NCBI RefSeq assembly: GCF_002196705.1
Contig: NZ_NADJ01000040.1
Location: forward strand, 124,001 to 188,000
Origin: Desulfosporosinus sp. FKB
GTDB lineage: Bacteria; Bacillota; Desulfitobacteriia; Desulfitobacteriales; Desulfitobacteriaceae
Reading direction: 5' to 3'
Length of the DNA: 64,000 nucleotides
The first letter of the stretch is position 1. Every line of letters begins with the position of its first letter. The notes beneath the pieces are model-generated. The model did no database searches and was not told the origin of the DNA. It saw only the letters and a list, made by a program, of their open reading frames with translations. Positions 1-64,000 of the stretch are shown piece after piece. The translations under genes were made by a program, and so were the position numbers.

Positions 1-463
1 GGGCTCCAAAACGAGCCATGCTTTCCGGAAACGTAACCATCACCCGCTTTACAACCCTGGCCAGGAGACGATTGGTAATACCCGGTAAAGCGTTTTGCTC
101 ATGAAGCATAGTTGGAACATGAAACAGGGCTGCCGTAAGCACAACAGGCCCGGATACATATCCACCCGTTCCAACAACTAAGTCAGGATGAAATTTACGC
201 AATAATTCCTTGGTCTGCCAAAGAGCTTTTGTACTTTCCCCCATGACCTTAATCGTATCCAAGCTCAGCTTCCGCGGGAGACCTTTACCGGAAATTCCGG
301 CGAACTCTATGCCGGCCTCTGGTACCAAGCGAGCTTCCATTCCCTCTCGAGTTCCTACATAAAGGATCTTAGTTCCGGAATCCCTTGCCAATAATCCCTT
401 AGCAATAGCCAAAGCAGGATAAATATGACCGCCTGTTCCTCCGCCTGTCAGCATTACACGCAC
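1..463 (-). CDS. murG: MurG, UDP-GlcNAc:lipid I N-acetylglucosaminyltransferase (partial, N-terminal part)
   Basis: MurG adds GlcNAc to undecaprenyl-PP-MurNAc-pentapeptide (lipid I) to form lipid II at the inner face of the membrane. About 154 N-terminal codons are present; the rest lies beyond the window edge. Visible marks are the Gly-rich TGGGTGGHIYPALAIA motif near the start, the DLVVGTGGYVSGPV stretch, and the LHEQNALPG motif, all typical of MurG. The GTG start at 463 is preceded about nine bases upstream by GGAAGGGG; an ATG at 454 is the alternative. It follows ftsW by 17 bases, so it should be co-transcribed with the dcw cluster. Confidence 0.95.
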   Translation of the reverse strand, partial: MRVMLTGGGTGGHIYPALAIAKGLLARDSGTKILYVGTREGMEARLVPEAGIEFAGISGKGLPRKLSLDTIKVMGESTKALWQTKELLRKFHPDLVVGTGGYVSGPVVLTAALFHVPTMLHEQNALPGITNRLLARVVKRVMVTFPESMARFGA

Positions 464-480
464 CGATCTATACCCCTTCC

Positions 481-1575
481 TTACCTAATTTCCCGGGAAA
501 TCCGAAGCAAGACTCCGACACCCAGCATTGTAAAAACCAAGGAGGTTCCTCCATAACTGATAAAGGGCAGCGTTATCCCTGTTACAGGCAATACGCCGCT
601 TACAACCCCCATATTGATCATGGCTTGAATGGATATCATAGCCGTTAGACCCACTGCCAACAAACCGGAAAAAACATCTTCTGATCTCATGGCCACGCGA
701 AATCCTCTCCAAGCGAACAGGAAAAACAACATGACTACTAATGTAGCCCCAACGAAACCAAGTTCCTCTCCAATCATAGCAAAAATAAAATCCGTATGAT
801 TCTCAGGCAAATAGAGAAACTTTTGCCGGCTTTGCCCTAATCCCAAACCAAATAGCCCTCCCGGCCCTAAGGCTAACAGGGCCTGAATCGTTTGATATCC
901 GTTGCCGAGAGGATCTGCCCAGGGATCAAGGAAGGCAAAAATCCGCCGCATTCTGTAGGGTGCAGCAGCAATTGCCGCTACGACCAAACCTAATCCACTT
1001 CCGCCCAATCCCAAAATATGTGAAGTTTTTGCTCCAGCAGCAATCAACATAAAAAAGGTTGTCGCTGCAATTACTAAGGTTGTTCCGAGATCCGGCTGGA
1101 GCATAATTAGCCCTGCAATTAACCCCATCAGACCAAGAACGGGCAAAACTCCTCTGCGAAAGGATTGAATCTTATGAGGGTTTAAGGCCAGAAGATGCGC
1201 CATCACTAAAACCATGGAAAGTTTGATTACTTCGGAAGGTTGTATAGATAAAGGACCAAGGCCGATCCAACGATCGGCACCATTTACTCGCCGACCAAGT
1301 CCAGGCACTTTAACTGCCACTAACAGGACAATAGCAATGTATAGGGCTGGTTTCGCGAATCGGCGCAGCATTTGTAAATCAACCCTATAACTCACAAACA
1401 TAGCCAAGAGTCCCAAAGACACCCAAATCGATTCAGCCTTGAGAAAATGATAGGGATCGTCAAACTGAATGTATCCTCGCACTGCGCTCGAGCTATAGAC
1501 CATAATAAAGCCTATCCCCAGTAAGGCAATAATCGCGCCCAACAAAACCAAATCCGGTCGGTGATACCTTCGCAC
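481..1575 (-). CDS. ftsW: FtsW, SEDS-family peptidoglycan glycosyltransferase
   Basis: FtsW is a polytopic SEDS protein that polymerises lipid II at the division septum with a class B PBP. The 364-residue product has about ten hydrophobic segments, the family motif GADRWIGLGPLSIQPSE and the C-terminal signature PFISYGGTSL. The start is GTG, with an AGGGGGA-type ribosome site just upstream. It lies between murD and murG, the normal dcw position in Firmicutes, which favours FtsW over RodA or SpoVE. SpoVE is nearly identical in family and can occupy this position in spore formers, so that assignment is not excluded. Confidence 0.93.
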   Translation of the reverse strand: MRRYHRPDLVLLGAIIALLGIGFIMVYSSSAVRGYIQFDDPYHFLKAESIWVSLGLLAMFVSYRVDLQMLRRFAKPALYIAIVLLVAVKVPGLGRRVNGADRWIGLGPLSIQPSEVIKLSMVLVMAHLLALNPHKIQSFRRGVLPVLGLMGLIAGLIMLQPDLGTTLVIAATTFFMLIAAGAKTSHILGLGGSGLGLVVAAIAAAPYRMRRIFAFLDPWADPLGNGYQTIQALLALGPGGLFGLGLGQSRQKFLYLPENHTDFIFAMIGEELGFVGATLVVMLFFLFAWRGFRVAMRSEDVFSGLLAVGLTAMISIQAMINMGVVSGVLPVTGITLPFISYGGTSLVFTMLGVGVLLRISREIR

Positions 1576-1589
1576 ATAGAGTTCCCCCT

Positions 1590-2960
1590 TTATTGTTCAA
1601 TGGGTTCCCTATAATGCCTACGCACTAACTCCTTAAACAATTCCCCTCTTTCCTCATAACTTTTAAACATATCCCAACTTGTACAAGCAGGAGACAGGAG
1701 AACAACATCACCAGGTCTTGCCTCAGCAATTGCTTTCTCAACACCGTCAGCAAAACTCGAAGCCCGAACAATTCTCTCAACGCCTTCATCGTTTGCCGCC
1801 TGTTCCATCTCATCCGCCGCCATTCCCAACAAAACCAGACTTTTAACCCTCTCTTTAACAAGTTTCATAAAATCATGAAAATCAAGCCCTTTATTTTTGC
1901 CCCCAGCAATTAGGACTAAGGGTTCTTCAAAAGCCAACAAAGCTTTGGCAGCCGCATCCGTGTTGGTTCCCTTGGAATCGTTCACGAAAAGAATATCGTC
2001 AAAGGTCCCGACAATTTCCTCTCTGTGCTCTACCCCCGGAAATTCCGCAAGTCCTTCGGCAATCTCAGTCCAGGAAAGCCCCAAGGCCTTAGCCGCTGCT
2101 GCTGCTGCCATGACATTTTCCAAATTGTGCGCGCCGCGTAATTGCAGCTTCCGACGTGAAATAATGGGAATGATTGTACCGTTTTGCGCGTAAACGATGT
2201 TGTCTTGATGGAGACTAATCCCATTTTCCAGCAATGATGTGGGGCTGAAATAAAGAACCTGGCCCTTTAATGTCGCTCCCAACTTACGAACATAGGGATC
2301 ATCCCAATTTAAAATGGCTAAATCAGTTTCCCTCTGATTCTCAAATATTCGAGCTTTTGCTGCCAAGTAATTTTCTATCGAACCATGTCGATCCAGATGA
2401 TCAGGCGTGAGATTTAATAATATTGCAATATGAACACGAAGTCTATGTATAAACTCTAATTGAAAACTTGATAACTCTGCAACAACGATTCCCTTTTCAT
2501 CCAATCCTTCAACTTGTCCGCTCAGAGCGACTCCGATATTGCCCGCAACGATAGTTGGCCTGCCTGTCCGTTTGGCTAATTCTCCGATTAAGGACGTCGT
2601 TGTCGTTTTGCCATTGGTCCCTGTAACACCAACACTAAGAGCAGGACAATCAAACATCGCCAGTTCAACCTCGCTCCACACCTCTGCCTCCTGACTTAAA
2701 GCGTCTTGAACCAGGGAAAGTTTGGGCGATACTCCCGGCGACAATACCAAAAGATCCGGGTTAATGTCTCGATACTCTGGCACAAAGCCCGTCAGCAAAT
2801 GTTTATCATCGAGATTCAAGCGTTCGACGCCTTCAAGTTGTTCTAAAGGCTTGCCATCAGTCAAGAAAACTTCCGTCCCCAATTTCTGGAGCTTACGCAC
2901 AGCAGCCTGACCGCTAAGGCCTGCCCCGATCACCAAAACACGTTTCTTTATCCAGTTCAC
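1590..2960 (-). CDS. murD: MurD, UDP-MurNAc-L-alanine:D-glutamate ligase
   Basis: MurD is the cytoplasmic Mur ligase that adds D-Glu to UDP-MurNAc-L-Ala. It shows an N-terminal Rossmann start (VLVIGAGLSGQAAV), the ATP-binding GVTGTNGKTTTTSL loop, the central NLTPDHLDRHGS region and the C-terminal NDSKGTNTDAA motif, at about 456 residues, normal for the family. The open frame extends to a TTG at 2981. I prefer the GTG at 2960 because GGAGG lies eight bases upstream of it and no better site serves the longer form. It sits between mraY and ftsW, separated from mraY by a repeat-bearing spacer. Confidence 0.95.
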   Translation of the reverse strand: MNWIKKRVLVIGAGLSGQAAVRKLQKLGTEVFLTDGKPLEQLEGVERLNLDDKHLLTGFVPEYRDINPDLLVLSPGVSPKLSLVQDALSQEAEVWSEVELAMFDCPALSVGVTGTNGKTTTTSLIGELAKRTGRPTIVAGNIGVALSGQVEGLDEKGIVVAELSSFQLEFIHRLRVHIAILLNLTPDHLDRHGSIENYLAAKARIFENQRETDLAILNWDDPYVRKLGATLKGQVLYFSPTSLLENGISLHQDNIVYAQNGTIIPIISRRKLQLRGAHNLENVMAAAAAAKALGLSWTEIAEGLAEFPGVEHREEIVGTFDDILFVNDSKGTNTDAAAKALLAFEEPLVLIAGGKNKGLDFHDFMKLVKERVKSLVLLGMAADEMEQAANDEGVERIVRASSFADGVEKAIAEARPGDVVLLSPACTSWDMFKSYEERGELFKELVRRHYREPIEQ

Positions 2961-2998
2961 TTTAGTATCCTCCATTATCAAATTATGTTACGTATGTT

Positions 2999-3085
2999 AC
3001 GGGGACGGTCCTTTTAACACATTTTTATGTGTGTTACCGGTGTGTTACCGGGAGGGTCCTTTTAACGTGTTAAAAGGACCCTCCC
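2999..3085. repeat. GGACGGTCC-type REP-like repeat with a 17-bp perfect hairpin
   Basis: The spacer between murD and mraY holds two near-direct copies of a unit, one at 2999-3018 (GGGGACGGTCCTTTTAAC core) and one at 3050-3066 (GGGAGGGTCCTTTTAAC). The second is followed by its exact inverse at 3069-3085, giving a 17-bp perfect stem with a two-base centre. A related GGGACGGTCC unit occurs at 31704. Such REP-like palindromes are common in clostridial genomes and are often mobilised by Y1 (RAYT) transposases; that link is inference, and no transposase gene is seen here. The hairpin may also affect mRNA between mraY and murD. Confidence 0.7.
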
Positions 3086-3102
3086 CCCGACACGCCCGGC
3101 TT

Positions 3103-4104
3103 TTAGCTTAGGGTTGGCATGTAGGCAACAATTCCCAGAATCGTACATGCTAAAGCCACCGCCCAGAAAACTAGAACCACCTTCCACTCGCTCCAACCTC
3201 CAAGTTCAAAGTGATGGTGGAGAGGGCTCATGCGAAAAACCCTTTTCCCGGTAGTCTGAAAGGAAGCAACTTGAATAATAACTGAGAGTGCTTCCACGGC
3301 ATATAACCCACCAACTATAATAAAAACAAATTCGCTTTTAGTAAGAACTGCCAGGCAAGCTAAAGCCCCGCCCAAAGCAAGAGATCCGGTATCGCCCATA
3401 AACACGCGGGCAGGGTGAGCATTAAAGCGCAAAAATCCTAAACACCCGCCGGCCAAAGCAGCGGCGAAAACGGCCATATCCGTCTCATGAGCTAAAACCG
3501 CCACTCCCTGAATAGCTGCCATCAGGGCGATCACAATATAGCCCATTCCGGCAATCATTGTACTTCCGGCAGCTAAACCGTCCAAACCATCGGTAAGATT
3601 TACAGCGTTGGTCATAACCACAATGACTAGTGAAATTACAATATAGTAAAACCAACTCAATTCAAGATGCACTGAGGTAAAAGGAATGGAGACATCAGTC
3701 CCTCTGCCTAACCAATGAACCGATATCCACATAAGCACAAAGGCCAAGGCAAACTGGCCAATAAGTTTTTGATAGGCGCGAAGCCCCAAAGAACGATGCA
3801 TAACGACCTTAATGAAATCATCAATAAACCCGATGAGTCCAAAACCCAGCGTGGTTCCGACAAGAGTCACCATTTCCAGGGAGGTAGGTTGTTCTGCACA
3901 AAACAGCGAACTGGCAATAATCCCCACGAGAAAAATTATGCCTCCCATAGTCGGTGTCCCGGTCTTTTGCAGATGTCGTTTGGGACCATCATCCCGTATC
4001 GTTTGACCGAACTTTAGTATTCTTAAAATAGGGATTAAAAAAGGGCCTAAAACTAATGTGATTATTAGGGCTAACCCTCCAGCCATGACCAAACGCTCAG
4101 ACAT
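3103..4104 (-). CDS. mraY: MraY, phospho-MurNAc-pentapeptide translocase
   Basis: MraY transfers phospho-MurNAc-pentapeptide to undecaprenyl phosphate, making lipid I in the membrane. The 333-residue protein is polytopic and shows the [12 protein letters not shown] motif near residue 47, the Asp-rich [12 protein letters not shown] motif that binds Mg2+, and the MSPLHHHFE motif near the C-terminus. The ATG is preceded by AAGGATGGA. Its start lies three bases downstream of the murF stop, so the two genes are translationally tight. Length and motifs are normal for the family. Confidence 0.96.
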
Positions 4105-4107
4105 GCG

Positions 4108-5541
4108 CTATTCCATCCTTTTCTCTGATCTTTCGAGTTGTGAGGTGATCTCTTCCATTCTCATTCCCCGCGAACCCTTTATGAGCACCCAGGTTCCGGG
4201 ACCGCAATCTGTCAGAAGATCGCGGGCTATGCTGACAGCCTCTTCACGAGTTTCCAACATATATATCTGATTTGTAGGGTATCCGGCCATTCGCGCTCCA
4301 TAAGCTATATCCTGAGCCAATTTCCCCACCGTAATCAAAGCACCGATTCCAAGTTCGGCAACAGTTTGGCCAACCTCACGGTGTCCGGATACTGCAGAGG
4401 AACCCAACTCGTACATTTCCCCCAAAATGGCAATAGTTTTATTTCCCATTGCCCTTTCCCTAAGAATTCTCAAAGAAGCTTGCATGGAGACAGGATTGGC
4501 ATTATAGACATCACTAATCAGCGTCGTTTCAGAAATTCCGGGCCGCAGCTCTAAGCGCATTTTGGACAGTTCCAGTTCGCGCAAACCTTTGCACCCTTCA
4601 GCTAAAGAAACATTAAAAACTGTCCCGACGGCAAGGGCTGCCAGAGCATCCAAAACATTATGCCTGCCCGGCAAGGGCAGAAATGCATCTTCATTCTGCT
4701 CGCGGTAATTCACTTGAAATTCCGTCCCCAGAGCTCCCTTGGGAGCAAGCTGTGAACCTCGGATATCGGAAGAGATTAATCCCTCACTAAGACCATAGAA
4801 TAATTTCACATGGGAGTCGGAACTTGCCTTCCGAACAGATTGTTCATCTTCAGCATTCAAAATGGCAGCACCTTCAAGGGGAAGAGCGTCAATAAGTTCC
4901 CACTTCGCTTGCGCAATCCGTTCCTGAGTCAAAAGCAATTCCAAATGAGTTGTGCCGATATTCGTAATCACTCCGACGTCAGGCTTCCCGATGTCACACA
5001 AGGCCTTAATTTCACCCAGTCCCCGCATCCCCATTTCTAAAATTAAGATCTCCGTCTCCGGAGGAGTATTTAGAATCGTTAAAGGAAGGCCTAACTCATT
5101 GTTATGATTCTCTTTACTGCGATAGACATGAAAACGCTGAGCAAGAACTGCGGCAATCATATCTTTAGTTGTGGTTTTCCCATTGCTTCCCGTGACCGCA
5201 ACAACCTTCGCTCCAAGTTCGATGCGCCAAAAACGGGCCAGCTCTTGAAGAGCTTCCTGCCCGGAATTAACCAAAAGGAGCGCTTTCCCCTCAGGGGCCC
5301 GTGGGATCTGTCCTCGGTTTTTAAAGTATCCCTCTTCCGCAATAACCAAAGCTGCCCCTTTTTCCCAAGCAGCATTAATATACTCATGTCCGTCGACTCG
5401 TTCGCCGGGAAGAGCAAAGAACATCTCTCCGCCCCGTGCCAGACGACTATCAAGGATACATCCTCTCACTTCAATCTTCGGATCTCCGTATAAAGACCCG
5501 TTGGTGATCTGAGCTGTTTTCTCAGCCGTCCATTTAAGCAT
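4108..5541 (-). CDS. murF: MurF, UDP-MurNAc-tripeptide:D-Ala-D-Ala ligase
   Basis: MurF adds the D-Ala-D-Ala dipeptide to UDP-MurNAc-tripeptide in the cytoplasm. The 477-residue product has the Mur-ligase ATP loop AVTGSNGKTTTKDMI near residue 115, a central ligase domain with TNIGTTHLELL, and a C-terminal domain with VYNANPVSM. The N-terminal GGEMFFALPGERVDGHEYI stretch is the MurF substrate-binding domain. It overlaps the end of murE by eight bases, indicating coupled translation in the dcw operon. Confidence 0.96.
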   Translation of the reverse strand: MLKWTAEKTAQITNGSLYGDPKIEVRGCILDSRLARGGEMFFALPGERVDGHEYINAAWEKGAALVIAEEGYFKNRGQIPRAPEGKALLLVNSGQEALQELARFWRIELGAKVVAVTGSNGKTTTKDMIAAVLAQRFHVYRSKENHNNELGLPLTILNTPPETEILILEMGMRGLGEIKALCDIGKPDVGVITNIGTTHLELLLTQERIAQAKWELIDALPLEGAAILNAEDEQSVRKASSDSHVKLFYGLSEGLISSDIRGSQLAPKGALGTEFQVNYREQNEDAFLPLPGRHNVLDALAALAVGTVFNVSLAEGCKGLRELELSKMRLELRPGISETTLISDVYNANPVSMQASLRILRERAMGNKTIAILGEMYELGSSAVSGHREVGQTVAELGIGALITVGKLAQDIAYGARMAGYPTNQIYMLETREEAVSIARDLLTDCGPGTWVLIKGSRGMRMEEITSQLERSEKRME

Positions 5542-7003
5542 ATCCCAGCCTCCTTAAGGATTCCCGGGCAACTTCACGATCGTCAAAGGGATGAACCTCT
5601 GTTCCAAAAATTTGATAGGTTTCATGACCCTTGCCGGCGATTAAAACCGTATCTCCCGGTTTTGCCATATGGCATGCTTTTTCAATGGCTTCTCTGCGAT
5701 CAGGCAATGCCAGGTAATCTATAGTTGAGAGGCCCTGAAGTATTTCTTGAATAATCAGCTGCGGATCTTCAGTTCGAGGATTATCCGACGTCACAATCAA
5801 GAAATCACTCCCTTGGGAGGCAACCTTCCCCATTAGAGGCCGTTTTCCCCGGTCTCGGTCTCCTCCGCAGCCGAAGACCGTAATCAGCTTTCCTTGAGTA
5901 AAATCCCGAGCTGTACGAACAACATTTTCCAAGCCGTCAGGTGTATGGGCATAATCAACAATCACCTGAAAAGGCTGCCCACAGCGAACGCTTTCAAAAC
6001 GCCCCGGAACGCCGGGGATTTCTGCCAGAGCCTCAGCCACGTCTTTAGGATCATAGCCACGCTCCACTCCCCAGGCAAAAGCCGCAAGGGCGTTATAGAC
6101 GCTGAAAAAACCCGGTGTAGCGTAGGTGATGTCCTGAATCTTCTCCTTAAAACAAACCTGAAAACGCACGCCGTCAGCAGTAACTCGCACCTTCCCTGCC
6201 CGAAAATCTGCCTCCTGATTATTAATTCCATAAGTTACCACTGGAGCGCTCGATACCTTAACTAATTTCAAAAATGCCGGATCATCTCCATTAAGGATAC
6301 TAAATTTCGGTTGTTTTTCACCCCTAAGATTGACAAACAGTTTAGATTTGGCATTTAGATATTCTTCCATAGTTTTATGATAGTCCAAGTGATCTTGTGT
6401 TAAATTAGTAAAAATACCCACATCAAATTCACAGCCGGCTACCCGTCCTAAATCCAAGGCGTGGGAAGAAACTTCCATGACGGCCACACTTACCCCTTCA
6501 GAGACCATTTCTCCTAAGAGCTGCTGAACCTCTATAGCTTCCGGTGTGGTTCTTTCCCCCGGAATTTCCCGCCCGCCGATACGAGCACCCAAGGTGCCTA
6601 TAATACCGACTTTTTGCCTCTGATGCGAGGCGATTTTTTCGATGAGATACGTTATCGTTGTCTTTCCGTTGGTTCCCGTCACACCGATCAATTCTAAACG
6701 CTCACTGGGACGACCATAAATGACGGCTGCAATTGGTCCCATAGTTTGACGAACACTCGCGACTTTTACCTGCGGAACTTCGAGGGGCAAAAAGCGTTCA
6801 ACAAGCAAGGCTGCTGCTCCCGATTCAACAGCAGCTGCAGCAAAATCATGTCCATCCACTTTAAAGCCGGGAACACAGGCATAAAGGTCTCCTTCTTTCA
6901 CGCGGCGGGAATCCATGGCTATTCCTTTAATTAAAACTTCAATATCCCCCGATGAATCCTGAACTTCAACGTCACTCATTATTTCAGACAGTGATTTTGC
7001 CAT
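5534..7003 (-). CDS. murE: MurE, UDP-MurNAc-L-Ala-D-Glu:meso-DAP ligase
   Basis: MurE adds the third residue of the peptidoglycan stem. It has the GVTGTNGKTTITYL ATP loop, TNLTQDHLDYH in the central domain and a DNPR motif (in TSDNPRTEDP, near residue 400). DNPR is the known signature of enzymes that add meso-diaminopimelate; lysine-adding enzymes differ there. The cell wall is therefore predicted to be DAP-type. The open frame allows an ATG at 7012, but GAGG lies only one base before it; the ATG at 7003 has GAGG about ten bases upstream and starts MAKSLSEIM, so I prefer it. Confidence 0.95.
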   Translation of the reverse strand: MAKSLSEIMSDVEVQDSSGDIEVLIKGIAMDSRRVKEGDLYACVPGFKVDGHDFAAAAVESGAAALLVERFLPLEVPQVKVASVRQTMGPIAAVIYGRPSERLELIGVTGTNGKTTITYLIEKIASHQRQKVGIIGTLGARIGGREIPGERTTPEAIEVQQLLGEMVSEGVSVAVMEVSSHALDLGRVAGCEFDVGIFTNLTQDHLDYHKTMEEYLNAKSKLFVNLRGEKQPKFSILNGDDPAFLKLVKVSSAPVVTYGINNQEADFRAGKVRVTADGVRFQVCFKEKIQDITYATPGFFSVYNALAAFAWGVERGYDPKDVAEALAEIPGVPGRFESVRCGQPFQVIVDYAHTPDGLENVVRTARDFTQGKLITVFGCGGDRDRGKRPLMGKVASQGSDFLIVTSDNPRTEDPQLIIQEILQGLSTIDYLALPDRREAIEKACHMAKPGDTVLIAGKGHETYQIFGTEVHPFDDREVARESLRRLGYA

Positions 7004-7086
7004 CGCTGGCATACCTCATCATCCCTTCATACGCTTTTTTTAATTAGTATAGACAATTAATACCAACAGCAGACCTGACTTTTTCA

Positions 7087-9141
7087 TTATTGTCCCAAAG
7101 GGCTCGCCGAAATAGGGATACGCCCTGCCAAACTATTAATCGCTTCGACGTCTTCATCGTCATCCTCCCACCAATGAGCAAGTGTGGGCGCAGCTGCGTC
7201 CTTGCCAAGATAGAGAAGTACATTTGATCCCTCCTCAACTTGGGAATCTCCATGAGGAATCTGATCAAGAACCGTCTCACCCTGACCCTCTATTTGAACT
7301 TTAAAACCAGCTCCATTTAACGCTTTTTCAGCCTCAGCTACGGTCATTCCCAAGACAGAAGGAACCGTTGCGGCTTTCTTCAGCGGCGGAAACTCCAAAC
7401 CGGGCATCGGTTTTCCTGGTGTCAAAGGCGCTTGGGAGTCCGGTTTTACTCCTAAATATTTCAAAGAGTCAAGCATAACACTTTGAACCACCGGCGCAGC
7501 AACAGCACCTCCAAAAAAGGGCACTCCATCAATTACCGCCAGGATAGCCAAGCGTGGCTTATCTGCCGGAGCAAAGCCCACAAAGGACGCAATGTATTCT
7601 CCTTGAATATAGGCTCCATTGACGACTTTTTGAGCCGTTCCTGTCTTTCCCGCCACCCGGTATCCGGGAAGAAAAGACCGTCGTCCCGTCCCATTCGTAA
7701 CAACAGACTCCAGAATTTCCCGTTCCAATTTGGAAGTATCTTCACTGATGACGCGGCGGACCTCTTCCTTCTTGAAAGGAGTAACGACTCGTCCGCTTGG
7801 TCCGACAATATCTTTCACCAACTGTGGCTTCAATAGCGTTCCGCCGTTGGCCACAGCAGAAACTCCCGTCAAAAGCTGAATAGGCGTGACATTATTCGTC
7901 TGCCCTATGGACATGGTTGCCAAATCTAAAGCTGTCGCTTTTTTCTTATTTGCTAAAATGCCCCGAGCCTCTCCGGACATCTCAATTCCTGTTTTTTGTC
8001 CAAATCCGAATTCGCGCAAGTATTTATAAAACGTGTCCATTCCCAAGCGCTGTCCCATTTCGATAAAACCGGGATTGCAGGAATTCTCCGCGACCTGCAC
8101 AAACGTTTGATCACCATGCCCTCCAGCTTTCCAGCAGCGCACGTTCTTACCTAAAACCGTATAAGCACCCTTGTCAAAAAAATGTTCCGTTGGTTTAATT
8201 TTCTTTTCCTGTAAGGCTGCAGCCAAGGTAATGATCTTAAAAGTTGATCCCGGTTCATAACCATTTTGAACGGCGATATTTCTCCTCGCGCTGGGATCAG
8301 CATCCTGATAATGATTGGGGTCAAATCCAGGAGCGGAAGCTAAAGCAAGCAATTCTCCGGTATTAGGATCCATTACTAAAATCGAGGCACTTTTCGGAGA
8401 TTGTCCGTTCATATTAGTACCTTGACCGGCCATTAATTTCTTCAATTCCCGTTCGGCAAAAGCCTGGATATTGGCGTCAATAGTTAAACGCACTGTATCC
8501 CCCTGCTTAGGCGCCAAATACTGATGCTCAGCTTGGGGCAGCGGGATGCCATTGGCTCCGAATTCCTGGAGTATACTCCCCGGAACCCCTTTCAGCTCCG
8601 AATCCCTGGTTAACTCTATTCCTTCAAGCCCCTGATTGTCAATCCCAGCAAATCCGATAATATGACAAGCTAAGGTTCCTTGGGGATAATACCGTTGACT
8701 GTCCTCAGTAGTCCCTATTCCTGGGAGCGCTAGCGCTCTAATTTGGGCCGCAACTTCAGGCTTAACCTGCTTTTGGATATATTCTAAAGCTGAACGCTTA
8801 GTAATTCGCGTTTCTATCTCTGCTTCAGATTTTCCCAAGAGTTTAGACAAAGTTAGGGCTGTTTCCTTTGCTTTGCCTGACTGTCTCACCTCGGCAGGAA
8901 TTGCGTAAACCGTCTCACTGCTGATGCTCATGGCTAAAACATTTCCATTCCGGTCCTCAATATTTCCTCGTTTTGGAGCTACCGGAACCCCCCGATAATG
9001 TGAATCATCAGCTTTCTTACGCAAATCAGCCCCTTGACTTAGCTGTACAAAACCCAAACGAATGATTAGGACAACTAAAAAGGCACAGACACAGAAAAAA
9101 AGAAAAGCGATTCGTTTACGCATGACAACTAAAGGACTCAC
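7087..9141 (-). CDS. Class B penicillin-binding protein with PASTA domain (FtsI/SpoVD type)
   Basis: This is a septal transpeptidase that cross-links peptidoglycan outside the membrane. The 684-residue protein has one N-terminal membrane anchor (about residues 10-33), a dimerisation domain beginning RGNIEDRNGNVLA, a transpeptidase domain with the catalytic STFK tetrad near 299-302, SCN near 354-356 and KTGT near 499-502, and a single C-terminal PASTA domain (about 600-655). One PASTA domain resembles SpoVD more than the two-PASTA PBP2B of Bacillus. No second septal PBP is next to it, so it may serve vegetative division, sporulation or both. The GTG start has GAGG five bases upstream; an ATG at 9123 is possible. 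Confidence 0.92.
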   Translation of the reverse strand: MSPLVVMRKRIAFLFFCVCAFLVVLIIRLGFVQLSQGADLRKKADDSHYRGVPVAPKRGNIEDRNGNVLAMSISSETVYAIPAEVRQSGKAKETALTLSKLLGKSEAEIETRITKRSALEYIQKQVKPEVAAQIRALALPGIGTTEDSQRYYPQGTLACHIIGFAGIDNQGLEGIELTRDSELKGVPGSILQEFGANGIPLPQAEHQYLAPKQGDTVRLTIDANIQAFAERELKKLMAGQGTNMNGQSPKSASILVMDPNTGELLALASAPGFDPNHYQDADPSARRNIAVQNGYEPGSTFKIITLAAALQEKKIKPTEHFFDKGAYTVLGKNVRCWKAGGHGDQTFVQVAENSCNPGFIEMGQRLGMDTFYKYLREFGFGQKTGIEMSGEARGILANKKKATALDLATMSIGQTNNVTPIQLLTGVSAVANGGTLLKPQLVKDIVGPSGRVVTPFKKEEVRRVISEDTSKLEREILESVVTNGTGRRSFLPGYRVAGKTGTAQKVVNGAYIQGEYIASFVGFAPADKPRLAILAVIDGVPFFGGAVAAPVVQSVMLDSLKYLGVKPDSQAPLTPGKPMPGLEFPPLKKAATVPSVLGMTVAEAEKALNGAGFKVQIEGQGETVLDQIPHGDSQVEEGSNVLLYLGKDAAAPTLAHWWEDDDEDVEAINSLAGRIPISASPLGQ

Positions 9142-9196
9142 GTGTCCTCACCCCTACCTTTCCGGGGATTCCTGCGTACCCAAAGCGCCCTTCTTC

Positions 9197-9685
9197 TTAA
9201 CGTTGTGTAGAAGCAAAGAAACTCGTAAATAGCTTTGAAAATTGATGCAGTGGTGTTGGTTTAGCCTCAGCAGTTTGTGTGTTGGTAGCTTTGGGCGGCG
9301 TATTCCCCGTTTGATTTTTGACTGCAGAAATAGTACCTGCCATATACACTGTTCCCGCTGGCTTTTCCATGCCCATAGACAGCGCAACGCTTTCAATCCG
9401 ACTCACCGAACGCAATTTATCAGCCTCTAACTGGAGAAGATCTTTCTGCTCCTTAAGCGTAGAAATATCCTTCTGTAAAGATCTGATTTGTGCGCCTTTA
9501 ACAACCGTCAGTTGAATCGTTTCTGCTCCGACAGCTCCAGTCAATCCAACTACGAAGGCCAGCATCAAAATACTTCTCCCATGATGAGACGACCTTTTTC
9601 TCTTTTTTACAATTCGTTGGCTTTGTCCGTCAGATCTTAAGTCTATCGGCTCTTGATACATTATCTTTTCCTGCGCCACTACCAA
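9197..9685 (-). CDS. ftsL: FtsL-like cell-division protein
   Basis: FtsL proteins are small bitopic membrane proteins of the divisome that bridge FtsB/DivIC and the septal synthase. The 162-residue product has a basic cytoplasmic N-terminus (KKRKRSSHHGR), one membrane segment (about residues 38-60), then a Leu-rich coiled coil (QIRSLQKDISTLKEQKDLLQ) and the short RIESVALSMGMEKP motif common in FtsL. Sequence identity in this family is low, so position between rsmH and the PBP gene carries weight. The start is TTG, with GGAGGAGG about seven bases upstream. The C-terminal tail is polar and probably unstructured. Confidence 0.85.
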   Translation of the reverse strand: MVVAQEKIMYQEPIDLRSDGQSQRIVKKRKRSSHHGRSILMLAFVVGLTGAVGAETIQLTVVKGAQIRSLQKDISTLKEQKDLLQLEADKLRSVSRIESVALSMGMEKPAGTVYMAGTISAVKNQTGNTPPKATNTQTAEAKPTPLHQFSKLFTSFFASTQR

Positions 9686-9715
9686 GGGTATTCCTCCTCC
9701 TTTTGCTTTAGACCC

Positions 9716-10648
9716 TTATATTTTTTCAGCAATCCGCAATTTTGCACTTCTGGCCCGCGGATTTGTTTCAATCTCTTCTTCAGTAGGGAAAATGGGTTTG
9801 CGTGTTAACACTTTAGCCACTGCCTTAGCTCCGCACCGGCAAAGCGGTAATTCCGGAGGACATGTGCAGCGCCCCAGCCAAGATTTCATTCGTTCCTTGA
9901 CAATTCGGTCCTCAAGGGAGTGAAACGTAATCACGCCCAAACGACCTCCCTGGTCCAAGCACCTTAGAGCTTGATCCAAAACACGATCGAGGACTCCCAG
10001 CTCATCATTTACCGTTATGCGAATGGCCTGAAACGTTCGTTTAGCCGGATGGGGGCCGTCTCGTCGAGCGGCCGCAGGAACTGCGGCTTTTATGACGTTT
10101 ACTAAATCTCCCGTCGTTTCCAGCGGCCTCTCCTGGCGTTTTTGGACTATAAATTGGGCAATTCGCTTGGCCCATTTTTCCTCCCCATAATCCCAGATAA
10201 TCTTAGCCAAATCTTCTTCGTGCCAGGTGTTCACGATCTCTTTCGCTGTGAGAGAATTTTCCGAATCCATACGCATATCGAGAGGTGCATCCTGCATATA
10301 ACTGAACCCCCTCTCAGCTTCATCCAGCTGAGGAGAGGAGACTCCCAGATCAAAAATAATACCTTTGACAGGTCGGAGATCCAGTTCTGCCAGGGTCTTC
10401 TCTAAATTTTCGAAATTCTTTCTCACCAACAAAACACGTTTATCTCCGCCAAAAAGTTCTTGAGCGTGATAAATCGCCTGCTCATCCTGGTCAAAACAAA
10501 TCAATTTCCCCTTGGAGTCAAGTTTCTCCAGAACTCTCCGACTATGCCCGGCTCCGCCAAGGGTGCAGTCAACATATATTCCTGAAGGATCAGTAACCAC
10601 TCCATCGACGGTCTCTTGCAACAAAACCGTTACATGCTGAAAATCCAA
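9716..10648 (-). CDS. rsmH: RsmH, 16S rRNA (cytosine-1402-N4)-methyltransferase
   Basis: RsmH (MraW) methylates N4 of C1402 in 16S rRNA, using S-adenosylmethionine. The sequence shows the N-terminal FQHVTVLLQETVDG motif, the SAM-binding YVDCTLGGAGHSRRVLE loop, FDLGVSSPQLD, and the C-terminal ITFHSLEDRIVK motif. A longer frame opens at 10675 and overlaps mraZ. I chose the TTG at 10648 because family members begin just before the HVTVLL motif and AAAGGA lies about ten bases upstream. It is the second gene of the dcw cluster. Confidence 0.94.
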   Translation of the reverse strand: MDFQHVTVLLQETVDGVVTDPSGIYVDCTLGGAGHSRRVLEKLDSKGKLICFDQDEQAIYHAQELFGGDKRVLLVRKNFENLEKTLAELDLRPVKGIIFDLGVSSPQLDEAERGFSYMQDAPLDMRMDSENSLTAKEIVNTWHEEDLAKIIWDYGEEKWAKRIAQFIVQKRQERPLETTGDLVNVIKAAVPAAARRDGPHPAKRTFQAIRITVNDELGVLDRVLDQALRCLDQGGRLGVITFHSLEDRIVKERMKSWLGRCTCPPELPLCRCGAKAVAKVLTRKPIFPTEEEIETNPRARSAKLRIAEKI

Positions 10649-10664
10649 ATTAACCCGTTCCTTT

Positions 10665-11096
10665 CTATATACCAAGCTCTACCAAGGATTCAGCAGCACT
10701 AGCGTAATCAGTTTCTGCCTGCCGACTGTAGTCTGTCCAAAGTGTCTGACTCCAAATTTCTACCCTGCTGGACACCCCGACAAGAACTAAATCCTTTTCT
10801 AATTGCGCATATTCGCGTAAATTAGCCGGCAATAGAATTCTGCCCTGCTTGTCCAGTTCACATTCTGTCGCTCCCGAAAAAAAGAAACGGACAAAGGCAC
10901 GAACATTAGGTTGAGTAAACGGTAAAGCGCGAAGTTTCTCTTCCAACACATTCCACTCGGCGATGGGATAAACAAACAAACAATGATCCAAGCCTTTGGT
11001 AACAATAAACCGTTCTCCTAAGGCTTCGCGGAACTTTACCGGTATAATCAGCCGGCCTTTCCCGTCAATTGTATGAATGTACTCCCCCATAAACAT
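10665..11096 (-). CDS. mraZ: MraZ, transcriptional regulator of the dcw cluster
   Basis: MraZ is an AbrB-fold DNA-binding protein that forms a ring and represses its own dcw operon in E. coli. The 143-residue product begins with the family hallmark [19 protein letters not shown] and carries two related SpoVT/AbrB-like repeats, the second visible as [19 protein letters not shown]. It is the first gene of the cluster and is preceded by three TGGG repeats, matching autoregulation. Length is typical. Confidence 0.96.
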
Positions 11097-11103
11097 GTTG
11101 TTC

Positions 11104-11131
11104 GCCCCACTTTACCCCACTTCATCCCACT
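11104..11131 (-). promoter_or_regulatory. Predicted MraZ operator: three TGGG repeats at 10-base period
   Basis: Read on the minus strand just upstream of mraZ, the unit AGTGGG occurs three times (CCCACT on the plus strand, with CCCAC at 11106, 11116 and 11126) at an exact 10-base spacing. E. coli MraZ is known to bind TGGGN repeats separated by five bases, which gives the same period. The array ends about ten bases before the mraZ start codon, so it overlaps the leader. No confident -35/-10 pair was found, but repression by occlusion is likely. Confidence 0.8.
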
Positions 11132-11464
11132 ATTCTCCATTCAAAAAGATTTTCCTGCTCTAAAATGAAAGTTTTCCAAAGAAAATCAGAAAATAGGAAT
11201 AAAGTCCTTGGCTTCAGGCACACTCGGCCTATCCACACTGCAGGGGTATGCATAATAAGCTGCAGTATAATGATAAGCTCGTCCACTTACCGTTATGGCC
11301 AGCGGTTCACATCAGGTATACCTGAAGGTTTGGCGAAAAAAATGGCTGCAGCCATAAATAGCAGCAACCATTGTTAGTAAATAATTCTCTTAAATTTTTG
11401 ATCATAGGCACCAAGAAAAATACTATAATCCCTTAAGTTTGTCCCCAGGTACAAAACAGCTACC
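11132..11464. other. Intergenic region between lpdA and mraZ
   Basis: This spacer carries the mraZ leader and promoter area at its low end and the predicted lpdA terminator near 11336-11369. On the minus strand a frame without a start codon (about 11186-11311) runs for some 42 codons, ending AYPCSVDRPSVPEAKDFIPIF, and an adjacent frame holds FFAKPSGIPDVNRWP. These may be remains of a decayed gene, but I recognise no family. A self-complementary CAGGTATACCTG lies at about 11313-11324. Confidence 0.4.
11336..11369 (-). terminator. Rho-independent terminator of lpdA
   Basis: On the minus strand GGTTGCTGC (11369-11361) pairs with GCTGCAGCC (11352-11344) around a loop of eight bases, with one G-U pair and one mismatch, followed at once by A and seven T. 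It lies about 100 bases past the lpdA stop and separates lpdA from the dcw cluster. Confidence 0.65.
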
Positions 11465-12847
11465 TCAAACCATATGCAATGGTTTTCCCATAATCCCATG
11501 GGCAGCCTCCATGATAGTCTCGGGAAGTGTAGGGTGGGCGTGTATTGTTCGGGCGATGTCTTCGGCGTGAAGTCCCTTTTCCACAGCGACCCCCAATTCT
11601 GCAATTAAGCTGCTGGCCTGCGGTCCCATAATACTTGCTCCCAGGACAATCCCTTTCTCATCCGCTAAAATTTTAACCATTCCAATGCTTTCGCCCAGGG
11701 CCAGGGCCTTGCCATTCGCCGAAAAGGGGAATTTGCTGACCCGATAGTCAATGCCGGAAGTCTTAAGCTCCTGTTCAGAATATCCGACAGCGGCAATTTC
11801 CGGATGGGTAAAGATTGCGCTGGGGATAGCTTTGTAACTCATAGAAACAGAACGCCCTGCTATGTGTTCTGCGGCAACAATTCCTTCTGCTGAAGCAACA
11901 TGGGCCAACATGATTCCTCCGATCGCATCTCCGATCGCATAAACATGGGGAAGGTTTGTCTGCATTTGCGCATTGACTTTCAAGGCGCCTCTTTCTAATT
12001 CCAAGCCAAGCTTGGCCGTATCAATGCCTTGCAAATTAGGCTTGCGTCCCGTCGCAAAGAGGACACGGTCGGCTGGAATCTCCTTTATTCCCTTAGCATC
12101 TTCGACCCGCACAATGAGGTTGTCACCCTCTTGACAGATCTCTTTGACAGCCGTCCTGGTAAAAATCTCCATCCCGCTGCGTTTAAACAACGGATTTAAA
12201 CGCTTAGGAATTTCCTCATCAATCGTCGGCAAGAGTGTCGGAAGCATCTCCACGACGGTTACTTTTACGCCGAAGGCCTGAAAAATGGAAGCAAATTCCA
12301 AACCAATAACGCCCCCGCCTATGACGACCAGACGCTTCGGCAATTCCGTTTCATTCAAAAGTTCATCACTCGTCCCCACACCAGGAAGAGCTGCACCTGG
12401 TATAGGAATACGAACTGGTACTGACCCCGTAGCCAGTATAATATTGTCCGCCTCGATTGTTTCAAGCCCTGAGTCCGTCGTCACTTCGAGCTTTCCCGGC
12501 TCTTTAAACTCGCCCCAGCCTTTAATCACCCGGACATTGGCAGCTTTGAGTAATTTCTCTATCCCTCCGACAAGGGTATTAACCACTTGATCCTTACGGG
12601 CCATTACTTTAGCATAATCTACTCCTTTTTCTCCTATGGACAGCCCAAATTCTTCAGCATGCTGGATTTCACGCCAGAGATCCGCACTTTTAACAAGAGC
12701 TTTTGTCGGGATACATCCTTTGTTTAAACAGGTACCTCCCAAGCGCTCCCCTTCAATCAGCACAACAGATAAGCCTAGCTGAGCAGCCCGTAAAGCACTG
12801 ACATATCCACCTGGCCCGCCGCCAAGAATCCCAACCTGATAAGACAC
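11465..12847 (-). CDS. lpdA: Dihydrolipoyl dehydrogenase (E3)
   Basis: This FAD enzyme reoxidises the dihydrolipoyl groups of 2-oxoacid dehydrogenases or the glycine cleavage system with NAD+. It shows the FAD-binding GILGGGPGGYVSALRAA start, the redox-active disulfide in GGTCLNKGCIPTKAL (about residues 40 and 45), an NAD-binding VVIGGGVIGLEFASIF, and the C-terminal HAHPTLPETIMEA motif with the active-site His-Glu pair. The frame extends to 12910, but the GTG at 12847 has AAGGAG eight bases upstream and starts at the usual family position. No E1 or E2 gene is adjacent, so its partner complex is unknown. Confidence 0.93.
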   Translation of the reverse strand: MSYQVGILGGGPGGYVSALRAAQLGLSVVLIEGERLGGTCLNKGCIPTKALVKSADLWREIQHAEEFGLSIGEKGVDYAKVMARKDQVVNTLVGGIEKLLKAANVRVIKGWGEFKEPGKLEVTTDSGLETIEADNIILATGSVPVRIPIPGAALPGVGTSDELLNETELPKRLVVIGGGVIGLEFASIFQAFGVKVTVVEMLPTLLPTIDEEIPKRLNPLFKRSGMEIFTRTAVKEICQEGDNLIVRVEDAKGIKEIPADRVLFATGRKPNLQGIDTAKLGLELERGALKVNAQMQTNLPHVYAIGDAIGGIMLAHVASAEGIVAAEHIAGRSVSMSYKAIPSAIFTHPEIAAVGYSEQELKTSGIDYRVSKFPFSANGKALALGESIGMVKILADEKGIVLGASIMGPQASSLIAELGVAVEKGLHAEDIARTIHAHPTLPETIMEAAHGIMGKPLHMV

Positions 12848-13225
12848 AGCTTCCACTCCTTCCACCATCTTTCTATGATATTTCGACTTTCCCCAACATT
12901 TTCCCTGCATAAAAGCAATACCGCCTATACTATTCGCTGAATGTAGCTTATGTATACGATTAGGACTATTGCAAAATGATTATACAATGTCAATTCGACC
13001 AAGCATTCTAACTTTTTGGGTACAAAAAAAGCCCCTAAAGACGTAAAAAATGAAAGTGCTCCTCCCTGTAATAAACAGTTTACCATCTTGACTGTTTCAC
13101 AGGGGGAGCATATCGAAATCGAAACGCAATCTATAGGGCTAATTTACTTTTTATATTTTTGCGAAAGCTATTGCAGCGTCTCCGTGGGATTTCAATGATA
13201 CTTTCTTTCAGAGATCAAAAAAAGT
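12848..13225. other. Intergenic region between the LysM gene and lpdA
   Basis: This spacer holds the lpdA upstream region. A TTGACA lies near 12984-12989 on the minus strand, but no convincing -10 sits at the right distance. A strong long hairpin lies at 13057-13110, past the 3' end of the LysM gene. I see no other gene; the short plus-strand frame across 13016-13198 is produced by the hairpin region and lacks a ribosome site. Confidence 0.5.
13057..13110 (-). terminator. Two-storey hairpin, probable terminator of the LysM gene
   Basis: TGCTCCTCCCTGT (13057-13069) pairs with ACAGGGGGAGCA (13099-13110), and inside it AACAGT (13074-13079) pairs with ACTGTT (13091-13096). On the minus strand the outer stem is followed by CTTTCATTTTTT. 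It lies about 115 bases after the LysM stop codon. The T-run starts a few bases late for a classic terminator. Confidence 0.55.
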
Positions 13226-13675
13226 CTAGTAAGCAGAAGCTCCAGGGATAAATAAGATTTGACCGGGATAAATCAGGTCTGGGTTACGCAAGTCATTGGC
13301 CAGTATAATCGCCTGCATCGTTGTTCCATAACGTTTAGCAATTTTGTAAACAGTGTCACCTTTTTTAACGACATAAACCTCATGAGCAGGAGTTGGCTCT
13401 GGCATAGGGCAGTGCACCATTGGTTCCGGAGGGCACGGCATCGGGGGACAAGGCATCGGACAACAAGGATCTACATACATTCCATGATGCATTCCCGCTT
13501 CCGGCATACCCATCATTCCGGGCATTGCTTGACCACCCATCATTCCAGGCATTGCTTGAGCACCCTGCATCCCTGCCATTCCTTGAGCATCCGGAGCCAT
13601 ACCTGACATTCCCGACATGCCGGTCATGCCACCCATACCAAGTGCAGGATTATAAGCAACGGAACGTAATTCCAT
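13226..13675 (-). CDS. Met/Gly-rich LysM-domain protein, possible spore-coat protein
   Basis: The 149-residue product has no signal peptide. Residues about 12-68 are a Met/Gly-rich low-complexity region with a near-tandem repeat around AMPGMMG. Residues 69-95 are Cys/Pro-rich (DPCCPMPCPPMPCPPEP), and residues 100-145 form one LysM domain (VVKKGDTVYKIAKRYGTTM and IYPGQILFIPG), which binds peptidoglycan-like glycans. LysM proteins without export signals plus Met- or Cys-rich tails occur in spore coats (SafA, SpoVID-associated proteins); coat function here is inference. AAGGAGG precedes the ATG. Two CATACA motifs upstream resemble sigma-E -10 elements, supporting a sporulation role. Confidence 0.75.
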   Translation of the reverse strand: MELRSVAYNPALGMGGMTGMSGMSGMAPDAQGMAGMQGAQAMPGMMGGQAMPGMMGMPEAGMHHGMYVDPCCPMPCPPMPCPPEPMVHCPMPEPTPAHEVYVVKKGDTVYKIAKRYGTTMQAIILANDLRNPDLIYPGQILFIPGASAY

Positions 13676-13767
13676 ATTAATTTCCTCCTTCAGTGTTCAG
13701 ATCATTTAGATTAAGCAGATGTTTTTCTCTTTGATTAATAACAATATATGGTTTATTAGTTATATTG

Positions 13768-13852
13768 TGTATGTACCACGAATTTCTTGCAATTTATTTG
13801 CAGAACTATTTTCGCATTTGATGAATGTCCTATTTTAAAGAATGTATGTACC
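13768..13852 (-). promoter_or_regulatory. Paired GGTACATACA motifs, possible sporulation (sigma-E type) promoters
   Basis: On the minus strand GGTACATACA occurs at 13777-13768 and again at 13852-13843, 75 bases apart, in the leader of the LysM gene. CATACA followed by T two bases later is the sigma-E -10 consensus; the distal copy reads CATACATT, with GCTATAT about 15 bases upstream as a possible -35. The proximal copy (CATACACA) is a poorer match. The call rests on consensus only. Confidence 0.35.
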
Positions 13853-13996
13853 GTTTCTTTGGCATATAGCGAGAAAGGTCAACAGTAATTTATAATATTC
13901 ACTTTGTATTTATCGCTTTCCAATTGACAGTTTATAGTTAGTCCAAGTTTTTCGCTATTTCTTTAAAGAAATCTCGTTTTAGCTAGCCTTAACTTA

Positions 13997-14061
13997 AGTG
14001 AACTCGTTCAGCTAAAGCTGAACATCGGGGCCACTCCCACTTGTAGAAGTGGGAGTCTCAC
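13997..14061 (+). repeat. IS200/IS605-like short element, copy 1 (both ends, no interior)
   Basis: The element starts AGTGAACTCG and holds two perfect hairpins: GTTCAGCT-AA-AGCTGAAC (14006-14023) and ACTCCCACTT-GTAG-AAGTGGGAGT (14033-14056), then GTCTCAC. Copies with the same left end lie at 29743, 35354 (minus) and 38170. Subterminal hairpins without inverted termini are typical of IS200/IS605 elements and their non-autonomous derivatives. This copy has both ends but lacks the interior found in the copies at 29743 and 35231. Confidence 0.7.
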
Positions 14062-14158
14062 AATTAAATGAAGCCGCTGGCTGTACCATATGCCGGGGAA
14101 AAACTCATTGCATGGAGAGCCGGTAAAGCCCATCAAGATTGCGTGGGGGGGATAGCAG

Positions 14159-14185
14159 AAAAAAAGAGCCGACGCAAGTCAGCTC
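14159..14185 (-). terminator. Rho-independent terminator of the DUF1858 gene
   Basis: On the minus strand GAGCTGAC, loop TTGC, then GTCGGCTC forms an eight-pair stem (one G-U), followed by seven T. It lies about 75 bases downstream of the DUF1858 stop and probably ends the transcript of the MetE-like gene as well. Confidence 0.85.
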
Positions 14186-14261
14186 CCCTATGTTCCTACA
14201 GCGCTAAAAACAGCTTATGTTCTCCCTCTATTTTCTTGTTTTTCCTCACCAAGAAAGCACT

Positions 14262-14462
14262 TTAACCTTTCCCCGCAATTGCCTCATTAAGCTGAGCAAC
14301 TAATTTATTAGGATCCCGCCCATGGGTCAAGGCGGCTCCTTCCAGGCTTTCCGTAGCCGACGAAGGGCAGCCCAGGCAATGCATACCCAACTCTAAAAAA
14401 ATCTGAACCGTTTGAGGATATAATTTCAAAACTTGACCAACCGTCATCTCTTTTGTCAGCAT
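14262..14462 (-). CDS. DUF1858 (hybrid-cluster-associated redox disulfide) protein
   Basis: The product is a small cytoplasmic protein of about 66 residues with the DUF1858 layout: an N-terminal TVGQVLKLYPQTVQIFLELG helix, then GMHCLGCPSSATESLEGAA with a CxxC pair. In related proteins this disulfide motif accompanies hybrid cluster or other redox proteins in anaerobes; the exact role is unknown. The frame is open to an ATG at 14492, but AAGGAG lies eight bases before the ATG at 14462, so the shorter form is preferred. It follows the MetE-like gene by about 50 bases, likely in one transcript. Confidence 0.82.
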   Translation of the reverse strand: MLTKEMTVGQVLKLYPQTVQIFLELGMHCLGCPSSATESLEGAALTHGRDPNKLVAQLNEAIAGKG

Positions 14463-14511
14463 TCCCATGCTCTCCTTCTTGAAACTGTTCATTCACTGTT
14501 ATCCATATCCT

Positions 14512-15573
14512 TTAATGACTCCCGATGTCCCCTAACAATTGATAAATATGTTCAGCTAATTCTTTACTTAACGTTCCTGTTCCGCAGCTGGGGGTAAGCA
14601 TACTTTGCTGCCGCAGCAGGGACTCATCCACACCCCGTTTAACAAGCTCCCGAATATTCCCTTCCAGGCGTCTTCTAAGGCTGTCACCATTTTCCTCCCA
14701 GGCATGATGATTTGTAGGTACAATCCCCCAAGAAAGGATTCCCCCACGCTGCAAAAATTGATTGAGAGGCTCCCCTAAGACCATCATACTAGGCATATAG
14801 CCATAGGCATCAAAATTAAGGACTTTGATTTCGGAGTCAAAAATTAGTGTCCAATCCATTCCCGCACAAACATGAACACCCGGAATTCCCTGCTGCCTAA
14901 GAATTCCTCCGGCGATGATATTCAACTCCTCAATAAGTTGAGTTCTGTCGAGGGTCACGTGAGTCGAGGCACCAAAAGCATAGAGACCAGGATCATCAAT
15001 AGTCATCAGTACAGGTAAGCCAAAGGATTGGAGTCGTTTCGTCTGCCACTCCGCATGCATTGCCAAGTTCTTGACCAGCATATCTCTTAAAGTTTCGTTA
15101 TAATAGCTGGCTTTTCTCTGATTATCCGTTATCTGCATTCCCAAAGTCAATGATCCACTAAGCTGTCCCTTTAAAAGGACCGCATTGCGAGTTCCGTTTA
15201 ATTCCAAGTCGCGGCAGAACAATTCAAAACCTTCCCCGCCTGCGTCACTAAAACCGAATTTTTGCAAAGCCTCTTCGCTACCCTCAAGGGCCTTTAAATA
15301 TAGTTCAAAGAAAGCAGTCATCCGTTCCGTCCAGTCTTTCGCTTCAATCTGAAACTTCGGAGCATTGACATCTTCGATAACGCCTGTTTCCAACAAAGCA
15401 TTAAGATATTGGGCAACAAAGGAACTTTCAGCCCCCAGTCCCGGGAGCTGGGGCCAATGAGGTGCTCGCGGGATACCCGACCAGATCAACTCCAAAGCCT
15501 CTTTGCCCCTGGTATGAGGGACACTGCCAACCCCCGAGGTCAAGAAATTCGGTTTAAACTGAACGTTATTCAT
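14512..15573 (-). CDS. MetE/uroporphyrinogen-decarboxylase-like protein
   Basis: The 353-residue product resembles the C-terminal catalytic domain of cobalamin-independent methionine synthase and related UroD-fold enzymes. It begins with TSGVGSVPHTRGKEAL, has a barrel-type TIDDPGLYAFG segment, and shows a probable zinc-binding set: HVCAGMDW (His and Cys, about residue 225) and a late Cys in TPSCGTGTLSKE. This pattern matches enzymes that activate a thiol for methyl transfer; the substrate cannot be read from sequence. It lacks the MetE N-terminal domain. The ATG is preceded by GGAAAGGGG. Its neighbour downstream is the DUF1858 gene. Confidence 0.72.
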   Translation of the reverse strand: MNNVQFKPNFLTSGVGSVPHTRGKEALELIWSGIPRAPHWPQLPGLGAESSFVAQYLNALLETGVIEDVNAPKFQIEAKDWTERMTAFFELYLKALEGSEEALQKFGFSDAGGEGFELFCRDLELNGTRNAVLLKGQLSGSLTLGMQITDNQRKASYYNETLRDMLVKNLAMHAEWQTKRLQSFGLPVLMTIDDPGLYAFGASTHVTLDRTQLIEELNIIAGGILRQQGIPGVHVCAGMDWTLIFDSEIKVLNFDAYGYMPSMMVLGEPLNQFLQRGGILSWGIVPTNHHAWEENGDSLRRRLEGNIRELVKRGVDESLLRQQSMLTPSCGTGTLSKELAEHIYQLLGDIGSH

Positions 15574-15659
15574 TGGCCATACCCCTTTCCGGTTAGTACT
15601 TTATCTTTTTAAAGACATAACTATAGTGGCATAAAGTTTTACAGATTCTCTCCGCAGCC

Positions 15660-17822
15660 TTAAAGAGAAAACTTAAAGGATAAGGACCTTAAATCTAAAT
15701 TTCTCAGCAGATGCCACAAATAGATTCCATCTGCATAGTGAAAAGCTCCCCAGACCAGGATAAAACCCGCGAAAATTCCCGGTACCAGCAAGAAGGGCAA
15801 GTAACGCCCCCCAATACGATGGATATCATGAACACGAAGAGGAAACAGCAAACAACTAAACAGCACATAACCGAGCAATGGAATATAAACTGGAATTCCC
15901 CAGGACAATGCAGCCCAGCCAAGGGCAACGAAGACCGCAAAGTAATAACGACGTTCAAGCCAATAAAGAACTCCTAAGACATGAGGAGCATTAGGCAAAT
16001 GGGGAGCAGCAACACCAACCTGCAATAGCCTGATAAGCAAGCCCAGCAGGCTTAACAATCCCCAGATCAGCCAGGGAGATTGCCCCTGCAAGGATTCGAT
16101 GCCTGGCGATAAATGAACAAACCAAGGGCTGAAATTCGTAGGAATACGATATAAAACCGAGGTGATCAGACCGCCAATTAAACCTTCCCGTGCCAGCACA
16201 AGCAATCCGTTCCACAGCCAGGCATTGCGCAAACGCCTTCTCGGTTTAACTGCTCCTAATTCCTTATAACGCCAAGTAACGGATCGGATATTCATCCAAG
16301 TTAAAAAGATCATCAGCAAAGCCCAGAATCCCGAAACTATCGGTTCTTTTGCCCAGGCAGGACTGGGCTGAGGGGAAGATTCTGCCTTGACCTCTCCCCA
16401 AGATCCTTGAATCTTATTGCCTTGCACCACCAAAGACTGGGCATCGGACAGTCCGGTAACGGAACTCGGCATGGTTTTAATGGCAAAAGCCAAATCAGGC
16501 TGAACCTTTGTTGCTGTTTGTTGCAAATAGGTCTGAGCCGCTGAATCGGAGTCTAACCCCTTACCCACTGTCCAAGCCCAGAGTGAGGGATGGATCATTT
16601 TTTCCGAGGTAACCCTAAGCGCATCTTCAGGTTTAGGAAGCCGACGGGAAGGAACCCCGACAGCGGGTAATTCTGCCCATATACCCATCCCCGTCTGATC
16701 GGCCGTTTTCAGCCAGAGATCATCAGGGTACTGGCCTATGAAGTAGATAAGATTGATCCCTTTGCGCTGTTCACCCTTAAGCCAAGACGCCAATTGACCG
16801 GTATGACGAATCTTGTATTCCTCATCAGGCGTTAAAGCCTCGCCTTTAATGGCAAGCACCTGATCATTTAAAAGCCATTTCCCGGACGAAAAAGCAATCG
16901 TCCTTAGTCCCAGAGGAATTGCTAAATCATCAATATCACCCCGATTGTTCGTTACCGTCAGATGCAGCTGATAGAGAAAAGGCGATTGAGGCGTCCAGCG
17001 CCGGGCATTCGGGACTGTAAATATGAGATTGACCGCTTGATGATCAGCATTATTCTGAGGCTGAACCGTAATGGTCTGTTCGGCAACACCTGCTGATCCA
17101 TCGGAAATAACGCCGTAAACCGTCCAAGGACCTTCGGGGGTAAAGCCATGGTGCCAAAGCCCTGTTGTAATTGCAACCTGGGCAGTCGTTTCATTCCAGG
17201 TAACCTTGAACTGCGGTTCAGTCAAGGTCGTTTCAACCACGGCCTCTAAATTAACGTCCCCTGTAATTCGTCCCGATTCCGGCCAGGATGACCCTAAAAA
17301 CATGGTTCGCTGCTGAATACTTGAGGAAAGTGCAACGATTAAAACATTATCTTCCCCATAGCGAAATGCCTTGGGAGGTATCTCCACAACGTCCGCCCCG
17401 CCGCTTCCCTCAAAGTCTCCTATTTTATCAGGACTTGTTGTCCCATTTAAGTAAACCGACACATGCCCCTGTACCCCGTTTAAGGTAAGCAGCATGGTTC
17501 TGGAGCTCCATTCTGCCGGTACACGAAAGCGCTTCGCCCCTATGGAAAACATTTCACTTGAAGGTATTGTCAGAGGACGTCCGGCAGTTAATATGGATTG
17601 GTTAGTTTTCCCTTGAGAACGTTCAGATTCCGTTGTCCAGGCCTGCCGTAACGAAGAAAAGCAATCCCACGTCCCATCCAAGGCTTGTATATAACGGCTT
17701 GAGCTTGTTCCATTTTGGCTCCCTTGAAGAGCCAATCCTGCAGGATTGTGCCAGTTCCACCATAATGATCCGATGACTAAAACGAATGCTGCTAAAAAAA
17801 TTATGATGCGTCGATTGAACAT
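15660..17822 (-). CDS. Membrane protein with GH2-like (beta-galactosidase fold) extracytoplasmic domains
   Basis: The product of about 720 residues starts with a signal anchor (RRIIIFLAAFVLVIGSLWW). A beta-sandwich region like the GH2 sugar-binding domain follows (FRVPAEWSSRTMLLTLNGV, VSVYLNGT), then an Ig-like GH2 domain (RRWTPQSPFLYQLHL, PLGLRTI), then a reduced barrel-like segment (KGINLIYFIGQYPDDLW, HPSLWAWTVGKG). The GH2 acid/base and nucleophile glutamates are not evident, so it may be inactive or binding-only. The last 200 residues contain about six hydrophobic segments. I prefer the ATG at 17822 (AAGGAG six bases upstream) over 17858. It stands alone, downstream of perR and its terminator. 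Confidence 0.6.
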   Translation of the reverse strand: MFNRRIIIFLAAFVLVIGSLWWNWHNPAGLALQGSQNGTSSSRYIQALDGTWDCFSSLRQAWTTESERSQGKTNQSILTAGRPLTIPSSEMFSIGAKRFRVPAEWSSRTMLLTLNGVQGHVSVYLNGTTSPDKIGDFEGSGGADVVEIPPKAFRYGEDNVLIVALSSSIQQRTMFLGSSWPESGRITGDVNLEAVVETTLTEPQFKVTWNETTAQVAITTGLWHHGFTPEGPWTVYGVISDGSAGVAEQTITVQPQNNADHQAVNLIFTVPNARRWTPQSPFLYQLHLTVTNNRGDIDDLAIPLGLRTIAFSSGKWLLNDQVLAIKGEALTPDEEYKIRHTGQLASWLKGEQRKGINLIYFIGQYPDDLWLKTADQTGMGIWAELPAVGVPSRRLPKPEDALRVTSEKMIHPSLWAWTVGKGLDSDSAAQTYLQQTATKVQPDLAFAIKTMPSSVTGLSDAQSLVVQGNKIQGSWGEVKAESSPQPSPAWAKEPIVSGFWALLMIFLTWMNIRSVTWRYKELGAVKPRRRLRNAWLWNGLLVLAREGLIGGLITSVLYRIPTNFSPWFVHLSPGIESLQGQSPWLIWGLLSLLGLLIRLLQVGVAAPHLPNAPHVLGVLYWLERRYYFAVFVALGWAALSWGIPVYIPLLGYVLFSCLLFPLRVHDIHRIGGRYLPFLLVPGIFAGFILVWGAFHYADGIYLWHLLRNLDLRSLSFKFSL

Positions 17823-17894
17823 AATAGCTCCTTCAAAACCCAGAAGATTTATACGCATTTATATTCGTGCAAAACCTCAAAAACCCTTGCCATT

Positions 17895-17950
17895 AAAAAA
17901 ATAAACCCACTTGGCATAAGGTGACTTTGTCACTGCTGCACAAGGGGGTT
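17895..17950 (-). terminator. Terminator of perR
   Basis: On the minus strand AACCCCCTTG pairs with CAAGTGGGTT around an inner GTGAC/GTCAC stem, then comes TA and seven T. It starts about 25 bases after the perR stop codon. Confidence 0.7.
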
Positions 17951-17975
17951 CATTGGTCGTTCATAGCGATCCTAA

Positions 17976-18404
17976 TCAGTTCAGCACCTCATCCTGGCGG
18001 CACTCCGGACAGACACCATAGAATTCCAGACGATGGCCAAGAATCACGAAGCCGGATTTTTCCTGAGCTTCCTGAGAAAGATCAATGAGGGGGCGATGAA
18101 AATCTACGACTTTACCACATTTTGAACAGACTATGTGGTAATGGTTATGAGGATTGCCGTCAAAGCGGCTTGACATATCCCCGTAAGACAATTCTAAAAG
18201 ATGTCCATGAACTTTAAGCATGTTCAATGTATTATAAATGGTCCCTAAACTCACACCTGGAAACTTCGCCTTGACATGATGATAAATCTCATCGGCAGTG
18301 GGATGAGTCGTAGTACCAAGGAGAAATTCCAAAATTGCCTGCCTCTGAGGTGTAAAGCGGACACCTTTATCTTTTAGTTGTTTAAGAATTTCTATCGCAT
18401 CCAA
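17976..18404 (-). CDS. perR: PerR-type peroxide-sensing Fur-family repressor
   Basis: The 142-residue product has the Fur N-terminal winged helix (RFTPQRQAILEFLL, VSLGTIYNTLNML) and a dimerisation domain with two structural CxxC zinc pairs (C93/C96 and C132/C135). Residues equivalent to the regulatory metal site of Bacillus PerR are all present: H34, D82, H88, H90 and D101. The Asp in the SSRFDGNPHNHYHI segment distinguishes PerR from Fur (which has Glu) and Zur. PerR senses peroxide by metal-catalysed His oxidation. A palindrome overlaps its promoter, suggesting autoregulation. Confidence 0.88.
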   Translation of the reverse strand: MDAIEILKQLKDKGVRFTPQRQAILEFLLGTTTHPTADEIYHHVKAKFPGVSLGTIYNTLNMLKVHGHLLELSYGDMSSRFDGNPHNHYHIVCSKCGKVVDFHRPLIDLSQEAQEKSGFVILGHRLEFYGVCPECRQDEVLN

Positions 18405-18445
18405 AGAGAAAACCCCCTTTCCCGTGTAATTTAAAATGACTTTTA

Positions 18446-18479
18446 ATTAGATTTTAAACTAATGTAAGTTGTTTGTCAA
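18446..18479 (-). promoter_or_regulatory. perR promoter with overlapping Fur/PerR-like palindrome
   Basis: On the minus strand TTGACA (18479-18474) and TAAAAT (18456-18451) are separated by 17 bases, a near-consensus sigma-A promoter about 45 bases before perR. The -10 is embedded in ATTAGTTTAAAATCTAAT (18463-18446), an imperfect palindrome with five matching outer bases on each side, AT-rich like the TTATAAT-N-ATTATAA PerR box. Confidence 0.75.
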
Positions 18480-18481
18480 TG

Positions 18482-18509
18482 AAAAAGGAGAGTTATAACT
18501 CTCCTTTTT
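18482..18509. terminator. Perfect 28-base palindrome, terminator of the ferredoxin gene
   Basis: AAAAAGGAGAGTTA and its exact inverse form a fully self-complementary 28-mer, with T-runs on both strands, 25 bases past the ferredoxin stop codon. The perR -35 starts three bases beyond it, so it insulates perR from ferredoxin transcription. Confidence 0.88.
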
Positions 18510-18533
18510 GAGATCCTTCAATCGTGCTGTCAA

Positions 18534-18704
18534 TTAAGCTGGATTTGGTGCTTCAACAGGACAAACACTCGCACAAGAACCGCAGTCAATGCAGAGATCT
18601 GCATTAATAACGTATCGATCTTCGCCTTCGCTAATAGCTGAAACTGGGCATTCCCCTTCACAAGCACCACAACTGATACAATCGGTACTAATAACATATG
18701 CCAT
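18534..18704 (-). CDS. 2[4Fe-4S] ferredoxin, clostridial type
   Basis: This 56-residue gene encodes MAYVISTDCISCGACEGECP followed by a second CIDCGSCASVCPVE motif. The two CxxCxxCxxxCP sets each bind one [4Fe-4S] cluster, as in small clostridial ferredoxins that carry low-potential electrons in anaerobic metabolism. The ATG has AAGGGGATG seven bases upstream. It is monocistronic, with its own promoter at 18740-18768 and a perfect palindromic terminator. Its place just before perR may reflect the oxygen sensitivity of such clusters. Confidence 0.95.
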   Translation of the reverse strand: MAYVISTDCISCGACEGECPVSAISEGEDRYVINADLCIDCGSCASVCPVEAPNPA

Positions 18705-18739
18705 GAATAAACATCCCCTTTTTCTCCAACTTCAAAGTC

Positions 18740-18768
18740 AATATACCAAAGCTTAGGAAAAAAGGCAA
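18740..18768 (-). promoter_or_regulatory. Ferredoxin promoter
   Basis: On the minus strand TTGCCT (18768-18763) and TATATT (18745-18740) are separated by 17 bases, a good sigma-A promoter about 36 bases before the ferredoxin start. Confidence 0.7.
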
Positions 18769-18813
18769 GCATAAAAACGATGTTTCAGGGCATGATGTAT
18801 AATTTAGCCCGAA

Positions 18814-18969
18814 TTATAGATCACGTTCCGGCCTATAAGGCACCTGGTATAATCGGCGCATACAATGTGAGCAATAAGGTAGGACACGATTACTCACATG
18901 ATTTCTTCGAAAAAGTACATGTTCCAAATCTTCATGTTCAAAACCGCAGGCTCTACATTTTTCTAACAT
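18814..18969 (-). CDS. Small zinc-ribbon-like protein
   Basis: The 51-residue product carries two Cys pairs, CRACG near the start and CSHCM near residue 35, a typical spacing for a small zinc-binding fold, in a basic sequence (FRRNHVSNRV, RRLYQVPYRPERDL). I do not recognise a named family. The ATG at 18969 has GAGGGA upstream and is preferred over the frame's first ATG at 19011, which has no ribosome site. It lies 85 bases after the CoxE-like gene and may be the last gene of the MoxR/CoxE transcript. Confidence 0.65.
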   Translation of the reverse strand: MLEKCRACGFEHEDLEHVLFRRNHVSNRVLPYCSHCMRRLYQVPYRPERDL

Positions 18970-19053
18970 TTTTCTTCCCTCACTTTGTGTAATTGAGAAC
19001 AAATAGTTCATATATAGTATGCTCTGTTTGCTCTCAGAATAAACACTCCCAGC

Positions 19054-20406
19054 CTAGAATTGTTGCTTCAAAATTTGAGTTAAATGGCTTAGGGTGTAGC
19101 ATTCATACATTTGACAGCTCGGCAGAAATGCTTGAACAAAAGGAGTCTCCTGCCAACGTCGTTTAGGAAGAGTATTCAGCCAGAGAACTTCATGAACATG
19201 GCGCCGAATCTGTTCTAATAAAGCCGCCGCCTTTTCTCCTTCTAAGGTTTGACCGTCACTGACAATGATTAAGAGTGTTTGTTTCGCCAGAGCTGCCGGA
19301 AAGGCCTGTTGCAGAGTCAGCAAAGCATTGGCAAAATTTGTCCCTCCGCCCCATTCTTTTCCCGAAATTTTCAGGGTTTCCTTAACCATTTCCTCAAATG
19401 TCTGCTCTTTTTTTAATTGTCCTGATAAAGGAATGAGAGCTTCGCCAAAAGCAAAAGTTTTAATCCCCTTGACGACTTCAGAAAGTCCATAAATAAATTG
19501 CCAAATAAACTCGGTATATTTGAGCATAGACCCCGAAATATCACAAAGCAAAACAATTTTAAGTCGTGCCCTGCGCCGGGAGCGGTAACTCCGTTCCACG
19601 AGCACTCCGCCATAACGCAGATTTTTGCGCAGCGTTGCCCGCATCTCCACCCCCCCGCGCCTGTGATCAGCACGATAGCGCCTTGTAACCTGGGTGGCAA
19701 GACGCTGACTGAGACGGCGAATCAGGCGTGTCACTTCCGGCCATTCTTCTGGGGATATTTTTTTTAAGTCCCGGCTTAAGACATCTGCTTCGCGTTCCCG
19801 CAGTGCCCGTTCAACTTCTGACAATAAAGCATCAGTTGAACCCGGCGAAAGAATCGGATCGTCCTCATTTAACCGTTTGCGCCAATATTCCAAAGAACCG
19901 CGCAAAACCCGTTCAACCATAGGCTGATATGTATGATCAACGGGGATCCCGCTTTTTGTCCCCTGTGCTGACTTATCCAGAAAATCCTTTATTCGCTGTT
20001 TATCGTTCTCAGGCAGGCTTGCATAAACAGCCCTCTGTTCTTCCGTAATCTCCAACTCATTTCCCTGAAAACGCAAATCCTGCCTTGCCTGCTCCAACTG
20101 TCCCTGCCATTGGCTGGCTTTTTCTGCCGTTTCCTTCTGCCACACTTCCTTTTGCTCCTTACTGGCAAAATAGGCCCGAAAGGCTTCTTGGAACGAGGGG
20201 ATATATCGGGCATCTTTAACAAGGGTTGCCTGCAATACCGCTTCAACCTTGTTCTTATCTGCCATCCCCAGTATCGTTAATCCTTGCGCAGCATCAGAAA
20301 TCTCCGAAGGGCTGATCTTTAAGCCAACAGAGCGTAATAATTGGGCAAATTCAACCAAATGGCGGTCTAATTCACTCACTCTCTCAGGATTGTTTTCCAT
20401 GAGCAT
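19054..20406 (-). CDS. VWA-domain CoxE-like protein
   Basis: The 450-residue product has a helical, charged N-terminal half and a C-terminal von Willebrand factor A domain with a MIDAS motif, LLCDISGSM (D289), and later GGGTNFANAL and IVSDGQTLEG. CoxE-type VWA proteins work with MoxR AAA ATPases to insert or activate metal cofactors or remodel complexes. Here the MoxR gene lies directly upstream and overlaps by 23 bases, so the pair is clearly a unit. No carbon-monoxide-dehydrogenase or methanol-dehydrogenase target is near, and the client is unknown. Confidence 0.85.
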   Translation of the reverse strand: MLMENNPERVSELDRHLVEFAQLLRSVGLKISPSEISDAAQGLTILGMADKNKVEAVLQATLVKDARYIPSFQEAFRAYFASKEQKEVWQKETAEKASQWQGQLEQARQDLRFQGNELEITEEQRAVYASLPENDKQRIKDFLDKSAQGTKSGIPVDHTYQPMVERVLRGSLEYWRKRLNEDDPILSPGSTDALLSEVERALREREADVLSRDLKKISPEEWPEVTRLIRRLSQRLATQVTRRYRADHRRGGVEMRATLRKNLRYGGVLVERSYRSRRRARLKIVLLCDISGSMLKYTEFIWQFIYGLSEVVKGIKTFAFGEALIPLSGQLKKEQTFEEMVKETLKISGKEWGGGTNFANALLTLQQAFPAALAKQTLLIIVSDGQTLEGEKAAALLEQIRRHVHEVLWLNTLPKRRWQETPFVQAFLPSCQMYECYTLSHLTQILKQQF

Positions 20407-21301
20407 GCCTTTCCTCTTGTCCCAGTTTGCTCGCTTCGAAGAGAAGGCGTTCCGCCCCCATTTCGCGATAAAACAAGTCTACATCGTCTTGACTTTTTAA
20501 TAACAAGGTCAAGGTTGCCTCCACCCAGGCAGGATCCAAATCGTTTTTTCCCATAACCAGCAGAGCCTTAGCCCAATCCATCGTTTCCGAAACTGAAGGC
20601 ACCTTATTTAAGGAGAGCCTGCCCCGCAAAATATGAACGGCGCGAGCCACTTCTAAAGCCAAGCGTTCCGGCAAATCCGCAACCTTTTTACGCAAAATTC
20701 GAACTTCTTTGTTGACAGATGGGGGCTCTACATTAAGAAAAATACATCGCCGCTTTAGCCCATCGGAAAGATCTCTTTCCCCGTTGGAGGTTAAAACAAC
20801 GATCGGGGGTTCTTGAGCCCTGATTGTTCCCATCTCGGGGATGGTCACCTGGAATTCCCCTAATAATTCAAAGAGAAACGCCTCGAATTCAGAATCTGTC
20901 TTATCGATTTCATCAACTAACAAGACACTTTTTTCGGGATTGACAAGGGCTTGCAGCAATGGCCGAGGAAGCAGATAATCCGAAGAAAAAAGGTCTTCCT
21001 CCTTTAACTTATCCTGACTCATCTGAATTTTCAAAAGTTGCCTTTGATAATTCCATTCATAAAGTGCTTTCGTTTCATCTAACCCTTCATAACACTGTAA
21101 ACGAATCAAAGGCGCCCCAAAAACCTGGCTGAGAACTTTAGCAATCTCTGTCTTGCCAACTCCCGCCGGTCCGGAGATCAAAAGAGGCTTGCCTAACTCC
21201 GTGGCTAAAAAGGCCGTAAGGGCGATCCGATCATCCCGCTCTGTAATATAGCCTATTTCCTCCAAAGCATCTTCAAACTGATCAAGGGTCATCCTGTTCA
21301 T
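20384..21301 (-). CDS. MoxR-family AAA+ ATPase
   Basis: The 305-residue product has a Walker A GPAGVGKT (44-51), a Walker B in SVLLVDEIDK (about 125-134), a sensor-1 Asn in VVLTSNGERDLSD, and an arginine-finger region LKRRCIF, all typical of MoxR ATPases. These act with VWA partners as chaperones for complex assembly or cofactor insertion. It overlaps the CoxE-like VWA gene downstream. The closest functional analogy is the CoxD/CoxE pair, but the substrate is not indicated by neighbouring genes. Confidence 0.88.
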   Translation of the reverse strand: MNRMTLDQFEDALEEIGYITERDDRIALTAFLATELGKPLLISGPAGVGKTEIAKVLSQVFGAPLIRLQCYEGLDETKALYEWNYQRQLLKIQMSQDKLKEEDLFSSDYLLPRPLLQALVNPEKSVLLVDEIDKTDSEFEAFLFELLGEFQVTIPEMGTIRAQEPPIVVLTSNGERDLSDGLKRRCIFLNVEPPSVNKEVRILRKKVADLPERLALEVARAVHILRGRLSLNKVPSVSETMDWAKALLVMGKNDLDPAWVEATLTLLLKSQDDVDLFYREMGAERLLFEASKLGQEERHAHGKQS

Positions 21302-21329
21302 AGTCCTCCCCCTTTCACATTTCCTAAAA

Positions 21330-22466
21330 TCATGTTCTCAATTCATGAACCACGCTCTCATACACCTTCTCATACTCCGAGACCGCCCGCTCCACCGGGA
21401 ATGTCTCTCTTGCCCAGCGAACAGCTTGTTGAGAAAATGTTCTGTATCGAGCTTCATCAGTCAGCAGCTCCACGACCGCTTCACTCATTCCTTGAATATC
21501 TCCTGCCTTCTTCAGGAAGCCCGTTTTCCCATGCCGGACAACTTCCGGTAATCCACCGACTCTGCTGGCAACGACGGGAACTCCGCATGCCATTGCTTCA
21601 AGTGCTGCTAACCCGAAGCTTTCTTGTTCCGAAGGAAGCAGAAAGATATCGACCATCTGGAGAATCTCATGAACGCTTTCCTGCTTGCCTAAAAATTGGA
21701 CCTTGTCTTCTAAACCCAGTCTCAGCACCTCTCGTTCTACCCGGCTCATCTCAGGCCCATCTCCTACCAGCAATAAACGACAATCTACCCTCCTCTCAAC
21801 CCGAGCAAAAATATAGACAACGTCAACCACGCGTTTTACCTCTCGGAAGTTGGAAATATGGGCTAAAATCTTCTCGCCTTGAGGAGCAAAATACTGTCCG
21901 CATCGTCGCGTTGAACTGCTTAAAGGACGATAAACTTTGGGATCAATGAAATTAGGAATTACTTGGATTCCTTGATCTGTTTTTCCAAACGTCTTTTCTG
22001 TTTCCAAAGCTAGAGCGTGAGAAACAGAGGTCAGGCGGTCACTCACCTTTAAGGCTAAGCGTGTTAATTTAAAAAACTCTTCATAGGCTCCGACCAAGGT
22101 GACATCCGTTCCATGCAGTGTCGTAACCAATGGCAGCGGCTTCGCCATCATTTGCACAGCTAAATAAGCACTGATACTGTGAGGAATTGCATAATGGGCG
22201 TGAATAATATCCAACTCTGCATAATTGGCGACATCAACAATTTTATTGGCCAGCAGCAGGGTATAAGGTGCCGTTTTAAACAAAGGATAACTTACCTCAG
22301 TTACCTCATGAAAAAAAAGCTGCTCATGATAGCGATGTAAGCGAAAAGGGCGAGACGAAGAGATAAAGTGGACTTCATGACCTCGCTCACCCAATGCATA
22401 GCCGAGCTCAGCAGCGACAACACCGCTTCCTCCATAACTCGGGTAACAAACCATTCCAATTTTCAT
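21330..22466 (-). CDS. bshA: BshA, N-acetyl-alpha-D-glucosaminyl L-malate synthase
   Basis: BshA is a GT4 retaining glycosyltransferase that joins UDP-GlcNAc and L-malate, the first step to bacillithiol. The approximately 378-residue product begins MKIGMVCYPSYGGSGVVA, has HEVHFISSSRPFRL, IIHAHYAIPHSISAYL, the GT4 donor-site LPSEQESFGLAALEAMACGVPVV (in part) and an EVVRHGKTG loop. This N-terminal pattern is specific to BshA within GT4. The ATG at 22466 has GGGTG seven bases upstream; a TTG two codons earlier is less likely. The pathway's last enzyme, BshC, is in this window at 35380; BshB was not found. Confidence 0.9.
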   Translation of the reverse strand: MKIGMVCYPSYGGSGVVAAELGYALGERGHEVHFISSSRPFRLHRYHEQLFFHEVTEVSYPLFKTAPYTLLLANKIVDVANYAELDIIHAHYAIPHSISAYLAVQMMAKPLPLVTTLHGTDVTLVGAYEEFFKLTRLALKVSDRLTSVSHALALETEKTFGKTDQGIQVIPNFIDPKVYRPLSSSTRRCGQYFAPQGEKILAHISNFREVKRVVDVVYIFARVERRVDCRLLLVGDGPEMSRVEREVLRLGLEDKVQFLGKQESVHEILQMVDIFLLPSEQESFGLAALEAMACGVPVVASRVGGLPEVVRHGKTGFLKKAGDIQGMSEAVVELLTDEARYRTFSQQAVRWARETFPVERAVSEYEKVYESVVHELRT

Positions 22467-22526
22467 TCTCAAGCACCCACTTCGAATCTGGCATAGTCTT
22501 TGTCAAACCAGCCAAGAGGCCGCCTT

Positions 22527-22886
22527 TCAGGAATTCATATCCTCAAAGCCGATAGGCATGGCATCCTGAATGGCCTCTCCGATGATGTTCTGGATATCAT
22601 TAACCATTCGTGACACTTCAAATTCAGCCTCCAAATATTCCCTCGCTGCCGGATTAATGCTCACCAGACTATATAAACGTTCAAGCTCTTGCTGTTTTTC
22701 CTCGCTGACTTCTTGTTCCAACATTTGCGCCTCACGTATCTCCCACTGTTTTAATTGAAATTCACGAACCATCTTATGATTATTAGCATCACTCATAACC
22801 TTTGCTTTTGATTTGTGAAACTGCTTGAATTCAGCTGATTCTTTAAGTGTACGGGCCAATTCGTGAGCCAAATCATGTGCCGCCAT
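22527..22886 (-). CDS. YlbF/YmcA-family protein
   Basis: This 119-residue all-helical cytoplasmic protein begins AAHDLAHELARTLKESAEFKQF and is rich in Glu, Gln and Lys with no Cys. It matches the YlbF/YmcA family. In Bacillus those proteins form a complex with YaaT that affects RNase Y, biofilm, competence and sporulation; in other Firmicutes their role is less clear. It is probably in one transcript with the 233-residue orphan upstream (82-base gap) and bshA downstream (60-base gap). Confidence 0.8.
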   Translation of the reverse strand: MAAHDLAHELARTLKESAEFKQFHKSKAKVMSDANNHKMVREFQLKQWEIREAQMLEQEVSEEKQQELERLYSLVSINPAAREYLEAEFEVSRMVNDIQNIIGEAIQDAMPIGFEDMNS

Positions 22887-22968
22887 TTCTTAACCCCTCT
22901 TTCCCTCTTTATCTAAATGATTGTCAATATTATATAAAAATTTGCGGTTTGAAACAAATAGTAAGTTT

Positions 22969-23670
22969 TTAAATTGACGAGCTATGAAAGACGAGTTTTG
23001 CTAAGAGCTCAAATGCTTGCAAACGACTGTAAGCCAAAAAATCCTGCCATTGTTCCCTGCTGATTAGCCAAGGGCAATGAACCGCTTTCCAGCTTGCAAA
23101 CCCTAAGGGATTTCCGCCATACATTTTCTCCAAGCGACGCTGCGATAGACTAATGATTCCCTGTGCATGACAATTAACTGTAATGGGTTCAAGGCAGAGA
23201 ACAGGCTCTTCTTCATAGGTAACAAGCAAGGAAAACTTAGTAAGTTGTTGGATGCCCACCTTTTCTCGTTGAACGTCATCTTCCAGCGGAACAGGATCCG
23301 GCCGCAGAACTCCTCCGATTTTCTCCCAAAACGCTCGTTCATCGAGGCTTTGGATAGAGGCACAAACTCCGACGGCGCCCATCTGACCGGCGAAACGAAC
23401 GACAAAACGGGCAAAATCGTAATCGACCGTATCTTTCAGCTCTAAGCCGTCTAAAAGCACCAGGCGTTCTGCCCTCCGCAAGGTCAACGCTCCGACCCCT
23501 TCTTCTCCCATATGAACCACATTATATCCCAGCGACCTGCAAATTTCCGGCTTCAACCCTGTTCCTTTTTCTGTCAGAAACGCCCCCAGAGCTAACGCCC
23601 AATCTTCCAGGCCCTCTTCATTCCAATCCGATGAAGAATCAATTTCTATTTCCATCCAAGGCATAGACAC
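22969..23670 (-). CDS. Unrecognised 233-residue protein
   Basis: I do not recognise this protein. It is soluble, acidic in its first third (EIEIDSSSDWNEEGLEDWA), with no signal peptide, membrane segment or obvious catalytic motif. Cys residues are scattered rather than paired. The central VDYDFARFVVRFAGQMGAVG segment looks like a buried helix. The GTG start has GGAG seven bases upstream. It is followed by the ylbF-like gene and then bshA, so it may be part of that operon. Confidence 0.6.
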   Translation of the reverse strand: MSMPWMEIEIDSSSDWNEEGLEDWALALGAFLTEKGTGLKPEICRSLGYNVVHMGEEGVGALTLRRAERLVLLDGLELKDTVDYDFARFVVRFAGQMGAVGVCASIQSLDERAFWEKIGGVLRPDPVPLEDDVQREKVGIQQLTKFSLLVTYEEEPVLCLEPITVNCHAQGIISLSQRRLEKMYGGNPLGFASWKAVHCPWLISREQWQDFLAYSRLQAFELLAKLVFHSSSI

Positions 23671-23746
23671 AACACCTCTCCTTTACCAAAACACTAACAC
23701 TTGGTAGTGTTGCACCGTTAAGGAGAGTCTATGCCCAAAAAGGCAA

Positions 23747-24238
23747 TTAGCGCAGTCGTTCAAGCAGTGTCCAGGCACGGGCTTGAAAATTATAAAACAA
23801 CAACCAGATTATTGCAAAATCTGAAGGAGGAACCTGGATTTTAGAGGCATATACTTCAAAATCAACCATGTGAAAAACCGGAGAAACTACTCGAATCAAA
23901 AGAGCCAGGGGATTTTCGTGACTATACCCTTTTGCCTTCTCACTTTTTTGTTCAAGAAGGACATTGAGGCGTCTAATATATTCTTCAATATATTCAGGTG
24001 AGTGACTTTGAGCATGGGATCTGCCAAAGACAGCTCTCGCCTCATCGGAATCGTAAAAAAGGTGCGTTACTTCAACTCCCAAACGACTTCCATTCCGTTG
24101 ATTCTCGATGACGATATCCGGTCTGTCAGCATGCTTAATAATCTTATAGTCTTTTCCTTGCTGACTGTTTAAGAGAGCTACCAAGGCCTGAGCGGCACCC
24201 TCCTCAATCAGCCATTTTTCGTTAAGCGGATATGACAA
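23747..24238 (-). CDS. Unrecognised protein with PD-(D/E)xK nuclease-like core
   Basis: The 163-residue product has an N-terminal Glu in EEGAAQALVALL, then RPDIVIENQRNGSRLGVEVT, which resembles the core of PD-(D/E)xK nuclease folds (Asp, then Glu-x-x), although the usual Lys is replaced by Thr. No helicase or methylase partner is next to it. It lies 12 bases past the PHP phosphatase gene. A nuclease-like fold is a tentative inference from a short motif only, and activity may be lost. Confidence 0.5.
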   Translation of the reverse strand: MSYPLNEKWLIEEGAAQALVALLNSQQGKDYKIIKHADRPDIVIENQRNGSRLGVEVTHLFYDSDEARAVFGRSHAQSHSPEYIEEYIRRLNVLLEQKSEKAKGYSHENPLALLIRVVSPVFHMVDFEVYASKIQVPPSDFAIIWLLFYNFQARAWTLLERLR

Positions 24239-24250
24239 GGCTCCTCCCCC

Positions 24251-25012
24251 TTATGACAAGGTATAGGTAAGTTTTTCAAAACCTCTGAACCCTATGACTG
24301 TTGACACCCCAATTTGACGCAGCATAAGAATCGCTTCATCAATGTCTCGGCCGACAACTTCCGCGCTATGAGCATCAGAACCTAAGGTAACGCTGATTCC
24401 TCGCCGCTTGATTTCTTCCAGCAGCCGTTTCTCCGGATAAAATTCCCGGACAGGTTTATATCTTCCATTGGTATTTATTTCTAAAACCAGGCCCTTTTCA
24501 GCAACCGCCGTTAACGCTTCATCGGCAAGGGCTAAAATATCCGTAGTTGGCCGCACTCCAAAAATTTTAATCAGATCGAAATGGCCGATTGTTGTAAATA
24601 GCCCGCTTTGAGCCGCCTTGGTCACGAGGTCAAAATAATCCCGATAGAGTTTATCCGCCTCTTGCTGATGATGCTTCGGCTCTTCTTCCGGAACATCAAA
24701 AGCCCAACCCGCAATTTCATGAACAGACCCTATGACAAAATCGAAGGGAAACTGGCGCAAGAGGTTTTGAATTCTCTCTTCTTCCCTTAGCCGATAGTCA
24801 GCTTCCAGACCAATTCGAACCTTCAGATGCGGGTACTCCTCGGCTACCTCTCGGATCAGGGGGAAATTCATTTGCTCCCAATAATAATCATGATCGGCAA
24901 ATCCGATTTCCTTTAGCCCTTTGCGGGAAGCCTCCTCTAAAAAGGCCCGAATGTTTTGCCGATTGGCCTCACGGTCTTCGTGCCCCAGAAGATGAACATG
25001 TAAATCCAACAT
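24251..25012 (-). CDS. PHP-domain phosphoesterase (HisJ-like)
   Basis: The 253-residue product carries the full PHP metal set: DLHVH at the N-terminus, FADHD near residue 40, GLEADY, GSVHEI, GHFDLI and a late GSDAHS. These His, Asp and Glu residues bind a trinuclear metal site that hydrolyses phosphate esters. The family includes histidinol phosphatase HisJ and other phosphoesterases. No histidine-biosynthesis gene is nearby, so histidinol phosphate is only a possible substrate. Confidence 0.85.
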   Translation of the reverse strand: MLDLHVHLLGHEDREANRQNIRAFLEEASRKGLKEIGFADHDYYWEQMNFPLIREVAEEYPHLKVRIGLEADYRLREEERIQNLLRQFPFDFVIGSVHEIAGWAFDVPEEEPKHHQQEADKLYRDYFDLVTKAAQSGLFTTIGHFDLIKIFGVRPTTDILALADEALTAVAEKGLVLEINTNGRYKPVREFYPEKRLLEEIKRRGISVTLGSDAHSAEVVGRDIDEAILMLRQIGVSTVIGFRGFEKLTYTLS

Positions 25013-25031
25013 CTCTTTTAAACCCCTCTCT

Positions 25032-26351
25032 CTATAATTTCTGCACCCCGGTCCTTACCACGAGGTATGGATGCAGGCTCAAATCAGAACGTCCTAACCT
25101 AGTCGTGGCTGCGGCCAGATCCCTGAAGAAATTTCCTGATAATTTAACATCAACGCGTCCAACAATCTCTCCCTTAATAATTCGCAAGCTATGGGGAGCG
25201 CTGAGAGAATACGATCCCGCCACAGCATCTTGAGTATGTAAACCAAGGACTGATAAAATCAAAACACCGTCCTCAATAGTACTTAGAATCTTATTCCAAG
25301 TTTCCTCAACGGTATGCCGAAGATATAGCCCTGCAGCCCCGTGAGGCAGCCCTGTCGGTTTCAAACCCCAACGAAGGGCATCTTTTACCCGCAGAAAAGG
25401 CGTTTGCAGCTTTCCTTCTTGCACCAAAGTAGTTTGAACGGCCGGCACTCCCTCAGAAGTAACCATGTAGGAGCCTATTTCAAGCGGCTGAAGGGGATCA
25501 ATCGTCAGAGAGAACTGGGGATGAAAGACTTCTTTGTGTGTTTCGAAATTTTCCTTGGAAAAGGCTCCCTGCCCTTCGATGACTCGTTCTCCAGAGAAAT
25601 TAGGCACGATAAACTGTCCCAAAAGTTCCTCAGTCATGGCCGGAGCAAAAATCACCTGAGTCTCAGGATTAACAGCAGACGCTTCTCCAGCCAGGGCTTC
25701 ATAGCGTTTCACCGTCTGTGCCCATAACTTTTTTTGTTCTTCCGGAAGAATAAGTCTGCGTTTGGCAAAGCCGCCCCCAACTAAACTGTCAAAGGAAAAC
25801 CAAGACACAAATTGAGATTGTTGATACGTCACCGCCAGGCCTGTAGAGGTTCGGACATTGCGATATCCCCATGCAGCTTGGATGCTGCCTTGAACTTTGG
25901 CCCTATCCGGTTTTTCCTCAAGCCACTGCTTGGCTAGATCAAATATAACGTCATCATCACCCTCGATAATTTCCCGGACAATTCTGTCTTCAACGGCCAC
26001 GAGAGGTAACGGTTCGGGGGCAGGAATATGGGAAGCTTCTGGGTCCGTGTAAGCAGCTTGCTTCCACTGCTGCATTTTCTGCTCCCAAAATTCTGCCGTA
26101 CTCTGAGGCTGGAGCTGGACTATAGCCTCGCTGCAAGTTCCATCTGCCCAGACTAAGAAAACCTCTCCGCTTTCCTTCTGCCGATAGCTTGGAGGGGTAT
26201 ATACTCCTCCAGGAGAATTATCTTTAATCCCCAAAGAGACAACTTGTGATTCATTGACTAAAAGGCGCCATGCGGATAAACGCAAATTCTCGTCCTTCGG
26301 GGCCTGTTGACAGCGATAAAAAAGATCCTCTAATTGCGCAACGAGTTTCAT
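25032..26351 (-). CDS. TldE/PmbA-like metalloprotease-family subunit
   Basis: This 439-residue protein is the non-catalytic-type partner of TldD. It has no HExxxH motif, but shows TldE-family features in the C-terminal half such as KDALRWGLKPTGLPHGAAG and SGNFFRDLAAATTRLG. TldD/TldE form heterodimeric proteases that cleave small or unfolded peptides, for example in processing of microcins or quinohemoprotein-like substrates. It overlaps the end of tldD by four bases. The N-terminal 200 residues diverge from Escherichia PmbA. Confidence 0.8.
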   Translation of the reverse strand: MKLVAQLEDLFYRCQQAPKDENLRLSAWRLLVNESQVVSLGIKDNSPGGVYTPPSYRQKESGEVFLVWADGTCSEAIVQLQPQSTAEFWEQKMQQWKQAAYTDPEASHIPAPEPLPLVAVEDRIVREIIEGDDDVIFDLAKQWLEEKPDRAKVQGSIQAAWGYRNVRTSTGLAVTYQQSQFVSWFSFDSLVGGGFAKRRLILPEEQKKLWAQTVKRYEALAGEASAVNPETQVIFAPAMTEELLGQFIVPNFSGERVIEGQGAFSKENFETHKEVFHPQFSLTIDPLQPLEIGSYMVTSEGVPAVQTTLVQEGKLQTPFLRVKDALRWGLKPTGLPHGAAGLYLRHTVEETWNKILSTIEDGVLILSVLGLHTQDAVAGSYSLSAPHSLRIIKGEIVGRVDVKLSGNFFRDLAAATTRLGRSDLSLHPYLVVRTGVQKL

Positions 26352-27841
26352 CCCAGTGTCCCTCCCAAACTGACTTGTTGATCAGGGTCCATTAGCAGAT
26401 AGCGATGACTTCCGCCACTTGATGGAACCGCTTGACCGCCCTTGCCGCATGTTCCAATAGCATCAAAACAACCTTCACCCAAGCCGCCCCGAATTGCTTC
26501 CAAAGCCGAAAGGATCTTGCCGCTGAAAATCGAAGGTTGGTAAATCGCTAAATCAGGATCAGCAACATCAATGATTCCATCGCATTGAAAGACAAAATCT
26601 CCGGTTTTGGGATTAACTTGCCCGCCCCGATATCCCAAGAGAAGAAGGTTTTTCTGTCCTTCCAGAAGTTCCCCGTTGGTTAAGAGGATTTCGCGAATTG
26701 ACTTCACCTCATCCATTAAGGGCAGGGATGACGGCAAAGGAAGTAGTCGATCAACCAAGAGGCGAATATTACTCATGCGCGGCAAAGGAACATTGGTATA
26801 ACTTTCTGCCCTCCCGGCTCCGGTAACCGGCATACCGGCTTCAGGTCCCGAAAAAACATCTCCAAGTCCGGCTTCCAGGACTCCATTTTTAACAATCGTC
26901 ACCGTTTCCCGCAGGAGCCCGTTGGCTGAATAGGGCTGATAGGCCCAATCTCCCACAAGAGGCCCGTCAATAATATGGACGCCGGGTCTTGCTACTCGCA
27001 AACCAATTCGCAGTTTTCCTTTTTCTCCAAGTACCGACTCATTCATATGATCGGATTCTACCGCATGCCCAAAAGCTTCGTGAGCCAAACCTTTAGCCAA
27101 TCCATAGTCAATGATGAGGGGATAATGACCGCTTGGCAGCTGGGGAGCGGTACATACGGCCTGAGCAAACTTGGCCCTGTTTACCGCTTTCTCTTCCAGG
27201 CTATGATCCGCTAATTCTGCATAAAGAATTGAAGCATCCATCCCACTGCGGTGACTAAGTGTGCTTTGTGCTTTTCCTTCGGCCCGTACCGTCCCTTGAT
27301 GCATTAGTACCGCTCTGGGAACTGCAAAGGATACCAGGGTACCATCAGTTCTTCCGATACACCAGACCTCTTCGGCTTGTCGGTAACTGGTCTGCCAGAC
27401 AGCTTGAGAAAAGGCTGTTTTCATCCTTGAGTGCAAGGTCATAACCTGCTCCTCCAGATCAGCCAAAGGGACTTCTCCGAAAGCCTTTTGTGCCGGATTC
27501 ACCTCTTCTGCTATAACCTTTGACGTATCCCAAATCTGACGATTGAGCTTCGTCCCAAGTGCTTCATTTCTGCGGGCAAGCTGAATAGCCTTTGCCACCA
27601 GTTTTCGCCCGACCTCTTTCTCTAAAACATCAGAGCTGGCAAAACCTGTCGCCCCGCTCTCGGTAAAAGCCTGAACCCCAAAGCCATGGTCTTCGCCCGT
27701 TGAAACACGCTCAAAACGACCGTTACTAAGACGCATGCTCCATTCCCGGCGAGACTGAGCACGTACTATCACATACCCCTCAAAGGTTGAGGCTTCAGTC
27801 AAGACTGTCTGAACGAATGTTTTAAGCTCCTTTTGTTCCAC
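26348..27841 (-). CDS. tldD: TldD-like zinc metalloprotease
   Basis: The 497-residue product has the zinc site HEAFGH (254-259, HExxxH) and the TldD signatures GHAVESDH and the late Cys- and Gly-rich CGKGGQAVPSSGGSHRYL region. TldD cleaves peptides that reach its chamber in the TldD/TldE dimer. It is transcribed first, from an extended -10 promoter at 27904, and is coupled to TldE by overlap. The GTG start has GGAGGG five bases upstream. No peptide-modification genes are adjacent, so the substrate is unknown. Confidence 0.88.
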   Translation of the reverse strand: MEQKELKTFVQTVLTEASTFEGYVIVRAQSRREWSMRLSNGRFERVSTGEDHGFGVQAFTESGATGFASSDVLEKEVGRKLVAKAIQLARRNEALGTKLNRQIWDTSKVIAEEVNPAQKAFGEVPLADLEEQVMTLHSRMKTAFSQAVWQTSYRQAEEVWCIGRTDGTLVSFAVPRAVLMHQGTVRAEGKAQSTLSHRSGMDASILYAELADHSLEEKAVNRAKFAQAVCTAPQLPSGHYPLIIDYGLAKGLAHEAFGHAVESDHMNESVLGEKGKLRIGLRVARPGVHIIDGPLVGDWAYQPYSANGLLRETVTIVKNGVLEAGLGDVFSGPEAGMPVTGAGRAESYTNVPLPRMSNIRLLVDRLLPLPSSLPLMDEVKSIREILLTNGELLEGQKNLLLLGYRGGQVNPKTGDFVFQCDGIIDVADPDLAIYQPSIFSGKILSALEAIRGGLGEGCFDAIGTCGKGGQAVPSSGGSHRYLLMDPDQQVSLGGTLG

Positions 27842-27903
27842 AATTGCCCTCCTGTTTCCCTAGACTATAGTGTTGACCTATAATTTTCCTTATCGATAGG
27901 CTT

Positions 27904-27912
27904 ATTATACCA
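27904..27912 (-). promoter_or_regulatory. Extended -10 promoter of tldD
   Basis: On the minus strand TGGTATAAT (27912-27904) matches the extended -10 consensus TGnTATAAT about 63 bases before tldD. No good -35 is seen at 17 bases, as is usual for extended -10 promoters. Confidence 0.6.
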
Positions 27913-27979
27913 TAGAGACAGATGAAACTCGTCTGTTGCCAAACTTGCAAGGCATCTTCTCTGTGGCTAAAGAGCGAAA

Positions 27980-28024
27980 GAAAAAATATCCCGGGGTCTG
28001 TATAAACAAGAACTCCTCGGGATA
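27980..28024 (-). terminator. Terminator of the acetyltransferase gene
   Basis: On the minus strand TATCCCGAGGAG pairs with the later CCCCGGGATA, with a seven-pair perfect base around a longer loop, followed by six T. It lies about 95 bases past the acetyltransferase stop. Confidence 0.75.
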
Positions 28025-28116
28025 CACTTTAATTAGTCTCACGTTTTTCTTTTTTAATCCCCACTCCTCTCTTTTACTTCACTTGCGGCGAAGATTTGGA
28101 TCGTCGCAAGCTTTTT

Positions 28117-28629
28117 TTATAAACATTTTACCATGATTTTGCGTTCCTCGACGAAACCGGACTTTTCATACAAATGAAGGGCCGGAATATTATGACTGCT
28201 GCAGGCCAGCCCCAGATAAGCGATATTATGCTGGCGACAATATTCTTCTGCCGCCTTGAGCAACTTTTCGCCAATCTTTTGGCCTCGCCATTCCGGAAGT
28301 ACGCCAAAATCCATGATCCATCCCTGATAAACACCCGTCAACTCTTCGCGGGAAGAAGGATGAAGCACCAAATACCCCAGCGACTGATTCCCGCCCGGCT
28401 CCATAATTGGAGTATTGTCATTAACATCCTCCGCCGCAGCTTCTGCTATAAAGACAATTGATCCGGTCTGTTGAATCCAGGTCCAAAAACCTTTAAGAAC
28501 AGCTTCCCGATATTTGAGAGTCTCCTCCAGCGGTTGCTTGCGCCATGGCGAAGCACTATCCGGTATATTTATTTTTCCCAAAGAATACATAAAAGGCCAA
28601 TCTCGAATACTCCCTTGACGAACTCTCAT
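28117..28629 (-). CDS. GNAT-family N-acetyltransferase
   Basis: The approximately 170-residue product has the GNAT acetyl-CoA motif in VLPEWRGQKIGEKLLKAAEEYC (partly shown), a preceding strand GWIMDFG, and the C-terminal NIPALHLYEKSGFVEERK motif. It should transfer an acetyl group to an amine; the substrate is not indicated. The ATG at 28629 has AGAGGTG eight bases upstream and is preferred over a frame opening at 28665. It is divergent from the Na/Pi transporter gene. Confidence 0.85.
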   Translation of the reverse strand: MRVRQGSIRDWPFMYSLGKINIPDSASPWRKQPLEETLKYREAVLKGFWTWIQQTGSIVFIAEAAAEDVNDNTPIMEPGGNQSLGYLVLHPSSREELTGVYQGWIMDFGVLPEWRGQKIGEKLLKAAEEYCRQHNIAYLGLACSSHNIPALHLYEKSGFVEERKIMVKCL

Positions 28630-28758
28630 ATCATCACCTCTTAAGGTAAGGTATGCAAGCGTCAAGGGAGTGTCACTTTAATCCCAAATCAACGATTATG
28701 TTTATATGATAAGTTCTTGACGCAGTTCCACTTCATATACTTTAACTGGCGGTGAACC

Positions 28759-29718
28759 ATGGCAAACGAAAGGTATTCAGATCTTCCGAAAGAAGGTGAT
28801 TCCTTGTACATAATTACTTTGCTCATAGGGCTGGGTCTTCTGCTCTGGGGAATGAAGGTATTAAGGCAGGGGCTTCAATTCTTTGCAGGACATCACCTGC
28901 GCAAATTTCTCCTTTGGATGACGGAAACCCCCAGCCGTGGATTTTGCACCGGAGCGATCACGACTGCCTTGCTTCAATCCAGTACTGCCTTAACGGTCAT
29001 GGCTGTCTCCTTCGTCGATGCGGAACTGCTTCCCTTCGAAAATGCTCTGGCCTTAATTTTAGGCAGCAACATCGGGACAACGCTAACCACACAACTGCTC
29101 GCTTTCCCCATAGAATCGTTTATCCCTTACCTCTTGATTCTTAGCGCCCTTGGTTATCTGTTTATCCCTGGACGAATTCGCTCTCTTTTTTTATCCTTCT
29201 TCGGCCTGAGTCTTCTCTTTTTTGCCTTGAATATGCTTCAGGCAAGCATGGCCCCTCTCGCCGACAAACCTTCCATCCGGCTATTTCTTCAGCAATTAGG
29301 AGATAACCATCTCAAAGGCGTTCTCGCCGGTACGATCCTTTCAGCCCTGCTTCATTCTTCCAGCGCCACAACAGGCATCGTCATGGTCTTGACGGAAGAT
29401 GGCCGGATAACCCTCCCAACTGCCCTCGCCTTTATTTTTGGTGCCAATATAGGAACTTGTTTCACTGCCGTTTTAGCTGCCTTAGCCAGTTCAAGATCCG
29501 CTCAAAGAGTAGCTCTCTTTCATGTGCTGCTCAACGTTTTTGGCGTTCTGCTCTTCTTGCCTTTTGTCAGTGCCATGGCCAAAGGCCTTAACCTTATGGG
29601 CGGAAGTCTCGCTCGCCAGGTTGCCAACGCTCATACCATATTCAATGTTCTTTCCTCTCTCTTAGCCTTTCCGCTCTTGCCCAAAACCGCACAACTCTTG
29701 GCAAAGATTCTTCCGTAA
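28759..29718 (+). CDS. Na/Pi-cotransporter-family membrane protein
   Basis: This is the main plus-strand gene. The 319-residue protein has eight to nine hydrophobic segments and the inverted-repeat signature of the Na/Pi cotransporter family: QSSTALTVMA with GSNIGTTLTT in the first half, HSSSATTGIVM with GANIGTCFTAVLAA in the second. It lacks the C-terminal PhoU-like domain of longer homologues. The ATG has a weak site (GGCGGTGA); a TTG at 28804 has AAGGTG seven bases upstream and is a strong alternative start. It probably moves phosphate or another anion with Na+. Confidence 0.85.
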   Translation: MANERYSDLPKEGDSLYIITLLIGLGLLLWGMKVLRQGLQFFAGHHLRKFLLWMTETPSRGFCTGAITTALLQSSTALTVMAVSFVDAELLPFENALALILGSNIGTTLTTQLLAFPIESFIPYLLILSALGYLFIPGRIRSLFLSFFGLSLLFFALNMLQASMAPLADKPSIRLFLQQLGDNHLKGVLAGTILSALLHSSSATTGIVMVLTEDGRITLPTALAFIFGANIGTCFTAVLAALASSRSAQRVALFHVLLNVFGVLLFLPFVSAMAKGLNLMGGSLARQVANAHTIFNVLSSLLAFPLLPKTAQLLAKILP

Positions 29719-29742
29719 AGCCCTAGGATAACCATAATGTCC

Positions 29743-29845
29743 AGTGAACTCGTTCTGCTAAAGCTGAACATCGGGGCTTCGGTGACGAAAGCGCCTAGCC
29801 TATAACAAATGCTATCTATCGCACTGAAGGATGGACTCTACCCCC
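29743..29845 (+). repeat. IS200/IS605-like short element, copy 2 (left end and interior)
   Basis: It starts AGTGAACTCG with an imperfect GTTCTGCT/AGCTGAAC hairpin, then ATCGGGG (shared with copy 1), and an interior with CTATAACAAATGCTATC and CTGAAGGATG plus CTACCCCC (shared with copy 3). No right-end hairpin is seen. The last bases overlap the mobB stop codon, so the insertion seems to supply or fix the mobB C-terminus. It lies between convergent genes. Confidence 0.7.
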
Positions 29846-30389
29846 AATCCTCTCCCTCTGATGACTTTTCTCTCGCCCTAATTCCAAATAAAGATTGAAT
29901 TAAATCACAAATCCCCGAGGCATCATCTAAACCAAAGGTAGGAATTCCAAGTTCAAAGGTTAGATCACTGACAATGGCTATAAGTTCTTCGGGAAGGCAA
30001 AAAAGTTTCTGGTGCACACCTGAGCGAAAAACTTCGATTTTTGGCTTGTTGCCCGACTTATAGCCTTCCGTAAAAATAACATCAACACCCTGGATTCTGG
30101 CAATTACCTCATCTAAGGGTTGATCTTCAGTTACCTTTTCCATGACGGCAATCTTTTGGGGTGAACTAATGGCTACAACATCCGCTCCGGCTTGGGCATG
30201 CCGCCAGGAGTCCTTACCCGGCTGATCAAGATCGAAGCCATGAATATCATGTTTCAAGGTGCCAACTCTCCAACCACGCTGCTTGGCCTCACGAATAATT
30301 TTTTCCAGCAGCGTTGTCTTGCCGGAATTTGAGCCACTGCCTACGATTGATATAACAGGAATCCGAGTTTCCCCATGAGTTACGTTCAT
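29838..30389 (-). CDS. mobB: MobB, molybdopterin-guanine dinucleotide biosynthesis adapter
   Basis: MobB is a P-loop GTP-binding protein that assists MobA in attaching GMP to molybdopterin. The 183-residue product has a Walker A in IVGSGSNSGKTTLLEKII (about residues 15-32), KHDIHGFDLDQPGKDSWRH and the VIFTEGYKSGNKPKIE motif typical of MobB. It starts one base after the moeA stop codon and shares that transcript. Its TAG stop falls within repeat copy 2, so the C-terminus (DWG) is partly encoded by the repeat edge. Expected clients are molybdenum or tungsten oxidoreductases, possibly selenocysteine-containing formate dehydrogenases; none is in the window. Confidence 0.92.
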   Translation of the reverse strand: MNVTHGETRIPVISIVGSGSNSGKTTLLEKIIREAKQRGWRVGTLKHDIHGFDLDQPGKDSWRHAQAGADVVAISSPQKIAVMEKVTEDQPLDEVIARIQGVDVIFTEGYKSGNKPKIEVFRSGVHQKLFCLPEELIAIVSDLTFELGIPTFGLDDASGICDLIQSLFGIRAREKSSEGEDWG

Positions 30390-30390
30390 A

Positions 30391-31605
30391 TTAGTTCTCC
30401 CAAGCTTCTATCCAATTCGCCCATAATAATTCTCCCGGATTCACCGGACCATGATTCGCAGGCACATCGACCAGCAGTTGACTGTCGACCATGGAACGAA
30501 GGACTCCTGATCCTTGGGCAGGCGCTAAATCCGCCCAAATTTCTCCATCCTTAAACACCGCTCGAGCCCGCAAAAATCGTCGTTGTTTTCCTCCCTTGGC
30601 AAAGCCGTTAGCCATTTTAACGAAACTTCTTTTCCCTTCGATTACTGAATAACCCGCTAGTTTGCGCAAAACCGGACGAACCAAAAGTTCAAAGGTCACT
30701 ACAGCGGCAGCAGGATTCCCGGAAAGTGAAAAAAATAGTTGCTGCCCCTTTCGGCCCGCCGCTAAAGGGGTCCCCGGCTTCAGACGGAGCTTCCAGAAAA
30801 GCATTTCACAGCCAAATTGGGCAAGGGCATGGCGCATAACGTCATAATCTCCTACGGATGCGCCTCCCGTTGAAATTACAATGTCAGCATCCGCCACTTT
30901 TTCTAAGGCTGCCAACGTATCTTCAATTTGGTCAGAAACAATTGGAACCGCTATCACCTCACAGCCGGCGTTCTGAATCATGCCGCGAAGCGTATAGCTG
31001 TTACTATTATAGATTTTAGCCGGAAGCAAGGGCTGCCCGATATTCATCAGCTCTGATCCTGTAGCAAGCAAACCGACACGCGGCCTTCGGTATACCTTAA
31101 CCTGATCCCAACCCATTGCAGCCAAGAGGCCAACGGCAGGCGGTGTCAAAAAGAAACCACGTTTGAGAAGCAGGTCCCCATTTTTGATTTCTTCTCCTCG
31201 ATAGACAATATTTTGGCCGGGCATGATGGGACGCAGAATGGTTACCTGATCCCCATCACGTTCCGTATCTTCCTGACGTACTACACAATTTGCTCCGGGC
31301 GGGATCGGAGCGCCCGTAAAAATCTTTGCCGCTTCGCCGGCCATAATTTCTCGCTCGGAAAAAGTTCCGGCAGGAATTTCACTCACGATCGCCAGTTGCA
31401 GAGGGGTATCTTCCAACCCCGCAGACCGATAAGCATACCCATCCAGCGGAGAACGGTCAAAGGGAGGCATATCAATCTTGGCAGTCACATCCTGGGCTAA
31501 GATTCTCTGAAACGCATTAGCCAGGGAAACGCTTTCCTCCCCGACAGGCCTTATCTCCTTCAGAACTTGTTCCTTAGCTTCTTCCAACTCAATCATAATT
31601 TTCAT
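30391..31605 (-). CDS. moeA: MoeA, molybdopterin molybdotransferase
   Basis: MoeA inserts molybdate into adenylylated molybdopterin. The 404-residue product has DMPPFDRSPLDGYAYR near residue 40, EIPAGTF, FTGAPIPPGANCVVRQEDT, VGLLATGSEL, STGGASVGDYD and FFSLSGNPAAAVVTFELLV, all MoeA landmarks, with the C-terminal domain complete. It is first in a moeA-mobB pair with its own TTGACA promoter at 31656-31684. A longer or shorter start by three codons (ATG at 31596) is possible. The ribosome site is weak. Confidence 0.94.
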   Translation of the reverse strand: MKIMIELEEAKEQVLKEIRPVGEESVSLANAFQRILAQDVTAKIDMPPFDRSPLDGYAYRSAGLEDTPLQLAIVSEIPAGTFSEREIMAGEAAKIFTGAPIPPGANCVVRQEDTERDGDQVTILRPIMPGQNIVYRGEEIKNGDLLLKRGFFLTPPAVGLLAAMGWDQVKVYRRPRVGLLATGSELMNIGQPLLPAKIYNSNSYTLRGMIQNAGCEVIAVPIVSDQIEDTLAALEKVADADIVISTGGASVGDYDVMRHALAQFGCEMLFWKLRLKPGTPLAAGRKGQQLFFSLSGNPAAAVVTFELLVRPVLRKLAGYSVIEGKRSFVKMANGFAKGGKQRRFLRARAVFKDGEIWADLAPAQGSGVLRSMVDSQLLVDVPANHGPVNPGELLWANWIEAWEN

Positions 31606-31655
31606 ATACTATCCATCTCAATTTTCCTCTCAAACTCTATTTCATCATTTATATT

Positions 31656-31684
31656 AGTGTATCGGCAATTCCAATCATTGTCAA
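31656..31684 (-). promoter_or_regulatory. moeA-mobB promoter
   Basis: On the minus strand TTGACA (31684-31679) and TACACT (31661-31656) are spaced by 17 bases, about 50 bases before moeA. The -35 is perfect and the -10 moderate. Confidence 0.65.
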
Positions 31685-31703
31685 AGAGGGAAAATGAGCA
31701 AGA

Positions 31704-31751
31704 GGGACGGTCCCCGTTTTGTCGATACGCTGTATTATAAGGACCGTCTCC
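31704..31751. repeat. GGACGGTCC-type REP-like repeat, second locus
   Basis: GGGACGGTCCCCG at 31704-31716 and the inverse GGACCGTCTCC at 31741-31751 flank a 24-base spacer. The core is shared with the murD-mraY spacer repeat at 2999. It lies between the moeA promoter and the fapA terminator, a neutral position for a mobile repeat. Confidence 0.55.
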
Positions 31752-31777
31752 ATCTTACCATTGTGCATTTTGGGCAT

Positions 31778-31829
31778 AAAAAAGGGGTGTCGCTCTACGA
31801 AACTACTCAAGTTCGTTTTGCAACCCCCC
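31778..31829 (-). terminator. Terminator of the fapA-like gene
   Basis: On the minus strand GGGGTTG pairs with CGACACCCC, with an inner AACGAA/TTTCGT pairing, followed by six T. The stem is interrupted, but the position about 50 bases after the stop and the T-run fit a rho-independent terminator. Confidence 0.6.
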
Positions 31830-31876
31830 GTTCTGCAACGTCTGCACGCCCGTTTTGCGTGTTGTGACGTTTTTCT

Positions 31877-33823
31877 CTAAAAAGGATTCACCTTGAGCTT
31901 ATCAACGTGTACGCGTCCATCCTCCCGATAAATCTCCAATTGCTTGCAATTCTCTTCTATCTGAATAACTTCCCGTCCCACTGTTACGACAACATTTTGA
32001 TGACAATACGTCACAGAAAGACGACTGTCAGAACTTATCTGAACATAGGTGGCACTAACTCCTGAGCCTCCCAATTCATTGATCTTAACATTTCCTCCGG
32101 CAAAGATTTTCCCGCCCCGGCATACACCTTCAATGGTCACATCTTCTTCAATATGAATTTCTGAGTTGTAAATTCCCTTAGAACACTTAAACGATCCGCC
32201 GCATTCAACGTTTGCACCTTGCAAGTAGCCTACTTCTAAGCTAAGTTTTTCCGGAATCTCGACGGACATATTTTCAACATATTGTACCAGAGCTTGATCA
32301 ACTCGTTGTAAAGCCTGCACTGATTGAACTTCAAGAGGGCCTAAACCAACCAAAAAACGTTTTGCAGTTTGGATCGAAATAATTAAACCCTCGGAAACCA
32401 TTTCATCATCTTTATGTTCCTGGATATATTTCTCGATTCGAGCACATAGTTTGGGAAGATTGGAATATTGTCTCTCCAGGATAAGTTTCAAACATTGTCC
32501 CGGTTTTGGGTTGTTGTTCCCCGAAGCTTTGAGCAAAACGGCGGTGTTGGCTAAACAGCTGTTCAGCTGATCCTGCAGATCAGACAACGATCGTAGAAGT
32601 TGAGAGCGAGCAACATATTTTTCTCCGATAAAGGTCTTGCCGCCCATAATGTTCCCAAAAATCTTAGCACCTTTTTCAGCCCTGATCTCGGCGCGGGAAA
32701 CTGAACCTTTAATTTCTATTTTTCCCCCGGCCAAAATATGAAGCCCATCATGGACATTTCCATTGACATAGACATCCCCGGGAAAATCAATGCTTCCACT
32801 TGCTAAATCAACATCCTGATTTTGTACATAGACATTTTCTACCATGTACGTCTTTTCATCAACACGTACCGGCTGCCCTGAACATGAGGCAATAACTTCA
32901 AGCCCATCCTCAGAAAGATAGACATTCTTTTTTAAGCGAAATTGAAAATCCTTGACTGCAGCTGTTCCAAGCTCTTTGCCAAAAACATCTTTTCCGGGAA
33001 CTCCCGGTTTCCCCGGTATTTTTCGGGCTAATACTGTTCCCTCTTCAACTAATTTTACTTTGGAGGCATAAAAATCAACCTTATTCTCATCAGATGCAAT
33101 ACTTTTCTGAGGCTCCCCTACGAAGTCCTCTAATTGAGCGTGCTGAGGCGGGACCACTGGAGTAGCTTCAGCAACAATAACCTCGCCAAAACCTTTCACG
33201 GACATTATTTCTGACCAGCTTTGGGGCCGTCGTCCGTGAACAACCTGTAACTGTTCCAGATCCTTATTGAGCTTCGCCTCATCCCAGACCTCGCTGTCCA
33301 TAGGCAGGGTCTCCCAATAGGCAACTTGGGCCAAATCTATAACTTCAGAGGCTGGAAGTTCCTCCGGAATAAGATAATGTCCCGGAAGTTCATGCCTGAC
33401 TTTAGCTGAAACAGCCCCCCCCTGATTACGAATTTGCAATTCCCAGGTCAATTGACCGGTTTGCTGCAAAGGATAAAATTCCACTTGATCTCCAAAGTCA
33501 ACAAAAAAGGGCTTGTTCTGAGGACTGCCATTCCGTTGAACTTCTCCCGCTCGAGGAAAAGGGATAAAGCGTTTTACACCTTCGCCGAAAACAAATGTAT
33601 ACTTGTTATCCTCCCGCTTAACTTGAGTAGGGGTTAGATGCAAATCCTCGGGGGTTTGCTCAATAACATCATTCCAAGACAAACGTACCTTCCATTTTTT
33701 CGAAAAAAAATGAGGTTTTTCGAGAACTTCAATTCTGATCTCTTCTTGTGGCAACTTAAGTTTAGTCGCCCAGTCTACTCTAATTTCTTCGAGAGAATTA
33801 CCATGAACGACTTCTTCCGGCAT
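31877..33823 (-). CDS. FapA-family (DUF342) polymerising protein
   Basis: The product of about 648 residues has a small N-terminal domain (VVHGNSLEEIRVDWATKL, IRIEVLEKPHFFSKKWKVRL) like the Jag-N fold, then the DUF342 body with beta-helix-like repeats (SIDFPGDVYVNGNVHDGLHI, GGKIEIKGSVSRAEIRAEKG). A coiled stretch interrupts the helix, and the repeats resume later (NVECGGSFKCSKGIYNSEI). DUF342/FapA proteins in Vibrio and clostridia affect flagellar or membrane assembly, and bactofilin-like polymerisation has been proposed. The ATG at 33823 has GGGGAG six bases upstream and is preferred to 33868. It stands alone between terminators, about 12 kb from the flagellar locus. Confidence 0.8.
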   Translation of the reverse strand: MPEEVVHGNSLEEIRVDWATKLKLPQEEIRIEVLEKPHFFSKKWKVRLSWNDVIEQTPEDLHLTPTQVKREDNKYTFVFGEGVKRFIPFPRAGEVQRNGSPQNKPFFVDFGDQVEFYPLQQTGQLTWELQIRNQGGAVSAKVRHELPGHYLIPEELPASEVIDLAQVAYWETLPMDSEVWDEAKLNKDLEQLQVVHGRRPQSWSEIMSVKGFGEVIVAEATPVVPPQHAQLEDFVGEPQKSIASDENKVDFYASKVKLVEEGTVLARKIPGKPGVPGKDVFGKELGTAAVKDFQFRLKKNVYLSEDGLEVIASCSGQPVRVDEKTYMVENVYVQNQDVDLASGSIDFPGDVYVNGNVHDGLHILAGGKIEIKGSVSRAEIRAEKGAKIFGNIMGGKTFIGEKYVARSQLLRSLSDLQDQLNSCLANTAVLLKASGNNNPKPGQCLKLILERQYSNLPKLCARIEKYIQEHKDDEMVSEGLIISIQTAKRFLVGLGPLEVQSVQALQRVDQALVQYVENMSVEIPEKLSLEVGYLQGANVECGGSFKCSKGIYNSEIHIEEDVTIEGVCRGGKIFAGGNVKINELGGSGVSATYVQISSDSRLSVTYCHQNVVVTVGREVIQIEENCKQLEIYREDGRVHVDKLKVNPF

Positions 33824-33950
33824 CTTTATCTCCCCGCTCATTGAAAAAATTACCTTTAAATTTAACATATCAGAAATTTATCGAAAACCACATAGGTCTT
33901 TGGTCCTAAAAGCTAATAATATTTTATAATTTAGAATAATCTTCTGAAAA

Positions 33951-35006
33951 TCAGGGAGTATTTTGGCTTGCTTCGACATTAAAAATTTCATAATCTGAGG
34001 ATTGAGTCCCGTTCGGATCCAGACTGTTCCCTGGGACTTTGGGCAGTGGCTTACTGGGTGTTGGAATAACAGGTTTTAATAAGTCAACAGGCTCTTCGTC
34101 GATAACTCTGTCCGTCGTCAACCCCTGCTGCAAATTTGCAACTACTTTCTTAACATCCATAGAATTAACCTGCCAATAACTCACTCCATCAACCTCTAAA
34201 AATGACCCCGGTAAGGTCTGGGAAATAACATTTGAACTATTAAAACCTACGGCAGTCTTAGCTACGGCTAGGATATCCTTGACCGATAAATTGGTCGTTA
34301 CAGCCTGCATCAATTCAGGGACAAGATAGGGCAGCTTTGGTAACGTGCTCAATTGAACCATTTCTTTAGCCACAGCCTTTAAAACAATCTGCTGTCGAGC
34401 CGTCCGGGAAATATCGGATAGAGCATCATGCCGAAAACGAGCATACTCCAAGGCCTTCTCACCGTCAAGGCGCTGCAGCCCTTTATGCAGATTAATATAG
34501 CCATCCTCCTGATCACCGGTTTCATAATACATATCCTTTTCCACATCAACTGGGACCCCGCCCAAGGTATCAATTATTTTCTTGAAGCCTTGGAAATTTG
34601 TCAGAATATAACCTGAGATTGTCTCACCGGATAAATCTTCCACGCTATTTTGTAACGCATCCAAATTTTCCAACGATGCTGCAGCATTGATTTTTATATA
34701 TCCATGTCCTGCGAGGAAAATTCTTGTATCTCGGGGAATAGACAGCAAGCTTATCCTCTGTGTTTTAGGGTCGATGCTTGCGACAATAAGAGAGTCTGTA
34801 TTAAATTTTGTTTCCTCAAGTCTCTGATCAGCGCCGATGAGCAAAACATTGACCCGCTCGTCTATGTTTTTGGCTGAATCATTAAAGGAATTCTCCTTGG
34901 TAATGGTTTTTCCGGAGCCACTAAATCCCTTATACCCCCAAAAACCAAGGGCTAGCACCCCACAGATCGTGATCGCAGTCAGCCTTGAGACCCATTTATT
35001 GATCAT
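33951..35006 (-). CDS. LytR-CpsA-Psr (LCP) family cell-wall ligase
   Basis: LCP proteins attach teichoic acids or other glycopolymers to peptidoglycan outside the cell. The 351-residue product has one N-terminal signal anchor (LTAITICGVLALGFWGY), then the LCP core: VNVLLIGADQR, ISLLSIPRDTRIFL, KINAAASLENLDAL, GGVPVDVEKDMYY and EKALEYARFRHDALSDISRT (in part). Key Arg and Asp residues that bind the polyprenyl pyrophosphate are present. The C-terminus is Pro-rich and polar. GGAG lies nine bases before the ATG. It is monocistronic. Confidence 0.88.
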   Translation of the reverse strand: MINKWVSRLTAITICGVLALGFWGYKGFSGSGKTITKENSFNDSAKNIDERVNVLLIGADQRLEETKFNTDSLIVASIDPKTQRISLLSIPRDTRIFLAGHGYIKINAAASLENLDALQNSVEDLSGETISGYILTNFQGFKKIIDTLGGVPVDVEKDMYYETGDQEDGYINLHKGLQRLDGEKALEYARFRHDALSDISRTARQQIVLKAVAKEMVQLSTLPKLPYLVPELMQAVTTNLSVKDILAVAKTAVGFNSSNVISQTLPGSFLEVDGVSYWQVNSMDVKKVVANLQQGLTTDRVIDEEPVDLLKPVIPTPSKPLPKVPGNSLDPNGTQSSDYEIFNVEASQNTP

Positions 35007-35138
35007 TTATAACAACTCCATTATAAAAAGCTCTTTCTTGAATTATAACCAAATTTTAGCATCTAAAAGCCCTGCCTTTACATTTAAATTAAAAATGATT
35101 TATTAATTTTTAAGAATCTCAAAAAATATACAAAAATA

Positions 35139-35178
35139 GTCCGAAAGGATGCGTTTAACGCTTTAATACCTTTCGGAC
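35139..35178. terminator. Bidirectional terminator between bshC and the LCP gene
   Basis: GTCCGAAAGG (35139-35148) pairs perfectly with CCTTTCGGAC (35169-35178), with an inner GCGTT/AACGC hairpin. T-rich tracts follow on both sides (CCTTTCCTTTTTT on plus; TATTTTTGTATATTTTTT on minus). It should end the selD-bshC transcript. Confidence 0.8.
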
Positions 35179-35230
35179 CCTTTCCTTTTTTCGAAAATAC
35201 TATAGCAAATTCCTCATAGTGTTATCCAAT

Positions 35231-35354
35231 CGTAAGACTACCACTTCAAGTAGGAGTGGGTCCCATACCTTGCTTCGGCGGGGGTAGAATTCATCCTTCA
35301 GCGCGATAGCATTTGTTATGGGCTTCAGCTTCAGCTTTAGCTGAATAAGTTCAC
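35231..35354 (-). repeat. IS200/IS605-like short element, copy 3 (longest)
   Basis: Read on the minus strand it starts AGTGAACTTATTCAGCT, carries an AGCTAAAGCT hairpin, then CATAACAAATGCTATCGC, CTGAAGGATG and CTACCCCC, and ends in an imperfect ACTCCTACTT/AAGTGGTAGT hairpin plus GTCTTAC. It therefore holds the left end of all copies, the interior of copy 2 and the right end of copy 1, and defines the element's full layout of about 124 bases. Confidence 0.72.
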
Positions 35355-35379
35355 TTTGCAGCTCCTTTTAATAATAGGT

Positions 35380-36957
35380 TCACAGCAAAATCTTCTGTTC
35401 GCAAAAATCCCCTGTTAAAGGGAGTTCAGCAATACGATCAACAAAACCCTCACCAAACAGTATAACAAAGTACAAAGGATTCAGGATCCGCTCCTGTCTC
35501 CCTTTATTAGGGGTAATTCCATCCTCGAGCACCCTCAAACCCTCGAGAACTGCACTATGGTTCTTGCGCTGAGCCTGCCAGAGTTTTTTTCTTAAGTATT
35601 CTATTTGGAGATTGACTTTCATTTCATTCCGAATTAACCAATCATGGACGTTAGCATGAATATCCTCAAGAGGCCCCAATTCTTTATAACCTTTTTCGAT
35701 CACAGACCTCAAGTGCTGTATACGTTGCTCAATATCCAGAGAATCCCGGTCGCGAATACAGCGTTCTTTATAACCATCTAACCCCTGATAAACATCAGTC
35801 AACGTCAATCCTGCTTTGCTAAGAGTTTTCTGCCAGGAAGGTGTCACGATAACTGCCGACAAACGGGGGAATAAGATGGGCATAACGAACCCAAAGGATG
35901 AAAACACGTCACCAAGCTGAGCCCAATAATTCAATTCTCCGGGACCGGGAACATAGGCTAAGGTGGGGAATAAAAATTCCTGAACAATTGGCCGAGTAAC
36001 AACATTGGGAGAAAACGTTTCAGGGTTTTTCCTTAACAACGCGGGCAAAAGGTCATCATCCAAGATTTTGTCTTGGCCCCTTAAATAAAAACCGTGACCC
36101 TGATTTAAAATCGCCCGGCGTTCAGGATTGGCCAGGAATAAGTTCACTTCGCCTCCCAGTGGCTGAATCTGGGCTGAAAAGCCAAGTTTTGTCCAAGCCT
36201 CAGTTCGCCGGAACAGAGCCTCCCGAACATCACCATGTAGTTTAAGGATTTGTTCATACATTGGAGCCGCCAGACATTTGAATTCCGGCAGCAAAGGATC
36301 AAACAAGATCAGGCCCCATTTTTTGAGCAGCCACTGTAGGGTTAAGGCAAACCATTGGGCAAGATTTTCTGCTTGATTAAGAAATCGCCGGCAATCCCGG
36401 AGCACTGAGGCTCTAAATTCAACATCCGGCAGCTGCAAAAGTTGCTGCTCAATAGCTTCCCAGGCAGGAACAGGCAGAATTCCTACTGATTTTCCTTCTC
36501 CGTCACCCGGAAGACTGCAGGAAAAAGGCTTCCCCTTATAATTTAGAAAGTAGGTTTTATGTATTTCTATCCAGTCATGATCCTCACTGGCAATCCAAAA
36601 TACCGGTACAACAGGCCGCCTAAGCCTTTCCCTTTGTTCCTCAGCAAGACGAATAATCGTCATAGCCTTATATAAGGTATACAAAGGTCCGGTAAAAATC
36701 CCCGCTTGTTGGCCGGTAATAACGACTAAGGTTTCATTACGCCTCAGCTCTTCAATCATTTGCAGTGTTTTCCTGTTTGCCCCTAAGAATTGGTGATAGG
36801 CTTTTAAAGAATCAACAAGTTTTTCTCGAGGATAATTCCTCGTATCTAAATACCTTGCTCGCTGTTCAAAACTTTTTTGAAGCTGAGGATTGCCGCTGGG
36901 GAAAAAAAAAGCTACTTGTTCAAAACAAGTAGCCAAGGCTTGCATCGGATCTCTCAT
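35380..36957 (-). CDS. bshC: BshC, bacillithiol cysteine-adding enzyme
   Basis: BshC is thought to add cysteine to GlcN-malate, finishing bacillithiol. The 525-residue product has family marks: VVITGQQAGIFTGPLYTLYK near residue 80, PVFWIASEDHDWIEI near residue 130, and EFLFPTLAYVPGPGELNYWAQLG around residue 320. A C-terminal coiled coil follows. These match BshC strongly. It lies 43 bases past selD and is probably co-transcribed with it from the promoter at 38132. bshA is at 21330; the deacetylase bshB is not in the window. Confidence 0.93.
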   Translation of the reverse strand: MRDPMQALATCFEQVAFFFPSGNPQLQKSFEQRARYLDTRNYPREKLVDSLKAYHQFLGANRKTLQMIEELRRNETLVVITGQQAGIFTGPLYTLYKAMTIIRLAEEQRERLRRPVVPVFWIASEDHDWIEIHKTYFLNYKGKPFSCSLPGDGEGKSVGILPVPAWEAIEQQLLQLPDVEFRASVLRDCRRFLNQAENLAQWFALTLQWLLKKWGLILFDPLLPEFKCLAAPMYEQILKLHGDVREALFRRTEAWTKLGFSAQIQPLGGEVNLFLANPERRAILNQGHGFYLRGQDKILDDDLLPALLRKNPETFSPNVVTRPIVQEFLFPTLAYVPGPGELNYWAQLGDVFSSFGFVMPILFPRLSAVIVTPSWQKTLSKAGLTLTDVYQGLDGYKERCIRDRDSLDIEQRIQHLRSVIEKGYKELGPLEDIHANVHDWLIRNEMKVNLQIEYLRKKLWQAQRKNHSAVLEGLRVLEDGITPNKGRQERILNPLYFVILFGEGFVDRIAELPLTGDFCEQKILL

Positions 36958-37000
36958 AGTTCATCCTCCCCGCTACCTTTCCAATATACGGGGTATTGTA

Positions 37001-38074
37001 TCATGGGTGCAGGGAAATCGCAATTCTTCCGGGCTGACCACTGCAGACTCGTCCGATCACTGCAGCTGCCGGCGTCTGAGCTAAAGTCAGCTGTCTTAAC
37101 AAAGGTTCCAGACGATCTTGGGAAACCGCAATTAGAAGTCCACCTGAAGTTATGGCATCACAGAGCACAACCTGCAGCTCCTCGGATACATCGGAAGTAA
37201 ACTCTATCCAGCCTTCAAGGTGACGCTGATTGGCTCTTGTTCCTCCGGGAATTGCCTGTTGCTCTATGCATTGCCAAACACTCTCTAAAACCGGGACATC
37301 TTTAGCATATACTTCAGCACTTAAACCGCTTGCCGAAAGCATCTCATGTAAATGTCCTAACAATCCGAAACCTGTAATATCCGTGACCGCGTGAACACCT
37401 GCTTCAACTGCAGCTTCAGCAGCTCCTTTGTTCAGAGCAGCCATGACCTGAATAACTTCTTGTTCCGCCTTTGCAGAAACAATACCACGCTTTATTCCAG
37501 TCGTAATAATTCCTACGCCAAGAGGTTTGGTAAGGACTAAGTAATCGCCAGCCTCAGCTTTAGCATTGGAAAGAACGTTATCAGGATGAACAACTCCAGT
37601 GACGGAAAGTCCATATTTCGGCTCAGAATCGTCAATGGAATGTCCTCCGACCAAAACCGCCCCCGACTCCCGGATTTTGTCACTGCCGCCCTGAAGAATT
37701 TGGGCTAATACTTCCATTTTTAATTTACTAATGGGAAACGAGACTAAGTTCATCGCCGTCAAGGGTTTGGCCCCCATGGCATAAATGTCACTTAAAGCAT
37801 TGGCCGCAGCAATTTGTCCAAAAGCATAGGGATCATCCACCACGGGAGTAAAGAAATCGACACTCTGCACAAGAGCCTGTTCATCGTTGATACGATATAC
37901 TCCAGCGTCGTCAGAAGTATCCAGGCCTACAATCAAATTGGCATCTTCTTGATTTGGAGGTAAACAACACAAAACTTGTGCCAGGTCCCCAGGACCTATC
38001 TTGCATCCTCAGCCTGCTTTTGTTGAGAACTGGGTCAAGCGGATTTTATCTTGACTATTGAGATCAAGTTCCAT
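37001..38074 (-). CDS. selD: SelD, selenide water dikinase; selenocysteine-containing
   Basis: SelD makes selenophosphate from selenide and ATP for selenocysteine synthesis. The frame after a TTG at 37972 is open for 323 residues, but homology continues upstream across an in-frame TGA at 38009-38011, from an ATG at 38074. The joined sequence reads FSTKAGUGCKIGPGDLAQVL, with U at residue 22, exactly where SelD carries its catalytic Cys or Sec. Full length is 357 residues. Later marks are VGLDTSDDAGVY, DIYAMGAKPLTAMNL, GGHSIDDSEPKYGLSVTG and DITGFGLLGHLHEM. A good promoter lies at 38132-38159, and a hairpin starts 11 bases after the UGA. Confidence 0.95.
37983..37997 (-). promoter_or_regulatory. 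Candidate bSECIS hairpin of selD
   Basis: On the minus strand AGGTCC-TGG-GGACCT forms a perfect six-pair stem starting 11 bases downstream of the in-frame UGA, where bacterial SECIS elements bind SelB. The loop is only three bases, smaller than the E. coli fdhF type, but Firmicute SECIS elements vary. Confidence 0.6.
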
Positions 38075-38131
38075 TCTAGTCACCCCAAAAATTCAGTATA
38101 CGTTATAACTATGCATCACGTTGCAATTATA

Positions 38132-38159
38132 ATTATAGCCTTATTACTCTCAACGTCAA
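38132..38159 (-). promoter_or_regulatory. selD (-bshC) promoter
   Basis: On the minus strand TTGACG (38159-38154) and TATAAT (38137-38132) are separated by 16 bases, about 58 bases before the true ATG of selD. It implies transcription independent of selA, and supports the upstream selD start since it lies above it. Confidence 0.78.
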
Positions 38160-38169
38160 CCTTACACAG

Positions 38170-38197
38170 AATGAACTCATTCAGCTAAAGCCTACCC
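38170..38197 (+). repeat. IS200/IS605-like short element, copy 4 (remnant)
   Basis: AATGAACTCATTCAGCTAAAGC matches the left end of the other copies, and is joined directly to CTACCCC, which matches the interior end of copies 2 and 3. The internal part is deleted. It abuts the selA stop codon at 38200, much as copy 2 abuts mobB. Confidence 0.55.
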
Positions 38198-38199
38198 CT

Positions 38200-39612
38200 C
38201 TATTTCCAATCATTGAGGCGTTGCGCTATATCCTCAATGTCACCGTCAAGCAAAGTTCGCACATCGAAAAGTACCCAATCCTTCTGGATGCGGGTTAGAA
38301 TCGCTGCAGGACCCAAACGCAGGAACTTTTCCAGTTCGTTAACACTTCCTTGCTTAGGACGTACAGAGCAAACCCATGTTGGGAGATTTACTGTAGGCCA
38401 TGCCCCGCCTCCTACTTGCGATACATCCTCTTGGATTACCACAGAAATAGTCTTATTCAGTTCCAAAACAGATTTCAGCTCCTCTGCCTTGGCTTTCAAG
38501 TCCTGGGAAGAATAGGAAAGCATTCTCCAAACAGGGATTTCCCCGCCCTCTCCATTTAAGTACATTCGGAGCGTTCCTTCTAAGGCAGCTAACGTCAACT
38601 TATCAATTCTCAGAGCTCTCGTCAATTGATTCGTTTTCAGGCGATCAATAAAACGTCGTTTGCCGACGATAATCCCGGCCTGCGGGCCACCTAACAATTT
38701 ATCACCGCTGAAAGTGACCAGGTCCAGCCCAGCCTTTACTGTTTGCTGAACCGTTGGTTCAGGAGGGAAACCCAAACTTGTCCCATCAAAAAAACTCCCG
38801 CTTCCTAAATCCTCCATAACAGGAATACCCCGTTTTTCTCCAAGCTCAACCAACTCTGCTCCAGCAACGGCATGAGTAAAGCCTTCCAGTCGATAATTAC
38901 TGGTATGAACCTTCAAGATAAGGGCTGTTTCCGAGGAAATCGCATCTTCGTAATCTCTGTACCAGGTCTTATTTGTACTTCCCACCTCAACGAGTTTTGC
39001 CCCTCCGGCTTTTAAAACTTCAGGTATTCGAAAGGATCCTCCGACTTCAACTAATTCGCCGCGGGAAACAATAACTTCTTTGCCCAAGGCAAACGTATTC
39101 ATCATCAGCAGTACAGCTGCAGCATTATTATTGACTACCATAGCCGCTTCTGCACCGGTAAGTTCACAAAGGAGCTGCTCGACAAGAGAATAGCGTGAGC
39201 CCCGTTCTCCAGTCTCAATATTCAATTCCAGATTACTATATCGTTCAGCTTGAGCAGCCACGAAGCGGGCAATTTCCGGAGCAAGAAGTGCTCGGCCGCA
39301 ATTTGTATGTAAGACAACGCCAGTGGCGTTAATCACGCGGCGCAAATTTGTTTCAGGATTAGCCAAGGCTTGAAACAGTTCGTCCAGCAGCCACGGCCAA
39401 AGCTCCGCTTCAACATCCTCACCCCAATCCGATGTATTTCTGTAGACATTTTCCCGCGCTTTTTGTAAAAGCTGTCGAACGCAATGTTTTATCCGGGGCA
39501 AGCTTCTCTTATTCGTCAAGAAGGGACCGAATTCCGCCTCTGCTTCCAGACGAGCCAGCACTTCATGAACTGCAGGAAGTGCTCTTAAACGCCGTTGTTT
39601 ATCTTCCTCCAT
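38200..39612 (-). CDS. selA: SelA, L-seryl-tRNA(Sec) selenium transferase
   Basis: SelA is a PLP enzyme that converts seryl-tRNA(Sec) to selenocysteyl-tRNA(Sec) using selenophosphate from SelD. The 470-residue product has INATGVVLHTNCGRALL, RYSNLELNIETGERGSRYS, AAMVVNNNAAAVLLMMN, and the PLP-lysine region TFSGDKLLGGPQAGIIVGK. AAGGAG lies ten bases before the ATG. SelD, its supplier, lies downstream with its own promoter. SelB and tRNA(Sec) are not in the window. Confidence 0.95.
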   Translation of the reverse strand: MEEDKQRRLRALPAVHEVLARLEAEAEFGPFLTNKRSLPRIKHCVRQLLQKARENVYRNTSDWGEDVEAELWPWLLDELFQALANPETNLRRVINATGVVLHTNCGRALLAPEIARFVAAQAERYSNLELNIETGERGSRYSLVEQLLCELTGAEAAMVVNNNAAAVLLMMNTFALGKEVIVSRGELVEVGGSFRIPEVLKAGGAKLVEVGSTNKTWYRDYEDAISSETALILKVHTSNYRLEGFTHAVAGAELVELGEKRGIPVMEDLGSGSFFDGTSLGFPPEPTVQQTVKAGLDLVTFSGDKLLGGPQAGIIVGKRRFIDRLKTNQLTRALRIDKLTLAALEGTLRMYLNGEGGEIPVWRMLSYSSQDLKAKAEELKSVLELNKTISVVIQEDVSQVGGGAWPTVNLPTWVCSVRPKQGSVNELEKFLRLGPAAILTRIQKDWVLFDVRTLLDGDIEDIAQRLNDWK

Positions 39613-39743
39613 CGGTTAACACTCCTTACAGGCCGTTTTTTAAGCGACCAATTATACATTCTTAAGGCTTGCACACTTTTTAGGATTTCGACATCCAAAT
39701 TAGCATATGATATAGTCACAAGCTTAATTGAGGAGGAATTTCA

Positions 39744-39947
39744 TTGTCCAGCACAAATTTGACTCAGCCATTACGCCAGCCAGCTCAACAAGCTGTTATC
39801 ATTTCATTTTCTGAACTTGCTCGCAAGAAAAACCGATTCCAGCCCTGCATCTTTTGCGGAGAAACCATGGAGGTTCAAAAGTTTAAAGGCAAAAATGTTT
39901 GCACCCGCTGTTTACACCAGATACCGGCAATATTTTCCTTCGGCTGA
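39744..39947 (+). CDS. Small zinc-finger protein resembling sigma-G inhibitor Gin
   Basis: The 67-residue product has a polar N-terminus and a four-Cys motif, CIFCGETMEVQKFKGKNVC followed by TRCLHQI, that is CxxC-N14-CxxC. Layout and the CIxCG...GK.VCxxC pattern resemble Gin (CsfB), a small zinc-binding anti-sigma factor of spore formers, though the match is limited to the Cys frame. The start is TTG, with AGGAGG seven bases upstream. It is divergent from selA and ends at a strong terminator at 40031. Confidence 0.6.
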   Translation: MSSTNLTQPLRQPAQQAVIISFSELARKKNRFQPCIFCGETMEVQKFKGKNVCTRCLHQIPAIFSFG

Positions 39948-40030
39948 GGCAAATTACCTTTGCTAATGTATGTCTTATCCTCGAACTTATGGGAGCTGAG
40001 GGTAAGCTTAATATTTAAGATTATAATTAA

Positions 40031-40072
40031 GAGCCTTCCGTCACTTACGTGTCGTGAAGGCTCAATTTTTTT
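40031..40072 (+). terminator. Terminator of the Gin-like gene
   Basis: GAGCCTTC (40031-40038) pairs with GAAGGCTC (40056-40063), followed by AA and seven T on the plus strand, about 85 bases past the stop codon. Confidence 0.8.
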
Positions 40073-40121
40073 AGATAGCATTACTATCTTATTGACAGTC
40101 CCAAGTCTTAGCTTATCTGTT

Positions 40122-40724
40122 TTATTTGTTCTCCTTCGGCTCGAGCTTATTAAAGGAATTATTGAGTACCTGCACTGCCTTTTCGGGAATAATAACCGTC
40201 CCATGTTCGCCTAAGAAAGCGCTCGCAATAGCTACAATTTCCCCGTATTCATCGAGAATAGCTTCGGCCAAGAGTCTCTTCTTCCCTGCTCCCATCCGAC
40301 TTAAGATAAGGTAATATTCATCTTCAAACAGATAGAGGCTTGAACGCAATTGGTTAAATGCAGGTAATCTTCCCACAGCAGAAACCACATCTTCGAAATC
40401 AGCAAAAACATAAACTAATTCCGTTACACGTCCCTTTACGGGTTTGCGTACAGCCTTTTCCTTGATCAACCCTTCGAGTTGTTCTTCTTGCTTCATAATG
40501 GTTATGACAAACTCATCATTGGTCGCCACAGTAGCCTGAATCCAAAAGGGTTGGTCTAAATTGAATTCAACTTCTTCTCTCGCTTGCGCAATGAGTTCCC
40601 AAAACAATTGTTCCGTTTTTGCTGATCGTTGAAACAAATCAGCCATCGTAATATCCCTGTCAGTTAGTTCTGTCAAGGAGATAAAGATGCGGATGGTATG
40701 CTCATTAACTTTTTGTACACGCAT
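40122..40724 (-). CDS. mecA: MecA-like ClpC adaptor protein
   Basis: MecA proteins deliver substrates to ClpCP and modulate competence or sporulation in Bacillus. The 200-residue product begins MRVQKVNEHTIRIFISLTEL and has LTDRDITMADLFQRSAKTEQ, typical of the MecA N-terminal substrate-binding domain, a Lys/Glu-rich linker around residues 78-95, then a C-terminal ClpC-binding-like domain (VYVFADFEDVVSAVGRLP, SSLYLFEDEYYLIL). It is monocistronic, with an extended -10 promoter at 40772. The family is clear; the clients are unknown. Confidence 0.87.
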   Translation of the reverse strand: MRVQKVNEHTIRIFISLTELTDRDITMADLFQRSAKTEQLFWELIAQAREEVEFNLDQPFWIQATVATNDEFVITIMKQEEQLEGLIKEKAVRKPVKGRVTELVYVFADFEDVVSAVGRLPAFNQLRSSLYLFEDEYYLILSRMGAGKKRLLAEAILDEYGEIVAIASAFLGEHGTVIIPEKAVQVLNNSFNKLEPKENK

Positions 40725-40771
40725 ATCCCCACTCTCCTTTCCGCATCAAGCTCATACCCTATCTTATTCTC

Positions 40772-40780
40772 ATTATATCA
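40772..40780 (-). promoter_or_regulatory. Extended -10 promoter of mecA
   Basis: On the minus strand TGATATAAT (40780-40772) matches TGnTATAAT about 48 bases before mecA; no strong -35 is present. Confidence 0.5.
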
Positions 40781-40959
40781 TATTAAGCCAGTACTTTTTC
40801 AGATAAAACCATAGATATTGACGATCTTTATAAAACTTTAATAAATTCAAAATATCGGTCATTAATCCCTAAAATTTTTTCCAGTACTGAAAGTAGTCTT
40901 TCCTGGTTGAGGCTTAATCAAACCCCCTCTTTTTATCCAATTTTAAAGGAATTTTTACT

Positions 40960-41406
40960 TTAATGCAAACTTTTAAGAACCTGACAGCTCACAACATCTC
41001 TCCGCACCGGTAAATACGTTAATTTAACCTGGTCTTCAAGCTTAATCTGCCCATAAGCCTTCTGATCAATATAAAAGGGCTGTTGTTTCTTCTTGTCCCC
41101 GACTTCCAGAACATAGGCCCCTAACCTCGAATCATATACTTTACCCATAACTGAGCCTTGCATAACCCCTGGCTGCTTAAACCAGTCCGGCTGGGACAGT
41201 AATAACAATTCTGTATAGATACCTAATACTCCTGTCCAAATCAGAACTTTCAGCCCAAGCACTATAAAACCCAAGACATCATGTTCAAAACGCCAGGTAT
41301 GCCTGGATTTCCATCCCAAGCGCCCAAGAACAACCCCCCAGATCAAAACAAGCCCGATCAGATTAGGCCAGGTCGCACTCCAAAGATAGCGATAATAAGC
41401 TGCCAT
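40960..41406 (-). CDS. Unrecognised small membrane protein
   Basis: The 148-residue product has two hydrophobic segments, NLIGLVLIWGVVLGRLGW and LGFIVLGLKVLIWTGVLGIY, separated by a charged loop. A soluble C-terminal domain follows (VMGKVYDSRLGAYVLEVGD, QIKLEDQVKLTYLPVRRDVV) that looks like a small beta-barrel. I do not recognise a family. It stands alone, with AT-rich spacers on both sides. Confidence 0.6.
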   Translation of the reverse strand: MAAYYRYLWSATWPNLIGLVLIWGVVLGRLGWKSRHTWRFEHDVLGFIVLGLKVLIWTGVLGIYTELLLLSQPDWFKQPGVMQGSVMGKVYDSRLGAYVLEVGDKKKQQPFYIDQKAYGQIKLEDQVKLTYLPVRRDVVSCQVLKSLH

Positions 41407-41832
41407 TAGTTACCCTCTTTAAAAAGTTTGTTTATTTAAGATTGTTATTAATCATCTTAGTTTTGACAAGATTTAAAGTTGATTGTTCAAACTTTAATTA
41501 AATTTTTTCGTATCCCCCATGATAAATTTATATTAAGGAAAATTATTCACGACTAAAGAAATACGTAACCATAGGGGTTGAGTTTAGCAGCAAGCAAATT
41601 CTTCCTTAAACTTAAATATACCGTCCTATAAGCAGTTTTATATCTTTTATATCTTATGTATCATTTTTTATCCTTTTGGCATTGTTTTGAATCCTTATTA
41701 ACAATGTTACCAAATAATAATTTTTACTTAATAACTTATTTCTTTAATTTTATAAATTGTTTTCTTTAAAGTCAATATAAATCAGCTTTTCTTTGAGGAA
41801 TTATCTTTCATTCCTAATGATCTGCTCTAAAA
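41407..41832. other. AT-rich intergenic region
   Basis: This spacer of over 400 bases upstream of the small membrane protein gene is strongly AT-rich with T-runs and A-runs on both strands. I see no gene, no RNA fold I can name and no repeat. It separates the flagellar-side genes from the rest and ends at a perfect terminator hairpin. Confidence 0.5.
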
Positions 41833-41863
41833 CAAAAATAACCTCGCATAGAGGTTATTTTTG
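41833..41863. terminator. Perfect bidirectional terminator after the Big_5 gene
   Basis: CAAAAATAACCTC (41833-41845), loop GCATA, then the exact inverse GAGGTTATTTTTG (41851-41863) gives a 13-pair stem with A- and T-runs. It starts one base past the stop codon of the Big_5 gene. Confidence 0.88.
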
Positions 41864-41864
41864 T

Positions 41865-43154
41865 TTATGATACAACAGAGTTCATATCCAGTGTATAAGT
41901 ATTACCCGAGCCGTCAATCACCTGGATCTCTATTTTTTTCCCTTTTAACGAGCTCAGTTTTGCAGTGAAATTCCCATTGTTATCAGGTTTCACCGATTTT
42001 AATAATTTCGGAGTTGCCGGCAAAGTATCGTAGATATTGACGACTGCATCAAGATTTACACTTCCGTCAATTTCAGTGGTTGCAGCGTCAATTCCGCTTA
42101 AAACGCCTGATCCATTGTCCATGAGCGGAGGGGTAAGCTGTAGTCCAAGTTTATTTATGGGCTGCTCTACATTGATGAACGTCTCCAGCGGGGTAGCCAT
42201 TTGCCCGCCCGATACCGTCAATTTATAACTGTGTTTCTTATATTCGGAGCTTTTCCCATCAACCACTAAAGTGTAAGTTCCGGTAGGCAGGTAAACATTA
42301 AAATTTCCATAGGAATCAGTCGTGGTGCTCCAAGTGGTCGTGGAGTTCGATATGTTGACTGCTACAGGTGCGGGTCTGATTGACTGTTGGTCCAGATTGT
42401 CAGGCACAATACTGCCGCCGATTGAACCTGATTTTCCCTTAGTTATCCCTGCTTCTGTCGGTATAACCAGGGATACCTTCCTGACCGACGATGACCCATT
42501 TGTCGGGACTGTAATCTTTGATAATTTAACAGTTTCTGTCGTCAACATATTATTGACTGTACTGATATATTTGATAAAATAATCGCCGCTTTGGCCTATA
42601 GAAAAGGTGAATTTTCCAGTTGCATAGTCATTGAAAGTCGGTGCCATAGTATTCCCATTGGCATCAACCAGGGATAGAGAGCCAAAGTTGTAACTTGACG
42701 GACCCAGCTTAAGATCGTCAGTAACATCAACTTCAAGTAAAAGCCCTGCCAAAGAGTCTACACTAAAGGGGACAACAATCTGCTCACCGAGGGGAGAACC
42801 GCCTTGATCCGTTACGGCATTGGTTATATACAAAAAATAATCCTCGCCCGACTTATAAGGACTCGAAGGCGTTACTATGGCAGAAAGGCCATCATCCGAC
42901 ACCTTTACCGTTGTCGAAAATTTCTTTTGTTTACTGTCCGTTACATACAATGTTTTGTTATTGACACTCGAACTCAAAAGGGGATTATTAAAGGAGATTT
43001 TCCATACCTTGTTGACATCGTTGACAGTAACTGTCGGCCATATCTTAAAACCTAAGGCAGATGCAGGTGAGGTGGCCGCTAAAACTGACGCAGCAGGCAG
43101 AAGCAGTAAAACAATTGTCAAAAAGCAAGCGATCCACCGAGTTCTTTTATTCAC
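41865..43154 (-). CDS. Secreted protein with SbsA-type Ig-like (Big_5) and CarboxypepD_reg-like domains
   Basis: The product of about 429 residues begins with a signal peptide (basic start, hydrophobic ACFLTIVLLLLPAASVLA, then AATS as cleavage area). A bacterial Ig-like Big_5 domain follows (VWKISFNNPLLSSSVNN, YKSGEDYFLYIT), then a middle beta region and a carboxypeptidase-regulatory-like domain (TTDSYGNFNVYLPTGTYTLVVDG). It ends without an anchor or SLH motif. The GTG at 43154 has GGAAGGATG upstream and gives a proper signal peptide; the longer frame to 43190 would overlap the transglycosylase gene. It probably acts at the cell surface, function unknown. Confidence 0.75.
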   Translation of the reverse strand: MNKRTRWIACFLTIVLLLLPAASVLAATSPASALGFKIWPTVTVNDVNKVWKISFNNPLLSSSVNNKTLYVTDSKQKKFSTTVKVSDDGLSAIVTPSSPYKSGEDYFLYITNAVTDQGGSPLGEQIVVPFSVDSLAGLLLEVDVTDDLKLGPSSYNFGSLSLVDANGNTMAPTFNDYATGKFTFSIGQSGDYFIKYISTVNNMLTTETVKLSKITVPTNGSSSVRKVSLVIPTEAGITKGKSGSIGGSIVPDNLDQQSIRPAPVAVNISNSTTTWSTTTDSYGNFNVYLPTGTYTLVVDGKSSEYKKHSYKLTVSGGQMATPLETFINVEQPINKLGLQLTPPLMDNGSGVLSGIDAATTEIDGSVNLDAVVNIYDTLPATPKLLKSVKPDNNGNFTAKLSSLKGKKIEIQVIDGSGNTYTLDMNSVVS

Positions 43155-43177
43155 GCTACCATCCTTCCTGAAAAATT

Positions 43178-43801
43178 CTACGCTTCCCAATCTCTTTGAT
43201 TCAACCCGGACATTATTTTTTGTACATAATTTTGAGTTTCTTTATAGGGAGGAATCCCCTGATACTTATCAACAGCGCCGGAACCGGCATTATAGGCGGC
43301 TAAGGTGAGGGGAATGTTCCCTTGATAATGATCCAGCAAGTTCTTCAAAAGATGGGTTCCGCCGTCCAAATTTTGAATCGGATCATAGGCATTCTGGACA
43401 CCATACGATGCAGCAGTACCGGGCATGAGCTGCATTAAACCCATAGCCCCTGCGGGCGACGTAGCGTTGGAATTAAATCCCGATTCTGCTTTGACAACCT
43501 GGCTTATAAGGTTTGAATCAACTCCATATTTTTGGGCCATGGAATTAATGAGGTTATCTAGGGAACCAGAACTTTTATTGACAGACTGAAGGTCAGATGA
43601 ATCCTGATGATCATTCACTTGTGACCCTCCAGATCCGGCCGTTCCGCTTCCTATAGCAGCCTGGAGCAAGGCAGCAAAAAGCTGAGACCCGGAATTCCCG
43701 CTGTCTCCAAGATCATTCAGCCCATCATTCCCTTGCCCGGACTGCCAAGAAGCATTCATCTGCTGAACTTGAAAAAGAAGAAGCATTTGGGCAATATTCA
43801 T
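43178..43801 (-). CDS. Lytic transglycosylase (SLT domain) protein
   Basis: The 207-residue product has a Gly/Ser/Gln-rich N-terminal half with no clear signal peptide and a C-terminal SLT domain with the catalytic Glu106 in [20 protein letters not shown], then [14 protein letters not shown] and [20 protein letters not shown]. Such enzymes cleave peptidoglycan glycan strands. Its place at the end of the flagellar gene run suggests a role in opening the wall for the rod, as in FlgJ-like or clostridial flagellar SLT proteins, but that is inference. The lack of an ordinary signal peptide fits export by the flagellar type III path. Confidence 0.82.
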
Positions 43802-43844
43802 TCCGATACCTCCTTTCTTGCTCTGATCCTAATTTCAACTACGA

Positions 43845-44309
43845 TTATGATATCAATTGACTTAGCCCTTCAACCTCGCTGCTGCGCAGAATCTCCTCTG
43901 GGATAAGTTGAATGACAATCCTGTCGGGAAGATTGGCAATACCACCAATGAAAGGGGCGGTCAAGAGCGGAGGCGGAGGTGCGATATTCTCTAAAATCCG
44001 AACCTCCCGGACTTGATCCACGGCAAAACCAACATTCTCGCCATGAACCTCGGTAATTAAGGCAAAGGTGTTGCGTTCCTCCTGCTGAGTATCCTGGTCC
44101 GAATTATCCTTTGATCCTCCGAAACTAAACCGCTCGTGCAGATCAATAATGGGGATGGCCTCGTCCCGCAGGTTGATCAAGCCGCAGACATAGGAAGGCG
44201 CCTGCGGAATCGTTCGCAGCTCTCCCAAACGGGTAATTTCACGAATAATATCTATGGGCATGGCATATTCTTCTTCATTCAATTTGAAAATGACAACCTG
44301 AACTGACAT
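43845..44309 (-). CDS. cheW: CheW chemotaxis coupling protein
   Basis: CheW links chemoreceptors to the CheA kinase. The 154-residue product shows the CheW-fold marks VVIFKLNEEEYAMPIDIIRE, VCGLINLRDEAIPIIDLHERF and FAVDQVREVRILENI. An acidic insert (GGSKDNSDQDTQQEERN) lies in the middle. It is the last gene of the flagellar/chemotaxis run, 12 bases after a hook-basal-body gene. CheA, CheB and CheR are not seen in the window. Confidence 0.9.
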   Translation of the reverse strand: MSVQVVIFKLNEEEYAMPIDIIREITRLGELRTIPQAPSYVCGLINLRDEAIPIIDLHERFSFGGSKDNSDQDTQQEERNTFALITEVHGENVGFAVDQVREVRILENIAPPPPLLTAPFIGGIANLPDRIVIQLIPEEILRSSEVEGLSQLIS

Positions 44310-44321
44310 GAATCCACCTTC

Positions 44322-45071
44322 TTAACTAATCTTCCCTACTTCATTGACAGCTTTGTCCAGCATACCGTCTTGAGTCTGAATTACTTTTTGATTCGCCTCA
44401 TAGGCTTTCATGACCGTCATCATTTGAACCATTTGACCCGAAAGATCGACGTTCGATGCTTCAATAGAACCCTGAAGCACTTGGGGGGTTGCAGACCCTT
44501 GAACCGGCTGAGAGGAGCTGTATAGTGATTGTCCTTCACGAGTTAAGGCTGTTTCCGGGATATCAACAACCCGCAGGCGATCGACGACCTGCCCTTTATC
44601 CATAACAGTCCCGTCAGCCGTAACGCTAAAATCAGAACTAAGAGGACCGATTGAACCTTTCTCACCCTGCACTGCATACCCATCGGGAGTCTGCAGCATT
44701 CCATTGGCATTGAGCTGAAAATGACCGTTGCGGGTATATCGTTCTCCTTGCGGCGTCTGAACTACAAAATATCCCGGCGAGGTTAAAGCTAAGTCTGTCT
44801 TAAGATCTGTCTTTTCTGGAGCACCCTGGACATTAGACACCGAACCGCGGTCGACACTAACCCCTGTTACCATGGAACCGATAGGTGTAACCTCCGAACC
44901 CATGTTTCCAGATTCTATACGATCCGTAAGAATGGAGTCAAAAGCCCGATTGCTGGCCAGCTCTTCTTTATACCCCGGTGTCCTTACATTTGCAATATTA
45001 TCGCCAATAACTTCACTTTGGGTTTGAGTTGCCAGCATTCCCAAAGCTGACGTATATAATCCTCGAATCAC
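44322..45071 (-). CDS. Flagellar hook-basal body protein, FlgG/FlgF type
   Basis: The 249-residue product has the N-terminal rod/hook motif (MIRGLYTSALGMLATQTQSE, GDNIANVRTPGYKE) and the C-terminal NVDLSGQMVQMMTVMKAYEANQK (in part). Both ends form the coiled D0 core of the rod. Length matches FlgF/FlgG. The start is GTG, with GGGGAG just upstream. It lies downstream of flgB. Two further FlgE/F/G paralogues lie at 45511 and 46394, so exact naming is uncertain; this one is most like distal-rod FlgG or FlgF. Confidence 0.85.
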   Translation of the reverse strand: MIRGLYTSALGMLATQTQSEVIGDNIANVRTPGYKEELASNRAFDSILTDRIESGNMGSEVTPIGSMVTGVSVDRGSVSNVQGAPEKTDLKTDLALTSPGYFVVQTPQGERYTRNGHFQLNANGMLQTPDGYAVQGEKGSIGPLSSDFSVTADGTVMDKGQVVDRLRVVDIPETALTREGQSLYSSSQPVQGSATPQVLQGSIEASNVDLSGQMVQMMTVMKAYEANQKVIQTQDGMLDKAVNEVGKIS

Positions 45072-45103
45072 TCGACTCCCCGCCTTATCGATCTAATTTT
45101 AAC

Positions 45104-45505
45104 TTATTTCTCAATAACCATCCGCAGTAATCCTAATTGTGAAGAGATTGTATGGGCGAGAGACTCATAATAAAGGCCGTTTTCGGCAACATTGGACATT
45201 TCCTTATCAATATCCACATTGTTGCCGTCATTCCGTAATGATGTGGATTGATCGATAACAACTCCGTTATTATCCGGTCCTAAGACACCGGAAAGGTGCT
45301 GGGAAAGAGTTTCTTTCATAGGTAATACTCCGCCGTCTTCACCTAAGGCTGCCCCTAACACCGTTTGAAAGTCTACATCAGAGCGTTTGAAATTTGGAGT
45401 ATCGGCATTGGCCACATTATTGGACAATACCTGTTGCCGTAAACTAGAAGCCTCAAGGCCCTTTTGCAAAACGCTTAAGACCGGACCATCTAACCAACCG
45501 GGCAT
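45104..45505 (-). CDS. flgB: FlgB, flagellar proximal rod protein
   Basis: The 133-residue product has LEASSLRQQVLSNNVANADT near residue 17 and PNFKRSDVDFQ, hallmarks of FlgB, and a C-terminal coiled segment NVDIDKEMSNVAENGLYYES. FlgB forms the base of the rod. In most clostridia flgB heads an flgB-flgC-fliE-fliF operon; here it sits between two FlgG-like genes, five bases after the first, with no flgC or fliE next to it. These partners may lie elsewhere. Confidence 0.88.
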   Translation of the reverse strand: MPGWLDGPVLSVLQKGLEASSLRQQVLSNNVANADTPNFKRSDVDFQTVLGAALGEDGGVLPMKETLSQHLSGVLGPDNNGVVIDQSTSLRNDGNNVDIDKEMSNVAENGLYYESLAHTISSQLGLLRMVIEK

Positions 45506-45510
45506 AGTTC

Positions 45511-46296
45511 TTACCTCCTAATGGTATTGGCAATTCCCCACATCTGATCTCCGTCAGAGATCAAGCGAGCATTCAATTGGTAGGCCCGCTGAGCCTGGAT
45601 AAGATCTGCCATCGAAGTGGCCAAATCTACATTGGATTGTTCCAGAGACTGGCCGCGAATGGTTCCTAAGGTGACATTCCCCATGGTGCTCCCAGGTTGT
45701 CCAACCTGGGGCGCCCCGGAATTAGCCGTTGCCGTATAGAGATTATCGGCAGTTTTAGATAATCCTTCAGGGTTTTGAAAACCTACCAGAGAAATTTGTC
45801 CGAACGTCGTCTCTCGGCCTGCAACATCTCCAGTTACTTCTCCCTTGTCTGAAACCTTTAAGTTTGTTGCTCCGGCAGGAATCGTGATGCCAGGCTGAAG
45901 CAGATTTCCCTGCATATCCGCAAGCTGCCCCGAACCATCAGCCTGAAAATTCCCCACCCGTGTATAGGCTGTATTTCCATCCGCCGTCTTAACCTGAAAG
46001 AATCCCGCCCCATCAATACCCAAATCCAAGGGGCTATCTGTGGGAGAAAGTGTGCCTTGTTGGAAGTTAGTTCCGATACCATTTGTCAGAACCCCGGCCC
46101 CAACCCCGGTAGTAATCGCTGTATTCCCGGTAAATTTGGGATTAGCCGTCTGAACTTGCGTCGACAAAGCCTCGGCGAAATCCACTTGACTTTCTTTATA
46201 ACCCAAAGTATTCACATTGGCAATGTTATTGCCTATGGTATCAATCGCCACCTGCTGCGCACGAATACCCGCCGCACCAGTTCCTAATAGGCGCAT
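45511..46296 (-). CDS. Flagellar hook-basal body protein, FlgG-like
   Basis: The 261-residue product has the N-terminal TGAAGIRAQQVAIDTIGNNI, NVNTLGYKESQVDFAEAL, a central GAGFFQVKTADGNTAYTRVG domain and the C-terminal SNVDLATSMADLIQAQRAYQ. The pattern matches the FlgG/FlgF/FlgE rod-hook family; the length fits FlgG. It follows the short FlgE-like gene by 97 bases and precedes flgB. With three paralogues in a row, it may be FlgG or FlgF. Confidence 0.85.
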   Translation of the reverse strand: MRLLGTGAAGIRAQQVAIDTIGNNIANVNTLGYKESQVDFAEALSTQVQTANPKFTGNTAITTGVGAGVLTNGIGTNFQQGTLSPTDSPLDLGIDGAGFFQVKTADGNTAYTRVGNFQADGSGQLADMQGNLLQPGITIPAGATNLKVSDKGEVTGDVAGRETTFGQISLVGFQNPEGLSKTADNLYTATANSGAPQVGQPGSTMGNVTLGTIRGQSLEQSNVDLATSMADLIQAQRAYQLNARLISDGDQMWGIANTIRR

Positions 46297-46393
46297 AAAG
46301 CAGCCCTCCGTGTTCTTTCGCTGTGTTTATGTACTTTTAATCATAGCGAAAAATAGTATTCTAATGTGATTACTTTACTTAATCAGTTAATCA

Positions 46394-47200
46394 TTAACTA
46401 CGTTTAAGGTCAATCAATTCTTGTAAAAGGGTATCCGATACGGTGATTACCCGGGAGTTGGCTTGGAAACCACGCTGAGCAGTAATCATATCGGTCATCT
46501 CCTGGGAAAGGTCAACGTTGGACATTTCCAGAGCGCTGGTGACTAAGGAAGTTCCCGTAGGATAATCATTACCAGAACCTCCGTAGAGTGTAGCAGCACC
46601 GGAGTTGTTAGAAGGTAAGTAATAATTATTACCAATGCTTGTCAGTCCAGCATCATTTGGAAATTCTGCAATCGCAATATTAGCCGTCGTCACAGTTCCA
46701 CTGCTATCAGTAATTGTTACAGTTCCCGTTGAATCGATTGTATAAGAAGAACCAGTTGGAATATTTATAAGACTACTACCATCTGCTTGTAGTACGTATG
46801 CGCCTGTTGCCGGATCTACTAAATTTCCATCAGCATCTTTTGAAAATGCACCTGAACGCGTATAAACTGTCTGTGAACCATCCTTTAAGGCAAAAAATCC
46901 CGGCCCCTGGATCATCATATCCAAGGGGTTACCTGTAGTCTGATTACTTCCCTGAGTCATAATTTGGTTAATTGCTCCTACCGAAGTCCCTAAACCGACC
47001 TGAATCGGATTTGTACCTCCTGTAGTACCAGTGTTTGGCGTAGACGCACCTCTCATAGATTGGCTCAAAGCAGTAGCAAAGGTCACATTGCTCCTCTTAA
47101 AGCCCGCTGTATTGACATTGGCAATATTATTACCAATAACATCCATTTTTGTTTGGTGAGCTTTTAATCCAGAAATTGCCGAATAGAGCGAACGCATCAT
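46394..47200 (-). CDS. flgE: Short hook protein, FlgE-like
   Basis: The 268-residue product has MMRSLYSAISGLKAHQTKMD, NNIANVNTAGFKRSNVTFAT, then a mid region with repeats rich in Thr, Ser and Gly, and the C-terminal SNVDLSQEMTDMITAQRGFQ with LLQELIDLKRS, which is the typical FlgE end. Hook proteins are usually over 400 residues; this one seems to lack the outer D2/D3 domains. It follows flgD, the hook cap gene, the normal place for flgE. A standard-length FlgE could be elsewhere in the genome. Confidence 0.8.
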   Translation of the reverse strand: MMRSLYSAISGLKAHQTKMDVIGNNIANVNTAGFKRSNVTFATALSQSMRGASTPNTGTTGGTNPIQVGLGTSVGAINQIMTQGSNQTTGNPLDMMIQGPGFFALKDGSQTVYTRSGAFSKDADGNLVDPATGAYVLQADGSSLINIPTGSSYTIDSTGTVTITDSSGTVTTANIAIAEFPNDAGLTSIGNNYYLPSNNSGAATLYGGSGNDYPTGTSLVTSALEMSNVDLSQEMTDMITAQRGFQANSRVITVSDTLLQELIDLKRS

Positions 47201-47278
47201 AACCGTATTTCCTCCTCTTTATGTTTCATGCATTTACTGTTATGTCAAAGGTTAATGACAAAGTAATCATAAGTAATA

Positions 47279-47809
47279 TTAGTTAGTAGTGCTATTTGTA
47301 GCACTACCCGTACCGGTAGTATCAGTCGTACTCGTTGTACTGGCAGTCTGCTGATCCTGAACTTGAGTAATCATGCTCATTTCCAAATCTACCAGCGTTC
47401 CGTCGGACTCGCGAACCTGAAGCTTGGGGTCGCCGTCAAGCCACTTTACCGCTTCGACGGTACCGGTAATTGGAGTGGTGCCATCTGTATCCAGCCCGCT
47501 TACCGACTTGCCAATCAATGATGCACCTTGAGCAAGCAATGATTGTTGATTGTAAGCAGAAAAATTTGTATTCAGCGTATCCATGGCAGTGGCAATATTG
47601 GTCATCTGCTCCAACGAACTGAACTGAGCCATCTGGGCAATAGACTGAGTATCATCCATAGGATTCATGGGATCTTGGTTTTCCATCTGAGTTACGAGCA
47701 GCTTGAGAAAATCATCTTTTCCAAGGGTTGAATTGCTATTTGTCTGTTGTGTATTGCTCGTATTGCTTGTACTAGCTGCGGAATTCGTTCCATCGATTGT
47801 ATTACTCAA
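47279..47809 (-). CDS. flgD: FlgD, hook assembly scaffolding protein
   Basis: FlgD caps the growing hook and is lost when the hook is complete. The 176-residue product has a Ser/Thr/Asn-rich start, then the family core [20 protein letters not shown] and [20 protein letters not shown], a C-terminal domain with [20 protein letters not shown], and a Thr/Ser/Gly-rich tail. The start is TTG, with AAAAGGAGG nine bases upstream. It lies 14 bases after fliK and before flgE, normal for the hook group. Confidence 0.9.
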
Positions 47810-47823
47810 GGCTATGCCTCCTT

Positions 47824-49611
47824 TTAAGCTGTAACATTGAGCTGGTTAGCCCCATCCTCTTCTAACGAAGAAATGTTAAGGATTGGTGCAAGATCTTCGT
47901 TCTCAGCAGAGGTTGTACTCCGTTGTTGAGATTGAGTGGATTCTTGCCCCTGAGAGTTCTGTTTGTGATCCCCACCCAAGCCCATTTGCAGCATACCGCA
48001 GTTTATCCCTTGATTTGCCAGAGCTTGACGCAGATCCGGCAATTGATTTTGCAGCAGCTGGCCAGTTGCCGCTTGAGAAGCCTGAACTTGAAGGTGAACC
48101 TGCCCATTTTCCCAGCGCAAATCAATTTGGATCTTACCCAAATCCGCCGGCTGAAGCTGAATGTCCAGCTGTTTCAAATCCTGTGGCTTATTCATAAGCT
48201 GCTCAGTAACTGCCGCAGAAATTTGTTGATAAACTGGAATAGCGGCTGTCTTGCCGTCTGTGACGGTAGCCGCCGTAATATTACTGGTTAACCCCATATT
48301 TAAAATAGGATTTTGATTTTGATTTTGCAAAGTTTTTACTTCTGAAGGTTCATTGGATTTCGTACCTGTTCCATTAATAAGTTCTTCGTTAAGAATCCCC
48401 TTGGCCTTTGTCAGCAAAGCTGTATCCTTGGAGCCGTTGTCTCCATTACCCAAGAGTGAATTCAAGAATGTTTGCAAGAAAGCCTCTGCGTTGGATACAG
48501 AACTGTTCTTAGCAAATCCAGTTACCGAACCATCAGTCTTTGGCGACAAAACTATATCTTTGGTTTCCCCGTTGTCATCACTTAACAAAGTGCTTAGAGC
48601 TGCCAGCAAAGAAGTCTTTGTGTCCTGCGCATTGTTATTCTCGTCAAACCCGGACCCCGTGGCTGAAACATCGCCTTTTGCCGGCAAAAGCGTATCCTGA
48701 TTCCCTTTTTCCTCTTCACTCATTAAAAAGCTAAGAAGAGCTTGCGAAAAAGTATTCAAATCCAAATTAGAGGCGTTATCCTTGCCAACCCCTATTGCCA
48801 GACCAGCAGCCGATTCTTGACTTACCAATTGCCCGCTTACATCTTGCTGAGCATTTTGAACAATTTGAGATGCTTGGGGGTCTTGACCGCCATCGCTTGC
48901 AGTCATAAGCCATCCCTGGATGATTTTCGCGAAATCTTGGCTGAACGCAGCATCACCATTTTTCAGGTTAATTCCTGAATTTGAGACCGTACTTTTTCCT
49001 GAAATATCAGTAATCTCACCAGAAAGTTTTTCCAAAAGATCTGCGATAACCTGTTTATAATTATCCAATTCCGAAATTACGGGGTTATCCCCCTGAGATT
49101 TCACCATCGTCGTCCCTAACTGGGAAGAAACCTCATCTGAAGACTGAGAAAGAAGATTCATCAGAGCTAACTCAAGATTCTTACCTTCTAACAGCGAATT
49201 CTTAGCTGTTGATGAGTTAGCAGTTACGGAATTTCCCGTCCCCAGGCTTGCTTCGTTTCCGGAATTGGCCTCCTTGCCTGCCGGAAGTTCGTCCTGCAGC
49301 ATCAGCTGAGCAAGAAAAGGCAACGCCAAATTAGCATATCCTATCACACTTCCCTGTTCATTGGATGTGTTCTCTGAGATATGCTTGGAGTCTTGGCTGT
49401 TCTGCTTTTCCTGTTCATCGTGACTTGCTCCAGAACTCTGCCCTTTCGTATCTGCGGCTGACTTACTTTGAATCTGACCGTTAAGCATTTGTGCAAAAGC
49501 ACTCGCTGCATTGCCGGAACTGGCTGCCGCAGTTTTTCCCTTGGTGGTTGATGTATTTCCTATCTTGCTGCCGCCCTTAGGGACTTCCGAAAGGACATCA
49601 ATACTTGCCAT
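47824..49611 (-). CDS. fliK: FliK, flagellar hook-length control protein
   Basis: FliK measures hook length and switches export specificity with FlhB. The product of about 595 residues is mostly low-complexity, rich in Ser, Asn, Gln, Asp and Gly, with internal near-repeats around [20 protein letters not shown]. Only the C-terminal domain is conserved: [40 protein letters not shown], then a Gln/Ser-rich tail. I prefer the ATG at 49611, which has a full AAGGAGGTGAT site upstream, over the frame's opening at 49632. It precedes flgD. Confidence 0.88.
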
Positions 49612-49678
49612 GCCTGCCATCACCTCCTTCATAACTCTATTAGTTTTATCGACAAAGTTCCCCTAAAACATTAGAACG

Positions 49679-50431
49679 TTAGAACAAATTTTTCTTCTGG
49701 CGGCTGAGCCTTCCGCGCAAACGCATAATCGCTTGAGAATGCAGCTGAGATATTCTGGATTCCGATAATTTCAAGACAGCAGCAATTTCTTTTAACGTAA
49801 GTTCTTCTTGATAATAAAGAGCAATGACTAACTTTTCTTTCTCCGGCAATTTTTCTACAGCCAGAGCAAGGATCTTTTTTTGTTCCTCTTTTTCAATCGC
49901 CTGGTAAGCCTCTTGAGCGTCATCATCAATCAATAAATTAAGAGGCGAACCGCTGCTGTCGCCTTCATTATCGACTGTTGTTTCATCAAAGGACGTCAAG
50001 GTCAGCACCTGAGCTTGAGCCAAAATCCCTTCGATTTCCTCAACCTTAACGTTCAGCATTTTAGCCACTTCTTCAGAAGTAGCTGCACGTCCCAGCTGGC
50101 ATTCCAGCTCTGCAAAGCCGTCTTGAACTCGCTTTACTTTTTGTCTGGCAGAATGAGGAACCCAATCCATCGTTCGTAATCCGTCGATCATAGCTCCTCG
50201 AATCCGGATGGAAGCATAAGTCTCGAATTTAAACCCACGAGCAGCTTCGAATCGATCAATGGCATCGAGCAGCCCGAAAACCCCATATCCCATGATATCA
50301 TCTTCCTCAATATGGGGCGGGAGGGACATGGATAAACGTCCGGCAATACGTTTGACTAAAGGCAAATACCGTTCAATATACTCTTGTTTCAATTGTCCCC
50401 GTGAAACGGATTCATAAGCATTTGGTATCAA
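49679..50431 (-). CDS. fliA: FliA (SigD), flagellar sigma factor
   Basis: The sigma-28 factor directs late flagellar and chemotaxis genes. The 250-residue product has region 2 marks (YLPLVKRIAGRLSMSLPPHI, GYGVFGLLDAIDRFEAARG, FETYASIRIRGAMIDGLR), DWVPHSARQKV, region 3, and region 4 with KLPEKEKLVIALYYQEELTL and LSESRISQLHSQAI. These are specific to FliA/WhiG. The start is TTG, with GGAGGTGAG upstream. It lies two bases after a small membrane-protein gene. Its anti-sigma factor FlgM is not seen here. Confidence 0.95.
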   Translation of the reverse strand: MIPNAYESVSRGQLKQEYIERYLPLVKRIAGRLSMSLPPHIEEDDIMGYGVFGLLDAIDRFEAARGFKFETYASIRIRGAMIDGLRTMDWVPHSARQKVKRVQDGFAELECQLGRAATSEEVAKMLNVKVEEIEGILAQAQVLTLTSFDETTVDNEGDSSGSPLNLLIDDDAQEAYQAIEKEEQKKILALAVEKLPEKEKLVIALYYQEELTLKEIAAVLKLSESRISQLHSQAIMRLRGRLSRQKKNLF

Positions 50432-50433
50432 GT

Positions 50434-50823
50434 CTACTCACCTCCCCAACCCATTCGACGTATAATATCGGCTTGTTTCTTGCTGTCCGGTAAGCCTAAA
50501 CTTAAATCTTTGTCAACCTGCCCGGGAACATCAGAACTTTGCATCAATGATGTAAGATCATCCTCTCCGACGGAAATATCAACTAAACCGCCGCGTCCTG
50601 CCTCGTCCTTATCCGGTGCAGGTTCCGGCAAAGCAGTCTTCTCAAAGGCTCTCAAGGTTCCTATAAGCAGAAGGAAAATTATCCCAAAAGAAACTCCCGC
50701 CCGAACAATGACATTAAAAATCTGTACTCCATTCAGCCAACTAAGTAAAGCAACAATCAGAGCAACTATAAGGGAAATGCGCATCAACCAGACCGTGAAA
50801 TTCGGGTTGCTTTTCATGGTCAC
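50434..50823 (-). CDS. Unrecognised small membrane protein of the flagellar operon
   Basis: The 129-residue product has two membrane segments (WLMRISLIVALIVALLSWL and VRAGVSFGIIFLLLIGTL) and a soluble acidic tail (DKDEAGRGGLVDISVGEDDL). The tail ends DIIRRMGWGGE. It overlaps the cheD stop and lies two bases before fliA. Proteins of this kind in the cheD-fliA gap occur in clostridial flagellar operons; I know no function. Confidence 0.65.
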   Translation of the reverse strand: MTMKSNPNFTVWLMRISLIVALIVALLSWLNGVQIFNVIVRAGVSFGIIFLLLIGTLRAFEKTALPEPAPDKDEAGRGGLVDISVGEDDLTSLMQSSDVPGQVDKDLSLGLPDSKKQADIIRRMGWGGE

Positions 50824-51305
50824 TAAACCACCTTTTCCCCATGATTAATGGTTCGAATGCGTAATTCCCCGGTTGCCACATCAAAATGGATCGTTCTGCC
50901 AAAACTTCCGCCAACATCAGCAACCAGCAGAGGAATTCTGTGTTTTTTCAATTCTTGTTCTACAGCTTCGGCATTGCGATCTCCGATCTTGAGAACAGGA
51001 GTTTTTCCCGGAAACGAAAACATCTGTGCGCCGCCGGCTATTTTAGCTTTAAGACGAGATTGGCTTGCTCCCATATCTAAGATTTGTCTCAACATTAGCT
51101 CCAGAGCAGTATCTGCATATTTCATCGGGTTCCCGCCTTGACTTCCTGTTGACGAAGGCAGCATAATATGAGCCATTCCACCCAATTTTAGAGCTTGGTC
51201 ATAGACACAAATTCCGATGCAAGATCCTAATCCGGCAGTCATCAAAAGATCCGGAGATTTCGCAGTTTTATAATCAGCCATGCCGACAGTGATAATCCCA
51301 CTCAT
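50823..51305 (-). CDS. cheD: CheD, chemoreceptor glutamine deamidase
   Basis: CheD deamidates glutamines of chemoreceptors and is regulated by CheC. The 160-residue product has the Cys-His-Thr active-site frame: C29 in AGLGSCIGICVYD and H46 in GGMAHIMLP, and the downstream KIAGGAQMFSF. It overlaps the end of cheC by four bases, so translation is coupled. Confidence 0.93.
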   Translation of the reverse strand: MSGIITVGMADYKTAKSPDLLMTAGLGSCIGICVYDQALKLGGMAHIMLPSSTGSQGGNPMKYADTALELMLRQILDMGASQSRLKAKIAGGAQMFSFPGKTPVLKIGDRNAEAVEQELKKHRIPLLVADVGGSFGRTIHFDVATGELRIRTINHGEKVV

Positions 51306-51898
51306 AATCCCATTGCCCCTAATAATTTTTCCAAAGAACCTTCATCGGGCAGAAAGATGAATTGTCCTTCAATTTTTGGCAATCCGGAAAGCTGCGTATC
51401 TATAAACAATACCGTATCATCCAACGTCCCTTCCTCGAGAAAAATCGCGTCTAAAAGTGCCCCTATCATATCTACGGACAGTGCTGGCACTGAGGCTTGA
51501 AGAGGGATACCTGAAAACTCGGTTAGAGCAATCAGAAAAGAACTCACCAAGATGTTTCCAACCTCTTTTAAAGCCGACTGTGCCATCTCATCGCTGAAGA
51601 GATCCCTTTCTTCGCTGGTCCCGAAAAGAGCCTGAACGACAACCCCAGCACTTTCGACAGGGAAGAAAAAAACCGCTTTCCCGGGAGCAGCCCCTTCAAC
51701 TTTGACATAGACAACCGCCTGAGGGGTGTCCAATTGTCCCACGATAGCCGTAATTTGTTCAAAGGGAACCGCCCAGACTTCTGGTACAGACATATCGATC
51801 CGTCGTTGTAAGAGGGTAGATAAGGCCGTAGCAGCATGGCCGGAACCAATATTTCCGATTTCACGCAAGGCATCCAGTTGGCACTGTGTGACTTCCAT
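51302..51898 (-). CDS. cheC: CheC, CheY-P phosphatase
   Basis: CheC dephosphorylates CheY-P and, with CheD, adapts chemotaxis. The 198-residue product has two ExxN phosphatase motifs, E13-IG-N16 in LREIGNIGSGHA and E112-VG-N115 in LKEVGNILVSSF, which distinguish CheC from single-motif CheX. It is in an operon with cheD (overlap) and the PilZ gene upstream (four-base gap). Confidence 0.93.
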   Translation of the reverse strand: MEVTQCQLDALREIGNIGSGHAATALSTLLQRRIDMSVPEVWAVPFEQITAIVGQLDTPQAVVYVKVEGAAPGKAVFFFPVESAGVVVQALFGTSEERDLFSDEMAQSALKEVGNILVSSFLIALTEFSGIPLQASVPALSVDMIGALLDAIFLEEGTLDDTVLFIDTQLSGLPKIEGQFIFLPDEGSLEKLLGAMGL

Positions 51899-51902
51899 AG
51901 TT

Positions 51903-52553
51903 CTACATCAACCCTTTCTTTCGCATCTCTCTTTGTCGTTCAAAAACACAACGAATGATATGGTCTCTTTCTCGTTCTGAAAGATCGCTAAACTCGACAG
52001 TAACATCATAGCGCTTAGTTTCTTCGCTCTTCGCTGTCCGGCAAACACGGCCTGAAGTCTGAATTTCACCGTTAGGAAGACCTAAGAGAATATAAAGCAG
52101 TGCTTTATTCTCCACCGTCTCATCGGTAATGAAACGTACACCCCCGCCGCTTAGATCAACCATCGTACCTCTGGAAAGATCACTTAACCCTTCATCGGTC
52201 ACAGTTCTGAAGGAAAGAGAAAAGGAGGCAGGTACTCGAACATAATTACGACGCTGAACCTTGGTAATGGAATCCGGGAATTTTAAAACGAGAAGCGGTA
52301 TGGGAACCGCAATCCGCTGCATAATCTCTCCTTCAAACTCATAGGCTGAGAAATTATCCCAAAACGTGATAACAACCTTCGTCCCTTCTCGCAGGGGCAC
52401 AACTTCGCCCTTTTCGTAAGGTACGCCTACTGTGAGAATTTTTTCTCCTACTTCCTCAATGCGGCTTCGATATTTTCCACAATATTCTCCATCATATACG
52501 ACAAGATCAATAGCAAGACCGTGTGCAAGCTTCTCACTATATGACAAAATCAT
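51903..52553 (-). CDS. PilZ-domain flagellar brake protein (YcgR/YpfA-like)
   Basis: YcgR-like proteins bind cyclic di-GMP and slow the flagellar motor. The 216-residue product has an N-terminal YcgR-type beta domain and a PilZ domain with the c-di-GMP-binding motifs RRNYVRVP (RxxxR) and DLSGGGVRF (DxSxxG). It lies between flhG and cheC with gaps of 26 and four bases. Presence here implies c-di-GMP control of motility. Confidence 0.88.
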   Translation of the reverse strand: MILSYSEKLAHGLAIDLVVYDGEYCGKYRSRIEEVGEKILTVGVPYEKGEVVPLREGTKVVITFWDNFSAYEFEGEIMQRIAVPIPLLVLKFPDSITKVQRRNYVRVPASFSLSFRTVTDEGLSDLSRGTMVDLSGGGVRFITDETVENKALLYILLGLPNGEIQTSGRVCRTAKSEETKRYDVTVEFSDLSERERDHIIRCVFERQREMRKKGLM

Positions 52554-52579
52554 CCCCCCTTTAACTTATTGACTTGGCC

Positions 52580-53446
52580 TTACGAATGGGAACGAAGCAA
52601 TTTACTCAAAAAACCCTTGATTCCCTCAACTTGACGAGGCGGATGATTGTTTGCCCCAATAATCGTACTGGCAATCCACTGTATGCAGCGATAGGCTGAG
52701 CTTTCAGGATAGCCGATTCCCAAAGGAACCTGCTGCATCACGGCTCGGCCCATTAAAGGATCATCATAAACCCAGCCCCAGGAATCAATCGATTCCTGGA
52801 GGAACCTATTCGCTGCAGTTTCCAGGCGCATAAAGGTGGCCTGTGCTTCACTTTCTGTTCGTACCCTGTTGGCAACAACATGCGTTGGTACCTTTATTGC
52901 TTCTTTATTCAAGGTTTTAAGTACACCGTAAGCATCAATCAAAGCCGTAGGTTCCGGCGTTGTCAGGAGGATAATCTCTTCAGCTCCTCTCAGAAAGTTG
53001 GTTACCGTGTGCCCAATCCCCGCTCCCGTATCTATAAGCAGCACATCAGCTAACCCCTCCAGCCGTCCAAGATTCGTTATTACATTAGCAATCTTGTCTC
53101 TTTCCATGTTGGCGAGGTCCTGGACTCCGGCTCCGCCCGGAATGATCATAATTCCCTGAGGACCCGGAAGGAGAATCTGCTCGATGGATTTTTCTCCGGC
53201 CAATAAATGTTCAATCGTATACTTAGCTGTAAGGCCAAACGAAATATCAACATTGGCAAGACCTAAATCTCCGTCAAGAATAATGACGCGTTTTCCGTAT
53301 CCAGCTAAGGCTAAAGCAACGTTAACCGTGAAATTAGTTTTCCCTGCCCCTCCTTTGCCGCTGGTTACAGCAAGAACTCTCATTTTCGTTTGTTCGTGTT
53401 TTTCATTCGAGACCAACTTACGCAAGGCGCTAGCTTGATCATTCAC
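52580..53446 (-). CDS. flhG: FlhG (FleN), MinD-like flagellar number regulator
   Basis: FlhG is a ParA/MinD-type ATPase that works with FlhF to set flagellar number and position. The product of about 288 residues has the deviant Walker A TSGKGGAGKTNFTVNVALAL near residue 30, VIILDGDLGLANVDISFGL, and VLLIDTGAGIGHTV. The frame extends to 53518, but the GTG at 53446 has GGAG seven bases upstream and overlaps the flhF stop by eight bases, as usual for this pair. Confidence 0.92.
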   Translation of the reverse strand: MNDQASALRKLVSNEKHEQTKMRVLAVTSGKGGAGKTNFTVNVALALAGYGKRVIILDGDLGLANVDISFGLTAKYTIEHLLAGEKSIEQILLPGPQGIMIIPGGAGVQDLANMERDKIANVITNLGRLEGLADVLLIDTGAGIGHTVTNFLRGAEEIILLTTPEPTALIDAYGVLKTLNKEAIKVPTHVVANRVRTESEAQATFMRLETAANRFLQESIDSWGWVYDDPLMGRAVMQQVPLGIGYPESSAYRCIQWIASTIIGANNHPPRQVEGIKGFLSKLLRSHS

Positions 53447-54593
53447 AGCGCTTCTCCTCTCCAAACACAAAGCGTACCAACCGATTCGAGTTAGCAGCAA
53501 CAATATCATCCGGGACATTTTGACCGTTTGTCAAATAGGCTGTCGGGAGTTTTGACTGATCCAGGAAATTCAAAATCATTCCAGGACTCTCGGTCTCATC
53601 GAGCTTCGTAAAAATAAAATGTGTCGACAAGTCTTTGAAACGTTGATAGATCTTTAACTGATCCGCAAGCTGTGTCGTCGCACTCATAACAAGCATTGTG
53701 TAATCAGGATTTGCCTTTTTCAAAAAAGCTCTCAATTCCGACATGTGCAAATCATGGTGGGGACTTCGACCTGCGGTATCAACAAATATTAAATCCTTAT
53801 CCTTATGACGGTTCATGGCCACCTGAAGTTCAGAGGGTGTCATCACGACATCCACGGGCACTCCAATAATCTCACCAAAGGTTTTGATTTGCTCGACAGC
53901 TGCAACACGATAAGTATCTGCCGTGATCAAGGCAACATTCCGCTTATCAACAATACTAAAACCCGCCGCCAGTTTTCCAATCGTTGTTGTTTTGCCGACG
54001 CCTGTCGGACCAATGAGAGCAATGACCTGCGGTTTCTCCCTATCTGCCTGGATCGGACCCGTTGCTCCACAGATTTGTCTCATTTCTGCTTCAATCCGGG
54101 CGTATACCTGGCTGTCGTTTTCCCATTGGTTTTCCGGCAGAATTTGTTGTACATGTCCGATCAGGCGCATAATCAAAGCTTCACTGACTCCTCGGTTTTG
54201 GAGACGATCTGCCCATTTTTGCAGAACCGAAGGCCAAACCTTTTTTTCGCTTCCCAGAACCTCGATCTGCTGATTTAATTTTTCCAATAATATATGCATG
54301 GACTTTAAATCATTTTGCAAGGTTTCCTGTTGGCCTGGAGTATCTGAAACCGGAGGAACTTTGCTTGCTCTTTCCTCCTCGCGCTTAAATTCATATCTTG
54401 GAGTGTCCAGACTAAGAGCCGGTTTATCCTCGATAGCTGCCGTAATTTCAACCTTCATCGTGCCAAAGAAACCGAGAAAGCCTCCTTCGCGAAATTCGCG
54501 GGTCTGAAGAATGACGGCTTCTGATCCAAGTTCCCGTTTAACTTTCCCCATGGTTTCGGCAACGTTATCACCTACAAACCGCCTAACTCGCAC
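53439..54593 (-). CDS. flhF: FlhF, SRP-like GTPase for flagellar placement
   Basis: The 384-residue protein has a basic B domain (RRFVGDNVAETMGKVKRELG), a helical N domain, and an SRP-type G domain with GPTGVGKT (195-202), TADTYRVAAVEQIKTFGEII, LIFVDTAGRSPHHD and FTKLDETESPG. FlhF recruits early flagellar parts to the right membrane site. The start is GTG inside the last codons of flhA, and flhG overlaps its end, so the three are translationally linked. Confidence 0.94.
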   Translation of the reverse strand: MRVRRFVGDNVAETMGKVKRELGSEAVILQTREFREGGFLGFFGTMKVEITAAIEDKPALSLDTPRYEFKREEERASKVPPVSDTPGQQETLQNDLKSMHILLEKLNQQIEVLGSEKKVWPSVLQKWADRLQNRGVSEALIMRLIGHVQQILPENQWENDSQVYARIEAEMRQICGATGPIQADREKPQVIALIGPTGVGKTTTIGKLAAGFSIVDKRNVALITADTYRVAAVEQIKTFGEIIGVPVDVVMTPSELQVAMNRHKDKDLIFVDTAGRSPHHDLHMSELRAFLKKANPDYTMLVMSATTQLADQLKIYQRFKDLSTHFIFTKLDETESPGMILNFLDQSKLPTAYLTNGQNVPDDIVAANSNRLVRFVFGEEKRCE

Positions 54594-56652
54594 GATCCAT
54601 CCCCACCATTCCTATTGCTTGAACTTGTATACCTTGGACCAATTCGTTATATGAAAGTACAATGAGATGTGGAAGCTGCCGCTCAGTAACTCGTTTGATG
54701 TTAATTCTGACGAGCGGAGCACAAACCAACACGGGTGTAAGCCCTTTAAGCATAAATTTTTCCACCTCTCGCGAAAGATTTTGGGCAAAGACTTGTAATA
54801 TCTTCGGATCAAGTGCTAAGAAAGAGCCATAATCTGAGGGCTGAATACTGTCGAGAATTTGCTGCTCGCTTTTCGGGTCCAATGTCAGGACAGACAAGGT
54901 TTTATCTTTGCCAACCAGGGGCTGCGTGATCTGACGCGCTAATCCCTGTCTTACATGTTCCGTCAGACGGTCAATATCTTTAGTTGTCTGGGCTTGATCG
55001 GCTAAGGTTTCTAAGATTGTAACCATATCACGAATGGAAACTCTTTCTCGCAATAGGTTCGCCAGGACTTTCTGAACTTGTCCCAGACTGAGCATGTCTG
55101 GAATGAGCTCTTCGACCACGGCAGGAGCTTGTTCCTTGGCATGATCGATAAGCGTTTTTACATCCTGGCGATTGAGAATCTCCCAGGCATTCGTCTTAAT
55201 GACTTCCGTAAGATGGGTGGCTAAAACTGTCGGAGCATCAACAACCATCCAGCCCTTAAGCTCTGCCTGTTCGCGGAACATGGCATTGATCCATTTCGCT
55301 TCAAGTCCAAAGGCCGGATCCTTAGTCGGCGTTCCCGGAATAGCATCGTCATCCATCCCGCTGCTCATGGCCATATAATGATCGGCCTGGATCTCACCGG
55401 CAGCAATTTCCGCTCCCCTGATCTTAATGACGTATTGATTAGGCTGTAAGTTCATATTGTCGCGAACCCGAATCACCGGAACAATAAACCCAAGCTCGCT
55501 GGCTATTTGCCGGCGAATCAGCACGATTCTGTCCAGCAAATCTCCTCCCTGCTGAACATCAACTAAAGCAACCAGGGCATAGCCAAGTTCCAGTTCCATA
55601 TGGTCAACCTGCAGAAGGTTCAGGACATTTTCCGGTTTTTTGCTCTCAGCAAGCTCCGATTCCCGGGCGGCAACAGTTTCCTTAACAACAGAAACCTTGG
55701 AATTTTTTCGGATTGCCAACCCGGCAAAAACCAAAAATGCTGCTACGGTAATCATGGGGATGGGCGGTAAGCCAAGGAGAGCTAAGGTTAACAAAACTCC
55801 GGCTGTAATAAAGAGCGTCTTAGGATTTTGAAACAACTGTTTGCTCAAATCCTGGCCTAAATTGTTTTCTGAGGCTGCCCGAGTCACAATAAGGCCTGTC
55901 GCTGTAGAGATTAACAACGCCGGTATCTGGGAAACCAGGCCGTCTCCGATGGTCAGAATCGTGTATTTGTTCAGGGCATCAAGCAAAGGCAGACCTTGCA
56001 TGGCCACACCAATAATAAAACCTCCCAGGATATTAACAACCAAAATGATAATAGCAGCGATAGCATCCCCTTTTATAAACTTCGTCGAGCCATCCATAGC
56101 TCCATAGAAGTCAGCTTCCCGCTGAATACCTTTTCGTCGTTCACGGGCCTGCTGTTCGTTAATCATCCCGGCGTTAAGGTCTGCATCAATGGACATCTGC
56201 TTTCCGGGCATTGCATCCAAGGTAAAACGAGCAGCCACTTCCGAAACACGTTCAGCGCCTTTGGTGATAACAATAAATTGCACAATCACCAGAATAAAGA
56301 AGACGACAAAACCGACAACTGGGTTGCCGCGAATGACGAATTGTCCAAACTGCTGGATGACTTGTCCGGCATAACCGTCAAGAAGGACAAGGCGTGTTGT
56401 CGAGATATTTAAGGACAGCCGAAACAAGGTCATGGTCAATAATAAGGAAGGGAGAGCTGAAAACTCTAAAGGTTCCTTGGCAAAAAAGGCAATCATTAAA
56501 GTGAGGACTGATCCCGTAATATTGAGAGTAATTAACAGATCCAATAAGGCTGCCGGCAGGGGGATAACCATCATGACCACGATGCCTACCATCCCGATTG
56601 CTGCTATAACGTCCGTATTATTTAATAACCGGCGTTTCATCGATACGGCCAA
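54583..56652 (-). CDS. flhA: FlhA, flagellar type III export gate protein
   Basis: FlhA forms the nonameric export gate and proton channel. The 689-residue product has eight membrane segments in the first 330 residues, the family motif LLTMTLFRLSLNISTTRLVL, the FHIPEP-region equivalent KGAERVSEVAARFTLDAMPG with KQMSIDADLNAG, and a C-terminal cytoplasmic domain that binds export chaperones. The start is TTG, with AAGGAGG eight bases upstream. It lies 72 bases past flhB and overlaps flhF. Confidence 0.95.
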   Translation of the reverse strand: MAVSMKRRLLNNTDVIAAIGMVGIVVMMVIPLPAALLDLLITLNITGSVLTLMIAFFAKEPLEFSALPSLLLTMTLFRLSLNISTTRLVLLDGYAGQVIQQFGQFVIRGNPVVGFVVFFILVIVQFIVITKGAERVSEVAARFTLDAMPGKQMSIDADLNAGMINEQQARERRKGIQREADFYGAMDGSTKFIKGDAIAAIIILVVNILGGFIIGVAMQGLPLLDALNKYTILTIGDGLVSQIPALLISTATGLIVTRAASENNLGQDLSKQLFQNPKTLFITAGVLLTLALLGLPPIPMITVAAFLVFAGLAIRKNSKVSVVKETVAARESELAESKKPENVLNLLQVDHMELELGYALVALVDVQQGGDLLDRIVLIRRQIASELGFIVPVIRVRDNMNLQPNQYVIKIRGAEIAAGEIQADHYMAMSSGMDDDAIPGTPTKDPAFGLEAKWINAMFREQAELKGWMVVDAPTVLATHLTEVIKTNAWEILNRQDVKTLIDHAKEQAPAVVEELIPDMLSLGQVQKVLANLLRERVSIRDMVTILETLADQAQTTKDIDRLTEHVRQGLARQITQPLVGKDKTLSVLTLDPKSEQQILDSIQPSDYGSFLALDPKILQVFAQNLSREVEKFMLKGLTPVLVCAPLVRINIKRVTERQLPHLIVLSYNELVQGIQVQAIGMVGMDRAS

Positions 56653-56724
56653 AAAAGGTTCCTCCTTTAACGATTCATGATTGAAATAAAACTGTAAGGG
56701 GCTGCAATTTTATTTCAGTCATCC

Positions 56725-57774
56725 TTATGCTCGTTTCCTTTTCTTCAAACGATAAACAAAAGCCAGGACTTCGGCAACAGCCTTGTATAGTTCTTCCGGA
56801 ATCCCCTGCCCAATCTCCACTTGAGCGTAGAGAGCCCGAGCTAAGGGTTTATTTTCCATAATTACAAGGCCATAGTCTTTGGCCAATTCCCGCATCCGCA
56901 AAGCGATTTCATCTTGCCCTTTGGCAACAACGTAAGGTGCGCTCTGCACCTGCAAATCATAGCGCAGGGCAACTGCAAAATGCGTCGGGTTGGTGATGAC
57001 AACATCAGCCTTTTTCATATCCTGCATCATCCGGCTCAAAGCTAAAGCACGCTGTTTTCTCTTGATTTCCCTTTTGAGCTCTGGATTACCCTCGGTTTGC
57101 TTAAATTCTTGTTTCAATTCTTCATGGGACATACGTAATTGTTTTTCATGATCCCAGCGCTGATAAAGATAGTCCAAAATTGCTAAGCCGAAAAAGGCAA
57201 TTGAGATTTTCCAACCGAGTTCCAGCAAAGCCTGACCTAAAAAAACCGCCCCCTGCCCCAGGTCCAGTTGCTGAAGAGCAGGATAGATCTGAAGTCTGTC
57301 ACGAACACTTGCATATAAGAAATAGCCAATAAGAATTACTTTCGTCATTGATTTCGCTAATTCAACCCAAGCCTTGACGCCAAACATTCGTTTTGCGCCA
57401 CCGATGGGACTTAAGCGGGAAATTTGCGGTTTCAGGGGTTCAAAGGTAAACAGAATCCCTACTTGAAGATAATTGGCTGCTAAAGCAACGACAAAGCCGG
57501 CAGCTAAAATTGGCCCCACGATTTGAATCCCAATCCACAGAAGGTTAACCATGAGGCTGGCAACAGAACTCGCAGTCCATTCGGATGAAAGGTTCAAAAC
57601 ATAGGGGAAGAGTTCCGCCATACGCTGCAGCATAACCGGAAGCCAGAACTTGAGAACCGCCACAATGCTTAAAAGCATAAAGGAAGATATAACTTCCTGA
57701 CTCTTGAAAATCTGACCTTTTTTACGCGCTTCGCTGCGTCGTTTGGCAGTAGCCGGATGTTTTTTCTCACTCAC
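56725..57774 (-). CDS. flhB: FlhB, export switch protein
   Basis: FlhB sets export specificity by self-cleavage. The product of about 349 residues has four membrane segments, a cytoplasmic linker rich in charge (RMSHEELKQEFKQTEGNPEL, KREIKRKQRALALSRMM), and the self-cleavage motif NPTH in VVITNPTHFAVALRYD (near residue 265). A GTG at 57783 is the longer option, but the GTG at 57774 has AGGGG eight bases upstream. It overlaps the last codons of fliR. Confidence 0.95.
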   Translation of the reverse strand: MSEKKHPATAKRRSEARKKGQIFKSQEVISSFMLLSIVAVLKFWLPVMLQRMAELFPYVLNLSSEWTASSVASLMVNLLWIGIQIVGPILAAGFVVALAANYLQVGILFTFEPLKPQISRLSPIGGAKRMFGVKAWVELAKSMTKVILIGYFLYASVRDRLQIYPALQQLDLGQGAVFLGQALLELGWKISIAFFGLAILDYLYQRWDHEKQLRMSHEELKQEFKQTEGNPELKREIKRKQRALALSRMMQDMKKADVVITNPTHFAVALRYDLQVQSAPYVVAKGQDEIALRMRELAKDYGLVIMENKPLARALYAQVEIGQGIPEELYKAVAEVLAFVYRLKKRKRA

Positions 57775-58550
57775 TGCTTCCACCCCTGATAAAGATTCAA
57801 GAGCCAGGTCATGTCGGTATTGAAGAGATGAGAAACAGCTTCACCAAAAAAAGGTACGGTAAGTAATAAAATAATAAGTCCGAAGATGACCTTTACGGGA
57901 AAAACGACGGAAAAAATATTAAATTGGGGCACGGTTCTCATCAAAAGACCCACCCCGATATCTGAAACAACAAGGGCCCCTAACACTGGCAAAGCAATTT
58001 GTGCGGATAAAGAGAAGACATGGGCAACAAGCCCGACGTAATAAAGATAATCACTAGGCAGTTTTGACGGGTTAAGAGGGATATATGCATAACTCTTGAC
58101 CATAGCAGCAATCAGATAATGGTGAGCATTCGTCGCTAATAAAAGCATCGTTACTAAAACCATTTGAAAGTTGCCCATCATAGGGCTTTGTGCCCCAAAA
58201 ACCGGGTCTATGGCTGAAGCTACTGAAAAACCCATCTGAAAATCTATAAGCTGCCCTGCACCCTGAAATATTGCAGTTAGTAAATAAATAACATAGCCAA
58301 TAACCAGTCCCACAAAAACTTCCTTAATAACAACTGCTACGTAAGGCAATAGTTCACTGGGAATTGCCGGATGGGTGGCCAAGATCAAAGGGTAGACAAT
58401 CACTGTAAAACAACCTGCCAAACTGAGCTTTATAAGTGCCGGAACACCTCTGGCGCCAAATACTGGAGCCAAGATTATCATTCCAGCCCAACGAGAAAGA
58501 ATCAGTAAAAATAAGGAGAGGTTCCATTGGAGAATCTGCGCTAGACTCAA
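57771..58550 (-). CDS. fliR: FliR, flagellar export gate component
   Basis: FliR forms the export core with FliP and FliQ. The product of about 259 residues is polytopic with the family marks LSRWAGMIILAPVFGARGVP and KEVFVGLVIGYVIYL, and FVHLF-type end segments (PFFGEAVSHLFNTDMTWLL). The frame extends to 58601 and would overlap fliQ, but the TTG at 58550 has GGAGGG about eight bases upstream and the normal family start. FlhB overlaps its end. Confidence 0.93.
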   Translation of the reverse strand: MSLAQILQWNLSLFLLILSRWAGMIILAPVFGARGVPALIKLSLAGCFTVIVYPLILATHPAIPSELLPYVAVVIKEVFVGLVIGYVIYLLTAIFQGAGQLIDFQMGFSVASAIDPVFGAQSPMMGNFQMVLVTMLLLATNAHHYLIAAMVKSYAYIPLNPSKLPSDYLYYVGLVAHVFSLSAQIALPVLGALVVSDIGVGLLMRTVPQFNIFSVVFPVKVIFGLIILLLTVPFFGEAVSHLFNTDMTWLLNLYQGWKQ

Positions 58551-58587
58551 TTTCTTCCCTCCAGTGTCAGACGTAATTTTCAAGGCT

Positions 58588-58860
58588 CTATAAATTCCCA
58601 AATGAAGCCAGCTGATTCAGCAAATTTGTGGTAAAGGCTGTGATGACAGACAACATCCAGGGACCCAGCAGAAGAAGAACGGCAATTACCGCAATTACTT
58701 TAGGAATGAAGGAAAGGGTTTGTTCCTGGATTTGAGTCATAGACTGAAAGATGCTGACCAAAAGACCTACGATCAAGCTGGCGCCAAGGACAGGTCCGCC
58801 CACGAGAATCACTGTTCCGAGAGCTTCTTTGGCTAAATATAGCACTGTATTCTGACTCAC
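58588..58860 (-). CDS. fliQ: FliQ, flagellar export gate component
   Basis: The 90-residue protein has two membrane segments (TVILVGGPVLGASLIVGLLV and VIAVIAVLLLLGPWMLSVI) with the family motif SIFQSMTQIQEQTLSFIPK between them. It forms part of the FliPQR export gate. It lies 18 bases after fliP. Confidence 0.95.
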   Translation of the reverse strand: MSQNTVLYLAKEALGTVILVGGPVLGASLIVGLLVSIFQSMTQIQEQTLSFIPKVIAVIAVLLLLGPWMLSVITAFTTNLLNQLASFGNL

Positions 58861-58878
58861 ATCACGTTCTCCTTTTCC

Positions 58879-59646
58879 TTATTTAAAACTGGTTACCAGG
58901 GACTGCACGACTAAATGCCAGCCATCCACGAGAACAAATAGGAGTATTTTAAAGGGCAAAGAGATCATCATCGGGGGCAGCATCATCATGCCGATAGACA
59001 TGAGCGTACTGGAAACGATCATATCGATAACCATAAAGGGAATAAAGATGGCAAATCCCATTTGAAAGGCTGTTTTTAATTCGCTGATTACAAAAGCAGG
59101 AATGAGAACATAGGTCGGAATATCACGATAGGTTTTGGGACGCTCCATTTTAGCCAGTCCTACGAAAAGCTCCAGATCTTTTTCCCGAGTCTGCTTAAAC
59201 ATGAAATCTCTTAAGGGCTCCTCAGCTTTGGTTAAGGCTTCAGTTTGGGTAATCTGATTTTTCATATAGGGCTGAATGGCATTGGTATTAATCTGGTTCC
59301 AGGTCGGAGCCATAACAAAGAATGACAGGAATAAGGCCAATCCCACTAAAACCTGGTTGGGAGGGAGCTGCTGGGTTCCCAGGGCATTGCGGACAAAGGA
59401 CAACACGATTACAATTCGTGTAAAGGAGGTCATCAGCATGAGAATTGACGGTGCCAATGTTAAGACCGTCAAGGCCATCAATAATTGCAGAGATGTCCCC
59501 ATTTGCTGTGAGGTAGACGTTCCAAGATCCAAGGTAACTCCAGCCGCAAAAGCATTTTGCGGATTCGCCAACATCCCCATACCCAGAGCTAAACCCAAAG
59601 GAATTCCCCGCACGAACAATTTCCGAAGTCTGTTTGAAGAATGCAT
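58879..59646 (-). CDS. fliP: FliP, flagellar export gate component
   Basis: FliP is the major ring protein of the export gate. The 255-residue product begins with a cleavable signal peptide (RKLFVRGIPLGLALGMGMLA) and has LTLAPSILMLMTSFTRIVIV, NALGTQQLPPNQVLVGLALF and GFAIFIPFMVIDMIVSSTLM, all FliP hallmarks. The ATG overlaps the fliO stop codon, giving translational coupling. Confidence 0.95.
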   Translation of the reverse strand: MHSSNRLRKLFVRGIPLGLALGMGMLANPQNAFAAGVTLDLGTSTSQQMGTSLQLLMALTVLTLAPSILMLMTSFTRIVIVLSFVRNALGTQQLPPNQVLVGLALFLSFFVMAPTWNQINTNAIQPYMKNQITQTEALTKAEEPLRDFMFKQTREKDLELFVGLAKMERPKTYRDIPTYVLIPAFVISELKTAFQMGFAIFIPFMVIDMIVSSTLMSIGMMMLPPMMISLPFKILLFVLVDGWHLVVQSLVTSFK

Positions 59647-60116
59647 TATTTTTCGGCCTCCTCAAGCAAACGATCTAATTCTTCCGGAAAAATCCCCTTC
59701 CGGCGGAGATGTCTTCTGCGCCAAAGCTTTGCCAAATTCATAATCCAACCCTCAACTTTTTCAACTGGGCGTGAAGCAATCTCTTCCAAAATTTCTGCAG
59801 CAACCTCAGGATCATTAATCTCACTGAGCTTAAGGAGATGATGGTCAGATCCCCCCAAGACCTGTAATTGACCTGCAATTTCGACCAGGTATAAGCTTTG
59901 TTGTCCGCTTAAGACCTGGCGGTCAAGAACCCTGGCCCAGGGAGCATTGAGGCTTCGAATCTTCGCCTGGTTGAGACGTCGAATAATCCAAAGTGACACA
60001 AGCAAGATTAAGAGAAAAACCACAAACGTTCCTATAAGTCCCCACATGGAGGGGCTGGATTGTGCTACAGGCGTAATGCTGCCACTTGAAGGAAGCGGTT
60101 GGTCTTGGTTGAACAT
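59646..60116 (-). CDS. fliO: FliO, flagellar export assembly factor
   Basis: FliO is a small bitopic membrane protein that helps FliP assemble. The 156-residue product has one membrane segment (LIGTFVVFLLILLVSLWII) followed by a cytoplasmic domain with VLDRQVLSGQQSLYLVEIAG and LQVLGGSDHHLLKLSEI, the family core. The C-terminal tail is basic and charged. It is between cheY and fliP. Confidence 0.85.
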   Translation of the reverse strand: MFNQDQPLPSSGSITPVAQSSPSMWGLIGTFVVFLLILLVSLWIIRRLNQAKIRSLNAPWARVLDRQVLSGQQSLYLVEIAGQLQVLGGSDHHLLKLSEINDPEVAAEILEEIASRPVEKVEGWIMNLAKLWRRRHLRRKGIFPEELDRLLEEAEK

Positions 60117-60118
60117 GA

Positions 60119-60478
60119 CTATTTCAACGCCTTTGTGACAGCCTCAACGACACGATCAGCTTGAAAGGGCTTGACGACAAAATCTTTCGCCCCGGATTGA
60201 ATAGCTTCAATGACCATAGATTGCTGGCCCATAGCACTGCACATAATGATCTTAGCCTTCGGATCCCGCTTAATGATTTCCTTAACTGCCTGAAGTCCAT
60301 CCATTTCCGGCATTGTAATGTCCATAATTGTTAAATCCGGTTGCAGTTCCATATACTTTTCCACGGCAATAGCCCCATTTTCTGCCTCACCAGCTACGTT
60401 AACCCCATTCTTAGTCAAAATATCCTTCAACATCATACGCATAAAAGCAGCATCATCAACGATCATTACAGAACTCAC
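60119..60478 (-). CDS. cheY: CheY, chemotaxis response regulator
   Basis: The 119-residue single receiver domain has the acid pair D8/D9, the phosphorylation site D53 in LTIMDITMPEMDG, S81 and K103 in VVKPF. It binds FliM/FliY when phosphorylated and controls motor direction. The start is GTG, with AAAGGAGG eight bases upstream. Its place between fliY and fliO is typical for Bacillus and clostridia. Confidence 0.94.
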   Translation of the reverse strand: MSSVMIVDDAAFMRMMLKDILTKNGVNVAGEAENGAIAVEKYMELQPDLTIMDITMPEMDGLQAVKEIIKRDPKAKIIMCSAMGQQSMVIEAIQSGAKDFVVKPFQADRVVEAVTKALK

Positions 60479-60603
60479 ACAATTTTCCTCCTTTATTCAT
60501 TAAAAATCCATTAACTTTTTTACATTTTCCATCTTCATAAATTTGTTTTTATGGATAAAACATTTCTCCAGTATGCGTTAGCATCATCTTATAATACTCT
60601 TGC

Positions 60604-61797
60604 CTAAGATTTCAGCGAAATCCGTTCCGTCGGCTGAACAATATCAGTAATACGAATACCAAAGGTTTCATTGACGACAACCACTTCACATTTAGCGATC
60701 AGCTTACCATTGACAATCATATCTACTGCTTCCCCTGCCAAGCGATCAAGTTCGACCACTGACCCCGGACCCATTTCCAGGATCTCTTTAATTGTTTTTT
60801 TCGCACGGCCCAATTCGACGCTGATTTGTAAGGGCACATCGAGAATTAAATTAAGGTTTTCAGGCTGCTTCGACATGACACTGTGCTGCAGAGGTGCAAA
60901 CTGAACCGGTTGAACCGGGGTCTGGTTTCTAGTTTGAGTATTAATTTGTCCACCCCCATAAGGCGGGTAGCCTCCCGGCGGATATGTGTCTTCATAAGAC
61001 GACGATGGTGATGGCGGTGGTGACGACGGCGGAGCTTGATAGGATTCCTGGTTAGACATGCTCTGCAAGGGAGGTGCGGGTTGTGAGGCCGCTGCTGCCG
61101 CCGCACCGCCGCTCATGGCAGTCATTAACTTATTAACCATTCCTTGCGCAACGCTAAGAGGAATTACTTGAATCAAAGTACTGTCAATAACATCTTCAAC
61201 GATCATCCGGAACGAAATCCGCACCAGGGGTTCATCAGGAATTAAGATATCATGGATGACATCTTTGTTCGCCGCCAAATCATTCAGCACTAAATCAGGT
61301 GGAGTAATATCGACGGTGGCTTTAAACATTGTCGACATGGAGGTGGCTGCAGACCCCATCATTTGATTCATAGCCTCTGAAATCCCACTAATCTGCAGGT
61401 CTGATAAGCCGGGGGTCGGATTTTTTCCGTCTCCGCCCATCATTAAGTCGACAATTACTGACCCATCTTGCTGAGAGAGAATCAAAAGGTTGGAACCCTC
61501 GATCCCCTCTTTATATTTGACATTACAAATCACAGATGGAACAGGATAATCTTTCATAATCTGTTCCGAATTTGTAATATCAACTTTCGGTGTAGTAATA
61601 TCAACCTTTTTGCCTAAGAGCATTGATAACGTAGTCGCTGCGGTACCCATGGAGATGTTGGCGATTTCGCCAAGAGTATCCTTTTCCATTTCGTTTAAAG
61701 CGTCTTCAGGCGGCTTTGAGACAGAATTTGAATCGATATCTAAAGTCCCCTGCAGCAACGCGTTAATCTCTTCTTGAGAGAGAATCTCATTCCCCAT
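60604..61797 (-). CDS. fliY: FliY, flagellar switch protein with CheC-type phosphatase domain
   Basis: The 397-residue protein has an N-terminal CheY-P binding peptide (ILSQEEINALLQG), a CheC-like phosphatase domain with two ExxN motifs (GEIANISMGTAA and SEAMNQMMGSAA), a Pro/Ser/Tyr-rich linker (about 225-290), and a C-terminal FliN domain (LDVPLQISVELGRAKKTIKE, GSVVELDRLAGEAVDMIVNG). It builds the C-ring and removes phosphate from CheY-P. The linker is long and repetitive. It overlaps fliM by 11 bases. Confidence 0.94.
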   Translation of the reverse strand: MGNEILSQEEINALLQGTLDIDSNSVSKPPEDALNEMEKDTLGEIANISMGTAATTLSMLLGKKVDITTPKVDITNSEQIMKDYPVPSVICNVKYKEGIEGSNLLILSQQDGSVIVDLMMGGDGKNPTPGLSDLQISGISEAMNQMMGSAATSMSTMFKATVDITPPDLVLNDLAANKDVIHDILIPDEPLVRISFRMIVEDVIDSTLIQVIPLSVAQGMVNKLMTAMSGGAAAAAASQPAPPLQSMSNQESYQAPPSSPPPSPSSSYEDTYPPGGYPPYGGGQINTQTRNQTPVQPVQFAPLQHSVMSKQPENLNLILDVPLQISVELGRAKKTIKEILEMGPGSVVELDRLAGEAVDMIVNGKLIAKCEVVVVNETFGIRITDIVQPTERISLKS

Positions 61798-62785
61798 CTT
61801 CTTCCCTTCCTTCCTCTATGACTTCAGTAATCTGAATGGCGAGATGGTCTCCGTTTAGTCCCGGATTAGACTTAAATTTCATGTACTTTCCAACATAGAT
61901 TGGAAGCGGTTCCGCCACAACCTGCCGGAGAGGGATTACGTCCCCTACAGCTAATTCAAGAAGATCCCTCACAAGAATCTCAGAGTGGCCCAAAAATGCA
62001 ACAACATCCACCTTGGCCCATTCGATTTTTTTACGAATAGCAGCAATTTGTTCCGGAGAGCTGACTTTAGCCTTGGTGGAGAAGAGGAAGTAGGTACTTA
62101 ACTTTTCCAGGATAGGTTCAAGCACCAAATAGGGTAAACATACTTCAATCATACCAACTGTATCGCCAACAGTAACTTCAATGGTAACTAAGACAACCAT
62201 TTCGTTAGGAGCAACGATTTGCACAAACTGTGGATTGGGCTCCATGGCAATGAATTGAGGTTTTAATTCATAAACTTCAGCCCAAGCCTCCTCGGTTAGA
62301 TTGATCATATGGGTAAGACGGTGTTCGACAAGAGTCTTTTCGATTTCTGTTAAATCTCTGTTTTTTTCGACTGCCTGTCCTTGACCTCCCAGGATTCGAT
62401 CCACAATGGTGAAAGCAAGTGAAGGACTTACTTCCATTAAAACAGTTCCCTCCAACGGTTCCAAGGTAAAAATCCCCATAACTGTCGGACTCGGTAAAGA
62501 ACGTATGAATTCATCATAAGTGATTTGTTCAATGGAAAGAACTTTACTTTCAACGGCCGAATGCAAGTTTCCTGAAAGGTAGTTCGTAAGTGCGCGACAA
62601 TAATTTTCATGAATGTTTTGGAGGGAATGAATCTGATCCTTTGAAAACTTATTCGGACGCTTAAAATCGTACACTCGAACCTTTTTCGTATTATCAGTTG
62701 TCCGCATCTCTTCAGCGCTCAATTGTCCATCTGACAGTGCACTTAACAAAGCATCAATTTCACTTTGGGATAAGACGTCTCCCAT
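61787..62785 (-). CDS. fliM: FliM, flagellar motor switch protein
   Basis: FliM forms the middle of the C-ring and binds CheY-P. The product of about 332 residues has the N-terminal peptide DVLSQSEIDALLSAL, the middle domain with TNYLSGNLHSAVESKVLSIE and LEGTVLMEVSPSLAFTIVDR, ILGGQG, and a C-terminal SpoA domain (VGDVIPLRQVVAEPLPIYVG). The ATG at 62785 has GAGGGGGAA upstream and matches family starts, so it is preferred to 62815. Confidence 0.95.
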   Translation of the reverse strand: MGDVLSQSEIDALLSALSDGQLSAEEMRTTDNTKKVRVYDFKRPNKFSKDQIHSLQNIHENYCRALTNYLSGNLHSAVESKVLSIEQITYDEFIRSLPSPTVMGIFTLEPLEGTVLMEVSPSLAFTIVDRILGGQGQAVEKNRDLTEIEKTLVEHRLTHMINLTEEAWAEVYELKPQFIAMEPNPQFVQIVAPNEMVVLVTIEVTVGDTVGMIEVCLPYLVLEPILEKLSTYFLFSTKAKVSSPEQIAAIRKKIEWAKVDVVAFLGHSEILVRDLLELAVGDVIPLRQVVAEPLPIYVGKYMKFKSNPGLNGDHLAIQITEVIEEGREEDGE

Positions 62786-62818
62786 CGAATTCCCCCTCTC
62801 ATAAAAGAATTGCACTAG

Positions 62819-63247
62819 TTATTGCTGATAAACTATTTTCTCAAATAAAACATCGGTAATTTTATCGTTTGCAACGTCATTAAGTTTCTTCAACAATTCT
62901 GTTTTTAACTTTGCCAGATTTTCAGGAGTTTGCACATCGGCAAGGGGTCTGTTCAATAATACCGAGTTGACTTTGTCATTTAAAATCGCAGTTTTAGCCT
63001 TGAGATCTGTCAATGCTTTATCGTCCACAACCTCCAACGAAATTGTCGTTCTAAGGATGGCACCACCTTGCAAATTGATTAACAACTCACCGAGAGATAG
63101 CAGCGGTCCGTCTTGTTTCGGCTGACTTACCTTGGCAGTACTTTGAGTTTTAAAGATCGTTTTCTGAGCTAGAATCGTCCCGCCTACACCGATTCCTGAC
63201 CCCAAGATAACAGCTATAATGATGAAAATAAGGGTTTTTCGATTCAT
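62819..63247 (-). CDS. fliL: FliL, flagellar basal-body stator-associated protein
   Basis: FliL is a bitopic membrane protein that surrounds or supports the stator. The product of about 142 residues has one membrane segment (KTLIFIIIAVILGSGIGVGG) and a periplasmic-side domain with LGELLINLQGGAILRTTISL and ENLAKLKTELLKKLNDVAND, the family core. A GTG at 63259 is possible, but the ATG at 63247 has GGAG about 11 bases upstream. It overlaps or abuts flbD. Confidence 0.88.
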   Translation of the reverse strand: MNRKTLIFIIIAVILGSGIGVGGTILAQKTIFKTQSTAKVSQPKQDGPLLSLGELLINLQGGAILRTTISLEVVDDKALTDLKAKTAILNDKVNSVLLNRPLADVQTPENLAKLKTELLKKLNDVANDKITDVLFEKIVYQQ

Positions 63248-63255
63248 TAACTTGA

Positions 63256-63456
63256 TCACTCCTCAATCATTGGAAACTGTTTACAATTGTGTCGAAACTC
63301 AATGATACGTTCAATCAGAACCTTGATACTCTCAGATACCACGTATTTATTTCCACCCGTCAACGTAATAACCGTATCCGGAGTTTCTTCCATCGTTTCT
63401 ATCATGTCGCAATTTAAGGCAAAGACTTTGCCGTTTAAGCGCGTGACATAAATCAT
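63256..63456 (-). CDS. flbD: FlbD, small flagellar protein
   Basis: The 66-residue product (MIYVTRLNGKVFALNCDMIE, then TPDTVITLTGGNKYVVSESI) matches the clostridial FlbD family, small cytoplasmic proteins always found in flagellar operons. The function is not established. It lies between fliJ (15-base gap) and fliL (overlap). In most clostridia it follows flgE and precedes motA; here flgD, flgE, motA and motB are absent from the neighbourhood. Confidence 0.9.
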   Translation of the reverse strand: MIYVTRLNGKVFALNCDMIETMEETPDTVITLTGGNKYVVSESIKVLIERIIEFRHNCKQFPMIEE

Positions 63457-63471
63457 AGCTTCATCCTTCCG

Positions 63472-63927
63472 TTAGCACTGTAGAGAATGCTTTCTCTGCT
63501 GCCAGTGCAGAATCTGGCCTGTTTCATCGAGGATTTTTTGTTCCTTAAGTAATTCGTTCTGTAGAAATGCCTTAAGTTGTTTCTCTTTCAGGCGCCGGAA
63601 TTTCTCTGCTTCTCGATGCGCCTCGATCAAAATAAGTCGTGTCTTCTCCACAATCTCTTCTTGTTCTAATTTCTCTGCTTCTCGGTTTTTAAGCCGACGT
63701 CGCTGTTCAAAAACGAAGTTCTGCCAAATAGCTAAATCTTCCGGTGAGTGCATTCCTGCACTCCTCTGACCCTCTAAAGCATTATTAAAGATGTCTCGCT
63801 GAGCTGCCAAGGCATCGACACAGGTTTGCCAGCGCTGCATCTCTTGCGCAAACTCCCGCTTAGCCATGTCTAGAAGTTGATCGGCAAGGCGTTGACTTGC
63901 CTCAAAACGAAAATGGAATCGGGCCAC
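63472..63927 (-). CDS. fliJ: FliJ, flagellar export chaperone
   Basis: FliJ is a coiled-coil protein that links the FliI ATPase to the export gate. The product of about 151 residues starts FHFRFEASQRLADQLLDMAK (after VAR) and is a nearly continuous antiparallel coiled coil rich in Glu, Gln, Arg and Leu. I prefer the GTG at 63927 since family members start just before the FxFR motif; the open frame reaches 63966. The last bases of the window (63967-64000) probably hold the end of fliI by gene order, but are too short to identify. Confidence 0.85.
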   Translation of the reverse strand: MARFHFRFEASQRLADQLLDMAKREFAQEMQRWQTCVDALAAQRDIFNNALEGQRSAGMHSPEDLAIWQNFVFEQRRRLKNREAEKLEQEEIVEKTRLILIEAHREAEKFRRLKEKQLKAFLQNELLKEQKILDETGQILHWQQRKHSLQC

Positions 63928-64000
63928 TTCCTTCACCCTTTCAGCCAATGTTTTGCCAATAATCACCTTCTCTTAGGCTTCAAAGCTCTTAATCTTGGGC

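Follow-up and report, generated by a model that had tools for sequence, protein, structure and literature searches.

How an in-frame UGA codon near the start of selD is read, and which part of the mRNA directs its reading, is the question raised by this locus of Desulfosporosinus sp. FKB. The locus lies in the window analyzed here, a stretch of 64,000 nucleotides. That SelD can be a selenoprotein is long known and ordinary by itself: among bacterial selenoproteins, SelD and FdhA are the most widespread (PMC1794560), and Sec-encoding genes make up 19% of the prokaryotic SelDs found in a reference set (PMC4561486). The published bSECIS model comprises a loop of 3–9 nt located 16–37 nt from the UGA on a stem of 4–16 pairs, and the loop motif has G in one of the first two places, often followed by G or U (PMC13188914). 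An earlier reading of this DNA, made from the sequence alone, had proposed that selD is read through its UGA and that a perfect short hairpin follows the codon. We compared the gene with its relatives and found that two hairpins follow the UGA in tandem, and we propose that the second of them is probably the site bound by SelB.

The selD gene and its surroundings

The selD gene (37001–38074, reverse strand, as are selA, the hairpins and the upstream signals described below) almost certainly encodes a selenocysteine-containing selenophosphate synthetase of 357 residues, judging from a profile match and comparison with relatives. The ATG (38074–38072) is in frame with the TGA (38011–38009), and the stop codon lies at 37003–37001. 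Translation through the UGA is predicted to give MELDLNSQDKIRLTQFSTKAG-U-GCKIGPGDLAQVLCC..., in which Sec is residue 22 and is surrounded by KAG-U-GCKIGPGDLAQVL; both the frame and the product given by the sequence-only reading were exact. Against the equivalog profile TIGR00476, the protein scores 414 bits (cut-off 125), and the match extends over the whole protein and runs unbroken across the UGA.

For comparison, SelDs from genomes of the order, the phylum and the public genomes were pooled, which gave 239 distinct relatives. The UGA of the window sits in the Sec/Cys column of their alignment, where 185 have TGA and 54 have TGC or TGT, in keeping with the earlier statement that SelD carries Cys or Sec at this residue. 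Because of this distribution, we read the UGA (38009–38011) as Sec. The SelD of the solved structure 3u0o has Cys at the same position. The closest public relative found is Desulfosporosinus acididurans, whose SelD is 97% identical, and a TGA-containing SelD occurs in most of the 73 genomes of the order. A sequencing error as the source of the TGA was ruled out, as the same TGA is present in scores of other assemblies.

The genome possesses selA, selB and tRNA-Sec. The last two, which the sequence-only reading had asked to be confirmed, are located away from selD: SelB (378 bits) is full length (TIGR00475, residues 7–630) and is encoded on another contig, with tRNA-Sec (anticodon UCA) about 1 kb from its gene. 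selA, coding for L-seryl-tRNA(Sec) selenium transferase (38200–39612; TIGR00474, 571 bits), is directly upstream of selD. Elsewhere in the genome, three genes for formate dehydrogenase (L184, L186 and L189) have an in-frame TGA and a SECIS-like hairpin, and a fourth (L185), near the Cys-type SelD described below, has Cys instead of TGA.

A ribosome-binding sequence, GGGGTGA (38080–38086), can be read in front of the ATG. The gap between selA and selD contains two overlapping sigma-70-like promoter matches (TTGACG/TTGAGA, TATAAT; 38126–38159), located at 38159–38132 and 38153–38126 and each matching the pattern at 11 of 12 positions; this gap is little changed in a close relative (L048). A good promoter had been claimed upstream of the longer start, and the matches are indeed there, but the promoter is only plausible because the pattern scan found 6 sites where 3.7 were expected. 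The gene downstream of selD is bshC (bacillithiol synthesis; 35380–36957 of the window), both in this genome and in almost every locus from the genus, and the gene order selA–selD–bshC is stable among these loci. An Rfam search of the window gave no match.

Two selected hairpins downstream of the UGA

The hairpin that the sequence-only reading had placed 11 bases past the UGA is real, but it does not stand alone. This hairpin, H1, has the structure AGGUCC-UGG-GGACCU and spans +12 to +26 after the UGA (37997–37983). Directly 3' is a second conserved hairpin, H2, with the structure GGCACAA-GUU-UUGUGUU, which spans +27 to +43 (37966–37982); its GUU loop is at 37975–37973, and R-G-U occupies +33 to +35. 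A SECIS-type structure, for which that reading had asked, is present.

Both hairpins were compared with a null model of synonymous-codon shuffles, made with each gene's own codon usage. H1 was found in 164 of the 185 Sec-SelDs, and its stem is far above the null; among the SelDs that also bear H2, selection on the H1 stem is just as strong, its score averaging 12.7 against 5.0 in the null. Complete H2 occurs in 102 of the 185 Sec-SelDs, whereas the null gave a mean of 11.9 (sd 3.2, maximum 20 in 200 shuffles), and in none of the 54 Cys-SelDs. The H2 codons are A-Q-V-L-x, in which the wobble base of Ala is paired to the first base of x, so that x is UGC (Cys) after GCA, CGC (Arg) after GCG and AGC (Ser) after GCU. 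The codon null and the absence of H2 from Cys-SelDs rule out that H2 is a by-product of these codons. When all stems between −30 and +105 were scanned, pairs belonging to H1 and H2 filled the first six places.

H2 is further characterized by compensatory changes. In 46 diverse members, six of its seven pairs have changed on both sides, and its covariation score is 0.417, compared with 0.175 after shuffling and at most 0.151 when the structure is slid; these members were picked for having H2, which inflates the percentage paired and leaves the compensatory changes unaffected. RNAalifold, run without a given structure, also draws H2. As judged by these comparisons of coding sequences, both stems are shown to be under selection. 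A three-way junction, formed by a lower stem closing H1 and H2 together, was considered and rejected: the sequences after the UGA and after H2 have no consistent pairing, and the stem scan ranks no such stem.

Two groups of SelDs depart from this pattern. Two Cys-SelDs of Cohnella (L127 and L128) retain H1 with GGC in its loop, apparently left over from the SECIS of a Sec-containing ancestor. TGA-containing SelDs of Planctomycetota (L131, L134, L137, L138, L143, L144, L145 and L149) lack both H1 and H2 at the corresponding positions, and their SECIS must be built otherwise, e.g., from GGACCU-GGG-AGGUCC-like stems slightly further 3'.

Which hairpin carries the recognition motif

In the window, the bSECIS model accommodates H1 (UGG loop at +19, with 17 nt between the UGA and the loop) as well as H2 (GUU loop, with 33 nt between). 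Since both loops fit the motif, the window by itself does not decide between them, and the case for H2 is built on relatives. Compensatory stem change and absence from Cys homologues, by which a bSECIS is tested, were both found for H2.

The main alternative, implied by the sequence-only reading, is that H1 is the sole SECIS bound by SelB and that H2 slows the ribosome, prevents misfolding of the mRNA or regulates selD. This reading agrees with the classical distance of H1 from the UGA, its presence in most Sec-SelDs and the fit of its loop in the window. However, the distribution of the loop motifs among relatives makes it unlikely, though still worth serious consideration. Where H2 is missing, H1 keeps the motif: it was found in 67 of 71 such SelDs, mostly at +18, and 42 of 43 members of a strict set of them use CCG for Pro. 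Where H2 is present, just 13 of 93 SelDs have the motif in H1 and 80 are without it, common H1 loops being UGC, UCA, UUC and CAA, and yet the H2 loop starts with GU in every case (102/102). The protein sequence does not force this GU, because only 31 of 73 SelDs without H2 and 40 of 54 Cys-SelDs have GU at the corresponding position.

The same relationship was seen on a phylogenetic tree of SelD, constructed with FastTree from an alignment with the hairpin columns left out. H2 changes at least 18 times on this tree. Among 16 branch-disjoint contrasts between the H1 motif and H2, chosen greedily, 10 were as predicted, none was against and six showed no difference (sign test, 0.002); restricting the tree to well-supported branches left eight contrasts (p ~0.06). 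The loops of the formate dehydrogenase SECISs of this genome, GGUCU, GGUCU and AAGUUU, are at +19, and the H2 tip of the window, CAAGUUUUG, resembles the third. Taking out H1 moves the H2 loops from +34 to between +15 and +23, a scattered distribution that is near, and not exactly at, +19.

Both kinds of SelD coexist in one Desulfosporosinus genome (G010), which has three TGA-containing SelDs (L027, L071 and L096) of the types KAGUGCK, CAGUAAK and GSGUACK. Two of the three have H2 and no H1 motif, and the other lacks H2 and has GGA in H1. This genome yielded a single selB match above the threshold, and the same SelB may therefore read both kinds. Another genome (G016) has two selB matches over the cut-off (L303 and L304), in one of which the profile match is limited to the first two thirds; a second SelB might act on a separate set of SECISs.

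Proposed mechanism

We infer that SelB binds H2 in the H2-bearing class and that H1 is a conserved intervening hairpin. Translation of selD would start at the ATG at 38074, and when the UGA enters the A site, SelB with Sec-tRNA(Sec), tethered to the mRNA just downstream, would insert Sec. The tether would be the tandem element, H1 followed directly by H2, and H2, whose R-G-U loop is like those of the organism's own FdhA SECISs, would be the likely SelB site. H1 would be conserved for its stem, whatever its loop, and may act as a spacer: with H1 folded away, the H2 loop would come near +19, where ordinary SECISs lie. Where H2 is missing, the H1 loop holds the motif. The selenophosphate made by SelD would feed SelA, encoded next door. 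Taken as a whole, with a Sec-containing SelD, a tandem H1–H2 tether and H2 as the SelB site, this explanation appears to us the most probable one, if by no means assured.

A second alternative is a switch, in which H2 has to compete with a long stem that contains H1 and takes up the 3' arm of H2; recoding would then vary with the position of the ribosome or with the supply of SelB and selenium. The 54-nt window RNA, folded in isolation, does adopt such a stem, which excludes H2, at −15.5 kcal/mol compared with −12.9 kcal/mol, and the synthesis of SelD requires SelD's own product. However, the 5' strand of this stem would lie within the ribosome, the stem is present in few relatives, and both the stem scan and RNAalifold favor H2; we thus regard a switch as improbable. 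The reading of the UGA as a true stop, with the gene either broken or starting at TTG 37972, is all but excluded by the comparison: mechanical ORF calling with table 11 does begin there, giving a false short ORF (37001–37972) without Sec22, just as the sequence-only reading had warned that an automated start would lose the catalytic residue, but the same TGA is present in 185 distinct relatives, the hairpins occur only in TGA forms, the peptide is conserved on both sides of the UGA and the Sec machinery is complete.

More generally, the selD mRNAs of a large group of bacterial genes may carry a two-hairpin SECIS, in which a proximal spacer stem sets a distal SelB-binding hairpin at the appropriate effective distance; evolution would have repeatedly shifted the recognition loop from one hairpin to the other, also between paralogues of a single cell. 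We give this generalization an even chance. If true, a hairpin that separates the recognition loop from the UGA would help explain the wide range of 16–37 nt in the bSECIS model and why the SECISs of SelDs look unlike one another, and selenoprotein gene finding would be improved. The paralogues would also be a natural set for testing what distances are tolerated by SelB and the ribosome. The finding on the protein is routine, and the tandem hairpin is the part that deserves attention.

A second, Cys-type SelD

The genome also encodes a Cys-type SelD (SGGCGAKIGPGEL; L018:1399–2421, G000 C4:101574–102479), whose gene has neither H1 nor H2. Its neighbors are yedF, a short ORF and two genes of the cysteine desulfurase family that are related to SclA. 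The short ORF had no NCBIfam match; it resembles a DUF3343 protein. Two or three SelDs are often present in genomes of the order, up to three of them with TGA, and a pair like the present one occurs in many of these genomes. The idea that a Cys-SelD is an obligatory starter for the production of Sec-SelD was discarded, as the sole listed SelD over the cut-off is of the TGA type in three nearly complete genomes (G007, G050 and G051).

Comparison with known systems

In the literature searched, to which the key 2005 bSECISearch paper and the SelD supplement of PMC4561486 did not belong, we found no description of a tandem-hairpin SECIS. The published distance range admits H2, which may already have been taken for the SECIS of SelD in earlier work. 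As far as the search reached, the tandem hairpin appears to be new; its structure is well supported by comparison, and H2 is its putative binding site.

The protein itself does not differ from known Sec-containing SelDs (TIGR00476): the family and the Sec position are the same, and selA is adjacent. The difference lies in the mRNA, which has two selected hairpins past the UGA. The pair of selD genes is similar to that of Photobacterium profundum, which has a Sec-SelD by the sel genes and a Cys-SelD elsewhere and was called the single prokaryote with two (PMC1273633, 2005); here too, a Sec-SelD lies beside a sel gene and a Cys-SelD is found elsewhere in the same genome, but the latter is accompanied by yedF and an SclA-like desulfurase rather than ybbB. 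With respect to the bSECIS model, H2 fits, but a second selected hairpin stands between it and the UGA, and the loop motif of SelDs is found in either hairpin and rarely in both. The H2 tip resembles that of E. coli fdhF, CAGGUCUG, and the organism's own FdhA SECISs likewise have their loops at +19 as in fdhF. The selD element nevertheless departs from the single-hairpin type of fdhF, in which G-G-U or R-G-U is located at +19 to +21, in having two selected hairpins and R-G-U at +33 to +35.
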